DNA of 64,000 nt from the NCBI RefSeq assembly GCF_008923185.1, contig NZ_WBMT01000003.1, forward strand, positions 124,001-188,000. Direction: 5' to 3'. The position numbers and the translations under genes were made by a program. Below are positions 1-64,000 of the stretch, piece by piece; within the stretch, counting starts at the first letter, position 1; each line of letters opens with the position of its first letter. Below the pieces are notes generated by a model. That model ran no database searches, was not told where the DNA came from, and was given only the letters and a program-made list of their open reading frames with translations. This stretch comes from Actinomadura rudentiformis (GTDB taxonomy: Bacteria; Actinomycetota; Actinomycetes; Streptosporangiales; Streptosporangiaceae).

Positions 1-614
1 CGTTCGGGCTGGTGGGCGAGCGGCCCCGGCCGATCACCGCGGTCGGCATGCTGGTCGCGCTCTTCGGCGTGACGCTGATCGGTGTCGACTTCGGGCAGGG
101 CAGCCCGATCCTGGCCTTCCTGCTGACCATCGGCGCCGCCGCCTCCTGGGGGCTGGGCAACGTCCTCATCCGGATGACGAACCAGTCCACCGAGGAGCCC
201 GTCGACGGCTTCGCCTTCATGGTGTGGATGTCCCTGGTGCCGCCGCTGCCGCTGTTCGCGCTCTCCCTGATCTTCGAGGGGCCGAGCGCCGGCCTGGACG
301 CCTTCGCCCACGTGCCCTGGGAGGCCTGGGCGTCCCTGGCCTACATCGCCTACCTGTCGACCCTGGTCGGGTTCGGCGCGTGGGGGTGGCTCATGCGGCG
401 GTACGAGGCGGGCACGGTGGCGATGTACGCGCTGCTCGTCCCCCCGTTCGGCATCATCTCGACGGTCGTGGTCCTCGGCGAGAGCGTCAGCGCCCTGCGG
501 CTCTTCGCCGCGGCGCTCATCGTCGGCGGCGTGGCCCTCGGCAGCGTCCGCCGCCGCGTGCCCCTCGCCGCCGAGCCGCCCCTCCTCGAACCCGAACCCG
601 CGCTGTCCAAGTGA
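1..614 (+). CDS. EamA/DMT-family transporter, 5' truncated by window
   Basis: The gene starts before the window; the first full codon is at base 3 and 203 residues remain before the TGA at 612-614. Six hydrophobic segments are visible, ending in a short basic tail, which fits the second half plus part of the first half of a ten-TM drug/metabolite transporter. The pairing of SWGLGNVLIR early and a VLGES-containing segment near the end is typical of EamA repeats. These proteins sit in the plasma membrane and usually export amino acids or metabolites; the substrate cannot be told. dapA follows closely in the same direction, so an amino-acid-related substrate is possible but not shown. Confidence 0.85.
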   Translation, partial: FGLVGERPRPITAVGMLVALFGVTLIGVDFGQGSPILAFLLTIGAAASWGLGNVLIRMTNQSTEEPVDGFAFMVWMSLVPPLPLFALSLIFEGPSAGLDAFAHVPWEAWASLAYIAYLSTLVGFGAWGWLMRRYEAGTVAMYALLVPPFGIISTVVVLGESVSALRLFAAALIVGGVALGSVRRRVPLAAEPPLLEPEPALSK

Positions 615-660
615 TCCCTGCGCTCGTCAAATGATCCCTGCGCCGTCCAAGTGATCAAGG
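601..660 (+). repeat. three 20-bp tandem repeats over the EamA stop codon
   Basis: Bases 601-620, 621-640 and 641-660 are three head-to-tail copies of a 20-bp unit with a TGATC core. The first copy contains the end of the transporter gene including its TGA. The third copy ends in AAGG, part of the ribosome-binding site of the next gene. The GTG in the third copy looks like a start codon but has no Shine-Dalgarno sequence of its own. Confidence 0.8.
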
Positions 661-668
661 TGAGATTC

Positions 669-1550
669 ATGCATGGCGTCCACGCGTCGCTCGTGACCCC
701 GTTCACCCACTCCGGCGAGATCGACACCAAGTCGCTCGAACGCCTCGCCCGGCACTGCCTGGAGCAGGGCGCGGCCGGGCTGGTCGTGCTCGGCACCACC
801 GGCGAGGCCGCCATGCTGACCGGCGCCGAGCAGCGCGCGGTCCTGGAGACCTGCCGCGCGGTGTCGATCGAGCACGGCACCCCGCTGATCGTCGGGGCCG
901 GGACCATGGGCACCGCGCCCTCGATCGAGCAGGCACGCGAACGCGCCTGCCTGGCCGACGCGCTGCTCGTGGTGGTCCCCTACTACCTGCGGCCCTCCGA
1001 CCAGGGCGTCCTGGACCACTTCGCCGCCATCGGCGCCGCCGCGGACGTGCCGCTGATCCCGTACAACATCCCGTACCGCACCGGGAAGCATCTGTCGTCC
1101 GGCACCCTGCTCCGCCTGCTCGACCTCGACTGCGTCACCGGGATCAAGCAGTGCGCCGGCGCGATCGACGCGGACACGCTGCGGCTCCTCGCCGCCAGGA
1201 CGGGCAAGGCGATCCTCGCCGGCGACGACGCGTACCTCTACCCGATGCTGCAACTGGGCGGCGCAGGCGGGATCACCGCGTCGGCCTGCCTCGCGCCCGG
1301 TGCGTACGCAGCGATGGCGCTGGCCGTCCGCGACGGCAACCACGCCCGCGCCCTGGCCCTGCACAACGCCCTGTTGCCGCTCGCGGACGCCCTCTTCAGC
1401 GAGCCGTCACCCGCGGTCCTCAAGGCGGCCCTGGCCGATCGCGGCATCATCGACTCACCCTCGGTCCGGGCTCCGCTCCATTCGCCCGCCACAGAGCCTG
1501 TGGCAGCCGCGCTGTCGGCCTTGGCCGGTGTGGGCTCCCTGATCCACTGA
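669..1550 (+). CDS. dapA: 4-hydroxy-tetrahydrodipicolinate synthase family protein (DapA)
   Basis: A 293-residue TIM-barrel class I aldolase. It keeps the DapA active-site set: GTTGEA for the pyruvate-binding threonines, PYNIPYRTG with the catalytic tyrosine and substrate arginine, and GIKQCAG with the Schiff-base lysine. The enzyme condenses pyruvate with aspartate semialdehyde in lysine and diaminopimelate synthesis. I place the start at ATG 669 because AAGGTGAG lies five bases upstream; the upstream GTG at 651 lacks a site. Actinomycetes often carry several DapA paralogues, and this copy is next to a transporter rather than dapB, so another keto-acid aldolase role remains possible. Confidence 0.82.
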   Translation: MHGVHASLVTPFTHSGEIDTKSLERLARHCLEQGAAGLVVLGTTGEAAMLTGAEQRAVLETCRAVSIEHGTPLIVGAGTMGTAPSIEQARERACLADALLVVVPYYLRPSDQGVLDHFAAIGAAADVPLIPYNIPYRTGKHLSSGTLLRLLDLDCVTGIKQCAGAIDADTLRLLAARTGKAILAGDDAYLYPMLQLGGAGGITASACLAPGAYAAMALAVRDGNHARALALHNALLPLADALFSEPSPAVLKAALADRGIIDSPSVRAPLHSPATEPVAAALSALAGVGSLIH

Positions 1551-1565
1551 CGGTCCCGGCGAGCG

Positions 1566-2867
1566 CTACCCCGCCGACCTGGCCTCCGCCGCCGCACGCG
1601 CGGCATGCGGCAAGGCGTCGGTGATGCGTTCCAGGGCCGCCTCGTCATGAGCGGCCGACAGGAACCACACCTCGTACGAAGACGGCGGCAAGTAGACGCC
1701 GCGGTCGAGCGCCTCGTGGAAGAACGCGGCGTAGGCCTTGGAATCCTGGCGCTGCGCAGCCGCGAAGTCCCCGACCACCTCGTCGGTGAAGAAGACCGAG
1801 AAGAGGTTGCCCGCGGTCTGGAGTCGATGCGGGACGCCCTCCTTGGCGAGCGCGGCCGACGCCGCCTCGGCCACCAGCGCGGCCGACCGGTCGATCGCGG
1901 TGTACACCTCGTCCGTCGCGTTCCGGAGCGTGGCCAGGCCCGCGGCGGTGGCGAGCGGGTTCCCCGACAGCGTGCCCGCCTGGTAGACCGGACCGGCCGG
2001 GGCCAGGTGATCCATGATGTCGGCGCGGCCGCCGAAGGCCGCGGCGGGCAGCCCACCGCCCATGACCTTGCCGAACGTGACGAGGTCGCCGGGCACGCCC
2101 TCGATCCCGTACCAGCCCGACCTGGAGGCACGGAAGCCGGTGAGGACCTCGTCGATGATCAGCAGCGCCCCGCTGCGCCCGCACAGCGCCTTGAGCAGCG
2201 CGTTGAAGTCCGGCAGCGGCGGGACGAGGCCCATGTTGCAGGGGACCGCCTCGGTGATCACACAGGCGATCTCGTGCCCGTACTCGGCGAACGCCTCCTC
2301 GACCGCGGTGACGTCGTTGTACGGCAGCACCAGCGTGTCGGCCGTCGTGGCACCGGTCACCCCGGGGGTGTCGGGCAGCCCGAGCGTGGCGACGCCGGAT
2401 CCGGCCGCGGCCAGCAGCGAGTCCACGTGCCCGTGGTAGCACCCGGCGAACTTCACGATCTTGGATCGGCCGGTGAACCCCCGCGCCAGCCGGATCGCCG
2501 ACATCGTGGCCTCGGTGCCCGAGTTGACCAGCCGGACCTTCTCGACCGGGGTCCGGGCCACGATCTCCTCGGCCAGCTCGACCTCACCGGGAGTCGGGGC
2601 GCCATAGGACGTGCCACGCCCGGCCGCCTGCTGGACCGCCTCGACGACGGCGGGGTGGGCATGCCCGAGGATCATCGGGCCCCACGAGCAGATGAGATCG
2701 ACGTACTCGTTTCCGTCGGCGTCGGTGAGGTAGGGGCCCTTCGCCGACGTCATGAACCGCGGCGTCCCGCCCACCGCCCGGAAGGCGCGTACCGGGGAGT
2801 TCACCCCGCCCGGGACCACCTCGTTCGCGCGCTCGAAAAGCCGTTTGGAGTCTTCGATGCCAGTCAC
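1566..2867 (-). CDS. hemL: glutamate-1-semialdehyde 2,1-aminomutase
   Basis: A 433-residue class III PLP aminotransferase of the usual HemL length. It converts glutamate-1-semialdehyde to 5-aminolevulinate, the step after HemA (at 20-21.5 kb here). Visible features are the N-terminal [11 protein letters not shown] segment, the PLP aspartate in [10 protein letters not shown], and the Schiff-base lysine in [11 protein letters not shown]. It is convergent with dapA, with only 15 bases between the stops. It is not in the rex-hemACDB operon, as is usual in actinomycetes. Confidence 0.96.
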
Positions 2868-2958
2868 GCGGCCAGTCTCTCAGTTCCAGTTTGGCGACAG
2901 CCCTTGACCTCGCCCGTAACCGGCCGATATTCCACCAAGTACACCGGCGTCGCGGCTG

Positions 2959-4689
2959 ATGACCGACGCCTCACTCGTAGCGGCGCCGGCCGTATCGGAG
3001 GGATGGGCTCTCAACGTGGTTGACGGCTGGACTGTCCCGGGTTTCACCCACGTCCGGGACCTCGGGAGCGGCTCGTCGGGGCGGGTCGTGCTGGCCGTCG
3101 ACGACCTCACCCAGACCAAGGTCGCGATCAAGTATCTGGACCGGAGGCTCCGGGGGGACGACGCGTTCCTTTCGGACTTCCGCACGACGGCACAGCGGTT
3201 GTCCCAGCTGGAGGACCCCAACGTCGTCGACTTCTATGACTTCGTGGAGACCCCGGAGGGGGCCGCGGTCGTCATGGAACGCGTCAACGGGGTCAGCATG
3301 CGGTGGATGCTCGCCGCGCAGGGCCCGACGGGCCCGCTGGCCGCGCTGGCGATGCTGGGCGGCATCCTGGCCGGGCTGGCCGCCGGGCACGACCGCGGCG
3401 TCGTCCACGGCGCCGTGCGCCCCGCCAACGTCATCGTGGACGGCGCGGGCAACGGGCGGCTCACCGACTTCGGGCTGGCGCCCGCCGCGTCGATCGCGCA
3501 GTCCGGACCGGCGTACGCGGCGCCCGAGCTGTGGAACGGAGCGCCCGCGAGCGTCGCCACGGACCTCTACGCGGCCACGGCGATCTTCTTCGAGTGCCTG
3601 ACCGGGCGGCCGCCGTTCAGCGCCCGCAGCCAGTCGGGGCTGGCCAAGGCCCACCGCGAGGCGGCCATCCCAGTGGAGGAGGTGCCCGGTCCGCTGCGCG
3701 ACCTGATCGCGCGGGGCCTGGCGAAGGACCCGGCCGAACGGCCCAAGACCGCCGCCGACATGCTCGGCGCGGTCGAGGAGGCAGCGGTCGCCGCGTACGG
3801 CCTCTCCTGGGAGGCGCAGGGCCGGAGCCGGCTGACGGAGCTGGCCGCGCAGACCGCCGAACGCCCCGAGCCGAAGCCGTCCCGGATCACCACGCCCCGC
3901 GGCAACCCCATCTCGCAGCCCGTCCGGTCGTCCCGGTCGCGGCTGGTGGCCGCCCTGGTGGCGGGCGTGGTCATCATCGGCGGCGTCCTGGGCGCCGCGG
4001 TGGTGCACGCCAGCCAGGACGAGGATGCGCCACGGCCCGACCCGTCCCCGGCCGGCAGCGGCAGCCCCGCCCCGGCCTCCCCGGGCGCCACGCCGGGCGC
4101 GACCCTCGCGGACAAGGTCAGCAAGGCGACAGCGGAGACTCCGGGCGCCTCGTTCAGCTACCGGCGCAGCGGATGTTGCGGCGGTCCCGCTTGGGCGCAG
4201 GGCTCGTTCCGGATCGTCCAGGGCGCCGCGCCCTCTTACTCGATGACCGTCAGCGCCAGCACGAAGGCGCTGCGCAAGCGCACGCGAGCCGTGCTGGTGG
4301 GTGGTTCGGCCTACGTCCAAGCCGGGAAGCGGTGGCAGAACGCGTCGCTCGCCGGCGGTGGGCGCGGATACGCGGCGCTCGCCGGTCAGGTGCGAGCGGG
4401 CTCGGCGGCGGGCAACGTCGCGGCGCTGCTGCAGGCCACCACCAGCCTCCAGGAGGCGGGCGGGATCTATCGCGGCACCGTGCCGGTGAGCGCGCTGACC
4501 CAGAGCCCCGAGCTGACCCAGCTCGCCTCGGCCGTCAAGGCCAAGCAGGTGCAGTTCGCGCTGCGGCTCGACCGGAACGGACTGCCGGTGCAGATCCGGA
4601 TCAAGGTCGGGCAGGGCGGCCGTTCCCAGCTGCTGCAGACGTCGTACTCGAACTGGGGCAAGGCCGGCTCGATCAACGCTCCGCAGTGA
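2959..4689 (+). CDS. membrane-anchored serine/threonine kinase-like protein, probable pseudokinase
   Basis: A 576-residue protein with an N-terminal kinase fold (about 25-280), one TM helix near 332-352 and an extracytoplasmic domain. The glycine loop (LGSGSSGRV), the ATP lysine (VAIKYL) and DFG are present. The catalytic loop reads HGAVRPANV where active kinases have HRDLKPxN, so the catalytic aspartate is missing. The helix-C glutamate also appears lost (FRTTAQRL). The exported C-terminal domain has a CCGG motif and resembles LppX/LprG-like lipid-binding folds; that comparison is inference. The start is uncertain: ATG 2959 has no clear ribosome-binding site, while in-frame GTG 3016 has GGAGGG 13 bases upstream. 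Its stop directly abuts the stop of the opposing gene. Confidence 0.8.
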   Translation: MTDASLVAAPAVSEGWALNVVDGWTVPGFTHVRDLGSGSSGRVVLAVDDLTQTKVAIKYLDRRLRGDDAFLSDFRTTAQRLSQLEDPNVVDFYDFVETPEGAAVVMERVNGVSMRWMLAAQGPTGPLAALAMLGGILAGLAAGHDRGVVHGAVRPANVIVDGAGNGRLTDFGLAPAASIAQSGPAYAAPELWNGAPASVATDLYAATAIFFECLTGRPPFSARSQSGLAKAHREAAIPVEEVPGPLRDLIARGLAKDPAERPKTAADMLGAVEEAAVAAYGLSWEAQGRSRLTELAAQTAERPEPKPSRITTPRGNPISQPVRSSRSRLVAALVAGVVIIGGVLGAAVVHASQDEDAPRPDPSPAGSGSPAPASPGATPGATLADKVSKATAETPGASFSYRRSGCCGGPAWAQGSFRIVQGAAPSYSMTVSASTKALRKRTRAVLVGGSAYVQAGKRWQNASLAGGGRGYAALAGQVRAGSAAGNVAALLQATTSLQEAGGIYRGTVPVSALTQSPELTQLASAVKAKQVQFALRLDRNGLPVQIRIKVGQGGRSQLLQTSYSNWGKAGSINAPQ

Positions 4690-5340
4690 TCACCGTTCAG
4701 CGGCCTCACAGCTGTCGGAGAGCACTTCCAGGAGCCGGAGAGGGTCGGGCAGCGGGCCGCCGTCCGGCGGCCTGATCCAGGCGACCTCACGGTCGTACGG
4801 GAGCATCGACGGCGGGGCGACCACATAGCTGTCACGGCAGTGCCAGCGCATGCCGGGTGTCTCGGCGATGCTCTCGGGCGAGCAGTCCAGATGGCACGAC
4901 CACCACTCGTCCTCGTCGGCGGGGGCGCCACGGGTGGCCACGAAGAAGAGGTGACGATCCTCACCGATGGCGGCGACCGGGCCGACCTGCAGCCCGTCCC
5001 GGGCGATCCGCCGGAGGGCGACCTTTCCGGCGGCGGCCGGTACGTCGAAGACGTCGAACACCCGCCCGGTGGGCAGGATGATGTTGGCCTGAGGACGCTC
5101 CGACCACCAGCGCTTCAGCACCGCGGGATCGGTCGAGGCCTGGATCGCCCAGGCGGCCGACACGGGGTGCGCTCCTGGGTCGGGGCACCCGATCCGGTCG
5201 CACGAACACGCTCTGTCACCATCGACGGGGGGATGGGCGCCGAGACAGGAGGGCCACCCGAGCTCCGCGTATTCGAGTGCGGCCGCGACCATCCGGTTTC
5301 GTGCCTTCTGCCGCCTTCCGCCCGAGACAGCCAGCATCAT
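4690..5340 (-). CDS. bifunctional DNA primase/polymerase N-terminal-domain protein, stand-alone
   Basis: About 216 residues resembling the prim-pol (AEP-type) domain of plasmid and phage replication proteins, but with no helicase or other domain attached. A CSCDRIGC cysteine cluster near residues 48-55 and a later GPVAAIG region are visible. At the position of the metal-binding acid pair the protein reads VFDVFDVP, so one acid may be replaced by proline. Chromosomal stand-alone copies like this are common in actinomycetes and their role is unknown. ATG 5340 is preferred because AGGGGGG lies just upstream; a longer frame to 5412 lacks a site. Confidence 0.65.
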   Translation of the reverse strand: MMLAVSGGRRQKARNRMVAAALEYAELGWPSCLGAHPPVDGDRACSCDRIGCPDPGAHPVSAAWAIQASTDPAVLKRWWSERPQANIILPTGRVFDVFDVPAAAGKVALRRIARDGLQVGPVAAIGEDRHLFFVATRGAPADEDEWWSCHLDCSPESIAETPGMRWHCRDSYVVAPPSMLPYDREVAWIRPPDGGPLPDPLRLLEVLSDSCEAAER

Positions 5341-5446
5341 GCGCCCCCCTGTGGTCGAACGTTGCTCCCTACTAACGATGATGCAGGTAACCGCGAGAGA
5401 CGGACACGCCAACCCCCTGGAAACGACCCTAAGTGACTAGACCCAC

Positions 5447-5495
5447 GTGATCACCAGCAAAGAATCACATCGTCGACCAGTGACCTAGTGATCAC
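5447..5495. promoter_or_regulatory. two GTGATCAC palindromes, candidate operator
   Basis: GTGATCAC occurs at 5447-5454 and 5488-5495, 41 bp apart (about four helical turns). Several further GTGAC/GTCAC half-sites lie nearby. The pair is about 110-150 bp upstream of the prim-pol-like gene. Spacing and symmetry suggest a dimeric regulator site; no regulator is identified. Confidence 0.35.
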
Positions 5496-5538
5496 CTGAC
5501 GTGACGGCCATCACGACCAGTCCCTCACCAGAAACCGA

Positions 5539-5569
5539 GAGCGCCCGCCACGCACCGTGACGGACGCTC
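5539..5569 (-). terminator. probable terminator downstream of first I36 gene
   Basis: An inverted repeat with arms of about 13 bp, two mismatches and a five-base loop lies 43 bp beyond the stop of the secreted I36-type gene. No T-tract follows, as is common in high-GC actinomycetes. Confidence 0.45.
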
Positions 5570-5611
5570 CCGGGGTTGAAGACGGACACTCCGGAGGTCG
5601 GGCGGCCGGGC

Positions 5612-6064
5612 TCAGCCCGTGTAGGGACCGGTGTGCGAGCTCAGCTTGTCGTTGACGTCGCCCGTCTCGCTGCCCCACCAGTCGGACGAGGCCAGGTCAC
5701 TGTCCCAGCTCTCCGCCTTGATGTAGTAGAGGGGGCCTTCCTGGCCGACGTAACGATGGGCGTGGTACGGGGCCCAGTGCCTGTTGTTGTACGACGAGAT
5801 CGTGTTGTTGAGGGCGACCGTACCGCTGGCGTAGTCGTAGTAGTCGTTCGTATAGTTCTTGTCCTCACCGGTGAAGGCCCGCGATCCACCGCTGTAGTCC
5901 TTGTGCCGGTAGTAGCAGACCTCTTCGTAGTCGAAGGCCGGGTCGCCGCACTTGTGGGAGGCGGAGGCCGGCGAGGTCAGCGCCACCATGGAACCGGCCA
6001 CCGCCACGCCCACCATGGCGACCTTGATGGCGCCGCCACCGAGGGCTTTCCGATACGACCGCAT
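5612..6064 (-). CDS. secreted peptidase-inhibitor I36-family / crystallin-like protein, paralogue 1
   Basis: A 150-residue exported protein: basic N-terminus, hydrophobic core, and probable cleavage after ASA. The mature part has the pattern SHxCxxxxEVCYYR, YxGGSRAFTxxDxxYxND, LNNTISSYNNRHW and a final SSH, shared with the genes at 9785 and 10288. This fits the small beta/gamma-crystallin-like fold of Streptomyces metalloproteinase inhibitors (MEROPS I36). Only two cysteines are in the mature protein, fewer than in the two paralogues. AAGGAG seven bases before ATG 6064 supports the start. It follows the ABC exporter operon on the same strand, 115 bases beyond the permease gene. Confidence 0.75.
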   Translation of the reverse strand: MRSYRKALGGGAIKVAMVGVAVAGSMVALTSPASASHKCGDPAFDYEEVCYYRHKDYSGGSRAFTGEDKNYTNDYYDYASGTVALNNTISSYNNRHWAPYHAHRYVGQEGPLYYIKAESWDSDLASSDWWGSETGDVNDKLSSHTGPYTG

Positions 6065-6179
6065 GAGCACACTCCTTGTCTTCGTCGTGATCATCTGTGT
6101 TGCCTTACTTCGGTCACCCGCCGGCCGGCGGGTGCCGGTCGGGAGGCGCCGGTCTGGGGCCGGCGGGAGTCGCCGGGGT

Positions 6180-7445
6180 TCATCGGCGCAGGGCCTCGAT
6201 GGGTTCGATGCGGCTGGCCCGCCAGGCGGGATAGAGGCCGGCGAGCAGGCCGGTGAGCGCTCCGACGGCCGGGGCGGGCAGGACGGCGAGGGGTTCGAGG
6301 ATCGGGGTCCAGTCCTTGCTGATGGCGACGCCCACGACGGCGGCGACACCGAGGCTCGTGCCGACCAGCCCGCCGAGCAGGCCGAGGGCGGCGGACTCGG
6401 TGAGGAACTGCGCGGCGATGTGCCTGCCGCGGGCGCCGAGAGAACGGCGCAGGCCGATCTCGCCGGTGCGTTCGAGTACGGCGACCAGGGTGGTGTTGGC
6501 GATCCCCACCGCCCCGATGACCAGGCAGATCCCGGCGAGGGCGAGGAAGAGCGTGCCCAGGTCGGTGTCGACCTGCTCCTTGAGCTGCTTGGGGTCCGGC
6601 GGCACCGTGACCTTGAAGCGTTCGGGCTGGTCCGGCCGGATCGCCAGGGCTGCCTGCCGGCCGATCAGCGGCGCCGCCCCGAGCCGGGTCTCGACCAGGA
6701 CCTTCGGCGCCTCCCCCTGCAGCCCGCCGGGAAGGCCCCAGAGGTTCGTGGCCGTCACCGAGGGCACCAGGACCGACAACAACGTGGCGGACTGCCGGTC
6801 GACCTCGTCGATGATCCCGATCACGGTCAGCGGGGTGGGCCCGACGAACACCGCCGGCTGGCCGTCCAGCCGGGTGATCCCCAGCCGGGACGCCGCCGCC
6901 CGGCCCAGCAGGCACACCCGTTGCCCGGTCCGCTGGTGGAAGGAGTCGAAGAGCCGTCCGGCACCGGCCCGGGCGTGCACGGCCTCCAGATATCCCGGGG
7001 ACACGGCGGTCACGGTCAGCGGCTCGCCCTGGCCCGCCGCGATCGACGGGGGACGTGCCGAGACGAGCACGCCGGACTCGCTCCCCTCGGACGTGGGGAT
7101 CGTCGGCCGCCAGAACATGCCGGCCGCCCGCACCCCGTTCAGCGCGGTGAGCCGCTGCTCGGTGTCAGAGGGGAACGCGAAGTCCGCCGTGGCGCGGTCC
7201 TCGGGCGCGTCCTCCACGGTGATCTCGGTGGCGGCCAGCGCGGTGAAACGTTTGGAGATCTGGCCACTGGCGGTGGCGGTCAGCCCGAGCACGGCGACGA
7301 ACGCGGCCACGCCGAGCAGGGTCCCGAGAACGGTCAGGGCGGCCCGGGCCGGACGCGCGAGCATCGCCGCGGTGGCCTCGTCCAGCGCGTCCCGGGCCGC
7401 GAACCGTGTCTGTTTGACCGGCGCGGCCTTGCCCCGGCCCTTCAC
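6180..7445 (-). CDS. MacB/FtsX-type ABC transporter permease
   Basis: A 421-residue permease with the MacB layout: one TM helix near residues 30-50, a large extracytoplasmic domain, then three TM helices in the C-terminal third ending in the PAWRASRIEPIEALR coupling segment. The conserved ERTGEIGLRRSLGARGRHI region precedes the last two helices. It starts at GTG 7445, sharing a GTGA overlap with the ATPase gene, so translation is coupled. In Gram-positives such permeases work with a membrane-anchored adaptor, encoded here by the first gene of the operon. The substrate is unknown; neighbouring secreted I36 proteins or cell-envelope compounds are plausible guesses. Confidence 0.88.
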   Translation of the reverse strand: MKGRGKAAPVKQTRFAARDALDEATAAMLARPARAALTVLGTLLGVAAFVAVLGLTATASGQISKRFTALAATEITVEDAPEDRATADFAFPSDTEQRLTALNGVRAAGMFWRPTIPTSEGSESGVLVSARPPSIAAGQGEPLTVTAVSPGYLEAVHARAGAGRLFDSFHQRTGQRVCLLGRAAASRLGITRLDGQPAVFVGPTPLTVIGIIDEVDRQSATLLSVLVPSVTATNLWGLPGGLQGEAPKVLVETRLGAAPLIGRQAALAIRPDQPERFKVTVPPDPKQLKEQVDTDLGTLFLALAGICLVIGAVGIANTTLVAVLERTGEIGLRRSLGARGRHIAAQFLTESAALGLLGGLVGTSLGVAAVVGVAISKDWTPILEPLAVLPAPAVGALTGLLAGLYPAWRASRIEPIEALRR

Positions 7446-8260
7446 CGGACACACCGGCTCTGGGCCTGGTGAACGGTCTGCTCCTCGTGAACGGTCTGCG
7501 CGACCTGTACGGCCTGCGCAACCTGTACGGCCTGCGCGTCCTGCACGGCCTGCACCGCCTCCGCGGTCAGACTCGCCGGATCGGTCTCCCGGAGCACGCC
7601 GTCGCGGATCACCACGGCACGTTCGCCGCGCGACGCCACCCCGGGATCGTGGGTGACCACCAGGACCGTGAAGCCGTCCGCGTGCAGTTCGTCGATCAGC
7701 GCCAGCACGGTCCGCGCGGTGGTGGTGTCGAGGTTGCCGGTCGGCTCGTCGCACAGCAGCAGGCTCGGCCGGTTGACCAGGGCGCGGGCGATCGCGACCC
7801 GCTGCCGCTCCCCGCCCGACAGCCGCCCGGCCGGCGCGTGCGCGCGGTGCCCGAGCCCGACCCGTTCCAGCGTCTCCAGAGCGCGGGCTCGGCGCTCCTT
7901 GCGCTTGGCCCCGGTGTAGAGGAGGGACAACATCACGTTCTCCATCGAGCTGCGGTGCGGCAGCAGGTGGAAGGACTGGAAGACGAACCCGATCCGGCGC
8001 CCGCGCAGGGCCGTCCGGTCCCGTTCGTTCAACGTGGCGGTGTCGATGCCGTCCAGCCGGTAGACGCCCTCGCTCGGCCGGTCCAGCAGCCCCGCGACGT
8101 TCAGGAACGTCGACTTTCCCGACCCCGAGGGACCGACCACGGTCACGTACTCGCCGCGCCGGATCACCAGGTCGGCGGGCCGCAGCGCGGGTACCGGCGG
8201 CGGACCCGGATACGTCCGGCCGACCCCGGCGAACTCGATCACCGGTGCCCGCGCGCTCAC
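7442..8260 (-). CDS. ABC transporter ATP-binding protein (MacB/LolD type) with repeat-encoded tail
   Basis: A 272-residue ABC ATPase with GPSGSGKST (Walker A), LSGGERQRVAIARAL (signature) and LLLCDEPTGNLD (Walker B). The fold ends near residue 225. It is followed by an odd tail of about 35 residues built from six-residue units of the form [AT]V[QH]xxQ, encoded by 18-bp direct repeats around 7470-7550. The family does not normally have such a tail. It starts with GTG overlapping the adaptor stop (GTGA) and ends in GTGA overlapping the permease start. Confidence 0.92.
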   Translation of the reverse strand: MSARAPVIEFAGVGRTYPGPPPVPALRPADLVIRRGEYVTVVGPSGSGKSTFLNVAGLLDRPSEGVYRLDGIDTATLNERDRTALRGRRIGFVFQSFHLLPHRSSMENVMLSLLYTGAKRKERRARALETLERVGLGHRAHAPAGRLSGGERQRVAIARALVNRPSLLLCDEPTGNLDTTTARTVLALIDELHADGFTVLVVTHDPGVASRGERAVVIRDGVLRETDPASLTAEAVQAVQDAQAVQVAQAVQVAQTVHEEQTVHQAQSRCVR

Positions 8261-9471
8261 TTCCCGACCACCACGCGATCGCCCTCGGCCAGGCCGTCCC
8301 CGCGCACCTCGACGAACCCGCCGCCCGTCGCGCCGGCGGTGACGGCGATCCGCTCCTGGGCGCCGCCCGGCGCGAGCTTGATCACCTGGGTGGATCCGTC
8401 CGCCGCCCCGTAGACCGCCGAGGCGGGCACGACCAGGACCGGCCCGTCGGTGGACGCCGCTTCGATCGTCAGCCGCACGTCCTGCCCGGCGAAGCCCTCC
8501 GGCAGCTGGGTCGTGCCCGCCACCCTGACCGGATGCCCCGCGCCGGCCGTTCCGCCGTCGGCGGTGAACGCCCCGATGCTGCGCACGCGCCCCCGCGCGG
8601 ACCGCCCGGACTCCTCCGAGAAGATCGTCACATCCATGCCGGGCTTCACCAGCTTGCGGTCCGGCGCCGTCAGCGTGCCCCTGACCTCCAGCTCACCCGT
8701 GGCCAGCTTGAGGATCGCGCCGGTCACCTGAGCGCCCAGGGTCGCCTTCACCTCGGTGGCCCGGGCGGGGAACCGCGGAACGTAGACCACCTCTCCGGCC
8801 TTCAGGTAGACGCTCGGCTTCGGCTTCGCGCGGGTCCGCGCCGAGGCCGGGTCGCCGTCCGCGGCCGCACCGCCCTCCGGCTCCTCGTTCTCCGGCTCCC
8901 CGATCGCCGGGCTTTGGGCGGCCGGGGGCTCGTAGCCGCGGTCTTCATACAGCTTGCGAACCGCGGCCTGGGTGGTCGAGCCGTAAGTCCCCTCGGCGTC
9001 GCGCACGGAATATCCAAGGCCGCGCAGCGCCCGTTGCAGCTGCTTCACATCCGGTCCCTTGCCACCTGGCCGGATGTCCCGGTACGCGGGAATGGCACCG
9101 GCCAGAGCGATCACCGGACGCCCCGAGACCTCGGCGACGACCGCGCCCGCCTTGATCCGCTGCCCCTTCTTCACGGTGGTCCGGGTGATCACCGACCTGC
9201 CCTCGGCCGCCGCCGCGGGGGTCACCTCGATCGTCCGGCCCGGCGCCACGGTGCCGCGCAGGATCACCGACTCCTTCAGCACGCGGCGTTCCACCGGCGC
9301 GGAGATCACCGAGGCCCGCGGCGGACCGGCGTCCGCCGCCACCTGCTGCGGCGATTTGATCAGAGTCGAGGCGCCCAGGCTGGCGACCGACGCCACCACC
9401 GAGGCCGCGACGATGCTGAGCAGGAACCGCCGGCGAGAACGCAGCGGCCCGTCGTCAGAGGGGGACGACAT
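8257..9471 (-). CDS. ABC efflux adaptor (MFP) with peptidoglycan-binding domain
   Basis: A 404-residue adaptor with one N-terminal TM anchor (about 14-37), a lipoyl/barrel-sandwich region, a PG_binding_1-like insertion near 128-185 (GPDVKQLQRALRGLGY, then GTYGSTTQAAV) and a beta-barrel C-terminal part with the PASAVYG segment. This architecture is typical of actinobacterial MacA-like proteins, where the adaptor spans the wall instead of a periplasm. It is the first gene of an adaptor-ATPase-permease operon joined by GTGA overlaps. No strong ribosome-binding site precedes ATG 9471, so the start could be slightly different. Confidence 0.85.
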   Translation of the reverse strand: MSSPSDDGPLRSRRRFLLSIVAASVVASVASLGASTLIKSPQQVAADAGPPRASVISAPVERRVLKESVILRGTVAPGRTIEVTPAAAAEGRSVITRTTVKKGQRIKAGAVVAEVSGRPVIALAGAIPAYRDIRPGGKGPDVKQLQRALRGLGYSVRDAEGTYGSTTQAAVRKLYEDRGYEPPAAQSPAIGEPENEEPEGGAAADGDPASARTRAKPKPSVYLKAGEVVYVPRFPARATEVKATLGAQVTGAILKLATGELEVRGTLTAPDRKLVKPGMDVTIFSEESGRSARGRVRSIGAFTADGGTAGAGHPVRVAGTTQLPEGFAGQDVRLTIEAASTDGPVLVVPASAVYGAADGSTQVIKLAPGGAQERIAVTAGATGGGFVEVRGDGLAEGDRVVVGK

Positions 9472-9784
9472 CGACGGCCCGGCTCTCAGGGCGCCGCGGG
9501 AACGGTTTCATGGGTTTCCCTCTCGCTGGAGAAACGGGACCGGGGAGGTCTACCCGCGGACGCCTCAGCGCGTTCGGCGGCGCGTCCGCGGGCGGTATCC
9601 ACCGGGGGTGGTGACGGGCGCTGGCCGGGGGTAGCGGCCAGCCACCTTGCGGGGTGCGACCAGGCAACCGGTGGCGCGGCACACCCCGCCACCATGGGCG
9701 ACATAACTTGAAGCCTCTTTAACACTTCATCCCGGTACGCGACCGGCTCGTCACCCACCGGTAATGCGGGCCTGGAATTTCCGG
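9472..9784. other. 313-bp intergenic region upstream of exporter operon
   Basis: No credible gene. It should hold the promoter of the adaptor-ATPase-permease operon on the minus strand. The one structured element seen is a 7-bp inverted repeat (9620-9626 with 9636-9642). The frames crossing it have no ribosome-binding site or recognisable product. Confidence 0.5.
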
Positions 9785-10216
9785 TCAGTCCCAGACGACG
9801 TGAGAACTGATGGAGTTGTCCATGTCGATGCCGTCGTACCAGAGCTTGTCCCTCAGGTCGGACGCCGCCGACATCGGATACAGCGACTTGGTGCAGAAGG
9901 CCTGGTTGACCCGCTGGCAGACCCGGTAGGACTTCGTGATGTGGTAATTCACGTATGACGAGGTCGTCTCGTTGAGGGACTTCGTCGGCGACAGGTTGTC
10001 GTAATAGTCGTTCGCGTAGGTGGCGTCCTCGAGCGTGAAGGCGCGGGATCCCCCCGTGTAGCCCGCGAGCCGCCAGTAGCAGATCTCCTGCTCCCTGTCG
10101 CACCTGTGCGAGGCGGACGCGGGCGGAGCCGCGACGAGAACGGCGCCAATGGCCAGAGCGCCCAGCACCACCCCTCTCATGGTCTTCGCGGTGACGCCGG
10201 TCGAGAATCCGGGCAT
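9785..10216 (-). CDS. secreted I36-family / crystallin-like protein, paralogue 2
   Basis: A 143-residue exported protein with a signal peptide ending near ASA. It shares with the other two paralogues the SHRCDxxxEICYW start, GGSRAFTLED, YANDYY, SSYVNYH and SSH motifs. It has extra cysteines (RVCQR, AFCTK) suggesting a second disulfide. Two ATGs are in frame; ATG 10216 is preferred because GGAG lies seven bases upstream, whereas ATG 10222 is too close to it. It is transcribed after paralogue 3 with 71 bp between them. Function as a protease inhibitor is inferred from family resemblance only. Confidence 0.72.
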   Translation of the reverse strand: MPGFSTGVTAKTMRGVVLGALAIGAVLVAAPPASASHRCDREQEICYWRLAGYTGGSRAFTLEDATYANDYYDNLSPTKSLNETTSSYVNYHITKSYRVCQRVNQAFCTKSLYPMSAASDLRDKLWYDGIDMDNSISSHVVWD

Positions 10217-10287
10217 GCTCATACTCCGTTCGTCGGGAATCGATTTCCTGCCTTGCGCCAGATGTCCGTGGCGCACGTGCCTTCGGA

Positions 10288-10734
10288 TCAGCTCGGGAAC
10301 CACACGTGCGAGCTGAACGTGTCGTTCATGTCGCAGCACGGGGCCCAGAAATTGTTGGTCAGGTCACCGTCCATCGTGAGCGACAGAATTCCCTTGGTGC
10401 AGCCTTCCTGGCTTACGTAACGGCATTCGGTATAACCACGGTCCCAGTGCCGGTTGATGTAGGAGGAAATGGTGTTGTTGAGCGATACGCTCGTACCGGT
10501 GTAGTTGTCGTTGGTGTAGGTGGTGTCGTTGTTGGTGAAGGCCCGGCTGGCACCGCCGTAACCGGCGTTCCGGTAGAAGCAGATCTCGTTGTGCACGTAG
10601 TCGTCGCACGCGTGCGACGCCGAGGCCGCCGGAGCAAGGGTGAGAACCCCGCCCGCCGCGGTCATGGTCAGCCCGGCCACCGCGGCGGTCTTGGCCGCCA
10701 CGCCCGCCAGCCGAGTCGAAAATCTCTGGATCAC
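10288..10734 (-). CDS. secreted I36-family / crystallin-like protein, paralogue 3
   Basis: A 148-residue exported protein with a long alanine-rich signal peptide ending at ASA. The mature region has SHACD, NEICFYRNAGY, ASRAFTNND, YTNDNY, LNNTISSYINRHW, CRYVSQEGC and an APCCDMND segment, giving the highest cysteine count of the three. GTG 10734 is preceded by GGAGGG at good spacing. Tandem arrangement with paralogue 2 and a shared scaffold with paralogue 1 imply local duplication followed by divergence in disulfides. Confidence 0.72.
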   Translation of the reverse strand: MIQRFSTRLAGVAAKTAAVAGLTMTAAGGVLTLAPAASASHACDDYVHNEICFYRNAGYGGASRAFTNNDTTYTNDNYTGTSVSLNNTISSYINRHWDRGYTECRYVSQEGCTKGILSLTMDGDLTNNFWAPCCDMNDTFSSHVWFPS

Positions 10735-10940
10735 GTTGTCCCTCCGGTAATGGGCCCGGATGACACGGGCCCGGATCGGCTCGATCCCATTGAGCGGACC
10801 GCCCGTTCGAGAGACAAGCGTGGGCCTGCGAATTTGACCGATCCCTAACAAGTCGGGCGCGGAATTCCCGGTTCTTAGCATTGTGTAAAGAAAAGCCGTG
10901 GCGGGTGCCCGCCGGGCCAGGTGGCCTGCGACGCTCCCTT

Positions 10941-10990
10941 TTGGATCCTGACCTGCGTTGGATCCTGACCTGCGTTGGACCCTGACCGAG
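10941..10990 (+). repeat. nearly three 17-bp tandem repeats upstream of lipoprotein A
   Basis: Two identical 17-bp units (10941-10957, 10958-10974) and a partial, mutated third copy end just before the GGGAGG ribosome-binding site of the lipoprotein gene. They contain GGATCCTGACC and lie where the 5' untranslated region should be. Confidence 0.75.
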
Positions 10991-11000
10991 GGAGGCGGGC

Positions 11001-12005
11001 ATGCGAGCACGTTGGGCGGGCACCGCGGCGTTCGCCGGACTGACCTTGATCGTCACAACGGCCGGCTGCTCCGGCGACGGACGGCCGAAAGCAGAGGCGC
11101 CGCCCTCGATCCCACCGCCGCCGATCGCGACGATTCCTGCCCCGGCGTCGGCGGACGGGCTCTCCCTGCCGCTGGAGGCGTACCTGCTCACCCCGGAGCA
11201 GAACGCCACGGTCCATCGCGCGCAGAGCATGCTCACGGCCGATTGCATGCGACGCTACGGCTTCTCCTATCCCGTGGCCGGGGCGCGGGGCCTGTCGGCC
11301 GCACGCGAGACGGTGAACTGGCTTTTCCTCTCCGAACGCACCGCGGCCCAGTGGGGCTATCACCAGAGCCCGGAGCGCCGGGCGGAGATCCAGCGGGCCC
11401 AGGAGGGTGGCAACGGCACGGATCTGAGCGGCGCGGCCAAGGCCGTCATGACCGGCACCGCCGCCTCCTACCAGGGAACGGCCGTGCCCAAGGGCGGATG
11501 TTTCTCCCAGGGCCGCGACGGCATCGAGGCGGGAGCGGGGAAGATCAAGCTGCCCACCTGGGCCGATCGCGGGGATCAGAAACTGCCGCCCGGTGCGCCT
11601 CCCTCGATGCGGCTCGCCTCGGAGCAGCCGTCGTACCTCCCGGAGACTCTGCTCGACGGCGCGTTCAAGTACGCCCAGGCGGACGCGCGCATGAAGAAGG
11701 TCGAGGCCGCCTGGAGCACGTGCATGAACGAGGCCGGCCACGCCTACCCCAACGTGGACGCCGTGCTTCGCGACCGGCGCTGGGAGGGAGGCGAGGGCCC
11801 TTCCACCGCCGAGATCGCCACGGCTCGCGCCGACGCCCGCTGCCGCGCGCGGGTCAACTACGCGGGGACGATGTACGCACTCCAGGTCGCGTACCAGGAG
11901 GCGCTGATCGAACAGAACGCCGAGGCCCTGGTCCAGGTGCGGCGCACCAACGAGACGATGGTCCGCAACGCGGCGGAGGTGCTGAACGGGGGCTCCACCT
12001 CATGA
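11001..12005 (+). CDS. uncharacterised secreted lipoprotein A
   Basis: A 334-residue protein with a lipobox (TTAGC, Cys23), a proline-rich linker, then a conserved domain beginning DGLSLPLEAYLLTPEQ. Four further cysteines lie in DCMRRYGF, GGCF, STCM and DARC; all are conserved in lipoprotein B at 15133, so two disulfides are likely. I do not recognise the domain. GGGAGG five bases upstream supports ATG 11001. Its last six bases overlap the end of the convergent TAXI-type gene. Pairing with lipoprotein B around a two-component system suggests a role in envelope sensing, but this is inference. Confidence 0.75.
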   Translation: MRARWAGTAAFAGLTLIVTTAGCSGDGRPKAEAPPSIPPPPIATIPAPASADGLSLPLEAYLLTPEQNATVHRAQSMLTADCMRRYGFSYPVAGARGLSAARETVNWLFLSERTAAQWGYHQSPERRAEIQRAQEGGNGTDLSGAAKAVMTGTAASYQGTAVPKGGCFSQGRDGIEAGAGKIKLPTWADRGDQKLPPGAPPSMRLASEQPSYLPETLLDGAFKYAQADARMKKVEAAWSTCMNEAGHAYPNVDAVLRDRRWEGGEGPSTAEIATARADARCRARVNYAGTMYALQVAYQEALIEQNAEALVQVRRTNETMVRNAAEVLNGGSTS

Positions 12006-12974
12006 GCCCGAGCCGGCGGCCATGACCTTCGACTCCCGGTAGTAGTTGGCCGCGCCGGGGTGCAGCGGCACGGGGAAGGTGACGAGAGCCGTGCGGTGGT
12101 CCAGGCGCCTGGCCTCGGCGTGCGCGGCGTTCAGCGTGGCCTTCGCTTCGAACAGCAGGGCGGTCAACGCCTGTGCCTCCGCCGCCGGCATGTCAGCGCG
12201 CACGACCAGCACGTTGGCGATCCCGACGGTGGTGACCTCCCCGGCCAGGGAGTAGAGGTTCGCCGGGATGGAACGAAGCTGGTACACCTCGCCGTACTTG
12301 GCCTGCAGCCCGTGGACCAGCCGGCCCACGGGCAGGATGCGGATCTGGTGGTCGCGGGCCAGCTCGGCGACCGCCGGAGTCGGCAGCCCGCCGGTGAAGA
12401 AGAAGGCGTCGATCTCGCCCCGGCCGAGCGAGGCGGCCGACGCGGCCGCCGACAGGCGATGCCGGTGGATCTCCCGGTCGAGGTCGAGCCCGGCCGCCTC
12501 CATCACCCGCGCCGCCACGATCTCGGTACCCGACCCGGCGGACCCGGTGGACACCCGCCGGCCACGCAGATCGGCGATCTCGTGGATGGGCCCGTCCGCG
12601 CTCACCACGATCTGCAGGTAGTCGTCGTAGAGCCCCGCCAGCGCGACGATCGGCAGGGCCTGGCCGAAGGGACCCTCGCCGCGCACCGCGAGCGCGGCCG
12701 AGTCCACCGTCGCGAACCCCAGATGCGCCCTGCCGTCGGCGATCAACCGCAGGTTCTCCACCGAGGCCGCCGTGGTGAGCACGGCGGTGTCGGCGGCCCA
12801 GCGGTGCCGCGCGGCCCGGGCGAAGGCCGTGCCCAGCGCGTGGTAGACACCGCCCTCGCCGCCGGTGGCGATCACCAGGCGGCTCACCGGCGCGGACGAG
12901 GCGCCGCGGGCGAAGCCGACCAGTCCGGTGAGGATGAGCACGGCGAGCACCGCCGCGGCCTGCGCCGCCTTCAT
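12000..12974 (-). CDS. TAXI-family (TRAP-type) solute-binding protein, orphan
   Basis: A 324-residue exported binding protein: hydrophobic N-terminal helix (about 5-24), then IATGGEGGVYHALGTAFA, the typical TAXI ligand-loop start, and VSTGSAGSGTE in the second lobe. TAXI proteins normally deliver ligands such as glutamate to a fused TRAP permease. No TRAP membrane gene is nearby. It is the last gene behind a response regulator and histidine kinase, so it may act as an accessory sensor that presents ligand to the kinase. Translation appears linked to the kinase through two overlapping mini-frames (see 12958-13008). Confidence 0.83.
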   Translation of the reverse strand: MKAAQAAAVLAVLILTGLVGFARGASSAPVSRLVIATGGEGGVYHALGTAFARAARHRWAADTAVLTTAASVENLRLIADGRAHLGFATVDSAALAVRGEGPFGQALPIVALAGLYDDYLQIVVSADGPIHEIADLRGRRVSTGSAGSGTEIVAARVMEAAGLDLDREIHRHRLSAAASAASLGRGEIDAFFFTGGLPTPAVAELARDHQIRILPVGRLVHGLQAKYGEVYQLRSIPANLYSLAGEVTTVGIANVLVVRADMPAAEAQALTALLFEAKATLNAAHAEARRLDHRTALVTFPVPLHPGAANYYRESKVMAAGSGS

Positions 12975-13008
12975 GACCGTGCCGCCTTCATGATTGCGCT
13001 GCCTTCAT
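12958..13008 (-). repeat. three 17-bp tandem repeats, each with ATGAAGGC, at the kinase/TAXI junction
   Basis: Read on the minus strand, 13008-12992, 12991-12975 and 12974-12958 are copies of one 17-bp unit starting ATGAAGGC. The kinase stop is in the first ATGA. That ATG opens a six-codon frame (MKAAQS) ending at 12988. Its stop overlaps the second ATG, opening MKAARS ending at 12971. This stop overlaps the third ATG, the start of the TAXI gene. The mini-frames are probably by-products of duplication but could relay ribosomes. Confidence 0.85.
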
Positions 13009-14405
13009 GACGAGGCCTCCTTGTCGTCGGGGCTGGTGGACGCGGGCAACCTGATCCTGGCGTTCACCCCGTGCGGCTCGGCCGGCAGCAGGTCCAGGGC
13101 GCCGCCGCACGCGCTGACCAGGGCCTGCGCGATGGTCACACCGAGCCCCGAACCGTCGAGGTTCTGGTCCCGCGGATGCCGCCAGAACGGCTCGGCCGCC
13201 CGGCGCAGCTCGTCGGGCAGCATGCCCGGCCCCGTGTCGACGACGTGCACGTCGACCCATCCCCCGGCCGGCTTCTTCACCTCGACGGTGACCGTGCTCC
13301 CCGCACCGGAGAACTTGACGGCGTTGTCGATCAGCGCGTCGAGCACCTGGTCCAGCGTGTCCGCCGCGGCCCGGCCCACGCTCCTGGCCGCGCCCGTCCG
13401 CACCACGCCGATCCCGGCGTCCGCCGCCACCGCCTGCCAGGCGGCGACCCGGGCGTCGGCGACGCCCCCCACATCGATGTCGGCGGCCTCGGCCGAGGTG
13501 GCCTCCGCATGCGCGTAGGCCAGCAACGCGTCGTAGAGACGCGCCATCCGCTCGATCTCCTCGACCACCATCTGGTGGTCCTCCCGGCCCTCCGGCGTGG
13601 TCTGGGAGGCGAGGTTGTCCATGGACAGCCTGAGCCGTGCCAGCGGGGTGCGCAGCTGATGGCTCGCGTACGACACGAACGCCCGCTGCCGCTCGACGAG
13701 CACGGAGACCTGCTCCGCCATCGCGTTGAACGAGGTGGCCAGCCGCCGCAGCTCCGGTGGACCGGACACGGTACCGACACGTTCGCCGAAGCGCCCCTCG
13801 GTCAGTGCCTGCGCGGTGGCGTCGAGGCGGTGTACGGGCCGTAGCAACCAGCGGGTGAGGTAGGTCGCGGCGACCACCCCGATCATCAGGACCAGCAGCC
13901 CCTCCCCGAGCAACGCGGTCCAGCTTCGCACCGTGGCGCCGCGCAGCCGTTCGGTCGGCGACACCGTGAGGGCGGCGCCGATGACCTCACCGCCCCGCCC
14001 GACCGGCTCGACGACGATCAGCGGGTCGTCGCGCCAGGGCCAGACCACCCCGGCGGTGGCCGACCGGTTGCCGGAGAGCCCCTCATCGATCTTGGAACGC
14101 ACCGAGCGGTCACCGAGGTCCACGCCCGGCCCCGAGGCCATGACCGCCTCGCCGTCCCGGCCGACGATGAGGACGCCGATGGCGAACAGCTCCTCGTACC
14201 GGCTCAGCTCCGCCCGCAGCGCGGACGTCTGCCCCGTGCGCAACGCGGTCTCCGCGAGTGAGGCGAACCGGACCGTGTCGTTCACCCGGTCCAGGAACAT
14301 CGTCTGGGTGTCCCTGGACGCGGCCGCCGTCGCCAGCGGCACGGTCAGCACGCCCAGGACGAGCACCAGGAGTGCCAGCAGGACGCCGAGCAGCCGGAAC
14401 CGCAT
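13005..14405 (-). CDS. sensor histidine kinase
   Basis: A 466-residue membrane kinase: TM1 near 5-27, an extracytoplasmic sensor of about 130 residues, TM2 near 165-187, HAMP, HisKA with SHQLRTPLARL (phospho-acceptor histidine), and HATPase with DNAVKF (N box), DTGPGM (G1) and GSGLGV (G2). The ATG overlaps the regulator stop (TGATG), so the pair is co-translated. The adjacent orphan TAXI protein is a likely partner for the extracytoplasmic sensor. Confidence 0.95.
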   Translation of the reverse strand: MRFRLLGVLLALLVLVLGVLTVPLATAAASRDTQTMFLDRVNDTVRFASLAETALRTGQTSALRAELSRYEELFAIGVLIVGRDGEAVMASGPGVDLGDRSVRSKIDEGLSGNRSATAGVVWPWRDDPLIVVEPVGRGGEVIGAALTVSPTERLRGATVRSWTALLGEGLLVLMIGVVAATYLTRWLLRPVHRLDATAQALTEGRFGERVGTVSGPPELRRLATSFNAMAEQVSVLVERQRAFVSYASHQLRTPLARLRLSMDNLASQTTPEGREDHQMVVEEIERMARLYDALLAYAHAEATSAEAADIDVGGVADARVAAWQAVAADAGIGVVRTGAARSVGRAAADTLDQVLDALIDNAVKFSGAGSTVTVEVKKPAGGWVDVHVVDTGPGMLPDELRRAAEPFWRHPRDQNLDGSGLGVTIAQALVSACGGALDLLPAEPHGVNARIRLPASTSPDDKEASS

Positions 14406-15106
14406 CAGAGTTCCTCGGCGGGACGGTCTCCGGCGCCCTGGAGCAGCGCGCCGACGGGCACCAGCCGGTAGCCGACCCCGTGCACCGCCTCCACCCGGGC
14501 ACCGGTGCGGATCTTCGTGCGCAGTGTCGACACGTGCACGTCGAGCGTCCGGGACCTGCCTTGCCAGGTGGTGCCCCACACCTCGCGGAGCAGCTGCTCG
14601 CGCATGAGGACGACGCCCTGCTCGCGGATGAGGGCCGCCAGGAGGGAGAACTCCTTCGGCGTCAGCTTGACCCGGTCGCCGTCCACGCGGGCTACGCGGG
14701 CGTCCAGGTCGACCTCCAGGCCGCCGACCGTGTGGACGCCGTTGGGCCTGGGCCGAACCCGCCGGAGCACCGCGTCCATCCGCGCCTGGAGCTCGGCGAC
14801 GCCGAACGGCTTGACCAGGTAGTCGTCGGCTCCGCAACGCAGGCCGGTGACCCGGTCCCGCTCGGTGCCGCGCGCGGACAGGATGATGATCGCGACGTCG
14901 CCGCGCCGCCGCAGCCGACGGCAGACCTCCAGCCCGTCGAGATCGGGCAGCCCGAGGTCCAGCAGGACCAGATCGCAGGCCGGGCTGGCCAGCGCGGCCG
15001 CGGCGCTGTCCACGTACTCGACCTCGTGCCCGCACTGGCTCAGCGACTTGACCAGCGCGATCGCGAAGCGCCGGTCGTCCTCCACGAGCAGAATCCGCAT
15101 CGGCAC
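14405..15106 (-). CDS. OmpR/PhoB-family response regulator
   Basis: About 233 residues: receiver domain (VEDD acidic pair, phospho-acceptor in LLDLGLPDLDG, LVKPF lysine) and a winged-helix DNA-binding domain ending GVGYRLVP. GAGGGG is five bases before GTG 15106; ATG 15100, two codons inside, gives the more usual MRILLVEDD start and cannot be excluded. It overlaps the kinase downstream and follows lipoprotein B by 26 bp, so lipoprotein B, regulator, kinase and TAXI protein look like one transcription unit. Confidence 0.95.
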   Translation of the reverse strand: MPMRILLVEDDRRFAIALVKSLSQCGHEVEYVDSAAAALASPACDLVLLDLGLPDLDGLEVCRRLRRRGDVAIIILSARGTERDRVTGLRCGADDYLVKPFGVAELQARMDAVLRRVRPRPNGVHTVGGLEVDLDARVARVDGDRVKLTPKEFSLLAALIREQGVVLMREQLLREVWGTTWQGRSRTLDVHVSTLRTKIRTGARVEAVHGVGYRLVPVGALLQGAGDRPAEEL

Positions 15107-15132
15107 CAGATCCCCTCGTCGCCTCGGCCCGG

Positions 15133-16158
15133 TCAGTCCGCCGCGTTGCCGCTGAGCACCTTGGTGGCGTTGCGGACCATCGCCTCGTTGGCCTGCTTCA
15201 CCTGGTTCAGCGAGTCCGCGTACATGTCGATCATCGCCTTCTGGTAGCCGAGCTGCAGCGCGTACATCAGCCCGCCGTACTTCACCTTGACGCGGCACCG
15301 GGCGTCGGTGACCGCGGTGGCGATCTCGGGGGCGGAGGGCACGTCGCTCGCGGCCCACCGGCCGTCCCGCAGGATCGCATCCACGCTCGCGTAGGCGTAG
15401 CCCGACTGCTTCATGCAGGCGCTCCATCCGGCGTCCGCCTGCTTGGTGCGCGGGTCGGACAGCGCGAGGTCGAACGCGCCGTTCAGCATCGACTGCGGCA
15501 GGTACCCCGGATCGGCCCGTGCCGACCGCATCGCCGGCGCGGCACCGGGAGGCGGCTTGTCATCGTCGGCGCCCTTCATCCACGGCGGCAGCTTGACCTT
15601 CGCCGCACCGGACTCGATGGAGTCCCGGCCGTGCGCGAAGCACCCGCCCTTGGGCACGTCCTGGCCGCCATGGGACTTCGCCGTCCCCGTCAGCACGGCC
15701 TGCGCGGCGGGGCTCAGCTTCGGGGCCGTGCCCGCCTGGCCCTGATTGATCTGTGCCCGCCGTTCCGTGGTCGCGTGGTAGCCCCATCGGGCGGCCTTGC
15801 TCTCGGTGAGGAACAACGGCCTGAGTACTTCCTTGACCGGCGAGAGCTCGCTGCCGCCGTTGGCGTTCACCGGATAGGAGAAGCCGAAACGCCGCATGCA
15901 GTCGGAGATGAGCATGTTCTGCGCCCGGGCGACCGTGCGGGTCTGGTCGGGCGTCAGGAAGTACGCCTCCAGCGGGAGAGAGAGGCCGTCGGCCGACTGC
16001 GGCGCCGGCGTGGTGGTGATGGTGGGCGGCGAGAAGGTCGGCCGCGCCGCCCTGGGCTCGTCCGTCCCACCCGAGCAACCGGCGGCGGTCAGGCCCAGGA
16101 CCAGGACCGCAGCTGACATCGAAGCGAGCCGCAGGCCGCTCGTGAGGTCCGACCTCAT
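15133..16158 (-). CDS. uncharacterised secreted lipoprotein B, paralogue of lipoprotein A
   Basis: A 341-residue protein with a lipobox (TAAGC near residue 26), a Pro/Thr-rich linker and the same domain as lipoprotein A, beginning DGLSLPLEAYFLTPDQ. The four extra cysteines (DCMRRFGF, GGCF, SACM, DARC) are conserved. GAGGAG five to eight bases upstream supports ATG 16158. It heads the two-component operon, and its 5' region has a perfect inverted repeat, so it may be both product and target of the regulator. Function unknown. Confidence 0.75.
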   Translation of the reverse strand: MRSDLTSGLRLASMSAAVLVLGLTAAGCSGGTDEPRAARPTFSPPTITTTPAPQSADGLSLPLEAYFLTPDQTRTVARAQNMLISDCMRRFGFSYPVNANGGSELSPVKEVLRPLFLTESKAARWGYHATTERRAQINQGQAGTAPKLSPAAQAVLTGTAKSHGGQDVPKGGCFAHGRDSIESGAAKVKLPPWMKGADDDKPPPGAAPAMRSARADPGYLPQSMLNGAFDLALSDPRTKQADAGWSACMKQSGYAYASVDAILRDGRWAASDVPSAPEIATAVTDARCRVKVKYGGLMYALQLGYQKAMIDMYADSLNQVKQANEAMVRNATKVLSGNAAD

Positions 16159-16175
16159 CGACTCTCCTCTGGCAT

Positions 16176-16196
16176 CGAAGCGATTCGATCGCTTCG
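16176..16196. promoter_or_regulatory. 8-bp perfect inverted repeat upstream of lipoprotein B
   Basis: CGAAGCGA (16176-16183) and TCGCTTCG (16189-16196) are perfect inverted copies with a five-base spacer, 18-38 bp before the ATG of lipoprotein B. Candidate operator or leader hairpin. Confidence 0.4.
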
Positions 16197-16582
16197 GACG
16201 AAGACTAGATCGTTTGCATCCGGATGCCATCGGTCCGCATGTCACGAATTGGTTCCAGATGATCGCCACCGCGGTGGCGCCGGGCACGGTCCAACGCGAG
16301 CCCCCAGCGTGCCCATGTGCCGGTGAGCACCCGTGCGGACCACGGCGGCACGGTCGACCGATCTTTGCCGCGGCCTTGGTGGCCGGGTGCGGGGACAGGG
16401 CACGAACGGCGGTGGCGATGGCGGCTCTGCGGGCTCGGCAGCACGCCACAAATGAAGCGCAGACCTCCGTGACACCTCCATGTCACGGGAAATTTATTGA
16501 TCGTTCCCTAACATCCGCCGACGGGCCGTAGAGCCCCCGTCACCATCCGCTGCACTGACATTCGCCGCCTGGCGCTCGCCGC
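16197..16582. other. intergenic region between lipoprotein B and hemB
   Basis: No supported gene. It should carry the promoter of the lipoprotein B operon and the end of the hem operon. Bases 16562-16605 hold three degenerate copies of a 14-15-bp unit (core TCGCNGCCT) that span the hemB stop codon. Confidence 0.5.
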
Positions 16583-17578
16583 CTAGCGGTTCGCTGCCTG
16601 GAGACTGCGCGCGACTTCTACCGCCCAGTAGGTGAGGATGATGTCGGCGCCGGCGCGGCGGATCGCGATCAGCGACTCGTTGATGGCGCGCTCGCGGTCC
16701 AGCCAGCCCTTCTCGGCGGCGGCCTCGATCATCGCGAATTCGCCGCTCACCTGGTAGGCCGCCACCGGCACGTCGACCGCGTCGCGCACCCGGCGGACGA
16801 CGTCGAGGTAGGCGCCGGCCGGCTTGACCATGACCATGTCCGCGCCCTCGTCGAGGTCGAGGAGGACCTCGCGGAGCGACTCGTCGGCGTTGGCGGGATC
16901 CTGCTGGTGGGTGGAACGGTCGCCGAACTGAGGGGCCCCCTCCGCCGCCTCGCGGAACGGGCCGTAGAACGCCGACGCGTACTTGGCGGAGTAGGCGAGG
17001 ACGGAGGTCTCAGGGTGTCCCGCCCGGTCCAGTGCGGCACGGATCGCGCCGACCTGGCCGTCCATCATCCCGCTGGGCGCCACCACAGCGGCTCCTGCGG
17101 CGGCCTGGGCTCCGGCGATGGCGGCGTAACGTTCGAGCGTCGCGTCGTTGTCGACCTCACCGGCCGGGGTGACGATGCCGCAGTGCCCGTGGTCGGTGTA
17201 TTCGCACAGGCACAGGTCGGCCATGAGGACGATCGCGTCACCGATGTCGGAGTGCAGGTCGCGCAGGGCGACCTGGACGATGCCGTCGGGGTCGTCGGCG
17301 GCCACGCCGGTGCCGTCCTTCACCGCCGGGATGCCGAACAGCATGATCCCGCCGACGCCGGCCTCGGCCGCCTCGTGCGCCGCCTTGCGCAGGCTGTCGC
17401 GGGTGTGCTGGTAGACGCCCGGCATGGAGCTCACCGGGTTGGGCTCGCCGATGCCCTCCTTGACGAACATCGGCAGCACCAGGTCGGCCGGGGCGAGACG
17501 GGTCTCGGCGACCAGCCGGCGCAGCGCCGGCGTGCGGCGGAGCCGCCGGGGACGCGCGACGGGAAACGATGCGGACAT
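16583..17578 (-). CDS. hemB: porphobilinogen synthase (delta-aminolevulinate dehydratase)
   Basis: A 331-residue TIM-barrel enzyme joining two 5-aminolevulinates into porphobilinogen. The zinc-type cysteine site [14 protein letters not shown] is intact, as are the two active-site lysines in SAKYAS and MVMVKPAG. Last gene of rex-hemA-hemC-hemD-hemB, 21 bp after hemD. The zinc form, rather than the Mg/Asp form, is directly visible. Confidence 0.97.
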
Positions 17579-17599
17579 GACCCTTCTTTCCTCCGCGAG

Positions 17600-19192
17600 C
17601 TATTTGCGGCGGCGGGCGCCCCTGCGCATCTGGCTGGGCTTGCGCAACGGGTCGCCAGCCTCGACCTGGGCCGCCCTCCGCTTCGAACCGTACTCCGCCA
17701 GCGCCTCGGCGAGCGCCGAAACCGACGGCTTCTCGGCCATGACGTCCACCCGCAGACCGTATTCTTCCGCGGTCTTGGCGGTCTGCGGGCCGATCACCGC
17801 GATCACGGTGACGTTGTGCGGCTTGCCCGCGATGCCGATGAGGTTCTTGACCGTCGAGGACGAGGTGAACAGCACCGCGTCGAACCCGCCACCCTTGATC
17901 GCCTCGCGGATCGGCGCGGGCGGCGGCGAGGCCCGCACGGTCCGGTAGGCGGTGACGTCCTCGCACTCCCAGCCGAGGTCGGTGAGCTTGGCGATGAGGG
18001 TGTCGGTGGCGATGTCGGCGCGCGGCAGCAGCACCCGGTTGATCGGGTCCAGGTCCTCGTCGTACGGCGGCCACACCTCGGCCAGGCCCTCGCTGGACTG
18101 CTGGCCGGTGGGCACCAGATCGGGCTGGATGCCGAACTCCACGAGCGCGGCGGCGGTCTGCTCGCCGACCGCGGCGACCTTGAGCCCGGCGAACGCGCGG
18201 GCGTCCAGCCCGTAGTCGACGAACTTCTCCCGGATCGCCTTGACCGCGTTGGTGGAGGTGAAGACCACCCATTCGTAGCGGCCGGTCACCAGGCCCTTGA
18301 CGGCACGGTCCATCTGCTGCGGCGTGCGCGGCGGCTCGACCGAGATCGTCGGCACCTCGTCCGGCACCGCGCCGTACGAACGGAGCTGGTCGGACAGCGA
18401 GGCCGCCTGCTCCTTGGTGCGCGGCACCAGCACGCGCCACCCGAAGAGCGGCTTGGTCTCGAACCAGGACAGCTTGTCACGCCAGCCGACCACGTCCCCG
18501 ACGATGATCAGCGCGGGCGCCTCCATGCCCTTGGTGTCGGGAACCAGCCGCTGCAGCGTGGAGACCACGGTCTCCTGCTCGGTGGTGGTGCCGAGGCTGG
18601 TCATGGCGGCGGGCGTCGAGTCCGGCCGGCCGGCGGCGATCAGGCCCTTGGCCACCTCGCTGACGGCGCCCTCGGCACCGAGGATCACCAGGGTGACGTC
18701 GGGTGCGGAGAAGGCCTCCCAGTCGACACCGCCACCGGTCGCGTCGATGATCCGCACCTCACGGTGCTTGTTGTCGGTGAGCGGGATCCCCGCGTACCCC
18801 GGGACCCCGGTGACGCCGGAGACACCGGGCACGACCTCGAAAGGGATGCCGACCTTGGACAGCGCGCCGCCCTCGGCGGCCAGACCACAGGCCAGGCCGG
18901 GATCGCCCTGGAAGAGCCGGACGACGCGCTTGCCCGTCTTGGCGGCCTTGGCCGCCAGCTTGGCGGGGTCGGCGTCGGCGGAGTCGAGGATCTCGGTCTC
19001 CGGACGGCAATGCGCGAGGACCTCGGGGTGGACGGCGGCGCGATTGGCGATGACCACGTCGGCGCGGCCCAGCACGTCGGCGGCACGCAGCGTCAGCAGG
19101 CCCGGGTCGCCCGGGCCCATGCCGACGAGCGAGACGAGACCGGCGGCGCTGCGGCCGTCCTTCTGCTCGGCGGGGCTCTTACTGGGGCTCAA
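17600..19192 (-). CDS. hemD: fused uroporphyrinogen-III C-methyltransferase / uroporphyrinogen-III synthase
   Basis: A 530-residue bifunctional protein. The first half (about 15-255) is a SUMT-type methylase with VGMGPGDPGLLTLRA and the PGVSGVTG motif, making precorrin-2. The second half (about 265-510) is uroporphyrinogen-III synthase, closing hydroxymethylbilane to the type III ring. This fusion is normal in actinomycetes and links heme with siroheme and cobalamin synthesis. It starts with TTG, preceded by GGGGGAG, and overlaps hemC by 14 bases. Confidence 0.93.
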   Translation of the reverse strand: MSPSKSPAEQKDGRSAAGLVSLVGMGPGDPGLLTLRAADVLGRADVVIANRAAVHPEVLAHCRPETEILDSADADPAKLAAKAAKTGKRVVRLFQGDPGLACGLAAEGGALSKVGIPFEVVPGVSGVTGVPGYAGIPLTDNKHREVRIIDATGGGVDWEAFSAPDVTLVILGAEGAVSEVAKGLIAAGRPDSTPAAMTSLGTTTEQETVVSTLQRLVPDTKGMEAPALIIVGDVVGWRDKLSWFETKPLFGWRVLVPRTKEQAASLSDQLRSYGAVPDEVPTISVEPPRTPQQMDRAVKGLVTGRYEWVVFTSTNAVKAIREKFVDYGLDARAFAGLKVAAVGEQTAAALVEFGIQPDLVPTGQQSSEGLAEVWPPYDEDLDPINRVLLPRADIATDTLIAKLTDLGWECEDVTAYRTVRASPPPAPIREAIKGGGFDAVLFTSSSTVKNLIGIAGKPHNVTVIAVIGPQTAKTAEEYGLRVDVMAEKPSVSALAEALAEYGSKRRAAQVEAGDPLRKPSQMRRGARRRK

Positions 19193-20093
19193 GGCGCTCC
19201 CCCATCAACTGGTCGGCCCCTTGGCCGAGCAACCGGGCGGCGAGATCGCGCCCCAGTTGCTCTGCCTCGTCTAGGTGGCCGCTTGCGGACAGCCGCACCT
19301 GGCGGCTCCCGTCGTGCGCGACGACGGCAGCGGTCAGGTGCAACTTTTGTTCTACTTCGGCAGCGTATGCTCCCACGGGCGCCGAACATCCCGCTTCGAG
19401 CACCGCCAGGACCGTGCGTTCGGCGGTGACCGCGGCCCTGGTGGCACGGTCGTCGACCGTTCCAAGAAGCTCGCGGAGGTCGGCCCGGTCCGCCCGGCAT
19501 TCGAGGGCCAGCGACCCCTGGCCCGGCGCGGGCAACATCTGATCCGGCTCGAAGATCTCGGCCACCGCCTCCAGCCGGTCGATCCGCTTGAGCCCGGCGT
19601 AGGCCAGCACCACCGCGTCGAGCTCGCCATCGGTGACCTTGCGCAGCCGCGTGTCGGCGTTGCCGCGGATCGGGACCACGTTCAGGTCCGGGCGCAGCGC
19701 CCGCAACTGCGCGACCCGGCGCGGCGAACCGGTGCCGATGCGGGCCCCGGTGGGCAGATCGGCCAGCTTGACCGGACCGCACAAGGCGTCCCGCGGGTCG
19801 TCACGGCGCGGCGTGGCGGCGAGCGCGATCCCCTCGGCCGGACCGGTGGGCAGGTCCTTCAGCGAATGCACCGCGAAGTCCACCTCGCCGCCCAGCAGCG
19901 TGTCCCGGAGCGCGTTGACGAAGACCCCGGTGCCCCCGATCTGCGCGAGCAGAGCCTTGGAAACATCACCTTCGGTCGTTACCCCGACGAGCTCCACGGC
20001 ATGCCCGGTACGCTCCGACAATGCGTCGGCGACCAGCTGGGACTGGGTCATCGCCATGAGGCTCTTACGAGTTCCGAGCCTGAGTACGGTCAC
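19179..20093 (-). CDS. hemC: hydroxymethylbilane synthase (porphobilinogen deaminase)
   Basis: A 304-residue enzyme polymerising four porphobilinogens. The dipyrromethane cofactor cysteine is in EAGCSAPVG. The N-terminus LRLGTRKSLMAMTQ and the arginine-rich GTGSPRRVAQLR segment are typical. GTG start in a GTGA overlap with hemA; its 3' end overlaps hemD. Confidence 0.97.
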   Translation of the reverse strand: MTVLRLGTRKSLMAMTQSQLVADALSERTGHAVELVGVTTEGDVSKALLAQIGGTGVFVNALRDTLLGGEVDFAVHSLKDLPTGPAEGIALAATPRRDDPRDALCGPVKLADLPTGARIGTGSPRRVAQLRALRPDLNVVPIRGNADTRLRKVTDGELDAVVLAYAGLKRIDRLEAVAEIFEPDQMLPAPGQGSLALECRADRADLRELLGTVDDRATRAAVTAERTVLAVLEAGCSAPVGAYAAEVEQKLHLTAAVVAHDGSRQVRLSASGHLDEAEQLGRDLAARLLGQGADQLMGERLEPQ

Positions 20094-21538
20094 GTGCCGC
20101 TTCCTTCGATATGGCCTGCGCCGCCGTCACTCGCTTCGCTCGCGATGTCGGCTGTGCCCATCTGGGGGGGCGACCCCCCAGACCCCCCGGCAAGAGCAGC
20201 TGCGCCGCCATCACTCGCTTCGCTCGCGATGTCGGCTCGCGTCACCGCCTCGGGTGCCTTCGGATCGAGGTCGAAGAGTTCGCGCAGGGCGTCGGCGTAG
20301 GTGTCGCCGCCGGGGGCCGCGGCCAGTTCCTTTACTCGGACGGTCGGTGCGTGCAGGAGCTTGTCCACCACGCGCCGGACGGTTTGGGAGATCTCCTTGC
20401 GTGCCTTGTCGTCGAGCTCGGGCAGCCGGCCGGTCAGGCGGGCCAGCTCGGCTTCGACGACGTCGGCGGCCTTGCTGCGCAGCGCCACCACGGTCGGCGC
20501 CACGGCGGCGGCGCGGGCGGCGCCGAGGAACGTGGACACCTCGCCCGCGACGATGGTCCGGACGGCCTCGATGGCCTCGGGCCCGATCGCCTCGGCGGCC
20601 TGCTCGGCGGTCCGCAGCTCCGCCAGCCCGGAGAGGGCGGCTCCGGGCAGGTCGCGTACGCCCGGATCGACGTCGTGCGGCAGGGCGAGATCCAGGAAGA
20701 ACCGGCGGCGGCCGTCCGCGCCCGCCCCGGCGGCCTCCATCTGTCCCTTGCTGATGACCAGCCCGGCGGCGCCGGTGCAGGACACGATCAGGTCGGCACC
20801 GGCCAGCCCGTGATCAAGGTCGGCCAGGGGGATCGCACGCGCGGTGACCCCGGCCGCGGTGGCGTCGGCGGCCAGCCGGACGGCCTTGTCGTAGGTGCGG
20901 TTGGCGACCACGATCTCGCGGGCACCGGTCCTGGCCAGCGTGGCGACGGCCAGGCCGCTCATCGCGCCTGCGCCCACCACCAGGGCGTTCACACGATCCA
21001 GCGGCCCGAGGTGCTGCCGCGCCACGTCCAGGCCCACGCTCACCAGGGACGCACCGGCCTGGTCGATGCCGGTCTCGTGGTGGGCGCGCTTGCCGACCCG
21101 CAGCGCCTGCTGCAGGAGGTCGTGCAGGTCCCGGCCGATGGTGCCCTCGTCCTGGGCGTGCCGGAAGGCCGCCCGGATCTGGCCGAGGATCTGCCCCTCG
21201 CCGACGACCATCGACTCCATGCCGCAGGCCACCGAGAAGGCGTGCTGGACGGCACGGTCCTCGTAGTGCACGTAGAGGTGCCGGGAAAGCTCGTCCAGCG
21301 GGATGCCGGAATGCAGGGACAGCAGCTCGGAGATCGAGGAGACCCCACCGTGGAACTTGTCGACCACGGCGTAGACCTCGACCCGGTTGCACGTCGACAC
21401 GATGGCCGTCTCGGCCACGTGCGGGGAGTCGTTGACCGCGTGCAGCAGCTTGCCGAGATCGTCGCCGGTCACCGCGGCGCGTTCGAGCATCGCCACGGGT
21501 GCGCTCTGATGGCTGAGGCCCACCACCAAGACGCTCAT
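20090..21538 (-). CDS. hemA: glutamyl-tRNA reductase with repeat-encoded C-terminal tail
   Basis: A 482-residue enzyme making glutamate-1-semialdehyde from glutamyl-tRNA. The catalytic cysteine is in STCNRVEVYA, and GEGQILGQIR and the NAD(P) site around VVGAGAMSGLA are present. The family domain ends near residue 430. The last 48 or so residues are low complexity and contain ADIASEASDGGA twice, encoded by a 37-bp direct repeat (20117-20153 and 20201-20237). ATG overlaps the rex stop (ATGA); the stop overlaps the hemC GTG. Confidence 0.96.
   Translation of the reverse strand: MSVLVVGLSHQSAPVAMLERAAVTGDDLGKLLHAVNDSPHVAETAIVSTCNRVEVYAVVDKFHGGVSSISELLSLHSGIPLDELSRHLYVHYEDRAVQHAFSVACGMESMVVGEGQILGQIRAAFRHAQDEGTIGRDLHDLLQQALRVGKRAHHETGIDQAGASLVSVGLDVARQHLGPLDRVNALVVGAGAMSGLAVATLARTGAREIVVANRTYDKAVRLAADATAAGVTARAIPLADLDHGLAGADLIVSCTGAAGLVISKGQMEAAGAGADGRRRFFLDLALPHDVDPGVRDLPGAALSGLAELRTAEQAAEAIGPEAIEAVRTIVAGEVSTFLGAARAAAVAPTVVALRSKAADVVEAELARLTGRLPELDDKARKEISQTVRRVVDKLLHAPTVRVKELAAAPGGDTYADALRELFDLDPKAPEAVTRADIASEASDGGAAALAGGSGGSPPQMGTADIASEASDGGAGHIEGSGT
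20117..20237 (-). repeat. 37-bp direct repeats with an intervening G/C hairpin inside hemA 3' end
   Basis: Two 37-bp copies differing at one base lie 84 bp apart (20117-20153, 20201-20237). Each contains ACTCGCTTCGCTCGCGA. Between them is a perfect 8-bp hairpin (20162-20169 with 20174-20181). The layout looks like an interspersed palindromic element that entered the hemA end in frame. Confidence 0.7.
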
Positions 21539-22305
21539 GCTTCTACCGCCTCCACATACTGCGTGGGCGTGGCGCCGGGCGGGGGACCCGGCGGGGCGGC
21601 CGCCTTGGGGGCGGCGCCGTCCAGCGCGTCGAACTCGTCGGGGCCGCCCGCCTTGCGCTGCTCGTGGAACGCGAGGATCTGCAGCTCGATCGACAGGTCG
21701 ACCTTACGCACGTCCACGCCCTCGGGCACCGAGAGCACGACGGGCGCGAAGTTGAGGACGCTCGTGACTCCAGAGGCCACCACCCGGTCGCACACCCCCT
21801 GGGCGGCGCCCGCGGGCGTGGCGATGACGGCGATCGAGACGCCGCGCTCGCCGATGATGTCCTCCAGCCGGTCGATGTGCTCCACGGTGAGCCCGGAGAT
21901 CTCCTCGCCGACGATCTCGTCGTCGGCATCGAGGAGGCCTGCCACGCGGAAGCCACGGGAGGCGAAGCCGCCGTAGCCGGCCAGCGCCCGGCCCAGGTTA
22001 CCGACCCCGATGATCGCCACGACCCAATCCTGGGTCAGGCCGAGTTCACGAGAGATCTGGTAGACGAGATATTCCACCTCGTAGCCGACCCCGCGGGTGC
22101 CGTACGAGCCGAGGTGGGACAGGTCCTTGCGGAGCTTGGCGGAGTTGACTCCGGCGGCGACCGCCAGCTCCTCCGAGGACACGGTGGCGACCCCGCGGTC
22201 CTGCAGGCTGTGCAACGCCCGCAGGTAGACCGGCAGGCGCGCCACGGTGGCTTCGGGAATGCCGCGATCGGAGCGATCGCGCGTACGGGTCTGGCGAGAA
22301 GTCAC
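21535..22305 (-). CDS. rex: redox-sensing transcriptional repressor Rex
   Basis: A 256-residue Rex protein: N-terminal winged helix (VARLPVYLRALHSL, then NSAKLRKDLSHLGSYGTRG) and a Rossmann domain with IIGVGNLGRALAGY for NAD(H). It releases DNA when NADH/NAD+ rises. The C-terminus has a Pro/Ala-rich extension of about 35 residues. GTG 22305 gives the usual length. It heads rex-hemA-hemC-hemD-hemB and has a Rex-like operator about 106 bp upstream. Confidence 0.95.
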   Translation of the reverse strand: MTSRQTRTRDRSDRGIPEATVARLPVYLRALHSLQDRGVATVSSEELAVAAGVNSAKLRKDLSHLGSYGTRGVGYEVEYLVYQISRELGLTQDWVVAIIGVGNLGRALAGYGGFASRGFRVAGLLDADDEIVGEEISGLTVEHIDRLEDIIGERGVSIAVIATPAGAAQGVCDRVVASGVTSVLNFAPVVLSVPEGVDVRKVDLSIELQILAFHEQRKAGGPDEFDALDGAAPKAAAPPGPPPGATPTQYVEAVEA

Positions 22306-22410
22306 GGCCTGCTCTTCGGGGGCTCGACGCTTGGGGTGGGGCCCGAGAACCCCTGGCCCCGGGCAGACCAGGGCTGGCGACAGCCCAGGGCTGTCCACCA
22401 GATTAAGCCT

Positions 22411-22428
22411 TTGTGAATACATGCACAA
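22411..22428. promoter_or_regulatory. Rex operator (ROP)
   Basis: TTGTGAATACATGCACAA matches the known Rex site (TTGTGAA-N4-TTCACAA) except for one base in the right arm. It lies upstream of rex, as in Streptomyces, where rex-hemACD is autoregulated. Confidence 0.8.
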
Positions 22429-22599
22429 AGTCGCCCCCGGCGTACGAGAACCGTCCGCCCGGCCGTCGCTCCGCCGAAAGCCCTGACCAGGCAGGATTCA
22501 GCGGGGCAGCCGGGACGCTCTGGCCCCACGGTACTCGTCCGGAAGATGTGACTGAGTAGACATTCCCGTTTCAGGGGAATTTACGGTCTCAGTACGGGA

Positions 22600-22845
22600 T
22601 CAGCGCAATTCCTTGATGGCCTTGCGCAGCCGTGCCTCGTCCACCCGCCAGAAGTCGTGCTGCACCCCGTTGATCAGGGTGACCGGGATCTGTTCCCAGT
22701 ACTCCCGGGTGTCCTCCTCGGACCGGGTGATGTCCCGCTCCTCCCAGCGGACGCCGAGATCCGCCGCCACCCGCCGGATCACCTCCCGGGCGTCGTCGCA
22801 CAGGTGACAGCCGGGCTTCCCGAGCAGGGTGATGAGAACATCCAT
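22600..22845 (-). CDS. glutaredoxin-family thiol protein
   Basis: An 81-residue thioredoxin-fold protein with the active-site motif CHLC (residues 13-16) and the cis-proline in QIPVTLING. Family members reduce disulfides or glutathione/mycothiol mixed disulfides; the partner is unknown. It follows the seven-TM/ABM gene by seven bases on the same strand and is probably co-transcribed with it. Confidence 0.85.
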   Translation of the reverse strand: MDVLITLLGKPGCHLCDDAREVIRRVAADLGVRWEERDITRSEEDTREYWEQIPVTLINGVQHDFWRVDEARLRKAIKELR

Positions 22846-22852
22846 GATCAGC

Positions 22853-24259
22853 TCACAGGCGAGGATGATCGGGCGCCACCGGGGAGGGCAGCGGCGCCAG
22901 GTTGGCCGGGCCGAGCTTGAGCTCGATGACGTTGGTCGCGATCACGTGGGTGCGCGAGTCGGTGAGGAACCGCTGCAGGTGCGGCTGCTGCCGGTGGGAG
23001 GCGAACGCCGCCTCGTCCCGGAACAGCTGGTAGAAGATCCGCTGCGTGGGGGCGTTGACCACCTCGTGGCAGGCGAAGATCAGCGTGTCCGGCTCGGCGG
23101 CGCGCGCCGCGCGGACGAGCTCGTCGGCCAGCCGGTCGAACGCCTCCTCCCGGCCGTCGAGCAACGTGTAGACGGTGATCTGGCCGCACGCCCTGGACAG
23201 ATCGCCGTGGCCCGGGCCGCCCAGGGGGCCGCCCAGCGCACCGCCGAGCGCGGTGCCCGCGCCGGCGAGGCCGGCCGAACCCGCAGCGCCGAGAGCGCTC
23301 GCGGCCAGTGAGCCGGCACCGAAGCCGTCCATTCCGGACGGCCCGGCGACCTTCATGTCGTCGATCGCGGTCGGGGCGGGCGGCTCGGGGAAGCGGAGCT
23401 CCTCGCTCGCGGCCGGGTCGGGGAACCGGAGCTCGCCGCGCTTGGTCGCGGGCTTGGCGGGCGGAACGGGCGGGCCGGGTGCGACGGCGGGGTGCTGGGC
23501 GTCGACCGGCGGTGGGTGCGGAGCGGCGTAAGCCTGGTCCGCGTAGCCGGAGGCACCCTCGTCGCCGTACTCCTCGCCCGCATAGCCGTCGTCGTCGGCG
23601 TACACCGGCAGGGTCCGCATCGCGCCGTACCAGACCAGCCCGGCGGCGCCGCCCAGGGCGACGACGGCGATCGACCCGGGCAGGAAGCCCCGGGTGCCGG
23701 CGACGACCAGCACGCCGGCCAGTGCCACCAGCGCGATCGGGATGAGCAGCTCGTACGCCTCACGGTCCTGCTTGCTCGCCAGGAGGGCGGTGACGATGGC
23801 GCACGCGACCAGGGCGATGACCGCCACCAGGTGCGCGCCGTTGATCAGCAGCGGCGGCAGCGCGTCATAGATCTCGTCGGGCTTGGGCAGCTTCTTGCTG
23901 AACGAGCCGCGCAGCGGGTCGAGCAGGAGGATCACCGTCGCCACGACGGTGTAGGACACCGCGAACAGCCAGGCGGCGAACCGCACCTGGACGATCCGGG
24001 CGATCAGCTCGACCATGCCGAGCGCCAGCCAGACCGGCGCGATGAGCGCGCCGCCCAGCTCCATGACGCGGAACAACGCGTCGTTGAAGCCGAGCAGGAA
24101 CCCCAGCGTCATCGCCAGGAGCGCGACCGCGATCCCGACCGAGGTCAGCGACCACGCGATCAGGTAGAGCAGCCGGTCCTTGAAGGCGCGCGAAATGAGC
24201 AACCCGGTGGCGATTAAAGCGCCAAGGGTCGCCAGCAGCGCGAGAACAGCATCGACCAT
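22853..24259 (-). CDS. seven-TM membrane protein fused to C-terminal ABM domain
   Basis: A 468-residue protein. Seven hydrophobic segments span about residues 2-212. A disordered Pro/Ala/Gly-rich linker (about 213-365) includes a repeated ELRFP motif. The last 100 residues (ITVYTLLDGREEAFDRLADE onward) look like an antibiotic-biosynthesis-monooxygenase ferredoxin-like domain with FACHEV and QLFRDEAAF. ABM domains can be oxygenases or degrade heme or quinones. A glutaredoxin gene follows, and the heme operon lies just beyond. Function unknown; the start at ATG 24259 is chosen for a clean first TM helix. Confidence 0.68.
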   Translation of the reverse strand: MVDAVLALLATLGALIATGLLISRAFKDRLLYLIAWSLTSVGIAVALLAMTLGFLLGFNDALFRVMELGGALIAPVWLALGMVELIARIVQVRFAAWLFAVSYTVVATVILLLDPLRGSFSKKLPKPDEIYDALPPLLINGAHLVAVIALVACAIVTALLASKQDREAYELLIPIALVALAGVLVVAGTRGFLPGSIAVVALGGAAGLVWYGAMRTLPVYADDDGYAGEEYGDEGASGYADQAYAAPHPPPVDAQHPAVAPGPPVPPAKPATKRGELRFPDPAASEELRFPEPPAPTAIDDMKVAGPSGMDGFGAGSLAASALGAAGSAGLAGAGTALGGALGGPLGGPGHGDLSRACGQITVYTLLDGREEAFDRLADELVRAARAAEPDTLIFACHEVVNAPTQRIFYQLFRDEAAFASHRQQPHLQRFLTDSRTHVIATNVIELKLGPANLAPLPSPVAPDHPRL

Positions 24260-24455
24260 CGCGCCCCATGGTGCCCGATTCGGAGCGATGACGGGTAACC
24301 GCTGCCGAAGGAAGTGCGGGGAACCACAACGTTCCAACCGCCCGAACGCCCCCTATGGACGGGCTTTGCCGACAGCACACCATTGCCTGGCGTACCCATC
24401 GGTATCTAGAGTGGCATTTCACGCCGGAGGTCGCGTACGCCCCGAGGAGAACTGC

Positions 24456-25100
24456 ATGAGCAGCTTGACCCTCGATGTCCGAGTGACGTTGCTCCGCCGA
24501 CCGACCCCTCCTCCCGCCGCTTCCGGACAGGAGACCGCGGCGGAAGAACGCGGCGAGACCATCAAGGCGCTCGTCCTCCGGGCCCGGGACGGTGACGCCG
24601 AGGCGTTCGGCACGCTCTACGACCACTACGTGGAGCTGGTCTACCGGTACGTGTACTACCGGGTGGGCGGGCACTCCCTCGCCGAGGACCTGACCAGCGA
24701 GACCTTCCTCCGGGCACTGCGGCGGATCCGCGACTTCAACTGGCAGGGCAAGGACTTCGGCGCGTGGCTGGTGACCATCGCGCGCAACCTCGTCGCGGAC
24801 CACTTCAAGTCCAGCCGCTACCGGCTGGAGGTCTGCACCGCCGAGCTGCTCGAACCCGACCGCCCCCAGGAGGGCCCGGAACGGGCGGTCCTGGACTCGA
24901 TGACCAACAAGACCCTGCTCGCCGCGGTCCGCAGGCTGGGCTCCGAGCAACAGGAATGCGTGGTGCTGCGCTTCCTGCACGGTCTCTCCGTCGCCGAGAC
25001 GGCGCTGGTCATGGGCAAGAAGGGCGGAGCGATCAAGGCACTGCAATATCGTGCCGTCCGGTCCCTCGCCCGCATGCTCCCCGACGATCTGCGGTCCTGA
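24456..25100 (+). CDS. bldN: ECF sigma factor, BldN-like
   Basis: A 214-residue sigma factor with region 2 (EAFGTLYDHYVELVYRY, AEDLTSETFLRALRRI) and region 4 (QQECVVLRFLHGLSVAETA). WQGKDFGAWLVTIARNLV and HFKSSRYRLEV closely match Streptomyces BldN, which directs aerial hyphae genes. The N-terminal extension is about 35 residues, shorter than the proteolysed pro-sequence of Streptomyces BldN. GAGGAGA five bases before ATG 24456 fixes the start. It is divergent from the seven-TM/ABM gene. Nearby rex-hem and HAD genes mirror Streptomyces gene order as I recall it. Confidence 0.82.
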   Translation: MSSLTLDVRVTLLRRPTPPPAASGQETAAEERGETIKALVLRARDGDAEAFGTLYDHYVELVYRYVYYRVGGHSLAEDLTSETFLRALRRIRDFNWQGKDFGAWLVTIARNLVADHFKSSRYRLEVCTAELLEPDRPQEGPERAVLDSMTNKTLLAAVRRLGSEQQECVVLRFLHGLSVAETALVMGKKGGAIKALQYRAVRSLARMLPDDLRS

Positions 25101-25256
25101 CCACCCGCGATCATTGGACCTACCGTCCATTAACCGCCATCCCGTACCCACAAAAGCACACGCTCGTTCTTTCGGGCATAACGCATTCGCGGCGTGGGGG
25201 CGCCGGCGCGGCTCGTCTTACAAGGACGGCTGGGCGGGGGCTATGGGAAGGCGGGC

Positions 25257-25448
25257 ATGAACACACGGCGGGCCAAGGGAGAGGGTGACGGCGTCAATCC
25301 GCTGTCGGGTCTGCGGGTGAGCAGGGCGGAACCGGATCCGGAATTCCGCGCGGTCCTGCGCGAGCGGCTGATGACGGCAGTGCTGAACGGAGGTGAGGAC
25401 CGTCGCAATTCCGGGCGAGGTGACGGCCGGACAGAGGCTGTTGACTAG
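25257..25448 (+). CDS. 63-residue protein, possible minimal RsbN-like anti-sigma factor or remnant
   Basis: The reading frame starts at ATG 25257 and ends at TAG 25446-25448, only nine bases before the HAD phosphatase. The middle (AEPDPEFRAVLRERLMTAVL) forms one amphipathic helix like the N-terminal part of RsbN/DUF5667-type anti-sigma proteins that follow bldN. There is no TM helix or extracytoplasmic part, unlike Streptomyces RsbN. It could be a soluble minimal anti-sigma factor or the remains of a longer gene. Recognition is weak. Confidence 0.5.
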   Translation: MNTRRAKGEGDGVNPLSGLRVSRAEPDPEFRAVLRERLMTAVLNGGEDRRNSGRGDGRTEAVD

Positions 25449-25457
25449 GCTCGGGGC

Positions 25458-26333
25458 ATGCGTCGATTCTGGCAGCGCGACAAGGACGAGGACCCGGTGA
25501 GCGCGGGTGAGGCGGCCGCCGCGGCGGCGACCGCGAACGAGCCGTTGCCCGAACCCGATCCGACGGCCGCGGCGTTCTTCGACGTCGACAACACGATGAT
25601 GCGCGGTGCCTCGATCTACTACTTCGCGCGCGGGCTGGCGAGCCGCAAGCTCTTCACGATGCGCGATCTGGCCATGTTCGCCTGGGGCCAGGCCGCGTTC
25701 CGGCTGCGCGGCTCGGAGAACGCCGATCACATCAGCAGCGCCCGCGAGGCCGCCCTGGCCTTCGTGGCCGGGCAGAAGGTCACCGACCTGGTCCGGCTCA
25801 GCGAGGAGATCTACGACGAGGTGATGGCCGACCGCATCTGGCACGGCACGCGCACCCTCGCGCTCCAGCATCTGGACGCCGGCCAGCAGGTCTGGCTCGT
25901 CACCGCCACCCCCGTGGAGGTGGCGCGCACCATCGCCCACCGCCTGGGCCTGACCGGCGCCCTCGGCACGGTCGCCGAGACCCGCGACGGCGTCTACACC
26001 GGCCGCCTGGTCGGCAATCTCCTGCACGGTCCCGCCAAGTCCGAGGCCGTCCGCGCCCTCGCCCAGCGCGAGGGCCTCGACCTGAGCCGCTGCGCCGCCT
26101 ACAGCGACTCGATCAACGACCTGCCCATGCTGACCGCCGTCGGCAACCCGCACGCCGTCAACCCCGACTCCGACCTGCGCGACCACGCCAAAGAGCACGA
26201 CTGGCCGATCCACGACTTCCGCACCGGCCGCAAGGTCACCATGGTCGCCCTGCCCGCCGCAGCAGGCGCCGGAGCCCTCGCCGGAGGAGTGGCCGCAGGC
26301 ATAGCCCTCCGCAAGCACTACAACAAGCGCTGA
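25458..26333 (+). CDS. HAD-IB family hydrolase (SerB-like phosphatase)
   Basis: A 291-residue HAD protein: catalytic DVDNTMM (residues 42-48), motif II in VTATP, motif III lysine in GPAKSEA and motif IV in YSDSINDLPML. The subfamily acts on small phosphomonoesters. A C-terminal Ala/Gly helix near residues 265-285 could attach it to the membrane. It follows the RsbN-like ORF by nine bases. Confidence 0.88.
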   Translation: MRRFWQRDKDEDPVSAGEAAAAAATANEPLPEPDPTAAAFFDVDNTMMRGASIYYFARGLASRKLFTMRDLAMFAWGQAAFRLRGSENADHISSAREAALAFVAGQKVTDLVRLSEEIYDEVMADRIWHGTRTLALQHLDAGQQVWLVTATPVEVARTIAHRLGLTGALGTVAETRDGVYTGRLVGNLLHGPAKSEAVRALAQREGLDLSRCAAYSDSINDLPMLTAVGNPHAVNPDSDLRDHAKEHDWPIHDFRTGRKVTMVALPAAAGAGALAGGVAAGIALRKHYNKR

Positions 26334-26459
26334 GAGCCCGCTGACCCGACCCCGCTCGGTCACCACGCATCAAGCTCAGCCCGCACGCGAGCGCGCTAAC
26401 GGGTCGTGAAGCGAGCCGCAGGCGAAGCCATAAACACAGTGTTGTGAGCTTCCAGGTAG

Positions 26460-27389
<930 letters not shown>

Positions 27390-27406
27390 GGGAACCTCCG
27401 TGCACG

Positions 27407-28444
27407 TCAGTCGCGGGCAAGGGCCGCGGCCAGGCGGTCGAACAACTCGAGCGGTGCGGTGCGCCCCAGTCCCTGGGCCGAGACGAAGTCGGCGAACGCC
27501 GCCTCCGAGCCGTACTTGGGCCGCCAGGAGAGTTCGCTCTCCAGCCGGGCGGTGTCGATGACCCGCCCGTACATCAGCCAGCGAAGCAGTTCGGGTGAGA
27601 AGCCGGACAGGCCGCCGAAACGTTTGCCGAGATCGCCGAGCGCGGACACCGAGGGCGCGGGCATGGGCACGTACGAGCGGCCGGCCCGGCGCAGCGCCTG
27701 GGACAGCAGCAGCACGCCGTCACCGGCGACGTTGAACGTGCCGGGGTGGTCTTCGACGGTCATCCGCCGCAGCACCTCGATGCCGTCGTCCTCGTGCACG
27801 AACTGCAGCCGCGGGTCGAACCCCAGGACCGTCGGCACGACGGGCATGCGGAAATAGCGGGTCAGCGGGGAGTCGACCCCCGGCCCGAGGAAGTTGGCGA
27901 AGCGCAGCACCGAGACCGTGAGGTCCGACCGCCGCCGCCGCAGCCCCCGCACGTAGCCCTCGACCTCGACGGCGTCCTTGGCGTAGCCGGACGTCGGGGC
28001 CTCGACGGGCTCGTCGTGCTCGCCGAAGACCGCCGGGTTCATCGGCGAGGAGCCGTAGACGGCGGCTGAGGACCGCACGACGAGCTTGCGCATGTCCGGC
28101 GACCGCTGGCACGCCGCAAGCAGCTGCATCGTGCCGATGACGTTGACTTCCTTCATCTTCGACCGCGGACCGACCGGGGAGGTCACCAGGTTCAGGTGGA
28201 CCACCGTGTCGACCTCCGCGGCGGAGATGACCTTGGCGATGCTCGGCGTGCGGATGTCGACGCGCACGAACTCGGTGCGTCCGAGCGACGTCGCAGGGGG
28301 GACCGTGTCCACGCCGATGACCCGCTCGATGCCCGGGTCGGCCTGGAGGGTGTTGGCGACCCGCGCCCCTAGGAAACGGGAAACACCCGTCACCAGTACG
28401 ACGCGAGCCGCGGCGGAGGGCATAGAGGACACTGTGCGCCCCAC
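27407..28444 (-). CDS. NAD-dependent epimerase/dehydratase (extended SDR)
   Basis: A 345-residue extended SDR with the nucleotide motif VTGVSRFLGARVA and the active-site region SSAAVYG plus a YAKDAVE segment (Tyr-x-x-x-Asp rather than the usual Lys). Members modify nucleotide sugars or related substrates. GTG 28444 has AAGGG directly upstream; ATG 28423, seven codons inside, is an alternative. Co-directional with and 18 bp ahead of the acyltransferase gene, so the two may share a lipid or glycolipid pathway. Confidence 0.82.
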   Translation of the reverse strand: MGRTVSSMPSAAARVVLVTGVSRFLGARVANTLQADPGIERVIGVDTVPPATSLGRTEFVRVDIRTPSIAKVISAAEVDTVVHLNLVTSPVGPRSKMKEVNVIGTMQLLAACQRSPDMRKLVVRSSAAVYGSSPMNPAVFGEHDEPVEAPTSGYAKDAVEVEGYVRGLRRRRSDLTVSVLRFANFLGPGVDSPLTRYFRMPVVPTVLGFDPRLQFVHEDDGIEVLRRMTVEDHPGTFNVAGDGVLLLSQALRRAGRSYVPMPAPSVSALGDLGKRFGGLSGFSPELLRWLMYGRVIDTARLESELSWRPKYGSEAAFADFVSAQGLGRTAPLELFDRLAAALARD

Positions 28445-28470
28445 CCCTTACGGCTGAGTAGCCTGCGTGT

Positions 28471-28569
28471 TTACTTCTTGTTACGACGCTGAATACGCGT
28501 CTTCTTCAGCAGCTTGCGGTGCTTCTTCTTAGCCATCCGCTTGCGGCGCTTCTTGATGACAGAGCCCAC
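28471..28569 (-). CDS. tiny basic ribosome-associated protein (bS22 / AURKAIP1-COX24 type)
   Basis: A 32-residue peptide starting at GTG 28569, rich in Lys/Arg ([16 protein letters not shown], then TRIQRRNKK). This matches the actinobacterial COX24/AURKAIP1-domain protein identified on mycobacterial ribosomes as bS22. It is well below usual gene-finder size limits. It ends 26 bp before the epimerase start. Confidence 0.88.
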
Positions 28570-29001
28570 GAGACCTCGCTCGGCGTATCCGGAGTCGTAC
28601 AGGAGATGGACGTGCGATCGGCGATGTCTCGACGAGCGCGCACGGTCCGCTGCCCAAGGGTACCGCTGCCCTGGTGTCGTTCCGGCCACCGGTGGTCACC
28701 GCGTCCGGATCACCCGCGATCACGGACACGCCGATGCCCGGGTCGCCACGGGGACCCGTGCGGTCCCCGGCTTCCCGGGCGCCGGTCCCGGCGGCCTCGC
28801 CGAGGCCGCCGGCCGGTCGATGTCCCTGCCCTTCTATCCGTCCCCGTGTGCTTCCAGCAGATTCCGTGCAAATGCCCCCTGCACGGCCGGATGTGAAGAA
28901 CGTCGCGGGGTCGTGGAGCATGACCCCGCCATACCCTCCGTGGGCGGTGGGTACCACCTCCGTGGACGGCGAGTATGCCTCCGTCTGCGGTGGTGTACCG
29001 C
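28570..29001. other. 432-bp intergenic region between bS22-type and HTH genes
   Basis: No supported gene. Frames on both strands are open only because the sequence is GC-rich; they lack ribosome-binding sites and recognisable domains. It should hold the promoter of the bS22-type gene. Confidence 0.4.
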
Positions 29002-29205
29002 CTATCCGGCTTCGATGAACGCGTCGCGCAAGTAGTCGTGAACGGCCTGCTCGGGAACCCGGAACGAACGTCCCACACGGATTGCGGGCAGCTCGCCTGA
29101 GTGAACGAGGCGGTAGACGGTCATCTTGGACACCCGCATCACCGCCGCCACTTCGGCCACAGTCAGGAACCTGACCTCACTCAGAGGTCGCTCGCCTGAG
29201 CTCAT
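29002..29205 (-). CDS. excisionase-like (MerR-type HTH) DNA-binding protein
   Basis: A 67-residue protein made almost only of a winged HTH: FLTVAEVAAVMRVSKMTVYRL followed by GELPAIRVGRSFRVPEQAV. Such proteins are common single-domain regulators in actinomycetes, related in fold to BldC and phage excisionases. ATG 29205 has AGAGGG upstream. No phage or integrase gene is near, so a chromosomal regulator is more likely than an excisionase. Confidence 0.88.
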   Translation of the reverse strand: MSSGERPLSEVRFLTVAEVAAVMRVSKMTVYRLVHSGELPAIRVGRSFRVPEQAVHDYLRDAFIEAG

Positions 29206-29220
29206 CGGACGCCCTCTTCC

Positions 29221-29268
29221 ACACGTGCCGCGCACCGGCCCTTTGGGTGACTTTGATCACGCACGTGT
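29221..29268. promoter_or_regulatory. separated inverted repeat upstream of the HTH gene
   Basis: ACACGTGC (29221-29228) and GCACGTGT (29261-29268) are perfect inverted copies 32 bp apart, just before the HTH gene. Each contains the self-symmetric CACGTG. Candidate autoregulatory site. Confidence 0.35.
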
Positions 29269-29554
29269 ACTTCCTCCAGCGTAAATCGTGTATCCACAGT
29301 CGCAAGAGGGGAGTTCCACCCAATTCTGTATCCCGCCCTGACGGAACGGCCACAGTACGCTTCCGTACACAGCGTGGACATGACGGCACACGGCGTCACA
29401 CAACGAACGCATGTAAGTCAAAACCAGGCGATGACCTGCGACTCAGGCGCCCCCGATGGCGGTGGACCGAACCAACAGCCCCGGTACGGCAACCACGTCA
29501 CACCCCGTGACCCCTGGACGCATCCCGCGCCAGGGGGTCAGTGCACTCTTCCCT
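29269..29554. other. intergenic region between HTH and phosphatase genes
   Basis: No supported gene. It should contain the HTH gene promoter (minus strand) and the 3' end of the AcuC-phosphatase operon. No clear terminator was seen. Confidence 0.4.
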
Positions 29555-30415
29555 TCAGGAAAGACCGGCTCGGTTGAGCAAAAAGTTGGTCAAAGGGCCG
29601 TAATGGTGCGGCGATACACCATCGTCGAGCGGCACCACGACGTCGATCTTGCCCTCGTCGGCCCCGGCGAACAGCGCTGGATCGTTACAGTCCGCAAAGC
29701 CGACCGTGTCGATGCCCGCCTGCCCGGCCGCGCCCGCCCAGCCATGATCCGCGATGGCCAGATCCGGCCAACTACTCCGTTCGAGTTCCCGAGATCCCTC
29801 CGCAGGGGTAGGGGCGGCGCCCACCAGATCGGCGAGCATCGCCTCCATCGGAGCGGCGTCGTGGGTGTGGTGCGTGCGCCCGTCGTCGCCTTCCAGCATC
29901 GCCACCCCCTCGGGTGCGTAGACGATGCGCCGCACCTCGGTGCCGTAGGAGGTCTCGATCTCGTAGGTCCAGCCGGCCGCCGGCGTCAGGATCTGGCAGC
30001 CGCGCCCGGCGAGGGCCCGCGCCACCGCCTGGTAGATCGGCGTGAGGGTGGCGGGGTGTCCGGTGGCCAGGACGACCCGCTCCCGGCGTTCGGCCGCGAG
30101 CCCGATCCGGTCGCCCATGGCCTCCAGCGCGTCGAGGGTGAGCTCGGGGTCGATCGTGTCGTCCCCGTACAGGTACAGCGGGTTGGGATCGACGCCGCAG
30201 CGCTCGACCATGACCCGCAGGATCTCCTGCTCGGTCCAGGTCGGCTTGAGGTCCAGCCCGAACAGGTAGTACGGATTGCGCGCCGCCATCCGCCGGTAGT
30301 GGAGCAGGTTGTTCTGCCGCGGCGTGGCCACGTCACCGGCGATCATCGTCCGGACCAGGTGGGCGCGCAGCTCGTCGCGCGTCGGACCACCGGAATCGCT
30401 GAAGACGGCCGCCAT
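29555..30415 (-). CDS. predicted phosphatase of an actinobacterial family
   Basis: A 286-residue protein. Conserved-looking blocks are ATGHPATLTPIY, IADHGWAGAAGQAGI, GFADCNDPALF and VVPLDDGVSPHHYGPL. Proteins with these blocks are labelled phosphatase in Streptomyces; I recognise the family but not a proven substrate. ATG 30415 overlaps the AcuC stop (TGATG), so it is translated with the deacetylase. Confidence 0.7.
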   Translation of the reverse strand: MAAVFSDSGGPTRDELRAHLVRTMIAGDVATPRQNNLLHYRRMAARNPYYLFGLDLKPTWTEQEILRVMVERCGVDPNPLYLYGDDTIDPELTLDALEAMGDRIGLAAERRERVVLATGHPATLTPIYQAVARALAGRGCQILTPAAGWTYEIETSYGTEVRRIVYAPEGVAMLEGDDGRTHHTHDAAPMEAMLADLVGAAPTPAEGSRELERSSWPDLAIADHGWAGAAGQAGIDTVGFADCNDPALFAGADEGKIDVVVPLDDGVSPHHYGPLTNFLLNRAGLS

Positions 30416-31632
30416 CAGATGTCCATCATGGGATCGAGGCCGTGTTCCGGGAACACCGCCCGCCGGGTCGCCAGCACCGCCTGGTCGACCGGATTCGCCG
30501 GATCGTAGCCTTCCGCCCACGTGTGCACCTCCACCGTGCCCGCCCCGTCCGTCATGCGCCTCGGCGCGATCTCATCGGTCCGCTCCCGTACGAAGTCACG
30601 CCATGGCTCCGGGGTGGCCGTCGCCGGATCGATCGGGCGGCCAGCGGCCTCGGCGAGCAGATGCGTCCACGCCCGCGGCACCACCTGGACCAGTTCGTAC
30701 CCCCCGCCGCCGGTGGCCAGCCAGCGGCCACCGGAGACCTCGTGGGCCAGCCGGTGCAGCTCCGCGTACGCCGTCCGCTGGCCGTCCACGCTGAGGGACA
30801 GGTGCGCGAGCGGGTCGAGCGCGTGGCTGTCGCAGCCGTGCTGGGTGACCAGGACCTGCGGCCGGAACTCGCGCAGCAGAGGCGGCACCACCGCGTCGAA
30901 CGCGCGCAGCCAGGCGGCGTCGCTCGTGCCCGGCGGCAGCGCGACGTTGACCGCCGAGCCGTGCGCGCCGCGGCCGCCGATCTCGGTCGGGAAGCCGGTG
31001 CCCGGGAAGAGCGTGCGCGGCGACTCGTGCAGGCTGATCGTTAGCACCCGCGGGTCGTCGTAGAAGGCCGCCTGAACCCCGTCGCCGTGGTGCACGTCCA
31101 CGTCGACGTACGCGACGCGTTCGGCGCCGTTGTCCAGGAGCCAGGCAATGGCGATCGCCACGTCGTTGTAGACGCAGAAGCCGCTCGCCGCGCCGCGTAG
31201 CGCGTGGTGCAGGCCGCCCGAGACATTGGCGGCGTGTTCGGTCTCACCCGCCCATACCGCCCTCGCTCCGGCCACCGACGCCCCGGCCACCAGCGCCGAT
31301 GCCTCGTGCATCCCGAGGAAGACCGGGTTGTCGGGGGTGCCGAGGCCGTGCTTCAACTCGGGCAGCCCGGTCGCGCCCGCGTGGCGCACGGCGGCGATGT
31401 AGGCGTCCTCATGCACCAGGCCGAGCAGATCGTCGCCGGCGGTGGCGAACTGCTCGACGCTCACGTTCGGCGCGTCCAGCAGGCCGTACTCACGGGCCAG
31501 CGCCATCGTCAGCTCGACCCGGACCGGGTTGAGCGGATGGCTCGGGCCGAAGTCGTACGAGATGAGCTGGTCGTCCCAGAAGACCTTGAGCCCGCAGTTC
31601 CGGGGAGATTGGGGCGAATCGGCGCTGCTCAT
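30415..31632 (-). CDS. acuC: AcuC-type class I histone-deacetylase-family protein
   Basis: A 405-residue zinc deacetylase fold with DVDVHHGDGVQAAF (zinc aspartate and histidine), QHGCDSHALDPLAHL and GGGGYELVQVVPRAW. In Bacillus, AcuC removes acetyl groups from acetyl-CoA synthetase. GAGGG before ATG 31632 supports the start. Coupled to the downstream phosphatase. Confidence 0.9.
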   Translation of the reverse strand: MSSADSPQSPRNCGLKVFWDDQLISYDFGPSHPLNPVRVELTMALAREYGLLDAPNVSVEQFATAGDDLLGLVHEDAYIAAVRHAGATGLPELKHGLGTPDNPVFLGMHEASALVAGASVAGARAVWAGETEHAANVSGGLHHALRGAASGFCVYNDVAIAIAWLLDNGAERVAYVDVDVHHGDGVQAAFYDDPRVLTISLHESPRTLFPGTGFPTEIGGRGAHGSAVNVALPPGTSDAAWLRAFDAVVPPLLREFRPQVLVTQHGCDSHALDPLAHLSLSVDGQRTAYAELHRLAHEVSGGRWLATGGGGYELVQVVPRAWTHLLAEAAGRPIDPATATPEPWRDFVRERTDEIAPRRMTDGAGTVEVHTWAEGYDPANPVDQAVLATRRAVFPEHGLDPMMDI

Positions 31633-31808
31633 GCCCTCACGGTATCGCCCTGTCCACAGCCGCTTACTCGTGGCCTGGGTCACAGCCGGCCCGCCAAGAT
31701 CGTGGTGACCGGGGCCAAACATCCCACGCTGACACAAAGTTGTTACGTGAACTATCTAAAGAAAAGGGCATCTAAGTAACACGAAGGAAACAAAACGTTG
31801 GGGTGTAG

Positions 31809-32876
31809 ATGGACCCGATCGCCTCGAAAGATCTGCCGGCAGAGGTCACCCCTCTGCCGGGAGTCTCCGCAGCCCCCCGCACCCCGCCTTTCTCCCGCCG
31901 TCCGACGGTGCGGAGCCGCGCCATCTCCCAGGCGCTGCGGCTCAGCCTCCGCCCGTTCATCCATCATGTGCCGAGCTTCCCGCCGAGCCTGCGGACCGCC
32001 CGTTCCACGGTGAACGCCGCGGCCCTCCTGATTCCCGCCGGACGTAACGTGCAGATCAAGCCGCTGGTGGATCCCCAGGTCGAGACCGGTGGCGTCGAAC
32101 GCCCGGTCATCGGCGAATGGGTCACCTCGCGCCATGGCGAACGCCGGAACGACGGCGCGATCCTCTACCTGCACGGTGGCGCCTACGTCGTCTGCTCCCC
32201 CCGGACGCACCGGCCCATCACGACGCGGCTGGCCCTGGACACCGGGCTCCCCGTCCTGGTCCCGCGCTACCGGATGGCACCCGAGCACCCGTTCCCGGCG
32301 CCACTCGAAGACGCCCTGGCCGCCTACCGCTGGCTGCTGGCCCGCGGCGTCCCGGCGAGCGGCATCGTCATCGCGGGCGACTCGGCGGGCGGGCACCTCG
32401 CCGCCTCCCTCACCGGTGAGATCTGCCGGACCGGCCTTCCCCGCCCCGCGGGCACGGTGCTCTTCTCCCCGTGGATCGATCTCACCTGCGAGCTGTCCAC
32501 GGCGGAACAGCGCCGCGCCCGGGACCCGTACATCAGCGCTTACGCGGCCCAGCGGGTCGCGCGCCTCGTAGTGGGGCCAGCCGGATTCGACGACCCGCGG
32601 CTGGCCCTGCTCACCTGTCCGTGGGGCGATACGTCGCCGTTCCTGATCCAGGTGGGCGGCACCGAGGTCCTCCGGCCCGAGGCTGAGGCGTTCGCCGAGG
32701 CGCTCACCGGCGCGGGCATCAGCTGCGAACTCCAGGTCTGGAAGGGGCAGATGCACGTCTTCCAGATCCTCAACCGTGTCCTGCCGGAGGCGAGCGCGGC
32801 CATGCGCGAGACGGCCCGCTTCATCCGCGAAGCCATCACCGCCGCGTCGGCGGCCGAATCGGAGGCCGTCGCCTGA
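31809..32876 (+). CDS. alpha/beta hydrolase, HSL/GDXG esterase family
   Basis: A 355-residue hydrolase with the oxyanion motif YLHGGAYV, nucleophile GDSAGGHLA and a C-terminal histidine in GQMHVFQ. It lacks a signal peptide, so it is likely a cytoplasmic esterase for short acyl esters. It stands alone between two minus-strand units. Confidence 0.88.
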   Translation: MDPIASKDLPAEVTPLPGVSAAPRTPPFSRRPTVRSRAISQALRLSLRPFIHHVPSFPPSLRTARSTVNAAALLIPAGRNVQIKPLVDPQVETGGVERPVIGEWVTSRHGERRNDGAILYLHGGAYVVCSPRTHRPITTRLALDTGLPVLVPRYRMAPEHPFPAPLEDALAAYRWLLARGVPASGIVIAGDSAGGHLAASLTGEICRTGLPRPAGTVLFSPWIDLTCELSTAEQRRARDPYISAYAAQRVARLVVGPAGFDDPRLALLTCPWGDTSPFLIQVGGTEVLRPEAEAFAEALTGAGISCELQVWKGQMHVFQILNRVLPEASAAMRETARFIREAITAASAAESEAVA

Positions 32877-32972
32877 CGAGTTTGGACTTGAAGCACCTCC
32901 GCCGACCGCCTGGTGCCCCCGACCGCGGTCCGCGGAGGTGCTTCGCCAATTCCAGCGGCCGTTTCAACTGGC

Positions 32973-35096
32973 TCAGCCGTCGCCGGGTGCTATGCGCGCC
33001 AGAGCACTGGCGCACTCGCGCAGGAGCAGTTCGTCGTCGTGGATTGTGTGGCTGCTGTGGACCTCATGATTGTGGCGGCGCGTGCTCGCCACCTCGCGGC
33101 GTAGCACCGGCAGCGCGGCTTGGGCAGCCGCACCCATCTCCCCGGCGGCGCGGGCAATGTGCTGACGGGAATGGGCATTCGCGTTCCAGAGGCCGAGCAT
33201 GACAGGCAGTGCCGTCTCGGCGTCGCCGACGGTCCGCCACAGTGCCAACGCCGCGTCCAGCCTGGTCCACTGCTGGATGCCGTCGCCGAGCAGGCCGCGC
33301 AGGTCGTCGGCAGCCGGAGCACCGTCCGCCCCCATCGCCGCCAGCGCGATGGCCGCGTAGCGCCCCTGGCCACCGCCCTCGGTGATGCACCGCCGGAGGA
33401 TCGGCAGCACCTCATCCGGATCGCCCTCGATCTCCCAGAGCGCCTGGGCGGCCTTGGTCTGTGCGCGCTCGTCCGCGAGGAGCCCACGCAGTGCCGGCAC
33501 CGCAGGGGCGGCCTCCGGGCCGATCCGGCCCAGTGCCCCGATCGCCGCGTCCGCGCGCTGATCCCGGCGCAGCATGTCCATCAGCTCGGGCACCGCAGGT
33601 GCGGCGAGCGCGCCGAGCCCTCCGAGCACCCTGGCGAGCCCACTGCGGCGCTCGTCGTACCCGTCCGGTCTGGGGAGGTCACGCAGCCGTCGCGTGATCG
33701 AAGTGATGAGCTCCGCCGCCTGCTCACCCATGCCACTGATCCCTGCACCGATGTCGCGGGGTGGCTCGGGCCGATCCAGGGCCCAGCGCAGCATGGGGAG
33801 CGCGCGCGGATCGCCGAGACGGGCCAGCGCCAGAAGCGGCGCGCCGAGCGTGGAAGGGCCTTGCGGGTAGACCGAGATCCAGCCGGATCGCCGGCCGAAG
33901 CCGCCTTGGGACTCGCGCGGGGCCCCGGCGAGGTACGCCGCCAGATCGTCGGCGGCTGGAGCCGCCAGTCCGAAAAGGTCGGTGATGACGGACGCCGCGG
34001 CGGCGGACAGCCGTGTTTCGGGGTCGGCGAGCTGGCGGCCGAGCAGCCTCACCAGATCGTCGTACGGTGCTCGCCAGCCGCGGAGGAGCCCGGCGGACGT
34101 CCATACGGCGTCGACCCGCCGTCCCCAGTCCGGCGACTGGAGAAGCGCGGAGAGGAACTCGATCCGATCCGTCACACGATCACCCAAGGCCCGGTCGAGC
34201 CCCCGGATGAGCTGCTGAAGCTCCGGAGCCCGGCGCCCGGCATCGGCGTTCTCGCGCATCTCCCGCAGTGCGCCGACCAGCGTCGGTGTCGCCGGAAGGC
34301 CCTGAGGTGCCCGGGGCGGCCCGGCCGTCTCGACGGTCTCGTCCATCAGCCCGAGGGCGGTCGAGACGATGCCGCCCGGCAGGGCCTCGGGAGCGACCCG
34401 GGCGACCTGGACGAATGCGGCCAACCGCACGGCCGGATCGGCGTGCTCGGCCGCGACGGCGGCCAGCCAAGCGCCTGCCGTTCCCTTGCCCAGCGCCCCG
34501 ATGGCATCGACGAGATCCAGTCGATTCTGCGGATCGGTCTCGGCCGCGAAGTGGTGTTGAAGAGCCGGAACGATCTCGTCGGCGTGCTCACGGCATGCCG
34601 TCAGCGCACGGAACGCACCGTTGCGGACGGCCGTGTCCGGATCGGTGAGCAGGCTGAGGAAGAGGGGCTTCGAGAGGGACACCGCTTCGTGTGCCATGCG
34701 GTGGTTCCGCGCCCATTCAGCGTCCTCGCCGTCCTCCTCGTCCTCGTCGTGGTCGTCCGCGTCGTCCTCTTCACCGCCCGCGCCGCCGATGCTGGCCAGG
34801 AGACCGAGGATTCGTCCCCGATCGTGCACTCGCGCATCGGCGACCGCTTCCAGGAGGAAGGGGATCGCGGCGAGGGTGCAGGCGTAGACGTCCCCTTGGT
34901 GGTGCACCGCGCCGTACATGCCGTCGAGTGCGATCTCGCGTTCGGCGGCATCCGCCGACAGCAGGCCGCGCAGCAGGTCCGGCACGTCGGTGGCGGGCCC
35001 GTAGGCGTGCTTCATGGAGGCCCAGTCGACCTCGTCGAGCTCGTTGAACACGCCAGGCATTCTGGTGTAATCAGGGCCGCTCCCGGGCGGGATCAC
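32973..35096 (-). CDS. large HEAT-repeat (PBS-lyase-like) protein
   Basis: A 707-residue all-helical protein made of HEAT-type repeats (for example ALGRIGPEAAPAVPALRGLL and LRDLPRPDG units), with an acidic loop DDADDHDEDEEDGEDAEW near residues 112-130. Such proteins are scaffolds or sensors; the partner is unknown. GTG 35096 overlaps the AzlD stop (GTGA), implying coupling with azlCD; ATG 35060 is an alternative without a good site. Confidence 0.75.
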   Translation of the reverse strand: MIPPGSGPDYTRMPGVFNELDEVDWASMKHAYGPATDVPDLLRGLLSADAAEREIALDGMYGAVHHQGDVYACTLAAIPFLLEAVADARVHDRGRILGLLASIGGAGGEEDDADDHDEDEEDGEDAEWARNHRMAHEAVSLSKPLFLSLLTDPDTAVRNGAFRALTACREHADEIVPALQHHFAAETDPQNRLDLVDAIGALGKGTAGAWLAAVAAEHADPAVRLAAFVQVARVAPEALPGGIVSTALGLMDETVETAGPPRAPQGLPATPTLVGALREMRENADAGRRAPELQQLIRGLDRALGDRVTDRIEFLSALLQSPDWGRRVDAVWTSAGLLRGWRAPYDDLVRLLGRQLADPETRLSAAAASVITDLFGLAAPAADDLAAYLAGAPRESQGGFGRRSGWISVYPQGPSTLGAPLLALARLGDPRALPMLRWALDRPEPPRDIGAGISGMGEQAAELITSITRRLRDLPRPDGYDERRSGLARVLGGLGALAAPAVPELMDMLRRDQRADAAIGALGRIGPEAAPAVPALRGLLADERAQTKAAQALWEIEGDPDEVLPILRRCITEGGGQGRYAAIALAAMGADGAPAADDLRGLLGDGIQQWTRLDAALALWRTVGDAETALPVMLGLWNANAHSRQHIARAAGEMGAAAQAALPVLRREVASTRRHNHEVHSSHTIHDDELLLRECASALARIAPGDG

Positions 35097-35401
35097 TCGA
35101 TGCCGCAGAGGCGCAGCACGGCCGTGGTCGCGGCGGCGGCGATGACGATCACGGGGAACGGCGCGCGGCGTACGGCCAGCACGCCCGCGGCGAGCACCCC
35201 GGCCGGTCTGGCCCAGCCGGCGAAGCCGTGGCCCTCGGTGAGGGCGGCGGTGACCACCAGTGTGATCAGCAGGACGGCGGCTGCCACGGGCAGGAGCCGC
35301 CGCAGGCGTTCGGGGATCTCCACCCGGTCCTGGAGGACCGGCCCGGCCAGCCGGAACGCGTAGGTCCCGGCCGCCAGCACGACGATGGCGAGCAGCGGCA
35401 T
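35093..35401 (-). CDS. azlD: AzlD-family branched-chain amino acid export subunit
   Basis: A 102-residue protein with four short hydrophobic segments, the normal AzlD size. It pairs with AzlC to export branched-chain amino acids. ATG 35401 overlaps the azlC stop (TGATG); its own stop overlaps the HEAT-protein GTG. Confidence 0.88.
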   Translation of the reverse strand: MPLLAIVVLAAGTYAFRLAGPVLQDRVEIPERLRRLLPVAAAVLLITLVVTAALTEGHGFAGWARPAGVLAAGVLAVRRAPFPVIVIAAAATTAVLRLCGIE

Positions 35402-36090
35402 CAGTGAGCCACCTCCTGCCTTCTCATCTCGGGGACGTAGAGCACCAGACCAGCCAGTGCCAGCAGCACCGGCACTCCGGCCGGGAGGAAGGGCGTGGCC
35501 GCGAGCGCGACGGCGGCGCCCAGGAGAGCGGCGTGCCGGGTGCCTCGGTCGCGCAGTGCGGGCAGGACGAGCGCGAGGAGGACGGCGGGGAAGGCGGCGT
35601 CGAGGCCGAGGGCGCCGGTGTCGCTGATGATCTCGCCGGCGAACGCGCCGAGCACGACCGAGACGTTCCAGACCACGAACAGCGCGATGCCGCAGGCCCA
35701 GAACGCGGCGCGGCGGTGGCGCGGGCCTGTCTGCCGCATGGTGAACGCGACGGCCTCGTCCATGATCAGGTGCGCGCCCAGTAGCCGGCCCCGGCCCGCC
35801 AGCACGTCGGAGACGGCGAAGCCGAACGGGAGCAGCCGGGCGTTCAGCACCAGACCTGTCACGACGGCCGCGATCACACCGCCACCGGCGAGCACGACGC
35901 CGATCGCGGCGAACTGGGCGCTGCCCGCGAAGACCAGCAGGGACATGGCGACGGGCACCCAGGCGTCGAGCCCGCCGGAGACGGCGATGGCGCCGAACGA
36001 GGCGCCGACGAGCGCGTCGGCGACGCAGACCAGGGCGATGTCGCGAATGGTCTGCCGATCGAGAGTTCGCCAGAATGAACGCATGTCCAT
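35401..36090 (-). CDS. azlC: AzlC-family branched-chain amino acid exporter
   Basis: A 229-residue multi-TM protein with SFGAIAVSGGL and the FAGSAQFAAIG and NARLLPFG motifs of AzlC. ATG 36090 or ATG 36084 may be the start; the second leaves a perfect palindrome (36085-36100) fully upstream. Divergent from an XRE-cupin regulator, which probably controls it. Confidence 0.9.
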   Translation of the reverse strand: MDMRSFWRTLDRQTIRDIALVCVADALVGASFGAIAVSGGLDAWVPVAMSLLVFAGSAQFAAIGVVLAGGGVIAAVVTGLVLNARLLPFGFAVSDVLAGRGRLLGAHLIMDEAVAFTMRQTGPRHRRAAFWACGIALFVVWNVSVVLGAFAGEIISDTGALGLDAAFPAVLLALVLPALRDRGTRHAALLGAAVALAATPFLPAGVPVLLALAGLVLYVPEMRRQEVAH

Positions 36091-36100
36091 TAGGATGGAC
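36085..36100. promoter_or_regulatory. palindrome between azlC and XRE-cupin regulator
   Basis: GTCCAT-TAGG-ATGGAC is a perfect 16-bp palindrome at the azlC start, about 52 bp before the regulator start. Candidate binding site for the divergent regulator. Confidence 0.45.
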
Positions 36101-36151
36101 AGACGTGGCGGAGTTCGTCAAATCGAACAACTGATAGTCTGGAGCGAACAC

Positions 36152-36709
36152 GTGGAGCAGCAAGGCCCGCCCCTTGACCTCATCGCGGCCTCGATCCGGC
36201 GGGAACGCGAGCGTGCCGGCCTGTCGCAGACCGAGCTGGCGCGGCGGGCGGGCATCGCCAAGTCCACGATGTCCCAGCTGGAGTCGGGCGCCGGCAACCC
36301 GAGCGTGGAGACGTTGTGGGCTCTCGGTGTCGCGCTGGACATCCCGTTCAGCAGGCTGGTCGAGCCGCCGCGCCGCAACGTGCAGGTGATCCGTGCCGGT
36401 GAGGGACCCGTCACCCACTCCGAGCAGGCCAACTACGCGGCCACGCTGCTGGCGTCGTGCCCGCCCAACGCCCGCCGGGATCTCTACCGGCTGGACGTCC
36501 AGCCCGGCGAGCCCCGGATCTCCGAGCCCCATATGGCCGGCACGTCCGAGCACGTCGTGGTCGGCACCGGCCGCGCACTCGTCGGACCGGTGGAGGAGCC
36601 CGTCGAACTCGGCCCCGGCGACTACATCAGCTATCCGGGCGACGCGCCGCACATCTTCAGGGCGCTGGAGCCGGACACCACGGCGGTCATCCTGATGGAG
36701 CACATCTGA
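36152..36709 (+). CDS. XRE-family regulator with C-terminal cupin
   Basis: A 185-residue protein: HTH_3 (about 10-62, with LSQTELARRAGIAKSTMSQLE) and a cupin (about 105-183, with SEHVVVGTGRALVG and GDAPHIFRAL). The cupin likely binds a small ligand. GTG 36152 is chosen for GGAG seven bases upstream; earlier in-frame ATGs lack sites. Divergent from azlCD, as is common for regulators of amino-acid exporters. Confidence 0.88.
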   Translation: MEQQGPPLDLIAASIRRERERAGLSQTELARRAGIAKSTMSQLESGAGNPSVETLWALGVALDIPFSRLVEPPRRNVQVIRAGEGPVTHSEQANYAATLLASCPPNARRDLYRLDVQPGEPRISEPHMAGTSEHVVVGTGRALVGPVEEPVELGPGDYISYPGDAPHIFRALEPDTTAVILMEHI

Positions 36710-36737
36710 CGGAACGGCCTTCGGGTGCCGGTGCCGC

Positions 36738-36801
36738 GCTCATTCGGTGCCCGGCTCATTCGGTGCCCGGCTCATTCGGTGCCCGGCTCATTCGGTGCGC
36801 A
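36738..36801 (-). repeat. four 16-bp tandem repeats over the permease stop codon
   Basis: 16-bp units at 36738-36753, 36754-36769, 36770-36785 and 36786-36801 (last one with a mismatch). The last contains the TGA of the permease gene. On the coding strand each unit carries GAATGAGC, so the stop context is copied three times downstream of the gene. Confidence 0.85.
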
Positions 36802-37975
36802 GGGCGATGACGGGGTCGAGGCGGCCCGCCCGCCGCGCCGGGACGACGCCGAAGAAGATCCCGACCCCGGCCGAGACCACGAACGCCAGCACGGGCGACC
36901 ACCAGGTGATCGCGGCCGGGACGGGCGACAACGCCGTGATCGTGAGCGAGAGGCCCGCGCCGAGCAGGATCCCGGCCGTGCCGCCGATCGTGGTCAGCAG
37001 CACGGCCTCCACCAGGAACTGGGCCAGGATGTCGCGCTGCCGGGCGCCCAGGGCCTTGCGCAGCCCGATCTCCCTCGTCCGCTCGCGCACGCTGACCAGC
37101 ATGATGTTGGAGACACCGACCCCGCCGACCAGCAGGGAGATCGCGGCGATCGCGGCGAGCACGCCGGTGAGCGCGCTCAGCACGGTGCCGATGGTGCCGA
37201 GCAGCTGTGTCTGCGTGATCGCCGAGAACTGCTCGCCCTGGTACTTGCGCTGCAGGGCGTCCACGACGTCCTTCTGGAGGCGCGGGATGTCGTCGCTCGT
37301 CGGCGCCCGGATGGCAAGGAAGTCGATCCGGTCGACGCCGAACATCCGCTGCGCCGTGGTCACCGGAACGTGGACCTCGGCGTCCCGCGTCTGCCCGAAC
37401 GTCTGCCCGACCTCCTCGAAGACCCCGACGACACGGAACCGCGTGCCGCTCGCGATCGCGACCTGGCGGCCCACCGGATCGACGTCCCCGAAGAGCCGGC
37501 GGGCGATGTCCGACCCGAGCACGACGACACGGCGGCGGGTCTCGACGTCCGTACGGCTGAGGTAGCGGCCCCGGCGCAGCGGGCGGTCGAAGACGTTCTG
37601 CACGTTCTCGTTCGCGCCGACGATGCTGGAGAACGTCTGCGCACGGCCCGCCCGTACGGTCTCGCCGGAGTTGAGGGCGACCGCGATCTGCCCTTCGTCG
37701 CCCGTCACCCGGCCGAGGTAGGTGACGTCCTCCAGCTGCATGCGGCTGATCGTGGGCGCCGCGCCGAACGAGAACTCCCCCGGCGCGACGAAGATGATGT
37801 TGGACCCGAGGCCCTCGATCTCGTTCTCCACCAGGTTGCGGGCGCCGGTCCCGATCGCCACCAGCACCACCACCGCGGCGACCCCGACGACCACGCCGAA
37901 CATCGTCAGCGCGCTGCGCAGCCGGTTGACGCGCAACGCCTCCAGCGCCACCCGGAACGACTCGCCGAGCCTCAT
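36788..37975 (-). CDS. MacB-type ABC transporter permease, second system
   Basis: A 395-residue permease: TM1 near 22-45, a large extracytoplasmic domain (MacB_PCD-like), then three TM helices and the GVVPARRAGRLDPVIALR end. ERTREIGLRKALGARQRDIL is the conserved coupling region. It starts 11 bp after the ATPase gene. Distinct in sequence from the permease at 6180. Confidence 0.92.
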   Translation of the reverse strand: MRLGESFRVALEALRVNRLRSALTMFGVVVGVAAVVVLVAIGTGARNLVENEIEGLGSNIIFVAPGEFSFGAAPTISRMQLEDVTYLGRVTGDEGQIAVALNSGETVRAGRAQTFSSIVGANENVQNVFDRPLRRGRYLSRTDVETRRRVVVLGSDIARRLFGDVDPVGRQVAIASGTRFRVVGVFEEVGQTFGQTRDAEVHVPVTTAQRMFGVDRIDFLAIRAPTSDDIPRLQKDVVDALQRKYQGEQFSAITQTQLLGTIGTVLSALTGVLAAIAAISLLVGGVGVSNIMLVSVRERTREIGLRKALGARQRDILAQFLVEAVLLTTIGGTAGILLGAGLSLTITALSPVPAAITWWSPVLAFVVSAGVGIFFGVVPARRAGRLDPVIALRTE

Positions 37976-37985
37976 CAGCCCGGCC

Positions 37986-38672
37986 TCACGAGACGTCGCG
38001 TTCGATGAGGCCGTCACGGATGTGGATCTGCCGCCGGGCCCGTTCGGCCACGTCCGGCTCGTGCGTGACCAGCACGATCGCCACACCCTGCTCGGTGTTG
38101 AGCCGTTCCAGCAGGTCCATCACCTCGTGGCCGGTACGGGTGTCGAGGTTGCCGGTGGGCTCGTCCGCCAGCACCACCCCGGGATCGCCGACCAGCGCCC
38201 GCGCGATCGCCACGCGCTGCTGCTCACCGCCGGACAGCTGGCTGGGCCGGTGATCGAGCCGGTGCGCCAGCCCCACGGTGTCGAGCGCGGAGATGGCCCT
38301 GCGGCGGCGTTCGCCGCGCCCGATCCCGCGGTAGACCAGCGGGAGCGCCACGTTCTCCCGCGCGCTCGTACGGGCGAGCAGGTGGAACGACTGGAAGACG
38401 AAGCCGATCTGCGAATTGCGGAGTTCGGCCAGTTCGGTCTCGGTGAGCGTGGCGACGTCCTTGCCGCCGATGCGCAGGAGACCGCGGGTCGGGCGGTCGA
38501 GGCAGCCGAGCAGGTGCATGAGCGTGGACTTGCCCGAGCCGGAGGGGCCCAGGATCGCGACGAACTCCCCCGGGTCGATGCGGACGCTCACGCCGCGGAG
38601 GGCCTCCACGTCCACGCCGTCCATCGTGTACGTACGGGTGACGTCCACTGCTTCGAGCGCGGGTTCGGTCAC
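37986..38672 (-). CDS. ABC transporter ATP-binding protein (MacB/LolD type), second system
   Basis: A 228-residue ATPase with GPSGSGKST, LSGGEQQRVAIARAL and VVLADEPTGNLD. GTG 38672 overlaps the adaptor stop (GTGA). Unlike the ATPase at 7442 it has no repeat tail, which marks that tail as an add-on. Confidence 0.95.
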   Translation of the reverse strand: MTEPALEAVDVTRTYTMDGVDVEALRGVSVRIDPGEFVAILGPSGSGKSTLMHLLGCLDRPTRGLLRIGGKDVATLTETELAELRNSQIGFVFQSFHLLARTSARENVALPLVYRGIGRGERRRRAISALDTVGLAHRLDHRPSQLSGGEQQRVAIARALVGDPGVVLADEPTGNLDTRTGHEVMDLLERLNTEQGVAIVLVTHEPDVAERARRQIHIRDGLIERDVS

Positions 38673-40060
38673 GTGGAGAGCTCCTGGCCCTGCCGGACCG
38701 AGTCGGCGCCGCGGACGACGACCTCCTCGCCCTCCCTCAGACCGCGGGTGACCTCGACGGTCGTGTCGCCCTGGGCGCCGAGCCGGACCACGCGCCGCTG
38801 CGCCCGGCCACCGACCACCGCCCACACGACCGAGTCGCGGCCGCTGCTGACGATCGCGGCGGAGGGCACCGACAGCACGTCGGTCACCTCGCGTACGCGC
38901 AGGTTGACCACCGCGCTCATCCCCGGCTTGGGCATGGGCGCCCGGCCGCCACCGGAGAGCGTGCCCTCCTTGAGGACGAGCGTGACCTTGTACGTCACAC
39001 CGCCGCCGGTGGACTCCTTCGGGGTGACGCCGACGCCGGTGACCTCGGCGGTGTACGTGCCGCCCTGGACGGCGTCGAACTCCGCATCGGCCTCGACGCC
39101 CTCCCTGATCTGCAGCACGTCGGTCTCGTCGACGTCGGCGGCGAGGGAGAGCCGGGAGACGTCCGTGACCGTGACCACCGCGTCGCCGCTGGAGACCGGG
39201 GCGCCGGTCGCGATCGAGGAGGCGTCCTTGGCGGTGCCGCCACCGAGGCCGCCCAGCGCCGCGAGGCCGGAGGCCGCCGAACCGCCCGCACCGCCGCCCT
39301 GCCCTGCGAGCTGCTGGGGCAGCCGGCTCGCCAGGTCGCCGAGCCCGCCACCGCCGCCCGCGGGGCCGCCCAGGCTGACGACGCCGTCGAACGGAGCCTT
39401 GATCGTGAGAGCCTTGACGGTGCGTTCGGCGGCCCGTACCGCGGCGCGCGTCTGCACGCGCTGGGCCGCGGTGATCGAGGAGAACGCGTTGCCGACACTG
39501 CCGAGGCCCGCGTTCAGGCGGGCGACGGCGTCGCGGGCGGCCGCGGCGGCGGCCCGGTACTCGCCCTCGGCCCTGGTGATCCCGGCGAGGACGAGCGCGC
39601 GCTGGCGCAGGTCAGGGATCTTCAGCGCGACCTTCCGGGCGGCGGAGAAACCCTGGCGCGCGCTCCGGTCCGTCTTGCGCTGGAAGCCCGACATGTCGAG
39701 GGCGGCGGGCATGTCGACGCCGCCCCCGGCGAGAGAGCCGTCGGCCTCGCGAGCCTGGGCGAGCTGCTCCCGGGCGGTGGGCGAGCCGATCTTCGCGAGA
39801 ACGTCGCCCTCCTGCACCCGGTCGCCGTCCCCCACGTACAGGCGCTCGATCGTGCCCTCGGCGGACGCGCGCAGCGTCGCGGCGGCACGCGCGGAGACGG
39901 TGGCCGGGGCCTCGACGACCTCGGCGACATCGGAACGCAGCACCTTGCCCAGCCGGACCCGGTCGGTGTCGTCGTCGCCGCTGCAGGCACTGAGCTGCGC
40001 GGCCAGCAGCACGGCGACCGCGACCGCGGGGATGTAACGCCGCACTGACATGCGCGTCAT
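38669..40060 (-). CDS. MacA-like efflux adaptor lipoprotein, second system
   Basis: A 463-residue adaptor with a lipobox (LSAC near residue 27), a long helical hairpin (about 95-225) and HlyD/barrel domains. A Gly-rich insertion lies near 235-290. C-terminal VPSAAIV and the GVVSLGGPAGG segment fit MFP proteins. It lacks the peptidoglycan-binding domain of the first system. ATG 40060 or ATG 40051 could be used; neither has a strong site. The pair of systems shows two different wall-spanning solutions in one window. Confidence 0.85.
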   Translation of the reverse strand: MTRMSVRRYIPAVAVAVLLAAQLSACSGDDDTDRVRLGKVLRSDVAEVVEAPATVSARAAATLRASAEGTIERLYVGDGDRVQEGDVLAKIGSPTAREQLAQAREADGSLAGGGVDMPAALDMSGFQRKTDRSARQGFSAARKVALKIPDLRQRALVLAGITRAEGEYRAAAAAARDAVARLNAGLGSVGNAFSSITAAQRVQTRAAVRAAERTVKALTIKAPFDGVVSLGGPAGGGGGLGDLASRLPQQLAGQGGGAGGSAASGLAALGGLGGGTAKDASSIATGAPVSSGDAVVTVTDVSRLSLAADVDETDVLQIREGVEADAEFDAVQGGTYTAEVTGVGVTPKESTGGGVTYKVTLVLKEGTLSGGGRAPMPKPGMSAVVNLRVREVTDVLSVPSAAIVSSGRDSVVWAVVGGRAQRRVVRLGAQGDTTVEVTRGLREGEEVVVRGADSVRQGQELST

Positions 40061-40162
40061 CGTAAAAGCGTGCCGATCCCCACGTAAGGCCCTTAGCGGG
40101 CGATCTCCACCCGGCTGGCCTCTCCCGGTCATCGAGTGAGATCTGCGTCACCCTCTGGGGGG

Positions 40163-40585
40163 TCACACCCTGGAGGCATGAGCCCCCGAGTCGTGTCTCG
40201 CGCCCGAGCGCACGGTGAAGAAGCCGACCAGGGCCGCCAGCGCGGCGATGCCCTCCCCCACGAGGCTGATGGTCTTCTCCATGTACCAGACCGGCTCGTG
40301 CATGGCCGGGAGCGGACCGAGCCGGCCCACGTCCACGTAGTAGTAGAGGAGCAGCGCCCCGACCGCGCTCGCCGCCACCAGGAAGGCGATCGCGTAGGTC
40401 ACGCGGTTGGCCAGCACGAGCACGAGAACGGCGACCAGGCCGGCGACGATCGCCTGGGCCTGGAAGAGCACCTCGCCGTCGATGGAGCCACCCTGGCTGC
40501 CCTTCATGTCGGGCGCGAACTGCCAGTGAACGTATGCGTCGGCTGCCAGTCCGGCGGCCACGAGGAGACGCAGCAGGATTCCCAT
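40163..40585 (-). CDS. small four-TM membrane protein
   Basis: A 140-residue protein with four hydrophobic segments and a short charged C-terminus. The first helix (ILLRLLVAAGLAADAYVHW) is the most conserved-looking. I do not recognise a family. It is separated from the adaptor by about 100 bp and from proC by 94 bp. Confidence 0.6.
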   Translation of the reverse strand: MGILLRLLVAAGLAADAYVHWQFAPDMKGSQGGSIDGEVLFQAQAIVAGLVAVLVLVLANRVTYAIAFLVAASAVGALLLYYYVDVGRLGPLPAMHEPVWYMEKTISLVGEGIAALAALVGFFTVRSGARHDSGAHASRV

Positions 40586-40679
40586 ACTCACTACACGGCC
40601 ACAACCCCCTCTTCGGATCAATGGCCGCACGGAGTTATCTACGGAAATATGCCCCTGCCACCGGGGTCGTTCGCGGAGG

Positions 40680-41474
40680 TCAGCCGCCCGCGAGCTCGCG
40701 GCCACGGTCTCGGGCGGCCTCGATGGCCTCCAGCACCGCCGCCCGGACGCCGTGCTTCTCCAGCTCCCGGATCGCGGCGATGGTCGTGCCGCCCGGGGAG
40801 GTCACGGCCTCGCGCAGCAGCACGGGGTGCTCGCCGGAGTCGCGCAACATGACCGCGGCGCCCACCGCCGACTGGATCACCATCTCCAGCGCGGCGGCGC
40901 GCGGCATGCCGAGCAGGATCCCGGCGTCGACCATCGCCTCGACCAGGTAGTAGAAGTAGGCCGGGCCACTGCCGGAGAGCGCGGTGGCGCCGTCCTGCAG
41001 CGACTCGGGGATGCGCAGCACCTTGCCGACGGGACTCAGCAGCTCCTCGGCCAGCTTGAGGTGTTCCTCACCGGCGTGCGACCCGGCGGAGATCACGCTC
41101 ATCGCCTCGTCCACATGCACCGGGGTGTTGGACATGACCCGGACGACCGGCACGCCCTCGGGCAGCCGATCCTCGATGAACGCGGTGGTGATGCCGGCCG
41201 CCATCGAGATCACGAGCCGGCCCGCCGGGATGTGCCCGCTCACCTCGTCCAGCAGCACGCCCATGTCCTGCGGCTTGACCGCGAGGATGAGCACGTCGGC
41301 GGTGGTGGCCGCCTCGACGTTGGTCACGATGTCGATGCCGTAGCGCTCGCGCAGCAGCGCGCCGCGTTCCTCGCGGCGGGCCGTGGCCATCAGCTCGGCG
41401 GGGCGGCGCCCGGCCCGGAGGACACCGGAGAGCAGCGCCTCGCCCATCTTGCCGGCGCCCAGAATCGCGATCAT
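40680..41474 (-). CDS. proC: pyrroline-5-carboxylate reductase
   Basis: A 264-residue enzyme reducing pyrroline-5-carboxylate to proline with NAD(P)H. The N-terminal MIAILGAGKMGEALLSG nucleotide motif and the C-terminal SPGGTTIAAI signature are intact. GAGGTG before ATG 41474 is a clear ribosome-binding site. The adjacent gene encodes the opposite, catabolic step (proline dehydrogenase). Confidence 0.96.
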   Translation of the reverse strand: MIAILGAGKMGEALLSGVLRAGRRPAELMATARREERGALLRERYGIDIVTNVEAATTADVLILAVKPQDMGVLLDEVSGHIPAGRLVISMAAGITTAFIEDRLPEGVPVVRVMSNTPVHVDEAMSVISAGSHAGEEHLKLAEELLSPVGKVLRIPESLQDGATALSGSGPAYFYYLVEAMVDAGILLGMPRAAALEMVIQSAVGAAVMLRDSGEHPVLLREAVTSPGGTTIAAIRELEKHGVRAAVLEAIEAARDRGRELAGG

Positions 41475-41489
41475 TTTGCACCTCGGATA

Positions 41490-41505
41490 GGGAACGAACG
41501 TTCCC
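41490..41505. promoter_or_regulatory. palindrome with SOS-box-like core upstream of proC
   Basis: GGGAAC-GAAC-GTTCCC is a perfect 16-bp palindrome, 16 bp before the proC ATG. Its core GAAC-N4-GTTC fits the actinobacterial LexA half-site spacing, though the flanking C/G of the consensus is absent. Confidence 0.35.
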
Positions 41506-41525
41506 CACCCTAGCGCCGCACGGGC

Positions 41526-42446
41526 TCAGGACTTGCTGGCCAGCGACCTGAGGAAGAAGCCGAGGTTGGCAGGGCGCTCGGCCAGGCGGCGCATGAAATA
41601 GCCGTACCACTCCTGCCCGTACGCGACGTACACGCGCATCTGGGCCCCCTGGCCCGCAAGGCGGCGCTGCTCCTGAGGGCGGATCCCGTACAACATCTGG
41701 TATTCGAAGCTCTCGGGCTCGCGCTCGTTCAGCACGGCGAGGGCACCGGCGATGTCGATCAGGCGGGGGTCGTGCGTGGCGAGCATCGGGTAGCCCTTGC
41801 CGGCCATCAGGACCTTCATGCAGCGCACATACGACTTGTTGACCTCGTCCTTGTCGGCGAAGGCCACGTCCTCGGGGGCTGCGTAGGCGCCCTTGCAGAG
41901 CCGTACGCGGGATTCCTCGTAGGCGAGTTCGGCACAGTATTCCTCGGAGCGCCGCAGGTAGGCCTGGATGGCCACCCCCGTATCCGGGAAGTCGCGGCGC
42001 AGCTCGTGCACGATCCGCAGCGTGGAGTCGACCGTCGTGTGGTCTTCCATGTCCAGGGTGACCGTGGTGCTCGCCTGGCGGGCCGCAGTGCAGATGCGCC
42101 GCGCGTTCTCCAGGGCCAGGTCCTCGTCGAACGCCTGGCCGAGCGCGGTGAGCTTGAGCGAGGCCTCGGCCCGCGTGCCCAGCCCGGCGCCGGCCAGCCG
42201 GTCGAGCAGCTCGACATAGGCCTTGACGGTCGCCTCCGCCTGCCCGGCGTCGAGGGTGTCCTCCCCGAGCACGTCCAGGGTGACGAGCAGACCCTCGCCG
42301 GTGAGCTTCTCGGTGGCGCGCAGGGCGTCATCGACCGATTCGCCCGCCACGAAGCGGTGCACGACGCCGCGCGTGAGGGGCGCGGTCTCCACGAGTTTGC
42401 GTACGCCGCCACTGCGCGAGGCGACCAGCAGGGCCTGACGAAGCAC
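41526..42446 (-). CDS. proline dehydrogenase
   Basis: A 306-residue FAD-dependent TIM barrel without the PutA aldehyde-dehydrogenase half, typical of actinomycete monofunctional enzymes. EDHTTVDSTL, LRRSEEYCAEL, RLCKGAY and the C-terminal YGIRPQEQRRL blocks are present. GTG 42446 follows AAGGGGATG. It precedes proC by 51 bp, so synthesis and breakdown genes lie together. Confidence 0.93.
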   Translation of the reverse strand: MLRQALLVASRSGGVRKLVETAPLTRGVVHRFVAGESVDDALRATEKLTGEGLLVTLDVLGEDTLDAGQAEATVKAYVELLDRLAGAGLGTRAEASLKLTALGQAFDEDLALENARRICTAARQASTTVTLDMEDHTTVDSTLRIVHELRRDFPDTGVAIQAYLRRSEEYCAELAYEESRVRLCKGAYAAPEDVAFADKDEVNKSYVRCMKVLMAGKGYPMLATHDPRLIDIAGALAVLNEREPESFEYQMLYGIRPQEQRRLAGQGAQMRVYVAYGQEWYGYFMRRLAERPANLGFFLRSLASKS

Positions 42447-42579
42447 TTCACATCCCCTTGTCCGGTGGGGACGACTCTGTCCCCTTCTTCAGGTTAATGC
42501 CCGGGCGGGAACGACGATCACGCGGGCAGAGCCGGTCGGCCGGCCGGAAACCCGGATCGGCCCGGAAGGCCCTGGTGGT

Positions 42580-43815
42580 TCAGGAGACAGTGCCGACGCG
42601 GTTGACGCCGCCGTACTTGGCCACGTACTCGGCCATCCCCGCGGTCTTCACGGCGTTGAAGAGCGCGCCCGCCTTCGTCCGGTCCAGCAGGACGACGCTC
42701 TGCTTGCCGCGCTGGGCGCTGCCCTTGTTGGGCGCGGTGATGAACGCGACGTTGGAGGCCCGGATGTTGCGGAGGCTGATCGCCAGCGAACGGAGCTTGC
42801 CGGCGTCGACCTCCTCGTCCACGCTGATCGACTTGGTGAACGCCGAGAGGAAACGGTCGAGCTTGAGCGGGTTGGAGATGGTGCCGCCGTCCGCGGCCTT
42901 CTTGGCCAGGGCGCCCAGGAACGCCTGCTGCCGCTTGATCCGGTCGAAGTCGCCGTTCGGCAGGTTGTAGCGCTGCCGCACGAAGAGCAGGGCCTTCTCA
43001 CCGTCCAGCTTCTGCCGCCCGGCGGGCCAGTTGACCTTGCGGGCCGGGTCGTACACGCTCTGCGCGATGTCCACCTCGACGCCGCCGAGCGCGTCGGTCA
43101 TGGACTTGAAGCCCTCGAAGTCGATGGCGCCGAAGTGGTCGATCCGGACGCCGGTGAGCTTCTCGACGGTATCGATCAGCAGGGGCGGGCCGCCGAACGA
43201 GAACGCGGCGTTGATCTTCTGGTTGCCGTATCCGGGGATCTCGACCCACGAGTCGCGGGGGAACGAGACCACGTACGCCTTGCTCCGGTCGGCCGGCAGG
43301 TGCAGCAGCATGATCGTGTCCGACCGCTGCCTGCCCGGCTTCCACACCTGGCCGCCGTCACCCGTGGTGCCCATGTCGGCCCGGGTGTCCGAGCCGACGA
43401 GCAGCCAGTTCTCGGTGCCGGTCACGTTCGGCCCGGGACGGTTCTTGCCGGTCGGCATCGCGCCGCGGATGCGGTCGATGTTGCCGTTGTACGAGGACTG
43501 CCGCTGCCAGAGGAGCCCGCCGATCCCCGCCACCACGAGGAGCACGAAGACCAGCACGGCGGCCAGGACGCGGGGCCACCGGCGCTTCCGCTTGACGCCG
43601 TCCTCCCCGTCGTCCGGCAGGCCAGGTGCCCCGGGCGTGCCGTGCTCACCGGGCCCGCCTGGTTCGGCGGCGGGCTCGAAGAGACCTGCGGTTAGCCCCT
43701 GCGGCGGCTGCCCCTGCCCCTGCGGCGGCTGCCCCAGCGGCGGCTGGCCCTGCGACTGCGGCGGTGCTGGCTGCGGGTGCGGCGCCTGGGGGCCCGGTGA
43801 GTCTAGTGGGCTCAT
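42580..43815 (-). CDS. LytR-CpsA-Psr (LCP) family cell-wall ligase
   Basis: A 411-residue type II membrane protein: Pro/Gln-rich cytoplasmic N-terminus (1-75), TM near 81-104, then the LCP domain with WLLVGSDTRAD, QRSDTIMLLHL, FPRDSWVEI, KINAAFSFGG and FVRQRYNL. LCP enzymes attach wall polymers to peptidoglycan. No Shine-Dalgarno sequence precedes ATG 43815, and the promoter proposed below would give a leader of only about five bases. Confidence 0.95.
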   Translation of the reverse strand: MSPLDSPGPQAPHPQPAPPQSQGQPPLGQPPQGQGQPPQGLTAGLFEPAAEPGGPGEHGTPGAPGLPDDGEDGVKRKRRWPRVLAAVLVFVLLVVAGIGGLLWQRQSSYNGNIDRIRGAMPTGKNRPGPNVTGTENWLLVGSDTRADMGTTGDGGQVWKPGRQRSDTIMLLHLPADRSKAYVVSFPRDSWVEIPGYGNQKINAAFSFGGPPLLIDTVEKLTGVRIDHFGAIDFEGFKSMTDALGGVEVDIAQSVYDPARKVNWPAGRQKLDGEKALLFVRQRYNLPNGDFDRIKRQQAFLGALAKKAADGGTISNPLKLDRFLSAFTKSISVDEEVDAGKLRSLAISLRNIRASNVAFITAPNKGSAQRGKQSVVLLDRTKAGALFNAVKTAGMAEYVAKYGGVNRVGTVS

Positions 43816-43826
43816 GGCGCCGGAGG

Positions 43827-43856
43827 TTATCAGCCGGTTGGGTCCGCTTTAGCCAA
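43827..43856 (-). promoter_or_regulatory. candidate promoter of the LCP gene, near-leaderless
   Basis: On the minus strand TTGGCT (43856-43851), an 18-bp spacer and TGATAA (43832-43827) lie just before the gene. The expected start point is about 43820, five bases from the ATG. Confidence 0.4.
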
Positions 43857-43874
43857 GGGAAAAAGGTTCCATCG

Positions 43875-44609
43875 TCACGGTGTGCGGCGGCGGAGCGTGG
43901 CGGCGCCGAAGACGAGGGCCAGCAGGGCGAAGCCCGCGATGACCACCATGTCGCGGACGAGATTCCCGGTGACGTCGGCGCTCACGGTGACCTCCTTCAT
44001 CGCGTCCACCGTGTACGACAGCGGCAGGACGTTGGAGATGCCCTCCAGCCAGCCGACCATCTGGTCGCGCGGGACGAACAGGCCGCACAGCAGCATCTGC
44101 GGCAGCACGAACGCCGGCATGAGCTGCACCGCCTGGAACTCCGTACGGGCGAACGCGCTGGAGAACAGGCCGAGCGCCACACCGAGCACCGAGCAGAGCA
44201 GTGCCGAGACGACCAGCGACCACAGTGAGCCGTTCAGGTCGAGGCCGAGCCAGGTGAGCGAGATCGCGAGCACAACCCCCACCTGGAGCAGGGCGACGAG
44301 GCTGAACGCCAGCGCGTAGCCGAGGAGCAGGTCGAGCTTGCCGGTCGGCATGGTCATCAGCCGTTCCAGCGTGCCGCTCGTCCGCTCGCGGAGCGTGGCC
44401 ACCGAGGTCACCACGAACATGATCACGAACGGGAAGATGCCCAGCAGCAGCGGGCCGATCCGGTCGAACAGCGCGGGGGCGTCGAACACGTAGCGCAGCA
44501 GGATCATCAGCAGCGTCGGCACGCCGACGATCAGGCCGATCGTGCGGTGGTCATGGCGCAGCTGGGCCAGGATCCGCTGCGTCGTCGCCAAGGTGATGGA
44601 GAGGTTCAC
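43875..44609 (-). CDS. ABC-2 type transporter permease
   Basis: A 244-residue six-TM permease of the DrrB/ABC-2 kind, with RERTSGTLERLMTMP between TM2 and TM3 and FVPRDQMVGWLEGISNVLP near the end. GTG 44609 overlaps the ATPase stop (GTGA). With its ATPase it should export a drug or lipid-like compound. Confidence 0.92.
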   Translation of the reverse strand: MNLSITLATTQRILAQLRHDHRTIGLIVGVPTLLMILLRYVFDAPALFDRIGPLLLGIFPFVIMFVVTSVATLRERTSGTLERLMTMPTGKLDLLLGYALAFSLVALLQVGVVLAISLTWLGLDLNGSLWSLVVSALLCSVLGVALGLFSSAFARTEFQAVQLMPAFVLPQMLLCGLFVPRDQMVGWLEGISNVLPLSYTVDAMKEVTVSADVTGNLVRDMVVIAGFALLALVFGAATLRRRTP

Positions 44610-45340
44610 GCCCGGGCTCCTTCCCGTTCGGTGATCAGCTGGAGGAAGACCTTCTCCAGATCGTCGATGCCGGCGCGGGCGCGCAGCCCGTCCGGGGTGT
44701 CGTCGGCGAGGATCTCGCCCTCGCGCATCAGCAGGAGCCGGTCGGTGCGGCCCGCCTCGTCCATGACGTGGCTGGAGACGATGAGCGTGGTGCCCCGCTC
44801 GGCCAGTTGCCGGAAGAGCCGCCACAACTCTTCGCGCAGAACCGGGTCGAGGCCGACCGTCGGCTCGTCCAGCACCAGCAACTCCGGCGTGCCCAGCAGG
44901 GCGACCGCCAGGTTGGCGCGGTTGTGCTGGCCCCCGGACAGGGTCGCGACGATCTGGTCGCGATGCCGGGTGAGCCCGACCTCCTCGATGACCCGGTCTG
45001 CGTCCTCCTTCGGCGCCCCCAGTACCGAGGCGAAGTAGCGCAGGTTCTCGTGAACGCTCAGGTCGTCGTAGACGGCCGGGCTCTGGGTCGCGTAACCCAC
45101 GCGCTTGCGCAGGGCCTTGGAGCCCGCCGTGTCGCCCAGCACGCTCACCGTGCCGCTCTTGACGATCTGCACGCCGACCAGGGCGCGCATCAACGTCGTC
45201 TTGCCGCATCCGCTCGGGCCGAGAAGCCCGACCACCGAGCCGCGCGGAACATCGAACGTGAGCCCGTGCAGCACCTCACGGCCACCTCGCACCACCGTCA
45301 GGTCACGCACGCTCACCGCCGCCGGACTAGAACTCATCAT
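44606..45340 (-). CDS. ABC-2 transporter ATP-binding protein
   Basis: A 244-residue ATPase with GPSGCGKTT, LSGGQHNRANLAVAL and LVLDEPTVGLD. The signature region lacks the usual QR pair after LSGGQ. The start ATG 45340 (followed by a second ATG) coincides with the predicted transcription start, so the message may be leaderless. A TetR gene lies just upstream on the same strand. Confidence 0.93.
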   Translation of the reverse strand: MMSSSPAAVSVRDLTVVRGGREVLHGLTFDVPRGSVVGLLGPSGCGKTTLMRALVGVQIVKSGTVSVLGDTAGSKALRKRVGYATQSPAVYDDLSVHENLRYFASVLGAPKEDADRVIEEVGLTRHRDQIVATLSGGQHNRANLAVALLGTPELLVLDEPTVGLDPVLREELWRLFRQLAERGTTLIVSSHVMDEAGRTDRLLLMREGEILADDTPDGLRARAGIDDLEKVFLQLITEREGARA

Positions 45341-45346
45341 GTGTTG

Positions 45347-45375
45347 AATTTATGTCGGCGACATGTCCGCGTCAA
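45347..45375 (-). promoter_or_regulatory. operator-embedded, probably leaderless promoter of the ABC-2 exporter
   Basis: On the minus strand TTGACG (45375-45370), a 17-bp spacer and TAAATT (45352-45347) precede the ATG by six bases, placing +1 at the A of the start codon. The spacer contains the palindrome ATGTCG-G-CGACAT (45352-45364), well placed for a repressor such as the neighbouring TetR protein. Confidence 0.6.
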
Positions 45376-45426
45376 GCTCTCCGGACTTCCAGAGAAGCCT
45401 TCGGGGTGTTTCGGGATGCCGGAAAA

Positions 45427-45449
45427 CCCGTGCCGGAGACCGGCACGGG
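45427..45449 (-). terminator. intrinsic terminator downstream of tetR
   Basis: A perfect 10-bp stem (45427-45436 with 45440-45449) with a three-base loop, followed on the minus strand by TTTT, lies 17 bp after the tetR stop. A textbook rho-independent terminator separating tetR from the ABC-2 operon. Confidence 0.85.
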
Positions 45450-45465
45450 AAGGGGGAGGGGAGAG

Positions 45466-46089
45466 TCAGCTCAGGTGACGCTGGATGGTCGGAGCCAGGA
45501 GCTCGACGATCTCGTCCGGCGTGGAGGAGGCGATCGGCTCGACCTCCAGCACGTACCGCAGGATCATGACGCCGATCATCTGGCCTGCGGCGGCCTGGAT
45601 CCTCAGCAGCGGGATGCCGTGCAGCTCGGCGGCACGGGCGAACAGCGCGGAGGACACGAACTCCCGCATCATCACCGCGGCGCGTTCGTTGGTCATCGCC
45701 GAACGCAGCATCGCGAGGATGGGCGCGCGGCGCTCCGGCATCTCCCACACGGACAGGAAAATGCGGACCATCGTCTCGCCGAGGTCCTCCCGGCGCGTGC
45801 CGAAGATCTTGGGCAGCAGCTCGCCTGGATCGACCGGGAACTGCATCGCCGCGATGAAGACGCCCTCTTTGTTGCCGAAGAAGTGATGCACGAGCGCCGG
45901 GTCCACCCCGGCGCCACGGGCGATGGCGCGCAGCGAGGCCCCGTCGTAGCCCTTGTCGGCGAACAGCTCACGGGCCGACGCCAGGATCGCCTCGCGCGTC
46001 TCGGTCGGGCCCGGCCGCCGCCCCGGCGGCCTGCGTGCGGGTTTGCGCGCGGCGTTCCGCGCGGTGTCGCGCTGAGCGGACTCGGTCAC
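45466..46089 (-). CDS. TetR-family regulator
   Basis: A 207-residue regulator: basic N-terminal arm, HTH near 30-75 ([20 protein letters not shown], then [18 protein letters not shown]), and a TetR_C ligand domain. GTG 46089 overlaps the isomerase stop (GTGA). The ABC-2 exporter next to it, with a palindrome in its promoter, is the probable target. Confidence 0.93.
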
Positions 46090-46970
46090 CGGGCACCCCG
46101 GGGCGAGACCTCTCCGCCCGAAGTGACCTCCCACGTACGTTCGGCGGCGGCGAGGTGCAGCCGGGTGAACGCGAGGGCCTCGGCGAGATCCTCCATGCGT
46201 TCGGCGCGGGTGGCGGCGCGGCGGGTGTTGACCTCGAGGACGATGTGGCCCCGGTAGCCGTCGTCGGCGAGCTGTTCGAGCATCGGGCCGCACGGCTGGT
46301 TGCCCCTGCCGGGCACCAGGTGCTCGTCCTTGTTGGTGATGCCGACGCCGTCGGCGAGGTGGACGTGACGCAGCCGGTCGCCGAGCTGCCCGGCCATCTC
46401 CAGCGCGTCCGAGCGGGAGACGGCGGTGTGCGACAGGTCCAGGGTCACGTAGGGGTAGTCCTGGTCGACGGGGTTCCAGTCGGGAAGGTACATGCCGGCC
46501 TCGGCCCCGCGGGCCTTGAGGGGGAACATGTTCTCGACGGCGAAGAGGATGTCGGTCTCCTCCTGCATGCGGCCGAGCCCCTCGACGAACTCGCGCGCGT
46601 AGTCCCGCTGCCAGCGGAACGGCGGGTGCACCACGACCACGTCGGCGCCGAGCTCCTCGGCGACCTCCTTGGAGCGCACCAGCTTGCCCCACGGCTCGCG
46701 CCCCCAGACCCGCTGCGTCAGGAGCAGGCAGGGCGCGTGGATCGATTTGATCGGCATCTGGTGGTAGTCGGACAGCCGCCGCAGGACGTTGAGGTCCTGC
46801 GAGGAGGCGTCCGTCGAGACCATGACCTCGATGCCGTCGTAGCCCAGCAGCGCCGCGATCTCGAAGGCGCTCGGGACCTTCTCCGGATAGACCGACGCGG
46901 TGGACAGCGTGATCGGGGCATCCGGGACCCGGATGCCCGGGGAAACGACGCCGTTGTGCTGCGGGGTCAA
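46086..46970 (-). CDS. sugar phosphate isomerase/epimerase-family TIM-barrel protein
   Basis: About 294 residues of the AP-endonuclease-2-like TIM barrel. Metal-site blocks visible are [28 protein letters not shown] and HVHLADGVG, then VLEVNTRR. The natural substrate is unknown. I choose TTG 46970, with GAGG five bases upstream, because the longer frame beginning near 47123 adds a low-complexity leader outside the fold. Translationally coupled to tetR. Confidence 0.82.
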
Positions 46971-47169
46971 GGCTCCCTCGCCAGATGTTCGCTCGGCAGT
47001 GTCCGTCGCGTGCCCCGCCCGAGGGGGCCCGGCCGGGCCTTCTCCCTGACCCTGCCCCGCTCCGCGGCGCTCACGCAACGGAAAGCCTATGCGCTGAAGG
47101 CGCTGACGAAACCTCCGGGCCATAGTGATCCGCATTTCTTGACGTGGGTAATGACTACGCTCTGTCCTC

Positions 47170-47871
47170 GTGGTCGAGATCGCACCGGGCGCCGTGCCCA
47201 GCCCGAACATCTGGAACTCCCCGCGGGTCTACGAGATCGAGAATCGCGCCGTCGACCCGGACGGCGCGCTCGAGTCGGCGATGCGCGCCATCAGGCCGTG
47301 GGACGGCGCGACCGTGCTCGATCTCGGCTGCGGTACGGGCTTCCACCTGCCGATGTTCGCGCGGGACGCGGCCAAGGTGGTCGGTGTCGAGCCGCACAGC
47401 GGTCTTGCGGCGGCCGCCCGGCGGCGCGTGGCCGATATACCAAATGTGACGGTGCGTGTAGGCGCGGCCCAGGCCCTGCCACTTCCGGACGCGTCCATCG
47501 ACGTGGTCCATGTCCGCTGGGCCTACTTCTTCGGGCCGGGATGCGAGCCGGGTCTGGCCGAGCTGGACCGGGTGGTGCGGCGCGGCGGCGCGATCTTCAT
47601 CATCGACAACGACGCGACCCGGTCGACCTTCGGCGGCTGGTTCCGGCGCGGGCTGCCGTCGTACGACCCCGGGGCAGTCGAACGTTTCTGGACGCGCCGC
47701 GGCTTCGCCCGGGAGCCGTTGATGATCCGGTGGTCGTTCGAGAGCCGGGAGGATCTCGCCGCGGTGTTGCGCATCGAGTTCCCCGAGGAGCTGGCCGCGG
47801 AGTTCCTGCGTGAGCACGAGGGCTGCGAAGTGGACTACGCCGTCAACATGTGGTGGCACCGTCTCCCCTGA
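47170..47871 (+). CDS. class I SAM-dependent methyltransferase
   Basis: A 233-residue methyltransferase with [12 protein letters not shown] (SAM motif I), VVGVEPHSG and [11 protein letters not shown]. It starts at GTG 47170 and is divergent from the isomerase gene. The acceptor is unknown. Confidence 0.87.
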
Positions 47872-47879
47872 GGGAGGTT

Positions 47880-47893
47880 ACTGACTAGTCGGT
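47880..47893. promoter_or_regulatory. TetR-type palindrome upstream of the hydrolase gene
   Basis: ACTGACTAGTCGGT is a 14-bp palindrome with one mismatched pair, of the GACTAGTC kind used by many TetR-family regulators. It lies about 100 bp before the alpha/beta hydrolase start. Confidence 0.45.
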
Positions 47894-47993
47894 CACATTC
47901 GCGCCCAGGGTCTGGCCTGCTACTGAATCGCCGTACAACAATGACGTCCCGTACCGTCTCAGGACCGACGATCGACATCAGGGGGTTGGGACC

Positions 47994-49055
47994 ATGGGCC
48001 GTGCCGCCAGGGCGAGCCGTACCGTTCTCGCCACCGCCGCGCTCGGCGCCGGTGCCGCCGGCATCGGGCTGGCCGGACAGCGCCGTGCCGTCAGGCGCCT
48101 GCAGCTGCGCCCCGACGCGCACGCGGGCGAACCGTTCGGCTCCTTGCGCGGCCGGCCTGTGCCGGTGCGCGCCGCGGACGGCACCCGGCTGTACGCGGAG
48201 ATCGATGGCGAAGACCGCACCGACCTCGCGATCGTCTTCTGCCACGGCTGGACGCTGACCCAGGACGCCTGGCACTTCCAGCGCAAGGCCCTGCGCGGCC
48301 TGGGCCGGCTGGTCTTCTGGGACCACCGCGGCCACGGCCGTTCCGACGGCGGCGACCGGACCGAGAACGACCTCGCCCAGCTGGCCCATGATCTGGCCGC
48401 GGTCATCGAGCAGACCGTGCCCGCCGGGACTCCCGTGGTCCTGGTCGGCCACTCGATGGGCGGTATGACGATCCAGCGCTACGCCGACGCCTTCCCGGAC
48501 GAGCTCGGGGCCAAGGTGCAGGCGGTCGGTCTGCTCAACACCTCCTCCGGAGGCCTCGGCGAAGTGACCCTGGGTCTGCCCGCGCTCCTGGCCCGGTCGA
48601 CGCAGCGCGTACTGCCGCGGACCCTGCGGGCGGCCGGTGCGGGCTCGGCAGTGATCGAGAAGGTCCGGCACCTCGGCCGGGAGGGCACGCTGCTCTTCCT
48701 CGACCGGTTCATCTTCGGCCCCGACGCCAGCCCGGCGGCGGTCGCGTTCACCGAGGAGATGCTGGCCGACACCCGGATGGACGCGCTCATGGACTTCTTC
48801 CACTCGATGCTCTCGTACGAGGTGATCAGCGAGTGCGCGGAGCTCGGCAGGGTCGACACCCTGGTGATCGGCGCGGAGAACGACCTGCTGACGCCGATCG
48901 AGCACAGCCTCAAGATCGCAGCCTGCGTTCCGTCCGCCCGTCTGGAGGTCGTCCCCACGGCCGGCCACATGGCCATGCTGGAGCGCCCCGGCGTGGTCTC
49001 CGACCACTTGGGCGATCTCATCGAGCGTGCGCGCAAGTCCGTGACCGCCGCCTGA
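47994..49055 (+). CDS. alpha/beta hydrolase
   Basis: A 353-residue hydrolase with a basic, Ala/Gly-rich N-terminal helix that may anchor it to the membrane. FCHGWTLTQD is the oxyanion loop, WDHRGHGRSDGG follows, VGHSMGGMTIQRY carries the nucleophile, and the terminal histidine is in PTAGHMAML. The substrate is unknown. Confidence 0.88.
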   Translation: MGRAARASRTVLATAALGAGAAGIGLAGQRRAVRRLQLRPDAHAGEPFGSLRGRPVPVRAADGTRLYAEIDGEDRTDLAIVFCHGWTLTQDAWHFQRKALRGLGRLVFWDHRGHGRSDGGDRTENDLAQLAHDLAAVIEQTVPAGTPVVLVGHSMGGMTIQRYADAFPDELGAKVQAVGLLNTSSGGLGEVTLGLPALLARSTQRVLPRTLRAAGAGSAVIEKVRHLGREGTLLFLDRFIFGPDASPAAVAFTEEMLADTRMDALMDFFHSMLSYEVISECAELGRVDTLVIGAENDLLTPIEHSLKIAACVPSARLEVVPTAGHMAMLERPGVVSDHLGDLIERARKSVTAA

Positions 49056-49103
49056 GACCCGGTGGGCACGTTGTGTCACTGGTGACCCCTACTGTTTGTC
49101 CAC

Positions 49104-50609
49104 ATGGCGAAGGCGAAGACGGCTAAGGCCACATACCGGTGCTCCGAGTGCGGCTGGCAGACCTCCAAATGGGTGGGGCGCTGCGGCGAGTGCCAGGCCT
49201 GGGGCACGGTCACCGAGGCCGGATCGGCGACACCGGCGCGAGTGGTCTCGGCGGGCCCTGTCAGCTCCCCGGCAAGGCCGATCGGTGAGGTTGACGTACG
49301 TTCGGCGCAGTCCAAGCCGACCGGCCTGGACGAGCTCGACCGGGTGCTGGGCGGCGGTCTGGTGCCCGGGGCCGTCGTGCTCCTGGCCGGCGAGCCGGGC
49401 ATCGGCAAGTCGACGCTGCTGCTGGAGGTCGCCGCGCTGGCCTCACAATCGCCCGTCCCGCAGCAGCGTCCGGCCGACGGCGCCGCCAATGGCGGCGGTG
49501 CCAGTGGTGGCAGTGGCGGTGGTGGCAGGGCCGGTGGCGGCGCGGGTCGTACACCCGTGCTGTACGTGACGGGCGAGGAGTCGGCCGAGCAGGTGCGTCT
49601 CCGGGCTGACCGGGTGGGCGCGGTCACCGACGACCTCTACCTGGCGGCCGAGACCGAGCTGTCTGCCGTGCTGGGACACGTCGACGCGGTCGAGCCCAAG
49701 CTCATGGTGGTCGACTCGATCCAGACCATCGGCACGTCCGAGGTCGACGGCGCACCCGGCGGCGTCACCCAGATCCGCGAGGTCACGGCCAACTTGATCA
49801 GGGTCGCCAAGGAACGTGGCGTCACCGTGGACCTGGTCGGCCACGTCACCAAGGAGGGCGCGATCGCGGGGCCGCGGCTGCTGGAGCACCTGGTCGACGT
49901 GGTGCTCTACTTCGAGGGCGACCGGCACAGCCGGCTGCGGATGATCCGCGCCGTCAAGAACCGCTACGGCCCCACCGACGAGCTCGGGTGCTTCGACCTG
50001 TCCGAGCTGGGCATCGTCGGGCTGCCCGACCCGAGCGGGCTGTTCCTGACGCGCCGCGAGGAGCCGGTGCCGGGCACCTGCGTCACGGTCACGCTGGAGG
50101 GCCGCCGCCCGCTGGTCGCCGAGGTCCAGGCCCTGGTCGCCAAGTCGCAGCTGCCGGCCCCGCGCCGCGCCACGTCCGGCCTCGACCCCTCTCGGGTCGC
50201 GATGGTGCTGGCGGTGCTCGCCCAGCGCTGCAAGATCTCCATGCACGAGCAGGACGTCTATGTCTCGACGGTCGGCGGCGTCCGGCTGAGCGAGACCTCG
50301 GTCGACCTGGCCCTCGCGCTCGCCGTCGCGGGCTCCACCGCCGAGCAGGCCCTCTCCGGCACGCTGATCGGGCTGGGCGAGGTCGGCCTCGCCGGTGAGG
50401 TACGCGTCGTACCGGGCGTGCAGCGGCGGCTGGCGGAGGCGGCGCGGCTCGGATTCAAGCACGCGATCGTTCCGCGCGGCGCGCTGTCGCTGGGCGACGG
50501 CTCCCCCCTGAAGAAGGCCGATCCCCAGCTCACCAGCCATGAGGGCATGAAGGTCATGGAGGTCGACAACCTCCAGCAGGCGCTGCGGGTGGCCTTCACC
50601 GCCCCATAG
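49104..50609 (+). CDS. radA: DNA repair protein RadA with glycine-rich insertion
   Basis: A 501-residue RadA. CSECGWQTSKWVGRCGEC is the zinc finger, GEPGIGKSTLL is Walker A, KNRYGPTDELG is the RadA-specific KNRFG motif, and a Lon-like domain completes the C-terminus. About 30 residues rich in Gly/Ala/Ser (near 120-150) are inserted between the Walker A helix and VLYVTGEES. RadA remodels branched recombination intermediates. In Bacillus it also restrains DisA, encoded by the next gene. Confidence 0.95.
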   Translation: MAKAKTAKATYRCSECGWQTSKWVGRCGECQAWGTVTEAGSATPARVVSAGPVSSPARPIGEVDVRSAQSKPTGLDELDRVLGGGLVPGAVVLLAGEPGIGKSTLLLEVAALASQSPVPQQRPADGAANGGGASGGSGGGGRAGGGAGRTPVLYVTGEESAEQVRLRADRVGAVTDDLYLAAETELSAVLGHVDAVEPKLMVVDSIQTIGTSEVDGAPGGVTQIREVTANLIRVAKERGVTVDLVGHVTKEGAIAGPRLLEHLVDVVLYFEGDRHSRLRMIRAVKNRYGPTDELGCFDLSELGIVGLPDPSGLFLTRREEPVPGTCVTVTLEGRRPLVAEVQALVAKSQLPAPRRATSGLDPSRVAMVLAVLAQRCKISMHEQDVYVSTVGGVRLSETSVDLALALAVAGSTAEQALSGTLIGLGEVGLAGEVRVVPGVQRRLAEAARLGFKHAIVPRGALSLGDGSPLKKADPQLTSHEGMKVMEVDNLQQALRVAFTAP

Positions 50610-50782
50610 AGCGCCCGATGGCCCGATGCGGCCACGGCCCTCCATGACAAGGGACTTTACGGCTACATAACAGGGGTCACGCCAGAGTATTACGCCACAG
50701 CAGCACGCTTGCTACCAGGGGAGGAACCGCCGCTCGGGGCTCCTCGGTAAACTGACGCCGTCCAGCGACCTCCGGGGGCCAG

Positions 50783-51865
50783 GTGCCAACATACGAAAAG
50801 GGCCATGACGAACGACGCCGCGCGACGCTCGCCGCGGTGGCCCCGGGCACGTCGATCCGTGACGGCCTGGAGCGCATCCTGCGCGGCCACACCGGCGCTC
50901 TGATCGTCCTCGGCTACGACCGGCTGGTCGAGGAGCTGTGCAGCGGCGGCTTCGAGCTCGACGTCGAGTTCTCCGCCACGCGGCTGCGCGAGCTGGCCAA
51001 GATGGACGGTGCGATCGTGCTCGACAGCACCCGCAACCGCATCGTCCGCGCCGCGGTGCACCTCGTGCCGGACTCCACGATCCCGACCGAGGAGTCGGGC
51101 ACCCGGCACCGCACTGCGGAGCGGGTCGCCCGCCAGACCCGGCATCCGGTGATCTCGGTCAGCCAGTCGATGCACATCATCGCGCTCTACCTCGACGGCA
51201 TCCGCTACGTCCTGGAAGACTCCGCGGCGATCCTGTCCAAGGCCAACCAGGCCCTGGCCACCCTTGAGCGCTACAAGCTCCGCCTCGACGAGGTCTCGGG
51301 CACCCTTTCGGCACTGGAGATCGAGGATCTGGTCACCGTCCGCGACGTCAGCGCGGTCGTGCAACGCCTCGAAATGGTCCGCCGCATCGCCGACGAGATC
51401 GAGGGCTATGTCGTCGAGCTCGGCACCGACGGCCGGCTCCTGTCACTCCAGCTCGACGAGCTGGTCTCCGGTGTCGACATCGACCGCGAGCTGATCGTCC
51501 GCGACTACCCGCCGCCCGACGCCCGCACCCGCACGGTCACCGACACGCTGTCCGCGCTGGACCTGCTGTCGGCCACCGAGCTCCTCGACCTGTCCACGGT
51601 CGCCGAGGTGATGGGCTTCGCCGGGCCGGACGCCCTGGACCTGCCGGTCAGCCCCAAGGGCTACCGCCTGCTGGCCAAGGTCCCGCGCCTCCCGGGGCTG
51701 GTGGTCGAACGGCTCGTGGAGCACTTCGGCGGCCTGCAGAAGCTTCTGGCCGCCAGCATCGACGATCTCCAGGCCGTCGGCGGCGTCGGCGAGTCCCGCG
51801 CCCGCAGCGTCCGCGAAGGGCTGTCGCGGCTGGCCGAATCCTCGATCTTGGAACGCTACGTCTGA
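50783..51865 (+). CDS. disA: DNA integrity scanning protein, diadenylate cyclase
   Basis: A 360-residue DisA: N-terminal DAC domain with MDGAIVLDS (DGA motif) and [14 protein letters not shown] (RHR motif), a helical spine, and a C-terminal helix-hairpin-helix DNA-binding domain. It makes c-di-AMP from ATP while scanning DNA. GTG 50783 gives full length. It follows radA by 173 bp. A c-di-AMP riboswitch in this window (62857-63013) supplies a likely local target. Confidence 0.96.
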
Positions 51866-51884
51866 CCGTCCGATCCGGCGCCGG

Positions 51885-52547
51885 TCAGCGGAGGCGGAAG
51901 ACCTGCCTCGTGACCTTGATCCTGTCGGCCTTGACGCTTGCGACATAGGTGCCGGGACGAGCCGCCTCGCGCTTGCCGCGGCATCGGCCGTCGGCGCGCT
52001 TGCGGTCCCAGGTCACGGTTCTCACGTACGGGATGCCACGGCGCAGCATCTGGATGGACGACCCGCCTCCCTGCTCGCACGCGGACACCGACCAGATGCG
52101 ATCGCCACCCGAGGTGACGCGCACGTCCAGCGACTTGGAGCCGACGTCGAACGTGCAGGCATGGTCACCCGTGTTGACGACGGTCAGCTGGAACTGCGGC
52201 ATCTCGTTCTTGGCGTACGTCTCGCGTGCCGAGGTCATGTTGACGACGACATCGTTCTTCTCACAGGCGTCGCCGTCCTTGGAAGTCTCCGGGGTGACCT
52301 TCGCCGTCACGGTGACCGTGGGCGCCGCCGCGGGAAGGCTCGAAATCGCCGCACCTGCCGAGGGGCTTCCCGAGCCCACGGCGGCCACCGCGTTCTTCAC
52401 CGACTGTTTCTGCCCGCCCTCACCGGCGGTGCACGCCCAGGCTCCCAGGCCCACGGTCCCGAGCACCGCGCCGAGCACGATGATCCGCCGCTGCCAGTAC
52501 TGGTCCCGCCACCAGTCCCCGGGATCACGTCCAGTGTCCGTCCCCAT
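51885..52547 (-). CDS. membrane-anchored extracytoplasmic protein of unknown function
   Basis: About 220 residues: one TM helix near 22-42, with a cysteine in AWACTAGEG, then a Thr/Ala-rich linker and a beta-rich domain with four cysteines (GDACEK, DHACTF, SACEQ, DGRCRG). It resembles an Ig-like or DUF4232-type secreted domain; the specific family is not recognised. Convergent with disA, divergent from mutY. Confidence 0.65.
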   Translation of the reverse strand: MGTDTGRDPGDWWRDQYWQRRIIVLGAVLGTVGLGAWACTAGEGGQKQSVKNAVAAVGSGSPSAGAAISSLPAAAPTVTVTAKVTPETSKDGDACEKNDVVVNMTSARETYAKNEMPQFQLTVVNTGDHACTFDVGSKSLDVRVTSGGDRIWSVSACEQGGGSSIQMLRRGIPYVRTVTWDRKRADGRCRGKREAARPGTYVASVKADRIKVTRQVFRLR

Positions 52548-52615
52548 ACGGGCAGTATGCATTACTTGATCTTCGTTGCCATGGCGACCCGCCGGGCCCG
52601 ATAGGTTCAGTTCCG

Positions 52616-53509
52616 ATGGAGACAGGTTCAATCGCGATGAACAACGGGTACACCGACCCGATCCTGGCCTGGTACGAGGCGAACGCCCGGGATCTCCCCT
52701 GGCGTGCGCCCAGCGCCACCCCGTGGGGCGTCCTGGTCAGCGAAATCATGCTTCAGCAGACCCCGGTCAGCCGCGTACTGCCCGTCTGGCACGAGTGGAC
52801 GGCACGCTGGCCCACTGCTGCCGCGCTGGCCGCCGAACCCTCTGGTGAGGCCGTGCGGGCGTGGGGCCGGCTCGGCTATCCGCGCCGCGCCCTGCGCCTG
52901 CACGGCAGCGCCCAGGCGATCGTCGAACGTCACGGCGGCGAGGTCCCGTCGTCGCACGAGGACCTGCTGGCCCTTCCCGGCATCGGCTCCTACACGGCGG
53001 CCGCCGTCGCGAGCTTCGCGTTCCGCCAGCGCCATGCCGTCCTCGACACCAACGTCCGCCGCGTCTTCGCACGGCTGCTGTCCGGCGACGAATACCCGCC
53101 CAAGTCGCAGACCAAGGCCGAGGTGGCCCAGGCCGAGTCGGTCCTCCCGCTGGATCCCCCTACCGCGGCCCGCTGGTCGGTCGCCGTGATGGAGCTGGGC
53201 GCCCTGGTCTGTACGGCGCGTACGCCCCGCTGCGTGGACTGCCCCGTCCTCGACCGGTGCACCTGGCACCTCAACGGCCGCCCCGCGTACGACGGCCCGC
53301 CCCGCCGGGGGCAGACGTACGCGGGGACGGACCGCCAGTGCCGGGGCCGGCTGCTGGCCGTCCTCCGCCAGGCCGAAGGCCCGGTGGAGAAGCCCGCTCT
53401 GGACATCGTCTGGTCCGATGCCCTCCAGCGCGAGCGGGCCCTGGACACCCTCATCGCGGATGGCCTGGTGGATCCCCTGGAGGACGGCCGCTACGCCCTT
53501 CCGGGCTGA
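52616..53509 (+). CDS. mutY: A/G-specific adenine DNA glycosylase
   Basis: A 297-residue MutY removing adenine opposite 8-oxoguanine. The catalytic glutamate is in VSEIMLQQTP, the aspartate in VLDTNVRRV, and the 4Fe-4S cluster is C-x6-C-x2-C-x5-C (CTARTPRCVDCPVLDRC). The C-terminal MutT-like recognition domain of E. coli MutY is absent or very short, as is usual in actinomycetes. METGSIAM or the second ATG may start the protein. Confidence 0.94.
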   Translation: METGSIAMNNGYTDPILAWYEANARDLPWRAPSATPWGVLVSEIMLQQTPVSRVLPVWHEWTARWPTAAALAAEPSGEAVRAWGRLGYPRRALRLHGSAQAIVERHGGEVPSSHEDLLALPGIGSYTAAAVASFAFRQRHAVLDTNVRRVFARLLSGDEYPPKSQTKAEVAQAESVLPLDPPTAARWSVAVMELGALVCTARTPRCVDCPVLDRCTWHLNGRPAYDGPPRRGQTYAGTDRQCRGRLLAVLRQAEGPVEKPALDIVWSDALQRERALDTLIADGLVDPLEDGRYALPG

Positions 53510-53516
53510 GCCGGCG

Positions 53517-54260
53517 TCAGGTCACCGGACGCAGGACGTAGCCGGTGTACCCGTACTCGGTGCCGTGGTCGCGGCGCATGGCGGTCTCCTCTCGGGTGAC
53601 CGCGAGCGCCTCGGCCATACCGGGCACGGATGTGTCGGCCGCGTCCGCGCGTTCTGCCAACGGCCCGTAATACTCGTCCCAGTCGGACTCAGGCTGGCCG
53701 TAGACGCCGACCACCTCGTAGCCGGCGGCGCGTGCGGCGCGCGTGTTGTCCGCGGTGCCGCGCAGCGGATAGATCTTGTCCCAGAACGCGCGAGCCTCCG
53801 GGGACACCTCGTCCGCCGTCCACTCGCACTCGGTCACGACCAGCGTGCCGCCCGGGGCCGGCAACCGCCGCCACGCACGCAGCGCGGTGTCGAAGCCGAC
53901 GTTGTAGACCGAGGACTCGGCCCACACCAGGTCGAACGACCCGTCGCGGAACGGGAGATCGGCCATGTCGGCACGGAGTGTGGTGATCGAACCGGCGAGA
54001 CCGCGTGCCGCGGCCGCCGCGTTCAGCTCGTCCAGGAACGGCTCGTGCAGATCGACGGCCGTCACATCGGCACCGGCCTCGGCCAGCACCAGGGCGGCAC
54101 TCCCGGGGCCGCAGCCCAGGTCGAGCGCCCGCGGACGCTGCGGCAGCGGTCCCGCGAGGGACAGCAGATGCCGCGTCGTCGCGTCCGAGCCGGGGCCCTG
54201 CCGCGGCAGGCCGTGGTGCAGAGCGAAAAAGGCCTCATGAGAGGCAGCGTTGTCAGACAA
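53517..54260 (-). CDS. class I SAM-dependent methyltransferase
   Basis: A 247-residue methyltransferase with LDLGCGPGSAALVL, VTAVDLHEPF and DLVWAESSVYNVGF. TTG 54260 is preferred because AAGGA lies seven bases upstream. A perfect 15-bp palindrome covers the start codon. The acceptor is unknown. Confidence 0.85.
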   Translation of the reverse strand: MSDNAASHEAFFALHHGLPRQGPGSDATTRHLLSLAGPLPQRPRALDLGCGPGSAALVLAEAGADVTAVDLHEPFLDELNAAAAARGLAGSITTLRADMADLPFRDGSFDLVWAESSVYNVGFDTALRAWRRLPAPGGTLVVTECEWTADEVSPEARAFWDKIYPLRGTADNTRAARAAGYEVVGVYGQPESDWDEYYGPLAERADAADTSVPGMAEALAVTREETAMRRDHGTEYGYTGYVLRPVT

Positions 54261-54262
54261 CG
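54248..54262. promoter_or_regulatory. palindrome covering the methyltransferase start
   Basis: CGTTGTC-A-GACAACG is a perfect 15-bp palindrome overlapping the proposed TTG start, so it could act as an operator or as an RNA hairpin hiding the start. Confidence 0.4.
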
Positions 54263-54396
54263 GAGAATCCTTGGTGATGAGGGCTCGCGGGGGTGGGTGC
54301 TTCGCCGCCTCAGCCGCGAGCCGGGAAGGTGGGGACGGAACCGTCGCCGGGCATGGCAACACCGGCGTTCCACATGACAGTCATCAACCCACCTCC

Positions 54397-54768
54397 TCAG
54401 GACTCGCCGTTCACCTTATCGAGCTTGGTCGCGATCTTGTCCAGAGCCCGGGGACGAGGGGTGTCCTCGACGGACAGGCAGATGCCGTAGACGCGGTCGT
54501 GGTGCGTCCAGCCGTTGACGCGTCCGCGGTTGTTGCTGATCTGCACCCGGCCGCGGGCGGGATCGAGGGCCGAGACCAGGTGGAGGTACACCGTCCCGGC
54601 GACCTTGGCGAGCACGATGTCGCCGACTTCGAGCTTGGCGGGATCGACGGGTGCGACCGTGACCAGGTCGCGGCTCCGGATCAGCGGCACCATCGACGAG
54701 CCCGTCGGGCGGAAGCGCACGGTGGCGCCTCCGGCCACGCGCGCCGCGATCGCGTCCATCTTTCCCAT
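54397..54768 (-). CDS. S24/S26-like (signal-peptidase-fold) protein
   Basis: A 123-residue single-domain protein with TGSSMVPLIRSRDLV (nucleophile serine) and GDIVLAKVAGTVYLHLV, where a histidine rather than lysine may be the base. It has no TM anchor, unlike secretory signal peptidase I. It may be a LexA-like or proteolytic stand-alone domain. The gene upstream is an HTH-nucleotidyltransferase protein, and 13-bp repeats separate the two. Confidence 0.7.
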   Translation of the reverse strand: MGKMDAIAARVAGGATVRFRPTGSSMVPLIRSRDLVTVAPVDPAKLEVGDIVLAKVAGTVYLHLVSALDPARGRVQISNNRGRVNGWTHHDRVYGICLSVEDTPRPRALDKIATKLDKVNGES

Positions 54769-54806
54769 CGAGGGCAGGATGCGGGCTTGAGGATGCCGCC
54801 GTCCAA

Positions 54807-54845
54807 TGCTTTTCGGCGGTGCTTTTCGGCGGTGCTTTTCGGCGG
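54807..54845. repeat. three 13-bp tandem repeats between two small genes
   Basis: Units 54807-54819, 54820-54832 and 54833-54845 are identical copies (core GCTTTTCGGCGG). They lie between the HTH-nucleotidyltransferase stop and the peptidase-like start. Confidence 0.85.
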
Positions 54846-54874
54846 TGCGGCCCCCGACCACCTTCGCGCCTGGC

Positions 54875-55555
54875 TCAACCACTGATCGGATAAAGGGATC
54901 CGGCGCGGATTTCGCGTAGGAACGGGTCGTCGTCCTCCTGCCAGCACCGTGCCGACCGCACGACGGGATGGACAGGCAGTCCGAGGCGCGCGGCGGCCTC
55001 CTGCGCGGCGTCGAAGGCGCGTGCGTGGGAGAGCTCTCCGATCACAAGAACCTCAACATCCCCGGCAGGATCACCGGCGTCGCCCTCGTAACGTTCAGCC
55101 CAGGCCCCGAATATCAGGACCTCCACGACCCCGGGCAGCCTCGCGAACTCCTCGGCGACGACGGCCCTGGGGCCGAACGTGAGCATCAGCAAGCGCGCGA
55201 GCGGCTCGTACAGCGGCGTCGCCGTGTCGCGCCGCACCACGCGCCCGGCCGTGGTGCGCCGCAGCACCAGCAGCCCCGCGCGGGCGAGCCGGTCGACCTC
55301 GCGCACGACCGAGCCCAGATCGGTGCGAAGCATGACGGCGAGGTCCAGCATGGTCATCTCCCGGTCCGGCCCGAGAAGCAGCCGCGCCAGAAGCTCGCCC
55401 TGCAGCCGCGATCGGAAGATCGGGAGTTGTGGAGGGGCACTCTCCTTCATGTCGCGCATGAAGAGCTGTGCCACGTCAGAGTGAAGGACCGGGCCACGCC
55501 GCCGTCCCGGTCCTCGCCGGAAGTCCGCTGCCGCACACAACTCATTCGAACGCAT
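54875..55555 (-). CDS. winged-HTH protein with degenerate nucleotidyltransferase domain
   Basis: About 226 residues: a winged helix (near 50-110) and a polymerase-beta-like nucleotidyltransferase domain (near 140-215). The core reads LIFGAWAERYEG...DVEVLV where active MNT-type enzymes have GS and DxD, so the second acid is Glu and the serine is Ala. ATG 55555 lies between two TTCGAA sites and has no ribosome-binding site; internal ATGs at 55459 and 55450 are alternatives. Such proteins are small regulators or antitoxin-like factors; the role here is unknown. Confidence 0.65.
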   Translation of the reverse strand: MRSNELCAAADFRRGPGRRRGPVLHSDVAQLFMRDMKESAPPQLPIFRSRLQGELLARLLLGPDREMTMLDLAVMLRTDLGSVVREVDRLARAGLLVLRRTTAGRVVRRDTATPLYEPLARLLMLTFGPRAVVAEEFARLPGVVEVLIFGAWAERYEGDAGDPAGDVEVLVIGELSHARAFDAAQEAAARLGLPVHPVVRSARCWQEDDDPFLREIRAGSLYPISG

Positions 55556-55562
55556 ATTCGAA
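55545..55562. promoter_or_regulatory. paired TTCGAA palindromes at the HTH-nucleotidyltransferase start
   Basis: TTCGAA occurs at 55545-55550 and 55557-55562, 12 bp apart, on both sides of the ATG. Candidate autoregulatory operator. Confidence 0.45.
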
Positions 55563-55584
55563 ACTGTACGGTGCGGGTCTGACA

Positions 55585-55614
55585 GAACGTGTCAGCGGCG
55601 AACGTGTCAGCGGC
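55585..55614. repeat. 15-bp tandem duplication over the amidase stop codon
   Basis: GAACGTGTCAGCGGC is present at 55585-55599 and 55600-55614. The amidase TGA (minus strand) is in the second copy. Confidence 0.85.
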
Positions 55615-56410
55615 GGAGGTAGACCCCCAGGCCGACCGCGAGGCGTTGCGCCGCCTTCTGCCGCCATGCGGCGCTCTTCAGCCTCGACGCATCCGTTCGG
55701 TTGCGCATGTTGCCGCATTCGATGAAGACCTTGGGCACCTTCGACATGTTGAGCCCGCCGAGGTCCGTTCGTACGTCGAGCCCGTCACCACCGACGTAGT
55801 TCGCGTACGGCTGCACCTTGCGGAACGCCGCGCGCACGTCGTACCCGAGCCGCTTGGACGGCTTCACGATCGGCCCGGTGTAGCCCTTCACGTATCCAGG
55901 CAGGATCACGTGGAAGCCCCGCCGCGACGACGGCGCGCCGTCGGCATGGATGGAGATCGCCGCGTGGGCGCGCAGCCGGTTGGCGATCGCGGCCCGCTCG
56001 TTGATGCACGGGCCGACGCCGCGGTTGTTCGGCCGCGTCAGCCGCACCGTCGCCCCCTGCGCGCGCAGGATCTTGGCCAGCCGCTGGGCCATGTCGAAGG
56101 TGAATGCGTGCTCGGCATAGCCTGAACTGGTCGCCGTGCCCGTCGTGTCACACGCCTTCTTCTTCGGCCCCGCCGGCACCTTCCGGTTGATCACCTTCGG
56201 GTACTTGTAGTTGAGCCCGTTGTGCCCCGGATCGATCACGATCACCTTGCCGGCGAGCGGCCGGGGCTTCGCCGCGACCGGCTGGGCCTTGGCCGCGGCC
56301 GGGCGGGCGTCCGACGACGCGGCCCCCACGTTCAGCCCCACCAGGACCACACCCGTGGTCGCGACCACGACCGCGACCGTTCCGGTTCCCACGATCCGTC
56401 GAGTCAACAT
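55607..56410 (-). CDS. exported N-acetylmuramoyl-L-alanine amidase (Amidase_3)
   Basis: A 267-residue protein with a signal or anchor helix (about 5-28), a Pro/Ala linker and an Amidase_3 domain: IDPGHNG (zinc His), GYAEH (zinc Glu), SIHADG (zinc His) and IECGNMRN (catalytic Glu). It cleaves the glycan-peptide bond of peptidoglycan. No good ribosome-binding site precedes ATG 56410. Confidence 0.9.
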   Translation of the reverse strand: MLTRRIVGTGTVAVVVATTGVVLVGLNVGAASSDARPAAAKAQPVAAKPRPLAGKVIVIDPGHNGLNYKYPKVINRKVPAGPKKKACDTTGTATSSGYAEHAFTFDMAQRLAKILRAQGATVRLTRPNNRGVGPCINERAAIANRLRAHAAISIHADGAPSSRRGFHVILPGYVKGYTGPIVKPSKRLGYDVRAAFRKVQPYANYVGGDGLDVRTDLGGLNMSKVPKVFIECGNMRNRTDASRLKSAAWRQKAAQRLAVGLGVYLRR

Positions 56411-56495
56411 GATCAAGGACGGTATCGCCCTTCGCCGCCCCTCGCCCTCCCCTGACCGCAAGAGGACGCAAAGACAAGCCCCATCGCGAAAGGAA

Positions 56496-56528
56496 AGGGC
56501 CCGTACCGAACGGGTCGGTACGGGCCCT
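56496..56528 (-). terminator. strong terminator downstream of clpC
   Basis: A perfect 14-bp stem (56496-56509 with 56515-56528) and five-base loop, 17 bp beyond the clpC stop. No T-tract. Confidence 0.8.
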
Positions 56529-56544
56529 GCCTCAGGACTTCGGG

Positions 56545-59058
56545 TCAGTCCTTGTTGAAGTTGACCGCGCCCTCGATGGGCGGCGGGCTGTCCGGCACGC
56601 CGGTCGGCTTGGTCATGCCCTTGAACGTGAACTTGGCTTCCTCGCCGGAGCCCTCGGTGCCGACGATCACGATCTGGCCGGCCTTGAGCTCGTTGTAGAG
56701 GATCTTCTCGGACAGGTTGTCCTCGATCTCCCGCTGGATGGTCCGGCGCAGCGGCCGGGCGCCCAGGACGGGGTCGTAACCCCGCTCGGCCAGCAGATCC
56801 TTGGCCTCCTGCTTGAGCTCCAGGCCCATGTCCCGGTCCTTCAGCCGCTCGTCGACCTTGGCGATCATGAGATCCACGATCTCGATGATCTCCTTCGGCG
56901 TGAGCTGGTGGAAGACCACCGTGTCGTCGACACGGTTGAGGAACTCGGGCCGGAAGTGCTGCTTGAGCTCCTCGGAGACCTTGGCCTTCATCCGCTCGTA
57001 CGAGCCCTGGTCGTCGTTCGAACGGGCGAAGCCCATCGAGACGCCCTTGGAGATGTCCTTGGAACCGAGGTTCGTCGTCATGATGATGACGGTGTTCTTG
57101 AAGTCCACGACCCGGCCCTGGGCGTCGGTCAGGCGACCGTCCTCCAGGATCTGCAACAGCGAGTTGAAGATGTCCGGGTGGGCCTTCTCGATCTCGTCGA
57201 ACAGCACGACCGAGAAAGGCTTGCGGCGCACCTTCTCGGTGAGCTGGCCGCCTTCCTCGTAGCCGACATATCCGGGCGGCGACCCGAACAGACGCGAGAC
57301 GGTGTGCTTCTCCATGAACTCGCTCATGTCGAGCTGGATGAGCGCGTCCTCGTCACCGAAGAGGAACTCGGCGAGCGTCTTGGAAAGCTCGGTCTTTCCG
57401 ACGCCGGACGGGCCGGCGAAGATGAACGAGCCACCGGGACGCTTGGGGTCCTTCAGACCGGCGCGGGTACGCCGAATGGACTGCGAGAGCGCCCTGATGG
57501 CGTCCTCCTGGCCGATGACCCGCTTGTGCAGCTCGTCCTCCATGCGGAGCAGCCGCGTGGTCTCCTCCTCGGTGAGCTTGAAGACCGGAATGCCGGTCGC
57601 GGTGGCGAGGACTTCGGCGATCAGTTCCTCGGTCACCTCGGCGACGACGTCCATGTCGCCGGCCTTCCATTCCTTCTCCCGCTGCGCCTTCTGGCCGAGA
57701 AGCTGCTTTTCGGAGTCACGGAGCGCGGCGGCCTTCTCGAAGTCCTGCGCGTCGATCGCGGACTCCTTCTCGCGCCGCACGTCGGCGATCTTCTCGTCGT
57801 ACTCGCGCAGGTCCGGCGGCGCGGTCATCCGGCGGATGCGCATCCGCGAACCGGCCTCGTCGATGAGGTCGATCGCCTTGTCCGGCAGGAACCGGTCGCT
57901 GATGTAGCGGTCGGCCAGCTGCGCGGCCGCGACCAGGGCGCTGTCGGTGATCGAGACGCGGTGGTGCGCCTCGTACCGGTCCCGCAGGCCCTTGAGAATC
58001 TCGATGGTGTGGCTGAGCGAGGGCTCGGCGACCTGGATCGGCTGGAAGCGGCGCTCCAGCGCGGCGTCCTTCTCCAGGTGCTTGCGGTACTCGTCCAGCG
58101 TGGTCGCCCCGATGGTCTGCAGCTCACCGCGGGCCAGCATCGGCTTGAGGATGCTGGCGGCGTCGATCGCGCCCTCGGCGGCGCCCGCCCCGACGAGCGT
58201 GTGCAGCTCGTCGATGAACAGGATGATGTCGCCGCGCGTGCGGATCTCCTTGAGGACCTTCTTCAGGCGTTCCTCGAAGTCACCGCGGTAGCGGGAGCCA
58301 GCGACCAGCGCGCCCAGGTCGAGCGTGTACAGCTGCTTGTCCTTGAGCGTCTCGGGCACCTCGCCCTTGACGATCTTCTGGGCGAGCCCCTCGACGACGG
58401 CGGTCTTGCCGACGCCCGGCTCGCCGACCAGGACGGGGTTGTTCTTGGTACGGCGGGACAGCACCTGCATGACCCGCTCGATCTCCTTGTCCCGGCCGAT
58501 CACCGGGTCGAGCTTGCCCTCCCGCGCGGCCTGGGTCAGGTTGCGCCCGAACTGGTCCAGCACAAGGGAGGTGGACGGCGCCGACTCGGTCGGCCCGCCG
58601 GAGGCCGCAGGCTCCTTGCCCTGGTAGCCGTGCAGCAACTGGATCACCTGCTGGCGGACCCGGTTGAGGTCAGCGCCGAGCTTGACCAGGACCTGGGCGG
58701 CGACGCCCTCGCCCTCACGGATCAACCCAAGCAGGATGTGCTCAGTGCCGATGTAGTTGTGGCCCAGCTGCAATGCCTCACGCAGTGACAGCTCAAGGAC
58801 CTTCTTGGCACGCGGAGTGAACGGGATGTGGCCCGACGGCGCCTGCTGTCCCTGGCCGATGATCTCCTCGACCTGCTGGCGCACCGCCTCGAGGCTGATC
58901 CCCAGGCTCTCCAAAGCCTTGGCAGCGACACCCTCACCCTCGTGGATCAGACCCAGGAGGATGTGCTCGGTGCCGATGTAGTTGTGGTTGAGCATCCTGG
59001 CTTCTTCCTGAGCCAGAACGACAACCCGCCGCGCGCGGTCGGTAAACCTCTCGAACAT
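56545..59058 (-). CDS. clpC: Clp protease ATP-binding subunit ClpC
   Basis: An 837-residue AAA+ unfoldase: two N-terminal Clp_N repeats, D1 with GEPGVGKTA and [11 protein letters not shown], a UVR/M-domain region ([15 protein letters not shown]), and D2 with GPSGVGKTE and [13 protein letters not shown]. It feeds substrates to ClpP. ATG 59058 is chosen for GAGGAG upstream; the ATG five codons earlier is less likely. ClgR-like boxes lie upstream. Confidence 0.97.
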
Positions 59059-59089
59059 CTCGTCGCTCCTCACAGAGCGGTTGGGCAGA

Positions 59090-59107
59090 GTCCGGAACGT
59101 CCGGAAC
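59090..59107. repeat. 9-bp direct repeat just upstream of clpC
   Basis: GTCCGGAAC occurs twice head to tail (59090-59098, 59099-59107), 32-49 bp before the clpC start. It could be a regulatory half-site pair or another micro-duplication. Confidence 0.5.
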
Positions 59108-59232
59108 TGTCCTTCCGCATGCTAGCCCGCCCCGAGGAGGCCAACCCGGTGCACTCCCACCAGGAGACGTTCCCCAGCTAAGCGCTGTTCATCCTCATCC
59201 AACTACCCCACCGGTGCGTCATGTTCCCGCTA

Positions 59233-59246
59233 CGCCGCAAGCGAAC
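59233..59246 (-). promoter_or_regulatory. ClgR-like box 1 upstream of clpC
   Basis: On the minus strand it reads GTTCGC-TTGCG-GCG, matching the CGC-N5-GCG core of actinobacterial ClgR sites, about 175 bp before the clpC ATG. It is within a 20-bp sequence repeated at 59356-59375. Confidence 0.55.
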
Positions 59247-59360
59247 GGGGCTTTTCAGCAGGTCGTTCACGGCAAGGGGGTTGTTCATGCCGTACAGGGA
59301 CGGATTAGCCGAATGAGGGCTGTCTACCTCCTCGGGGGCGACGCAACCCACAGAACGCTA

Positions 59361-59374
59361 CGCCACAAGCGAAC
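59361..59374 (-). promoter_or_regulatory. ClgR-like box 2 upstream of clpC
   Basis: GTTCGC-TTGTG-GCG on the minus strand, one base different from box 1, in the second copy of the 20-bp repeat (59228-59247 and 59356-59375). The box is about 300 bp from the clpC start. Confidence 0.5.
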
Positions 59375-59412
59375 GCCCCGCCCCCTGTCAAGGCGAGCGG
59401 CCTCAAAGCGAA

Positions 59413-59439
59413 CGGCCCGTCCCTTCTCGGGACGGGCCG
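59413..59439 (-). terminator. terminator between lsr2 and clpC
   Basis: A perfect 11-bp stem (59413-59423 with 59429-59439) and five-base loop, 16 bp after the lsr2 stop. Confidence 0.8.
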
Positions 59440-59454
59440 CCGAAGCGAGGTGGG

Positions 59455-59775
59455 TCAGTGAGCCGCCTCGTACTGCTCGACCACGTTCTGCGGGATACGG
59501 CCACGCTCGTTGACCTTGATGCCGCGCTGCTTGGCCCAGGCGCGGATGTCGGCACTCCGCTCGCGGCTGGACGCGCCACGCGGACGGCGCCGACGAACGG
59601 TGCCGGCCTTACGCGACTTCTCCACGAACGGCTGCAGAGAATCCCGCAGCTTCTTTGCGTTGGCGCTACTGAGATCGATCTCGTAGGAGGCGCCGTCGAG
59701 CGAGAACGCCACGGTCTCGTCCGCCTCGCCACCGTCGAGGTCGTCGACGAGAAGCACCTGAACCTTCTGTGCCAT
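59455..59775 (-). CDS. lsr2: nucleoid-associated protein Lsr2
   Basis: A 106-residue Lsr2: N-terminal oligomerisation domain (MAQKVQVLLVDDLDGGEADE), a basic linker (RRRRPRG) and the C-terminal DNA-binding fold with the AT-hook-like RGR in NERGRIPQ. It silences AT-rich and acquired DNA. AAAGG lies about ten bases before ATG 59775. A promoter is visible upstream. Confidence 0.96.
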   Translation of the reverse strand: MAQKVQVLLVDDLDGGEADETVAFSLDGASYEIDLSSANAKKLRDSLQPFVEKSRKAGTVRRRRPRGASSRERSADIRAWAKQRGIKVNERGRIPQNVVEQYEAAH

Positions 59776-59820
59776 GGGGACAGACCTTTCAGCTGGAGCA
59801 AACTGCATTCGGTTGACAAA

Positions 59821-59848
59821 GATATACCGCGACGTTGGCCGATGACAA
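59821..59848 (-). promoter_or_regulatory. candidate lsr2 promoter
   Basis: On the minus strand TTGTCA (59848-59843), 16 bp, and TATATC (59826-59821) lie about 45 bp before the lsr2 ATG, in the most AT-rich stretch of the region. Confidence 0.5.
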
Positions 59849-60397
59849 TTCAACACTCACGATGAAGTTTCCTTCCCTGGCGGTAACTCCACGTAATCAT
59901 GGTCACCGAATCAGCCATCCACCGGATAGGCAGTGGCTGACACCAGGGCCGCCGGACCACGGGTGCATGAATTGTCCGGGCGCGGCACACGGGATGATTT
60001 CGGGGTGACGGGGGTCACCATCAGCCACCTGACCTGGGCCATCGATCTTGCATTCACGCGCGACCGGCTTTCCCGGGACCGTGCAACCGGGAGAGAAATA
60101 CGCCCGGCGGCACCTTAACGGACGCGGCAACACCGATCCCGGAGCCATCGTTTAACCCCCACGTAACGGTACTAACCGCCGCCGCCGCCGACCGAATGGA
60201 CCTCTGCCGCGGTCACCCGGAGGTGATCACGACCGTCCACCTCGATGTCGATAGATTCCGCTCCTGACGATCTCGACGAAATCCGTTGCCATCCGCCCAC
60301 GCAAGCGCGGTAGCCGCACCTGGACGGCATACCTATATCAGCGGAAAAGTCCTCAATACCGTCACACCGTCGCAGGCACGCCTCGTACCAGCCGACG
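59849..60397. other. intergenic region between lsr2 promoter and first RDD gene
   Basis: About 550 bp without a supported gene. Short open frames exist on both strands but have neither ribosome-binding sites nor recognisable sequence. No clear terminator for the RDD gene was seen. Confidence 0.45.
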
Positions 60398-61321
60398 TCA
60401 GCGGCCGTACCCCGTGCGCTTGGAGCGTTTGACCACGACCGTCCCCGCAAGACGGTCGTGAAGCGCCTGCCGTTGCGAGCCCTCATACATTGCCGCCACG
60501 TTCGCGACCCAGAAGAGGCCCGCCAGAACGCCCAGGATCGCCACCGGGCGCAGTGCGATCGGCGCCGAGTACACCGCCGCACGCGGCAAGGCGCGCCACA
60601 CGCCCGGTTTGCCGGAATTCATTCGGACGACCTGGATGCCCGCGAAGCGCTTGCCGATCGTGCGCCCCCACACGGCGAGCTGAAGCCACTCATAAAGAAA
60701 GAGGACGCCAGCAACGGCTGGCGGCAAGACGAGGTCGGTCTCCCGCCCGGGGAAGACCTCCCGAACGACCATCGCGACAGGCAACCCGACCACGAGCGTG
60801 TCGACGATGCGGGCCAGCAATCTCTGCCCTGGCTCAGCAAGCTCCATCGCCGCGCTTGAAGGAACAGAGCTTGGAACGGGGCTTGGAACGGGGCTTGGAA
60901 CGGAGGCCGCCCGTTCCCTGGAAACCGCCGCGCCAATACCGGCTGCCGCGACCCTCGGTGGAACGCCCGAAACGCCCCCAGATCTCCCAACCAGATAATC
61001 GCCAGGGCGAGACTTGGAGGAGCCGGCGTATTCACCGGCCAAGCGCCCTGAAACAGCCCACGGAACCGCCATGCCAGGCCTCTGGCTGCCGCCCGGGGGG
61101 CCGCCTAGGGGCCTGCCAAGAGATCCACCGGCCACGGGCTCTTCGGTCCCGAAGGCCTCCATAGAGCCGCGAGCCTCATCCTCAGGCGACTCTGAGACCA
61201 AAGCTGGGGCGTCCCCAGCGGTCCCAGGCGTCTCTTCTCCGGGCGAGCCGGTCGGCTCGGCTGTGGCGGATCCAGGCGGCGGCGCAGCGGGATCCGGGGT
61301 GGGGGGTTCGGACATGGACAC
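60398..61321 (-). CDS. RDD-family membrane protein 1
   Basis: A 307-residue protein with a long Pro/Ser/Gly-rich cytoplasmic N-terminus (including a short VPSP-type repeat near 140-155) and an RDD domain (LLARIVDTLVVG, WGRTIGKRFAGI, LHDRLAGTVVV) with three or four TM helices. RDD proteins can be transporters or membrane adaptors. It follows a paralogue on the same strand, 12 bp apart. Confidence 0.85.
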   Translation of the reverse strand: MSMSEPPTPDPAAPPPGSATAEPTGSPGEETPGTAGDAPALVSESPEDEARGSMEAFGTEEPVAGGSLGRPLGGPPGGSQRPGMAVPWAVSGRLAGEYAGSSKSRPGDYLVGRSGGVSGVPPRVAAAGIGAAVSRERAASVPSPVPSPVPSSVPSSAAMELAEPGQRLLARIVDTLVVGLPVAMVVREVFPGRETDLVLPPAVAGVLFLYEWLQLAVWGRTIGKRFAGIQVVRMNSGKPGVWRALPRAAVYSAPIALRPVAILGVLAGLFWVANVAAMYEGSQRQALHDRLAGTVVVKRSKRTGYGR

Positions 61322-61333
61322 CGTGCCGCGCCG

Positions 61334-62116
61334 TCAGACCTCGTACTCGGCGGTCTCGTCGTACTCCGCGTACTGCCCGCGTTCGTCGATGACGATCGTG
61401 CCCGCCATGCGGTCGTGCAGGGACTGGTGCAGCGGCTGGTCCCAGATCGCCCACAGGTAGGCCATCAGGGCGCCGGCCCAGACGAGCAGCATGCCGTACG
61501 CGAGGTAGTCCCAGATCATGACCGCGAGCGCCAGGAAGACGAAGACGCCGATCTGGTAGGCGACGTTGTTGATGGCCGAGCGCCAGAACGCCTGGTAGGT
61601 CGTGAGGGCCTCGCCCGCGGGGCTCACCTGGACCACCCCCAGCCCGAGGACGCGCTTTCCGATCGTCCGTCCCCACATGGCCAGCTGGACCGCCTCATAG
61701 ATGAAAGGCAGCACCGACAGCACGGTGAAGAGCGTGAAGAGGATCGGCCAGTTCCAGATGCCGCCTTCGGTGTTGGCCTTGTCGCCGGCCGTGTCGAGGC
61801 CGATCACCCCCAGCGTGATCGGCAGCACCAGGGCGAAGCCGAAGGTCGCCACGAGAGCGTTGTCGATGAGGCGGGCGCCCGCTCGCCTCATGATCGGCGC
61901 GAGCGGGAGATCGGCCGCCGCGGCCGTGTCGTCGTGGTACGGCTGGGAGCCCTGCCACTGCTGCTGAGGTGGGGATTGACCACCCTGCCACTGCTGCTGG
62001 GGCGGGGGCTGGCCGCCCTGCCACTGCTGCTGAGGGGGCATCTGTCCGCCCTGCCAGTGCTGCCCAGGGCCCGACTGCGGGTACGGCGGCCTCCCGCGAT
62101 AAGGGGATTCACTCAT
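61334..62116 (-). CDS. RDD-family membrane protein 2 with glutamine-rich repeats
   Basis: A 260-residue protein. The N-terminus has three PPQQQWQG repeats, encoded by 30-bp tandem units around 61950-62050. The RDD domain has RRAGARLIDNALVATF, WGRTIGKRVLGLG and LHDRMAGTIVI. Its start is three bases before the acetyltransferase stop, so the two are probably co-transcribed. Confidence 0.88.
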   Translation of the reverse strand: MSESPYRGRPPYPQSGPGQHWQGGQMPPQQQWQGGQPPPQQQWQGGQSPPQQQWQGSQPYHDDTAAAADLPLAPIMRRAGARLIDNALVATFGFALVLPITLGVIGLDTAGDKANTEGGIWNWPILFTLFTVLSVLPFIYEAVQLAMWGRTIGKRVLGLGVVQVSPAGEALTTYQAFWRSAINNVAYQIGVFVFLALAVMIWDYLAYGMLLVWAGALMAYLWAIWDQPLHQSLHDRMAGTIVIDERGQYAEYDETAEYEV

Positions 62117-62119
62117 CGG

Positions 62120-62635
62120 TCAGTCCTCCAGGCGAAGCAACATCCGGGTATTTCCCAACGTATTCGGCTTGACCCGGTCAAGGTCCAGGAACTCGGCCAC
62201 GCCGTCGTCATACGAACGAAGAAGTTCCTCATACACCTCGGGTGAGACCGGTGTGCCCAAGATCGGCTGAAACCCGTGGCGAGCGAAGAAGTCCACCTCG
62301 AAGGTAAGACAGAACACCCGTTCCACGCCGAGTTCCCGGGCGGTCTGAAGGAGTTTGCTGACGATGCGGTGCCCGATGCCCCGCCCGCCATGTCCCTTCT
62401 CCACCGCGACCGAACGGACCTCGGCCAGGTCCTCCCACATCACATGCAGCGCGCCGCATCCCACGATCCGCGGCTCTCCCTGCCGGTCCTCGGCGACCCA
62501 GAACTCCTGGACGTCCTCGTACAAGGTCACCGTGGTCTTCCTGAGCAGACGCCGCCCCGGACCGGAGTACAAATCGACCAGCCGACGGATCTCCTGCACA
62601 TCGGCGGTACGAGCTCGCCGGATCACTACTTCCAC
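62120..62635 (-). CDS. argA: amino-acid N-acetyltransferase (short ArgA-like GNAT)
   Basis: A 171-residue GNAT protein with VRSVAVEKGHGGRGIGHRIV as the acetyl-CoA loop, followed by VFCLTFEVDFFARHGF, which matches the short actinobacterial N-acetylglutamate synthase rather than the kinase-fused form. It should acetylate glutamate for arginine synthesis. GTG 62635 gives the usual length. No arginine genes are adjacent. Confidence 0.82.
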   Translation of the reverse strand: MEVVIRRARTADVQEIRRLVDLYSGPGRRLLRKTTVTLYEDVQEFWVAEDRQGEPRIVGCGALHVMWEDLAEVRSVAVEKGHGGRGIGHRIVSKLLQTARELGVERVFCLTFEVDFFARHGFQPILGTPVSPEVYEELLRSYDDGVAEFLDLDRVKPNTLGNTRMLLRLED

Positions 62636-62799
62636 AAACAGACGACATTATCGAACGTGCGCCCTTTACCGGTGGTGGATCCCCCCTTACGGTAAGTAGT
62701 GACGCGGGTGTCTAGACAAAAAAGACCACACCCCTGGCCCGTCGGTGACGAGAAGCACACTGACACGGGGTGACGCACCCGCGATTTCGCATGTTCTGG

Positions 62800-62828
62800 T
62801 TGGCATCGAGGTCCGACTCCGTTAGTCT
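62800..62828 (+). promoter_or_regulatory. candidate promoter of the riboswitch-NlpC/P60 unit
   Basis: TTGGCA (62800-62805), a 17-bp spacer and TAGTCT (62823-62828) predict a start near 62835, about 22 bases before the riboswitch. Confidence 0.55.
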
Positions 62829-62856
62829 CCTGCGCTGACATCGGCCACTGGCCGAA

Positions 62857-63013
62857 CCGCCGAATCCACGGCCGCAAACCAGCGTTCCGAGGAGCCGGGA
62901 ACCCACTTTGGATGGTTTGGGGGGATCGCCCTCCGATCCCGCCTGGGGTGAATCCGCGCGCGAACGCGGAAGGGCTGCTCCGGCCCCAACCCGTCAGCTA
63001 ACTCGGTAGGCGG
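62857..63013 (+). ncRNA. c-di-AMP riboswitch (ydaO-yuaA leader)
   Basis: The leader shows the conserved ydaO blocks in order: CCGCCGAATCC at the 5' end, GGGGTGAATC in the middle, and AACCCGTCAGCTAACTCGGTAGGCGG at the 3' end (split here as CCGTCAGCTAAC and GGTAGGCGG). The 5' CCGCC (62857-62861) pairs with the 3' GGCGG (63009-63013) to close the element. Such elements switch off wall-hydrolase genes when c-di-AMP binds. The downstream ribosome-binding site is a few bases after it. Confidence 0.92.
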
Positions 63014-63031
63014 ACGAGGAGAGGAGATTGA

Positions 63032-63994
63032 GTGGAGCCATTGCGGCCTGCATCCTTTTCGCGCCGCCTTTCGTGGGCCGTCGCCCTCACGGGCGCGCTG
63101 ATCGTCACGGCCACTCCCGCGCACGCCGACCCCGAGCCGTCCACGAAGGAGCTCAGGACCCAGGCGTACAAGCTCGCCGACCAGCTCGAGCAGCTGACCG
63201 AGCAGTACAACGGCCTCAAGGTGAAGCTCCAGCAGTCCCAGCGCGCCGCGAAGGTCGCCACCGACAACGCCAAGCGCCAGGAGAAGTCACTCGAAGGCGT
63301 CCGCGAGAAGGTCGGCAGCCTGGCCGCCACCAGCTACATGCAGGGTGGCGCTGACCCGACGGTCTCCTTCGTCGCCTCCCAGGACCCCCAACGCCTCCTC
63401 GACCAGGCCGCGACCCTGCACTTCTTCGCGACCCAGGACGGCACCCGCGTCCAGGGCCTCATGCAAGCCATGCAGGCCGCTCAGCGCGCGCGCAAGTCCG
63501 CCGAGGAACGCGCCAAGCAGGTCTCCCAGCTCCGAGCCCAGCTCGAAACCCAGCGCGAGAAGGTCACCTCTCTCTACGAGAAGGTCCGCGGCCGCCTGGT
63601 CAAGAAGGACCCCACCCAGCTCGCCAAGCTTCCCGTCGTGGGCAGCGGCAAGGCCGCTCAAGCCCTCCGCTACGCGATGAGCAAGATCGGCCGCCCCTAT
63701 GTCTGGGGCGCCGCCGGCCCCTCCACCTTCGACTGCTCCGGCCTCACGATGTGGGCGTACAAGCAGGTGGGCATCAGCCTCCCCCACTACACCGGCAGCC
63801 AGTGGAACGCAGGCACCCATATCTCCCGCAGCCAGCTCCAGCCGGGCGACCTGGTCTTCTTCCACGGCGACCTGCACCACATGGGCATGTACGTGGGCGA
63901 CGGCAAGTTCCTCCACGCCCCGCAGACCGGCGACGTGGTCAAGATCTCCCCCCTGGCAGGACGTCCCTACGCCGGCGCCGTCCGAGTGGCTTGA
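63032..63994 (+). CDS. secreted NlpC/P60 peptidoglycan endopeptidase
   Basis: A 320-residue exported enzyme: signal peptide ending PAHA (about 1-32), a coiled-coil region (about 40-200), then NlpC/P60 with catalytic Cys in FDCSGLTMW, His in HHMGMYVG and a third polar residue in HAPQ. It is the RipA/RpfA-type class that actinomycetes control by ydaO. GTG 63032 follows GAGGAGAGGAG. Confidence 0.95.
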   Translation: MEPLRPASFSRRLSWAVALTGALIVTATPAHADPEPSTKELRTQAYKLADQLEQLTEQYNGLKVKLQQSQRAAKVATDNAKRQEKSLEGVREKVGSLAATSYMQGGADPTVSFVASQDPQRLLDQAATLHFFATQDGTRVQGLMQAMQAAQRARKSAEERAKQVSQLRAQLETQREKVTSLYEKVRGRLVKKDPTQLAKLPVVGSGKAAQALRYAMSKIGRPYVWGAAGPSTFDCSGLTMWAYKQVGISLPHYTGSQWNAGTHISRSQLQPGDLVFFHGDLHHMGMYVGDGKFLHAPQTGDVVKISPLAGRPYAGAVRVA

Positions 63995-64000
63995 CGTACG

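What the first reader, a model, noticed from the sequence alone, without database searches (positions are those of the whole stretch)
11001..16158. Two-component system with orphan TAXI receptor, bracketed by paralogous lipoproteins
Lipoprotein B, regulator, kinase and TAXI protein form one unit, and lipoprotein A converges on its end. TAXI proteins normally need a TRAP permease, which is absent. A ligand-binding protein that signals to the kinase, with two four-cysteine lipoproteins as co-sensors or outputs, would be an unusual envelope-sensing system.
Basis: partly seen in the sequence, partly recalled or inferred. Interest (0 to 1): 0.6.

Follow-up and report, generated by a model that had tools for sequence, protein, structure and literature searches.

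The report
Transport-type binding protein wired to kinase
In many soil actinobacteria a nutrient-binding protein normally used for import sits with a signalling kinase and its regulator instead of a transporter, and here that set probably switches on its own genes and a handful of exported and surface proteins through a shared DNA switch.

Summary
In detail: RR-HK-TAXI are tightly packed, lipoprotein B precedes RR by 32 bp, lipoprotein A converges with a 6-bp overlap. The genome (10.7 Mb, 97% complete) has no DctM, DctQ or GltS match, and both its TAXI genes lie beside an HK and RR.

In 100 family genomes TAXI fall into two lineages, beside a fused DctM (transport) or beside HK-RR (sensory); the two labels need one change on the tree. 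The kinase link is conserved; the lipoproteins are not part of it (no TAXI, HK or RR hit in 40 homologous loci; absent from the syntenic A. barringtoniae site).

New: a direct repeat with 11-bp spacing, GTTARRGA-N4-TCAA, occurs four times in the genome: upstream of lipoB-RR-HK-TAXI, between a secreted I36-like gene and lipoA, upstream of a MacA-like exporter operon, and upstream of an unlinked gene whose relative precedes RR in A. barringtoniae.

Best reading: a TAXI-coupled two-component system, probably derived from a TAXI-TRAP regulator, that controls exported and envelope proteins; lipoproteins look like outputs. TAXI-HK contact, ligand and operator function are inferred, not shown.

The parts
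12000..12974 (-). TAXI solute-binding protein, 324 aa, sensory lineage, no lipobox Cys (Arg23)
   Evidence: TIGR02122 E 1.1e-77; PF16868; AlphaFold model pLDDT 93.6 matches solved TAXI structures at TM 0.73-0.83, 8u79/1us4/8s4j at 0.82-0.83; HK-linked lineage in tree
13005..14405 (-). Membrane sensor histidine kinase, 466 aa: TM1, extracytoplasmic alpha/beta domain (about 28-157), HAMP, HisKA, HATPase_c
   Evidence: (47 of 47 aligned members have HAMP/HisKA/HATPase_c; weak dCache_1 in 6 of 47); model
14405..15100 (-). OmpR/PhoB-type response regulator, 231 aa
   Evidence: PF00072 and PF00486
15133..16158 (-). Lipoprotein B, first gene of the unit, 32 bp upstream of RR
   Evidence: no homologue found in orthologous loci
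11001..12005 (+). Lipoprotein A, paralogue of B (56%), convergent with TAXI
16497..16512 (-). Putative RR operator 1 (GTTAGGGAACGATCAA), 338 bp upstream of lipoB-RR-HK-TAXI
10834..10849 (-). Putative RR operator 2 (GTTAGGGATCGGTCAA), between divergent I36-like gene (99 bp) and lipoA (151 bp)
9708..9723 (-). Putative RR operator 3 (GTTAAAGAGGCTTCAA), 236 bp upstream of macA-like operon
   Evidence: (18.5 bits, not in the training set)
10288..10734 (-). Small secreted protein, weak peptidase-inhibitor I36 match; putative output
   Evidence: PF03995 E 6e-4, just below its cut-off; operator 2 upstream
9785..10222 (-). Second small secreted protein, 47% identical to the previous one; no Pfam match
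8257..9471 (-). MacA/HlyD-like adaptor with peptidoglycan-binding domain; putative output
   Evidence: PF01471, PF13437; operator 3 upstream
7442..8260 (-). ABC ATPase of the MacB-like exporter (named from sequence, no profile search)
   Evidence: its homologues sit between the adaptor and permease homologues in L227, L245 and L251
6180..7754 (-). MacB/FtsX-like ABC permease (open frame; true start further in)
   Evidence: PF02687, PF12704

Best explanation
RR-HK-TAXI is a self-contained sensory module: a TAXI venus-flytrap protein captures a small (probably carboxylated or amino-acid-like) ligand outside the membrane and signals, by contact, to the extracytoplasmic domain of the adjacent kinase; the kinase phosphorylates the OmpR-type regulator, which binds an 11-bp-spaced direct repeat (GTYARR-N5-NYCAAR) and controls its own operon plus exported/envelope products (lipoproteins B and A, small secreted proteins, a MacA/MacB-like exporter, and an unlinked secreted protein). 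It probably descends from regulators of TAXI-TRAP transporters and has lost the transporter. Shown by computation: gene order, no TRAP/GltS match in the genome, two TAXI lineages, co-inheritance of TAXI-HK-RR, and the genome-wide distribution of the repeat. Inferred: TAXI-HK contact, ligand, that this RR binds the repeat, direction of control, evolutionary direction.
For: Both TAXI of this genome are HK/RR-linked. Family survey of 100 genomes: of 83 TAXI found by phmmer in the 78 fetched stretches, 39 have an HK within 900 bp and no co-directional DctM, 38 have a co-directional DctM within 950 bp, 6 neither; 0 of the 38 have a window-type HK hit within 900 bp. On the tree of 82 TAXI the two labels need one change, unlabelled rows left out. 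Of 29 further same-genus TAXI matches I fetched 20; 19 have HK and RR next door. 70 non-redundant TAXI/HK/RR triples: distance correlations of TAXI with HK parts 0.90-0.95, with RR 0.94; in five same-genome pairs of modules TAXI and HK are each 36-39% identical, in five cross-genome pairs both are 52-71%. Repeat: GTTARRGANNNNTCAA has 4 exact hits in 10.7 Mb, 0 for the reversed control, 3 of 4 in this locus; the 4th is 128 bp upstream of a gene whose product is 68% identical to the protein preceding RR in A. barringtoniae. In other loci the repeat is in 12 of 89 RR-upstream 150-bp regions against 0.0008 expected per region; three altered spacings 0 of 89. In L126, L135 and L074 it lies between divergent RR and DctM genes. 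Precedents: BctC-BctE (PMC5812351, passages); XylFII-LytS, TorT-TorS, LuxP-LuxQ (PMC6321045, passages).
Against: No physical evidence. The sensor domain does not stand out in the co-divergence test: TAXI correlates at least as well with the cytoplasmic part, and the partial correlation is larger for it (0.74 against 0.38). The tree is a quick one without bootstraps, and the branch holding the permease-linked TAXI has SH-aLRT 92, below the tool's star. 77 of 89 RR-upstream regions lack the strict repeat, and 8 of the 12 hits are one clade (L081-L090), so about three independent groups. The narrower pattern with one mismatch, 2 hits, had 1 hit for its reversed control. The GH6-slot orthologues L298-L300 have no exact match to GTYARRGANNNNYCAA. 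Operator 1 lies 338 bp from lipoB, far for an activator site. The module is patchy in the genus (25 of 65 genomes match the TAXI at E <= 1e-20). Of 93 TAXI in the named loci, 20 fall in neither class at the chosen distances.
Confidence: 0.7

Rival explanations
1. TAXI is an output of the regulon rather than its receptor: the kinase senses something directly with its own domain, and TAXI scavenges or buffers a ligand.
For: TAXI is the last gene of the operon and would be co-regulated with it; the kinase has its own folded extracytoplasmic domain with weak dCache matches in 6 of 47 members, so it could bind a ligand itself.
Against: In most kinase-linked loci TAXI is convergent with HK, not in its operon, yet stays adjacent; HK-linked TAXI form a lineage apart from transport TAXI; no TRAP or GltS partner for a scavenged ligand was found in this genome.
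Confidence: 0.15
2. TAXI is still a transport protein, working with an unlinked or non-TRAP permease.
For: TAXI-GltS shows TAXI can use a non-TRAP carrier (PMC12344293, abstract and passages); the genome has two TctA permeases and is only 97% complete.
Against: No DctM, DctQ or GltS match in the genome; both TctA lie beside a TctC-like receptor of their own (judged by eye); tree and linkage place it with kinase-linked TAXI.
Confidence: 0.07
3. The two lipoproteins are co-sensors that form one envelope complex with TAXI and kinase.
For: Proximity; lipoB starts the unit; the repeat lies upstream of both.
Against: In 40 lipoprotein loci fetched there was no hit to the window's TAXI, HK or RR; 3 of 40 are directly upstream of a MacA-ABC-permease set like the one at 6180-9471; the window-type RR-HK-TAXI orthologues examined (L115, L116/L297, L117, L296, L298-L300) show no lipoprotein homologue.
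Confidence: 0.08

Closest known systems
BctC-BctDE citrate system of Bordetella (TctC-type binding protein that signals to sensor kinase BctE)
   Same: Solute-binding protein encoded beside a two-component system; in BctC the ligand-bound protein is needed for signalling (PMC5812351, passages)
   Different: TctC-type, not TAXI; BctC also serves a TctAB transporter, while here no transporter partner was found and predicted targets are exported/envelope proteins
XylFII-LytS, TorT-TorS, LuxP-LuxQ (binding-protein-coupled sensor kinases)
   Same: Extracytoplasmic binding protein stimulates a kinase by contact (PMC6321045, passages)
   Different: Other binding-protein families; contact not shown here
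TAXI-TRAP transporter (VcGluP-VcGluQM, Thermus TTHA1157)
   Same: Same TAXI fold: model TM 0.82-0.83 to 8s4j/1us4/8u79; positions of VcGluP Tyr45, Ser75 and Gly156 kept
   Different: No membrane component found; VcGluP Gln93 position is Thr89; separate lineage from the family's permease-linked TAXI
TAXI-GltS of Bordetella pertussis (BP0403)
   Same: TAXI protein without a TRAP permease (PMC12344293, abstract and passages)
   Different: BP0403 has extra N-terminal domains and works with GltS; no GltS match here

Membership tests
TAXI solute-binding proteins (TIGR02122/PF16868) | Profile match above curated cut-off and TAXI fold | tested here: met
   TIGR02122 261 bits against cut-off 84; PF16868 204 against 27; fold
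TAXI-TRAP transporter | Fused DctQM membrane component in the operon or genome | tested here: not met
   No DctM or DctQ match in the genome; the same searches find them in 7 and 5 of 14 control genomes
TAXI-GltS transporter | GltS permease | tested here: not met
   PF03616 no match in the genome, 2 of 14 controls ring
Two-component system, OmpR/PhoB type | HK with HisKA/HATPase_c and RR with Response_reg/Trans_reg_C, adjacent | tested here: met
Two-component system, OmpR/PhoB type | Direct-repeat operator with about 11-bp spacing at target promoters | tested here: inconclusive
   Repeat upstream of the operon and three other genes or operons, 4 hits genome-wide; recognised by conservation only, binding untested. 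The 11-bp norm is recalled
Binding-protein-coupled sensor kinase | Binding-protein gene conserved beside the kinase | tested here: met
Binding-protein-coupled sensor kinase | Direct contact and ligand-dependent signalling | not testable with these tools
   No complex prediction or bench work available; co-divergence does not single out the sensor domain

The most novel reading that the evidence does not exclude
A whole TAXI lineage in Actinomycetota has left transport for signalling: each TAXI is the dedicated receptor of an adjacent kinase, the regulators share an 11-bp direct-repeat operator, and in Actinomadura the output has been rewired from a TRAP transporter to a small set of exported and lipid-anchored proteins carried in an exchangeable gene position upstream of the regulator.
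Probability: 0.45. Interest if true: 0.7.

Novelty: new variant of a known kind. Interest (0 to 1): 0.55.

Why it matters
Genes annotated 'TRAP transporter solute-binding subunit' in actinobacteria may often be signal receptors instead. The linkage gives a ready way to find ligands of many uncharacterised kinases: express the TAXI and screen ligands, with a predicted four-site regulon in this genome as the read-out. It would add TAXI to the binding-protein families known to act as kinase receptors and explain some 'orphan' TAXI genes.

Tried and rejected
Lipoproteins as core parts: rejected. GltS or TctA as transport partner. Shared 9- to 12-mers between lipoA, lipoB and RR upstream regions: nothing convincing; the repeat was seen by eye only when upstream regions of the gene before RR were printed. 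A first pattern with the wrong spacing gave nothing in the loci and two 2-mismatch hits in the window. PWM enrichment was modest: RR upstream 19 of 89 at p <= 0.05, DctM 14 of 59, TAXI 12 of 167; the strict repeat test is clearer. Sensor-domain co-divergence did not separate interface from descent. Sensor domain against solved structures by sequence: nothing at E <= 5; Foldseek of the full kinase listed kinases aligned over their cores or whole length, no distinct match for the sensor domain (best 50 of 810 shown). VcGluP Gln93 was first guessed to align with Asp91; the alignment put it at Thr89. Remnant of the secreted gene under operator 1: none found. Sigma-70 promoters and Rfam: none. Paper searches for TAXI or solute-binding proteins with kinase or two-component terms listed no paper whose title or abstract describes this pairing; the library is open-access only, and I did not open the hits.

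Rows dropped or odd: in the survey I fetched every hit down to about E 1e-15 except the window's own and G020:C674; the L110 and L111 TAXI escaped phmmer; TAXI rows under 250 aa were left out of the tree; L035_6002 counted as neither class (DctM 920 bp away) and as transport later; L118's second TAXI is called transport by my rule though an HK lies 42 bp away. Cut-offs differ slightly between (S 40 with the window, T 37, N 5; S 39, T 38, N 6, window not counted). Named loci overlap the survey genomes (for example L117 and L076).
Full report
WHAT IS THERE. On the minus strand: lipoB 16158-15133, RR 15100-14405, HK 14405-13005, TAXI 12974-12000; lipoA 11001-12005 runs the other way and overlaps the end of TAXI by 6 bp. 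RR and HK overlap; HK and TAXI are 30 bp apart. The TAXI scores 261 bits against TIGR02122 (cut-off 84). Its AlphaFold model (44-sequence alignment, pLDDT 93.6) matches solved TAXI proteins at TM 0.73-0.83. The kinase has HAMP, HisKA and HATPase_c domains and an extracytoplasmic alpha/beta domain between two membrane helices, with weak dCache matches in 6 of 47 aligned members. LipoA and lipoB are 56% identical and are the only lipoB-query hits in the genome at E <= 0.01. A lipobox Cys (36 of 42 rows) plus four invariant Cys (42 of 42) mark their family.

NO TRANSPORT PARTNER FOUND. The genome (10.7 Mb, 50 contigs, completeness 97%) has no match to DctM, DctQ or GltS. Two TctA permeases exist, each next to a TctC-like receptor (judged by eye). 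There are two TAXI genes, and the second also lies beside an HK and RR.

TWO KINDS OF TAXI. In 100 genomes of the same family, the window's included, I fetched 78 stretches around the strong TAXI hits (two such hits, the window's own and one at a contig end, were not fetched) and located DctM in the same genomes. Of 83 TAXI detected in these stretches, 39 lie within 900 bp of an HK without a co-directional DctM, 38 have a co-directional DctM within 950 bp, and 6 have neither, some at contig ends; 0 of the 38 have a window-type HK hit within 900 bp. On a quick maximum-likelihood tree of 82 TAXI, the kinase-linked and permease-linked labels need one change once the 5 unlabelled rows are left out; the branch around the permease-linked group has SH-aLRT 92. 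The usual arrangement is TAXI convergent with HK; the window's co-directional RR-HK-TAXI is rarer. In 7 of the 39, DctM lies in the same fetched stretch. Among named genomes (best 80 of 585 relatives kept; 93 TAXI: 49 kinase-linked, 24 permease-linked, 20 neither) the module occurs in Actinomadura, Micromonospora, Actinoplanes, Streptosporangium, Streptomyces, Nocardiopsis, Amycolatopsis, Modestobacter and others; the loci labelled Armatimonadetes/Armatimonadota, Chloroflexi/Chloroflexota, Vicinamibacteria and Bacillota were permease-linked or neither. In the window's genus 25 of 65 genomes have a match at E <= 1e-20, and 19 of 20 loci fetched, out of 29 matches in other genomes, have HK and RR adjacent; L311 does not. 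TAXI, HK and RR diverge together across 70 non-redundant triples. In five same-genome pairs of modules TAXI and HK are each 36-39% identical, while in five cross-genome pairs, picked by hand, both are 52-71%. This shows co-inheritance; it does not show contact.

THE LIPOPROTEINS ARE NOT PART OF THE CONSERVED CORE. Lipoprotein relatives occur in 142 of 297 order genomes at E <= 1e-4. Of 40 such loci fetched, taken from the better hits, none has a hit to the window's TAXI, HK or RR, and 3 sit directly upstream of a MacA-ABC-permease set homologous to window 6180-9471. None of the TAXI loci L035-L112, L115-L194 and L296-L315 has a lipoA/lipoB hit. In A. barringtoniae the same chromosomal site (hemC-hemD-hemB, then RR-HK-TAXI, then Prim-Pol, protein kinase, hemL; names other than Prim-Pol recalled from sequence) has RR-HK-TAXI but no lipoprotein, I36-like or MacA hit. 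Whether these were gained in the window's line or lost in the other is not shown.

THE GENE BEFORE THE REGULATOR. In the orthologous operons examined the gene preceding RR varies but looks exported in all but one case (judged by eye from the N-terminus): a 163-aa secreted protein in A. barringtoniae and its relatives in A. alba and L296 (43-55% identical to one another), a GH6 glycosidase with a lipobox-like N-terminus in L298-L300, lipoB in the window. The exception is L117, where RR-HK-TAXI sits among ergothioneine-type genes.

A SHARED OPERATOR. Reading the regions upstream of this position showed a motif around GTTARGGA-NN-KDTCAA, i.e. an 11-bp-spaced direct repeat (GTYARR ... NYCAAR) of the kind OmpR/PhoB regulators bind (recalled). 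With up to one mismatch, GTTARGGANNGRTCAA has two hits in the 10.7-Mb genome, both in this locus, against one for the reversed control. The wider GTTARRGANNNNTCAA has four exact hits and none for the reversed pattern: upstream of lipoB-RR-HK-TAXI (16497), between the I36-like gene and lipoA (10834), upstream of the MacA-like operon (9708), and C25:52570. In the window, allowing one mismatch, 100 shuffles gave a mean of 0.07 and never 3. The fourth site lies 128 bp upstream of the unlinked relative (68%) of the protein that precedes RR in A. barringtoniae, where the same repeat is present. Outside the loci used to define it, the strict repeat is in 12 of 89 RR-upstream 150-bp regions (6 hits in 1.1 Mb elsewhere, so 0.0008 expected each); with a slightly relaxed form 13 of 89, and three altered spacings of that form 0 of 89. 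The 12 fall in three clades. In L126, L135 and L074 the repeat lies between divergent RR and DctM genes, which fits an origin as regulator of a TAXI-TRAP transporter. The motif was found by eye, so the genome-wide count, the unlinked fourth site and the other clades carry the weight.

MECHANISM. Most likely TAXI binds a ligand and signals to the kinase, as BctC does to BctE (PMC5812351, passages) and XylFII, TorT and LuxP do to their kinases (PMC6321045, passages). The ligand pocket keeps the VcGluP Tyr45 and Ser75 positions but has Thr at the Gln93 position (residues from PMC11574862, passages; alignment), so glutamate cannot be assumed. The regulator then controls its own operon and exported products. 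The window's TAXI lacks the lipobox Cys, so it is presumably anchored by its N-terminal helix or secreted.

NOVELTY. The kind (binding protein coupled to a sensor kinase) is known. A TAXI lineage devoted to it, its operator and its exported regulon were not found in nine text searches of an open-access library. A second pairing exists in Micromonospora: NIT-domain kinase, roadblock protein and TAXI in one run of genes.

Noticed in passing
L127, L132, L141, L152, L157, L162 (Micromonospora): Run of a NIT-domain histidine kinase, a Roadblock/LC7 protein and a TAXI protein, in five of the six (not L127) with DctM-TAXI just upstream: a second kinase-TAXI pairing. Domains were checked by Pfam in L132 only; the others by similarity.
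   Followed up: partly
L117:366-8147: In MAG RYN_229, RR-HK-TAXI lies between ergothioneine-type genes (egtA/egtB-like and a class-II amidotransferase on one side, a histidine-specific methyltransferase PF10017 on the other), hinting at a betaine-type ligand there (egt names recalled).
   Followed up: no
12962-13011: 17-nt tandem triplication at the TAXI start: two 6-codon mini-ORFs (MKAAQS*, MKAARS*), each ATGA-overlapping, stand between the kinase stop and the TAXI start.
   Followed up: no
10941-10987: Another 17-nt tandem repeat (TTGGATCCTGACCTGCG, 2.8 copies) just upstream of lipoA.
   Followed up: no
16466-16489: Inverted repeat (9 pairs, terminator-like on the + strand) between operator 1 and lipoB; the scan expected about two such sites by chance.
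   Followed up: no
L298, L299, L300: GH6 glycosidase with a lipobox-like N-terminus as the gene preceding RR-HK-TAXI in three same-genus genomes.
   Followed up: partly
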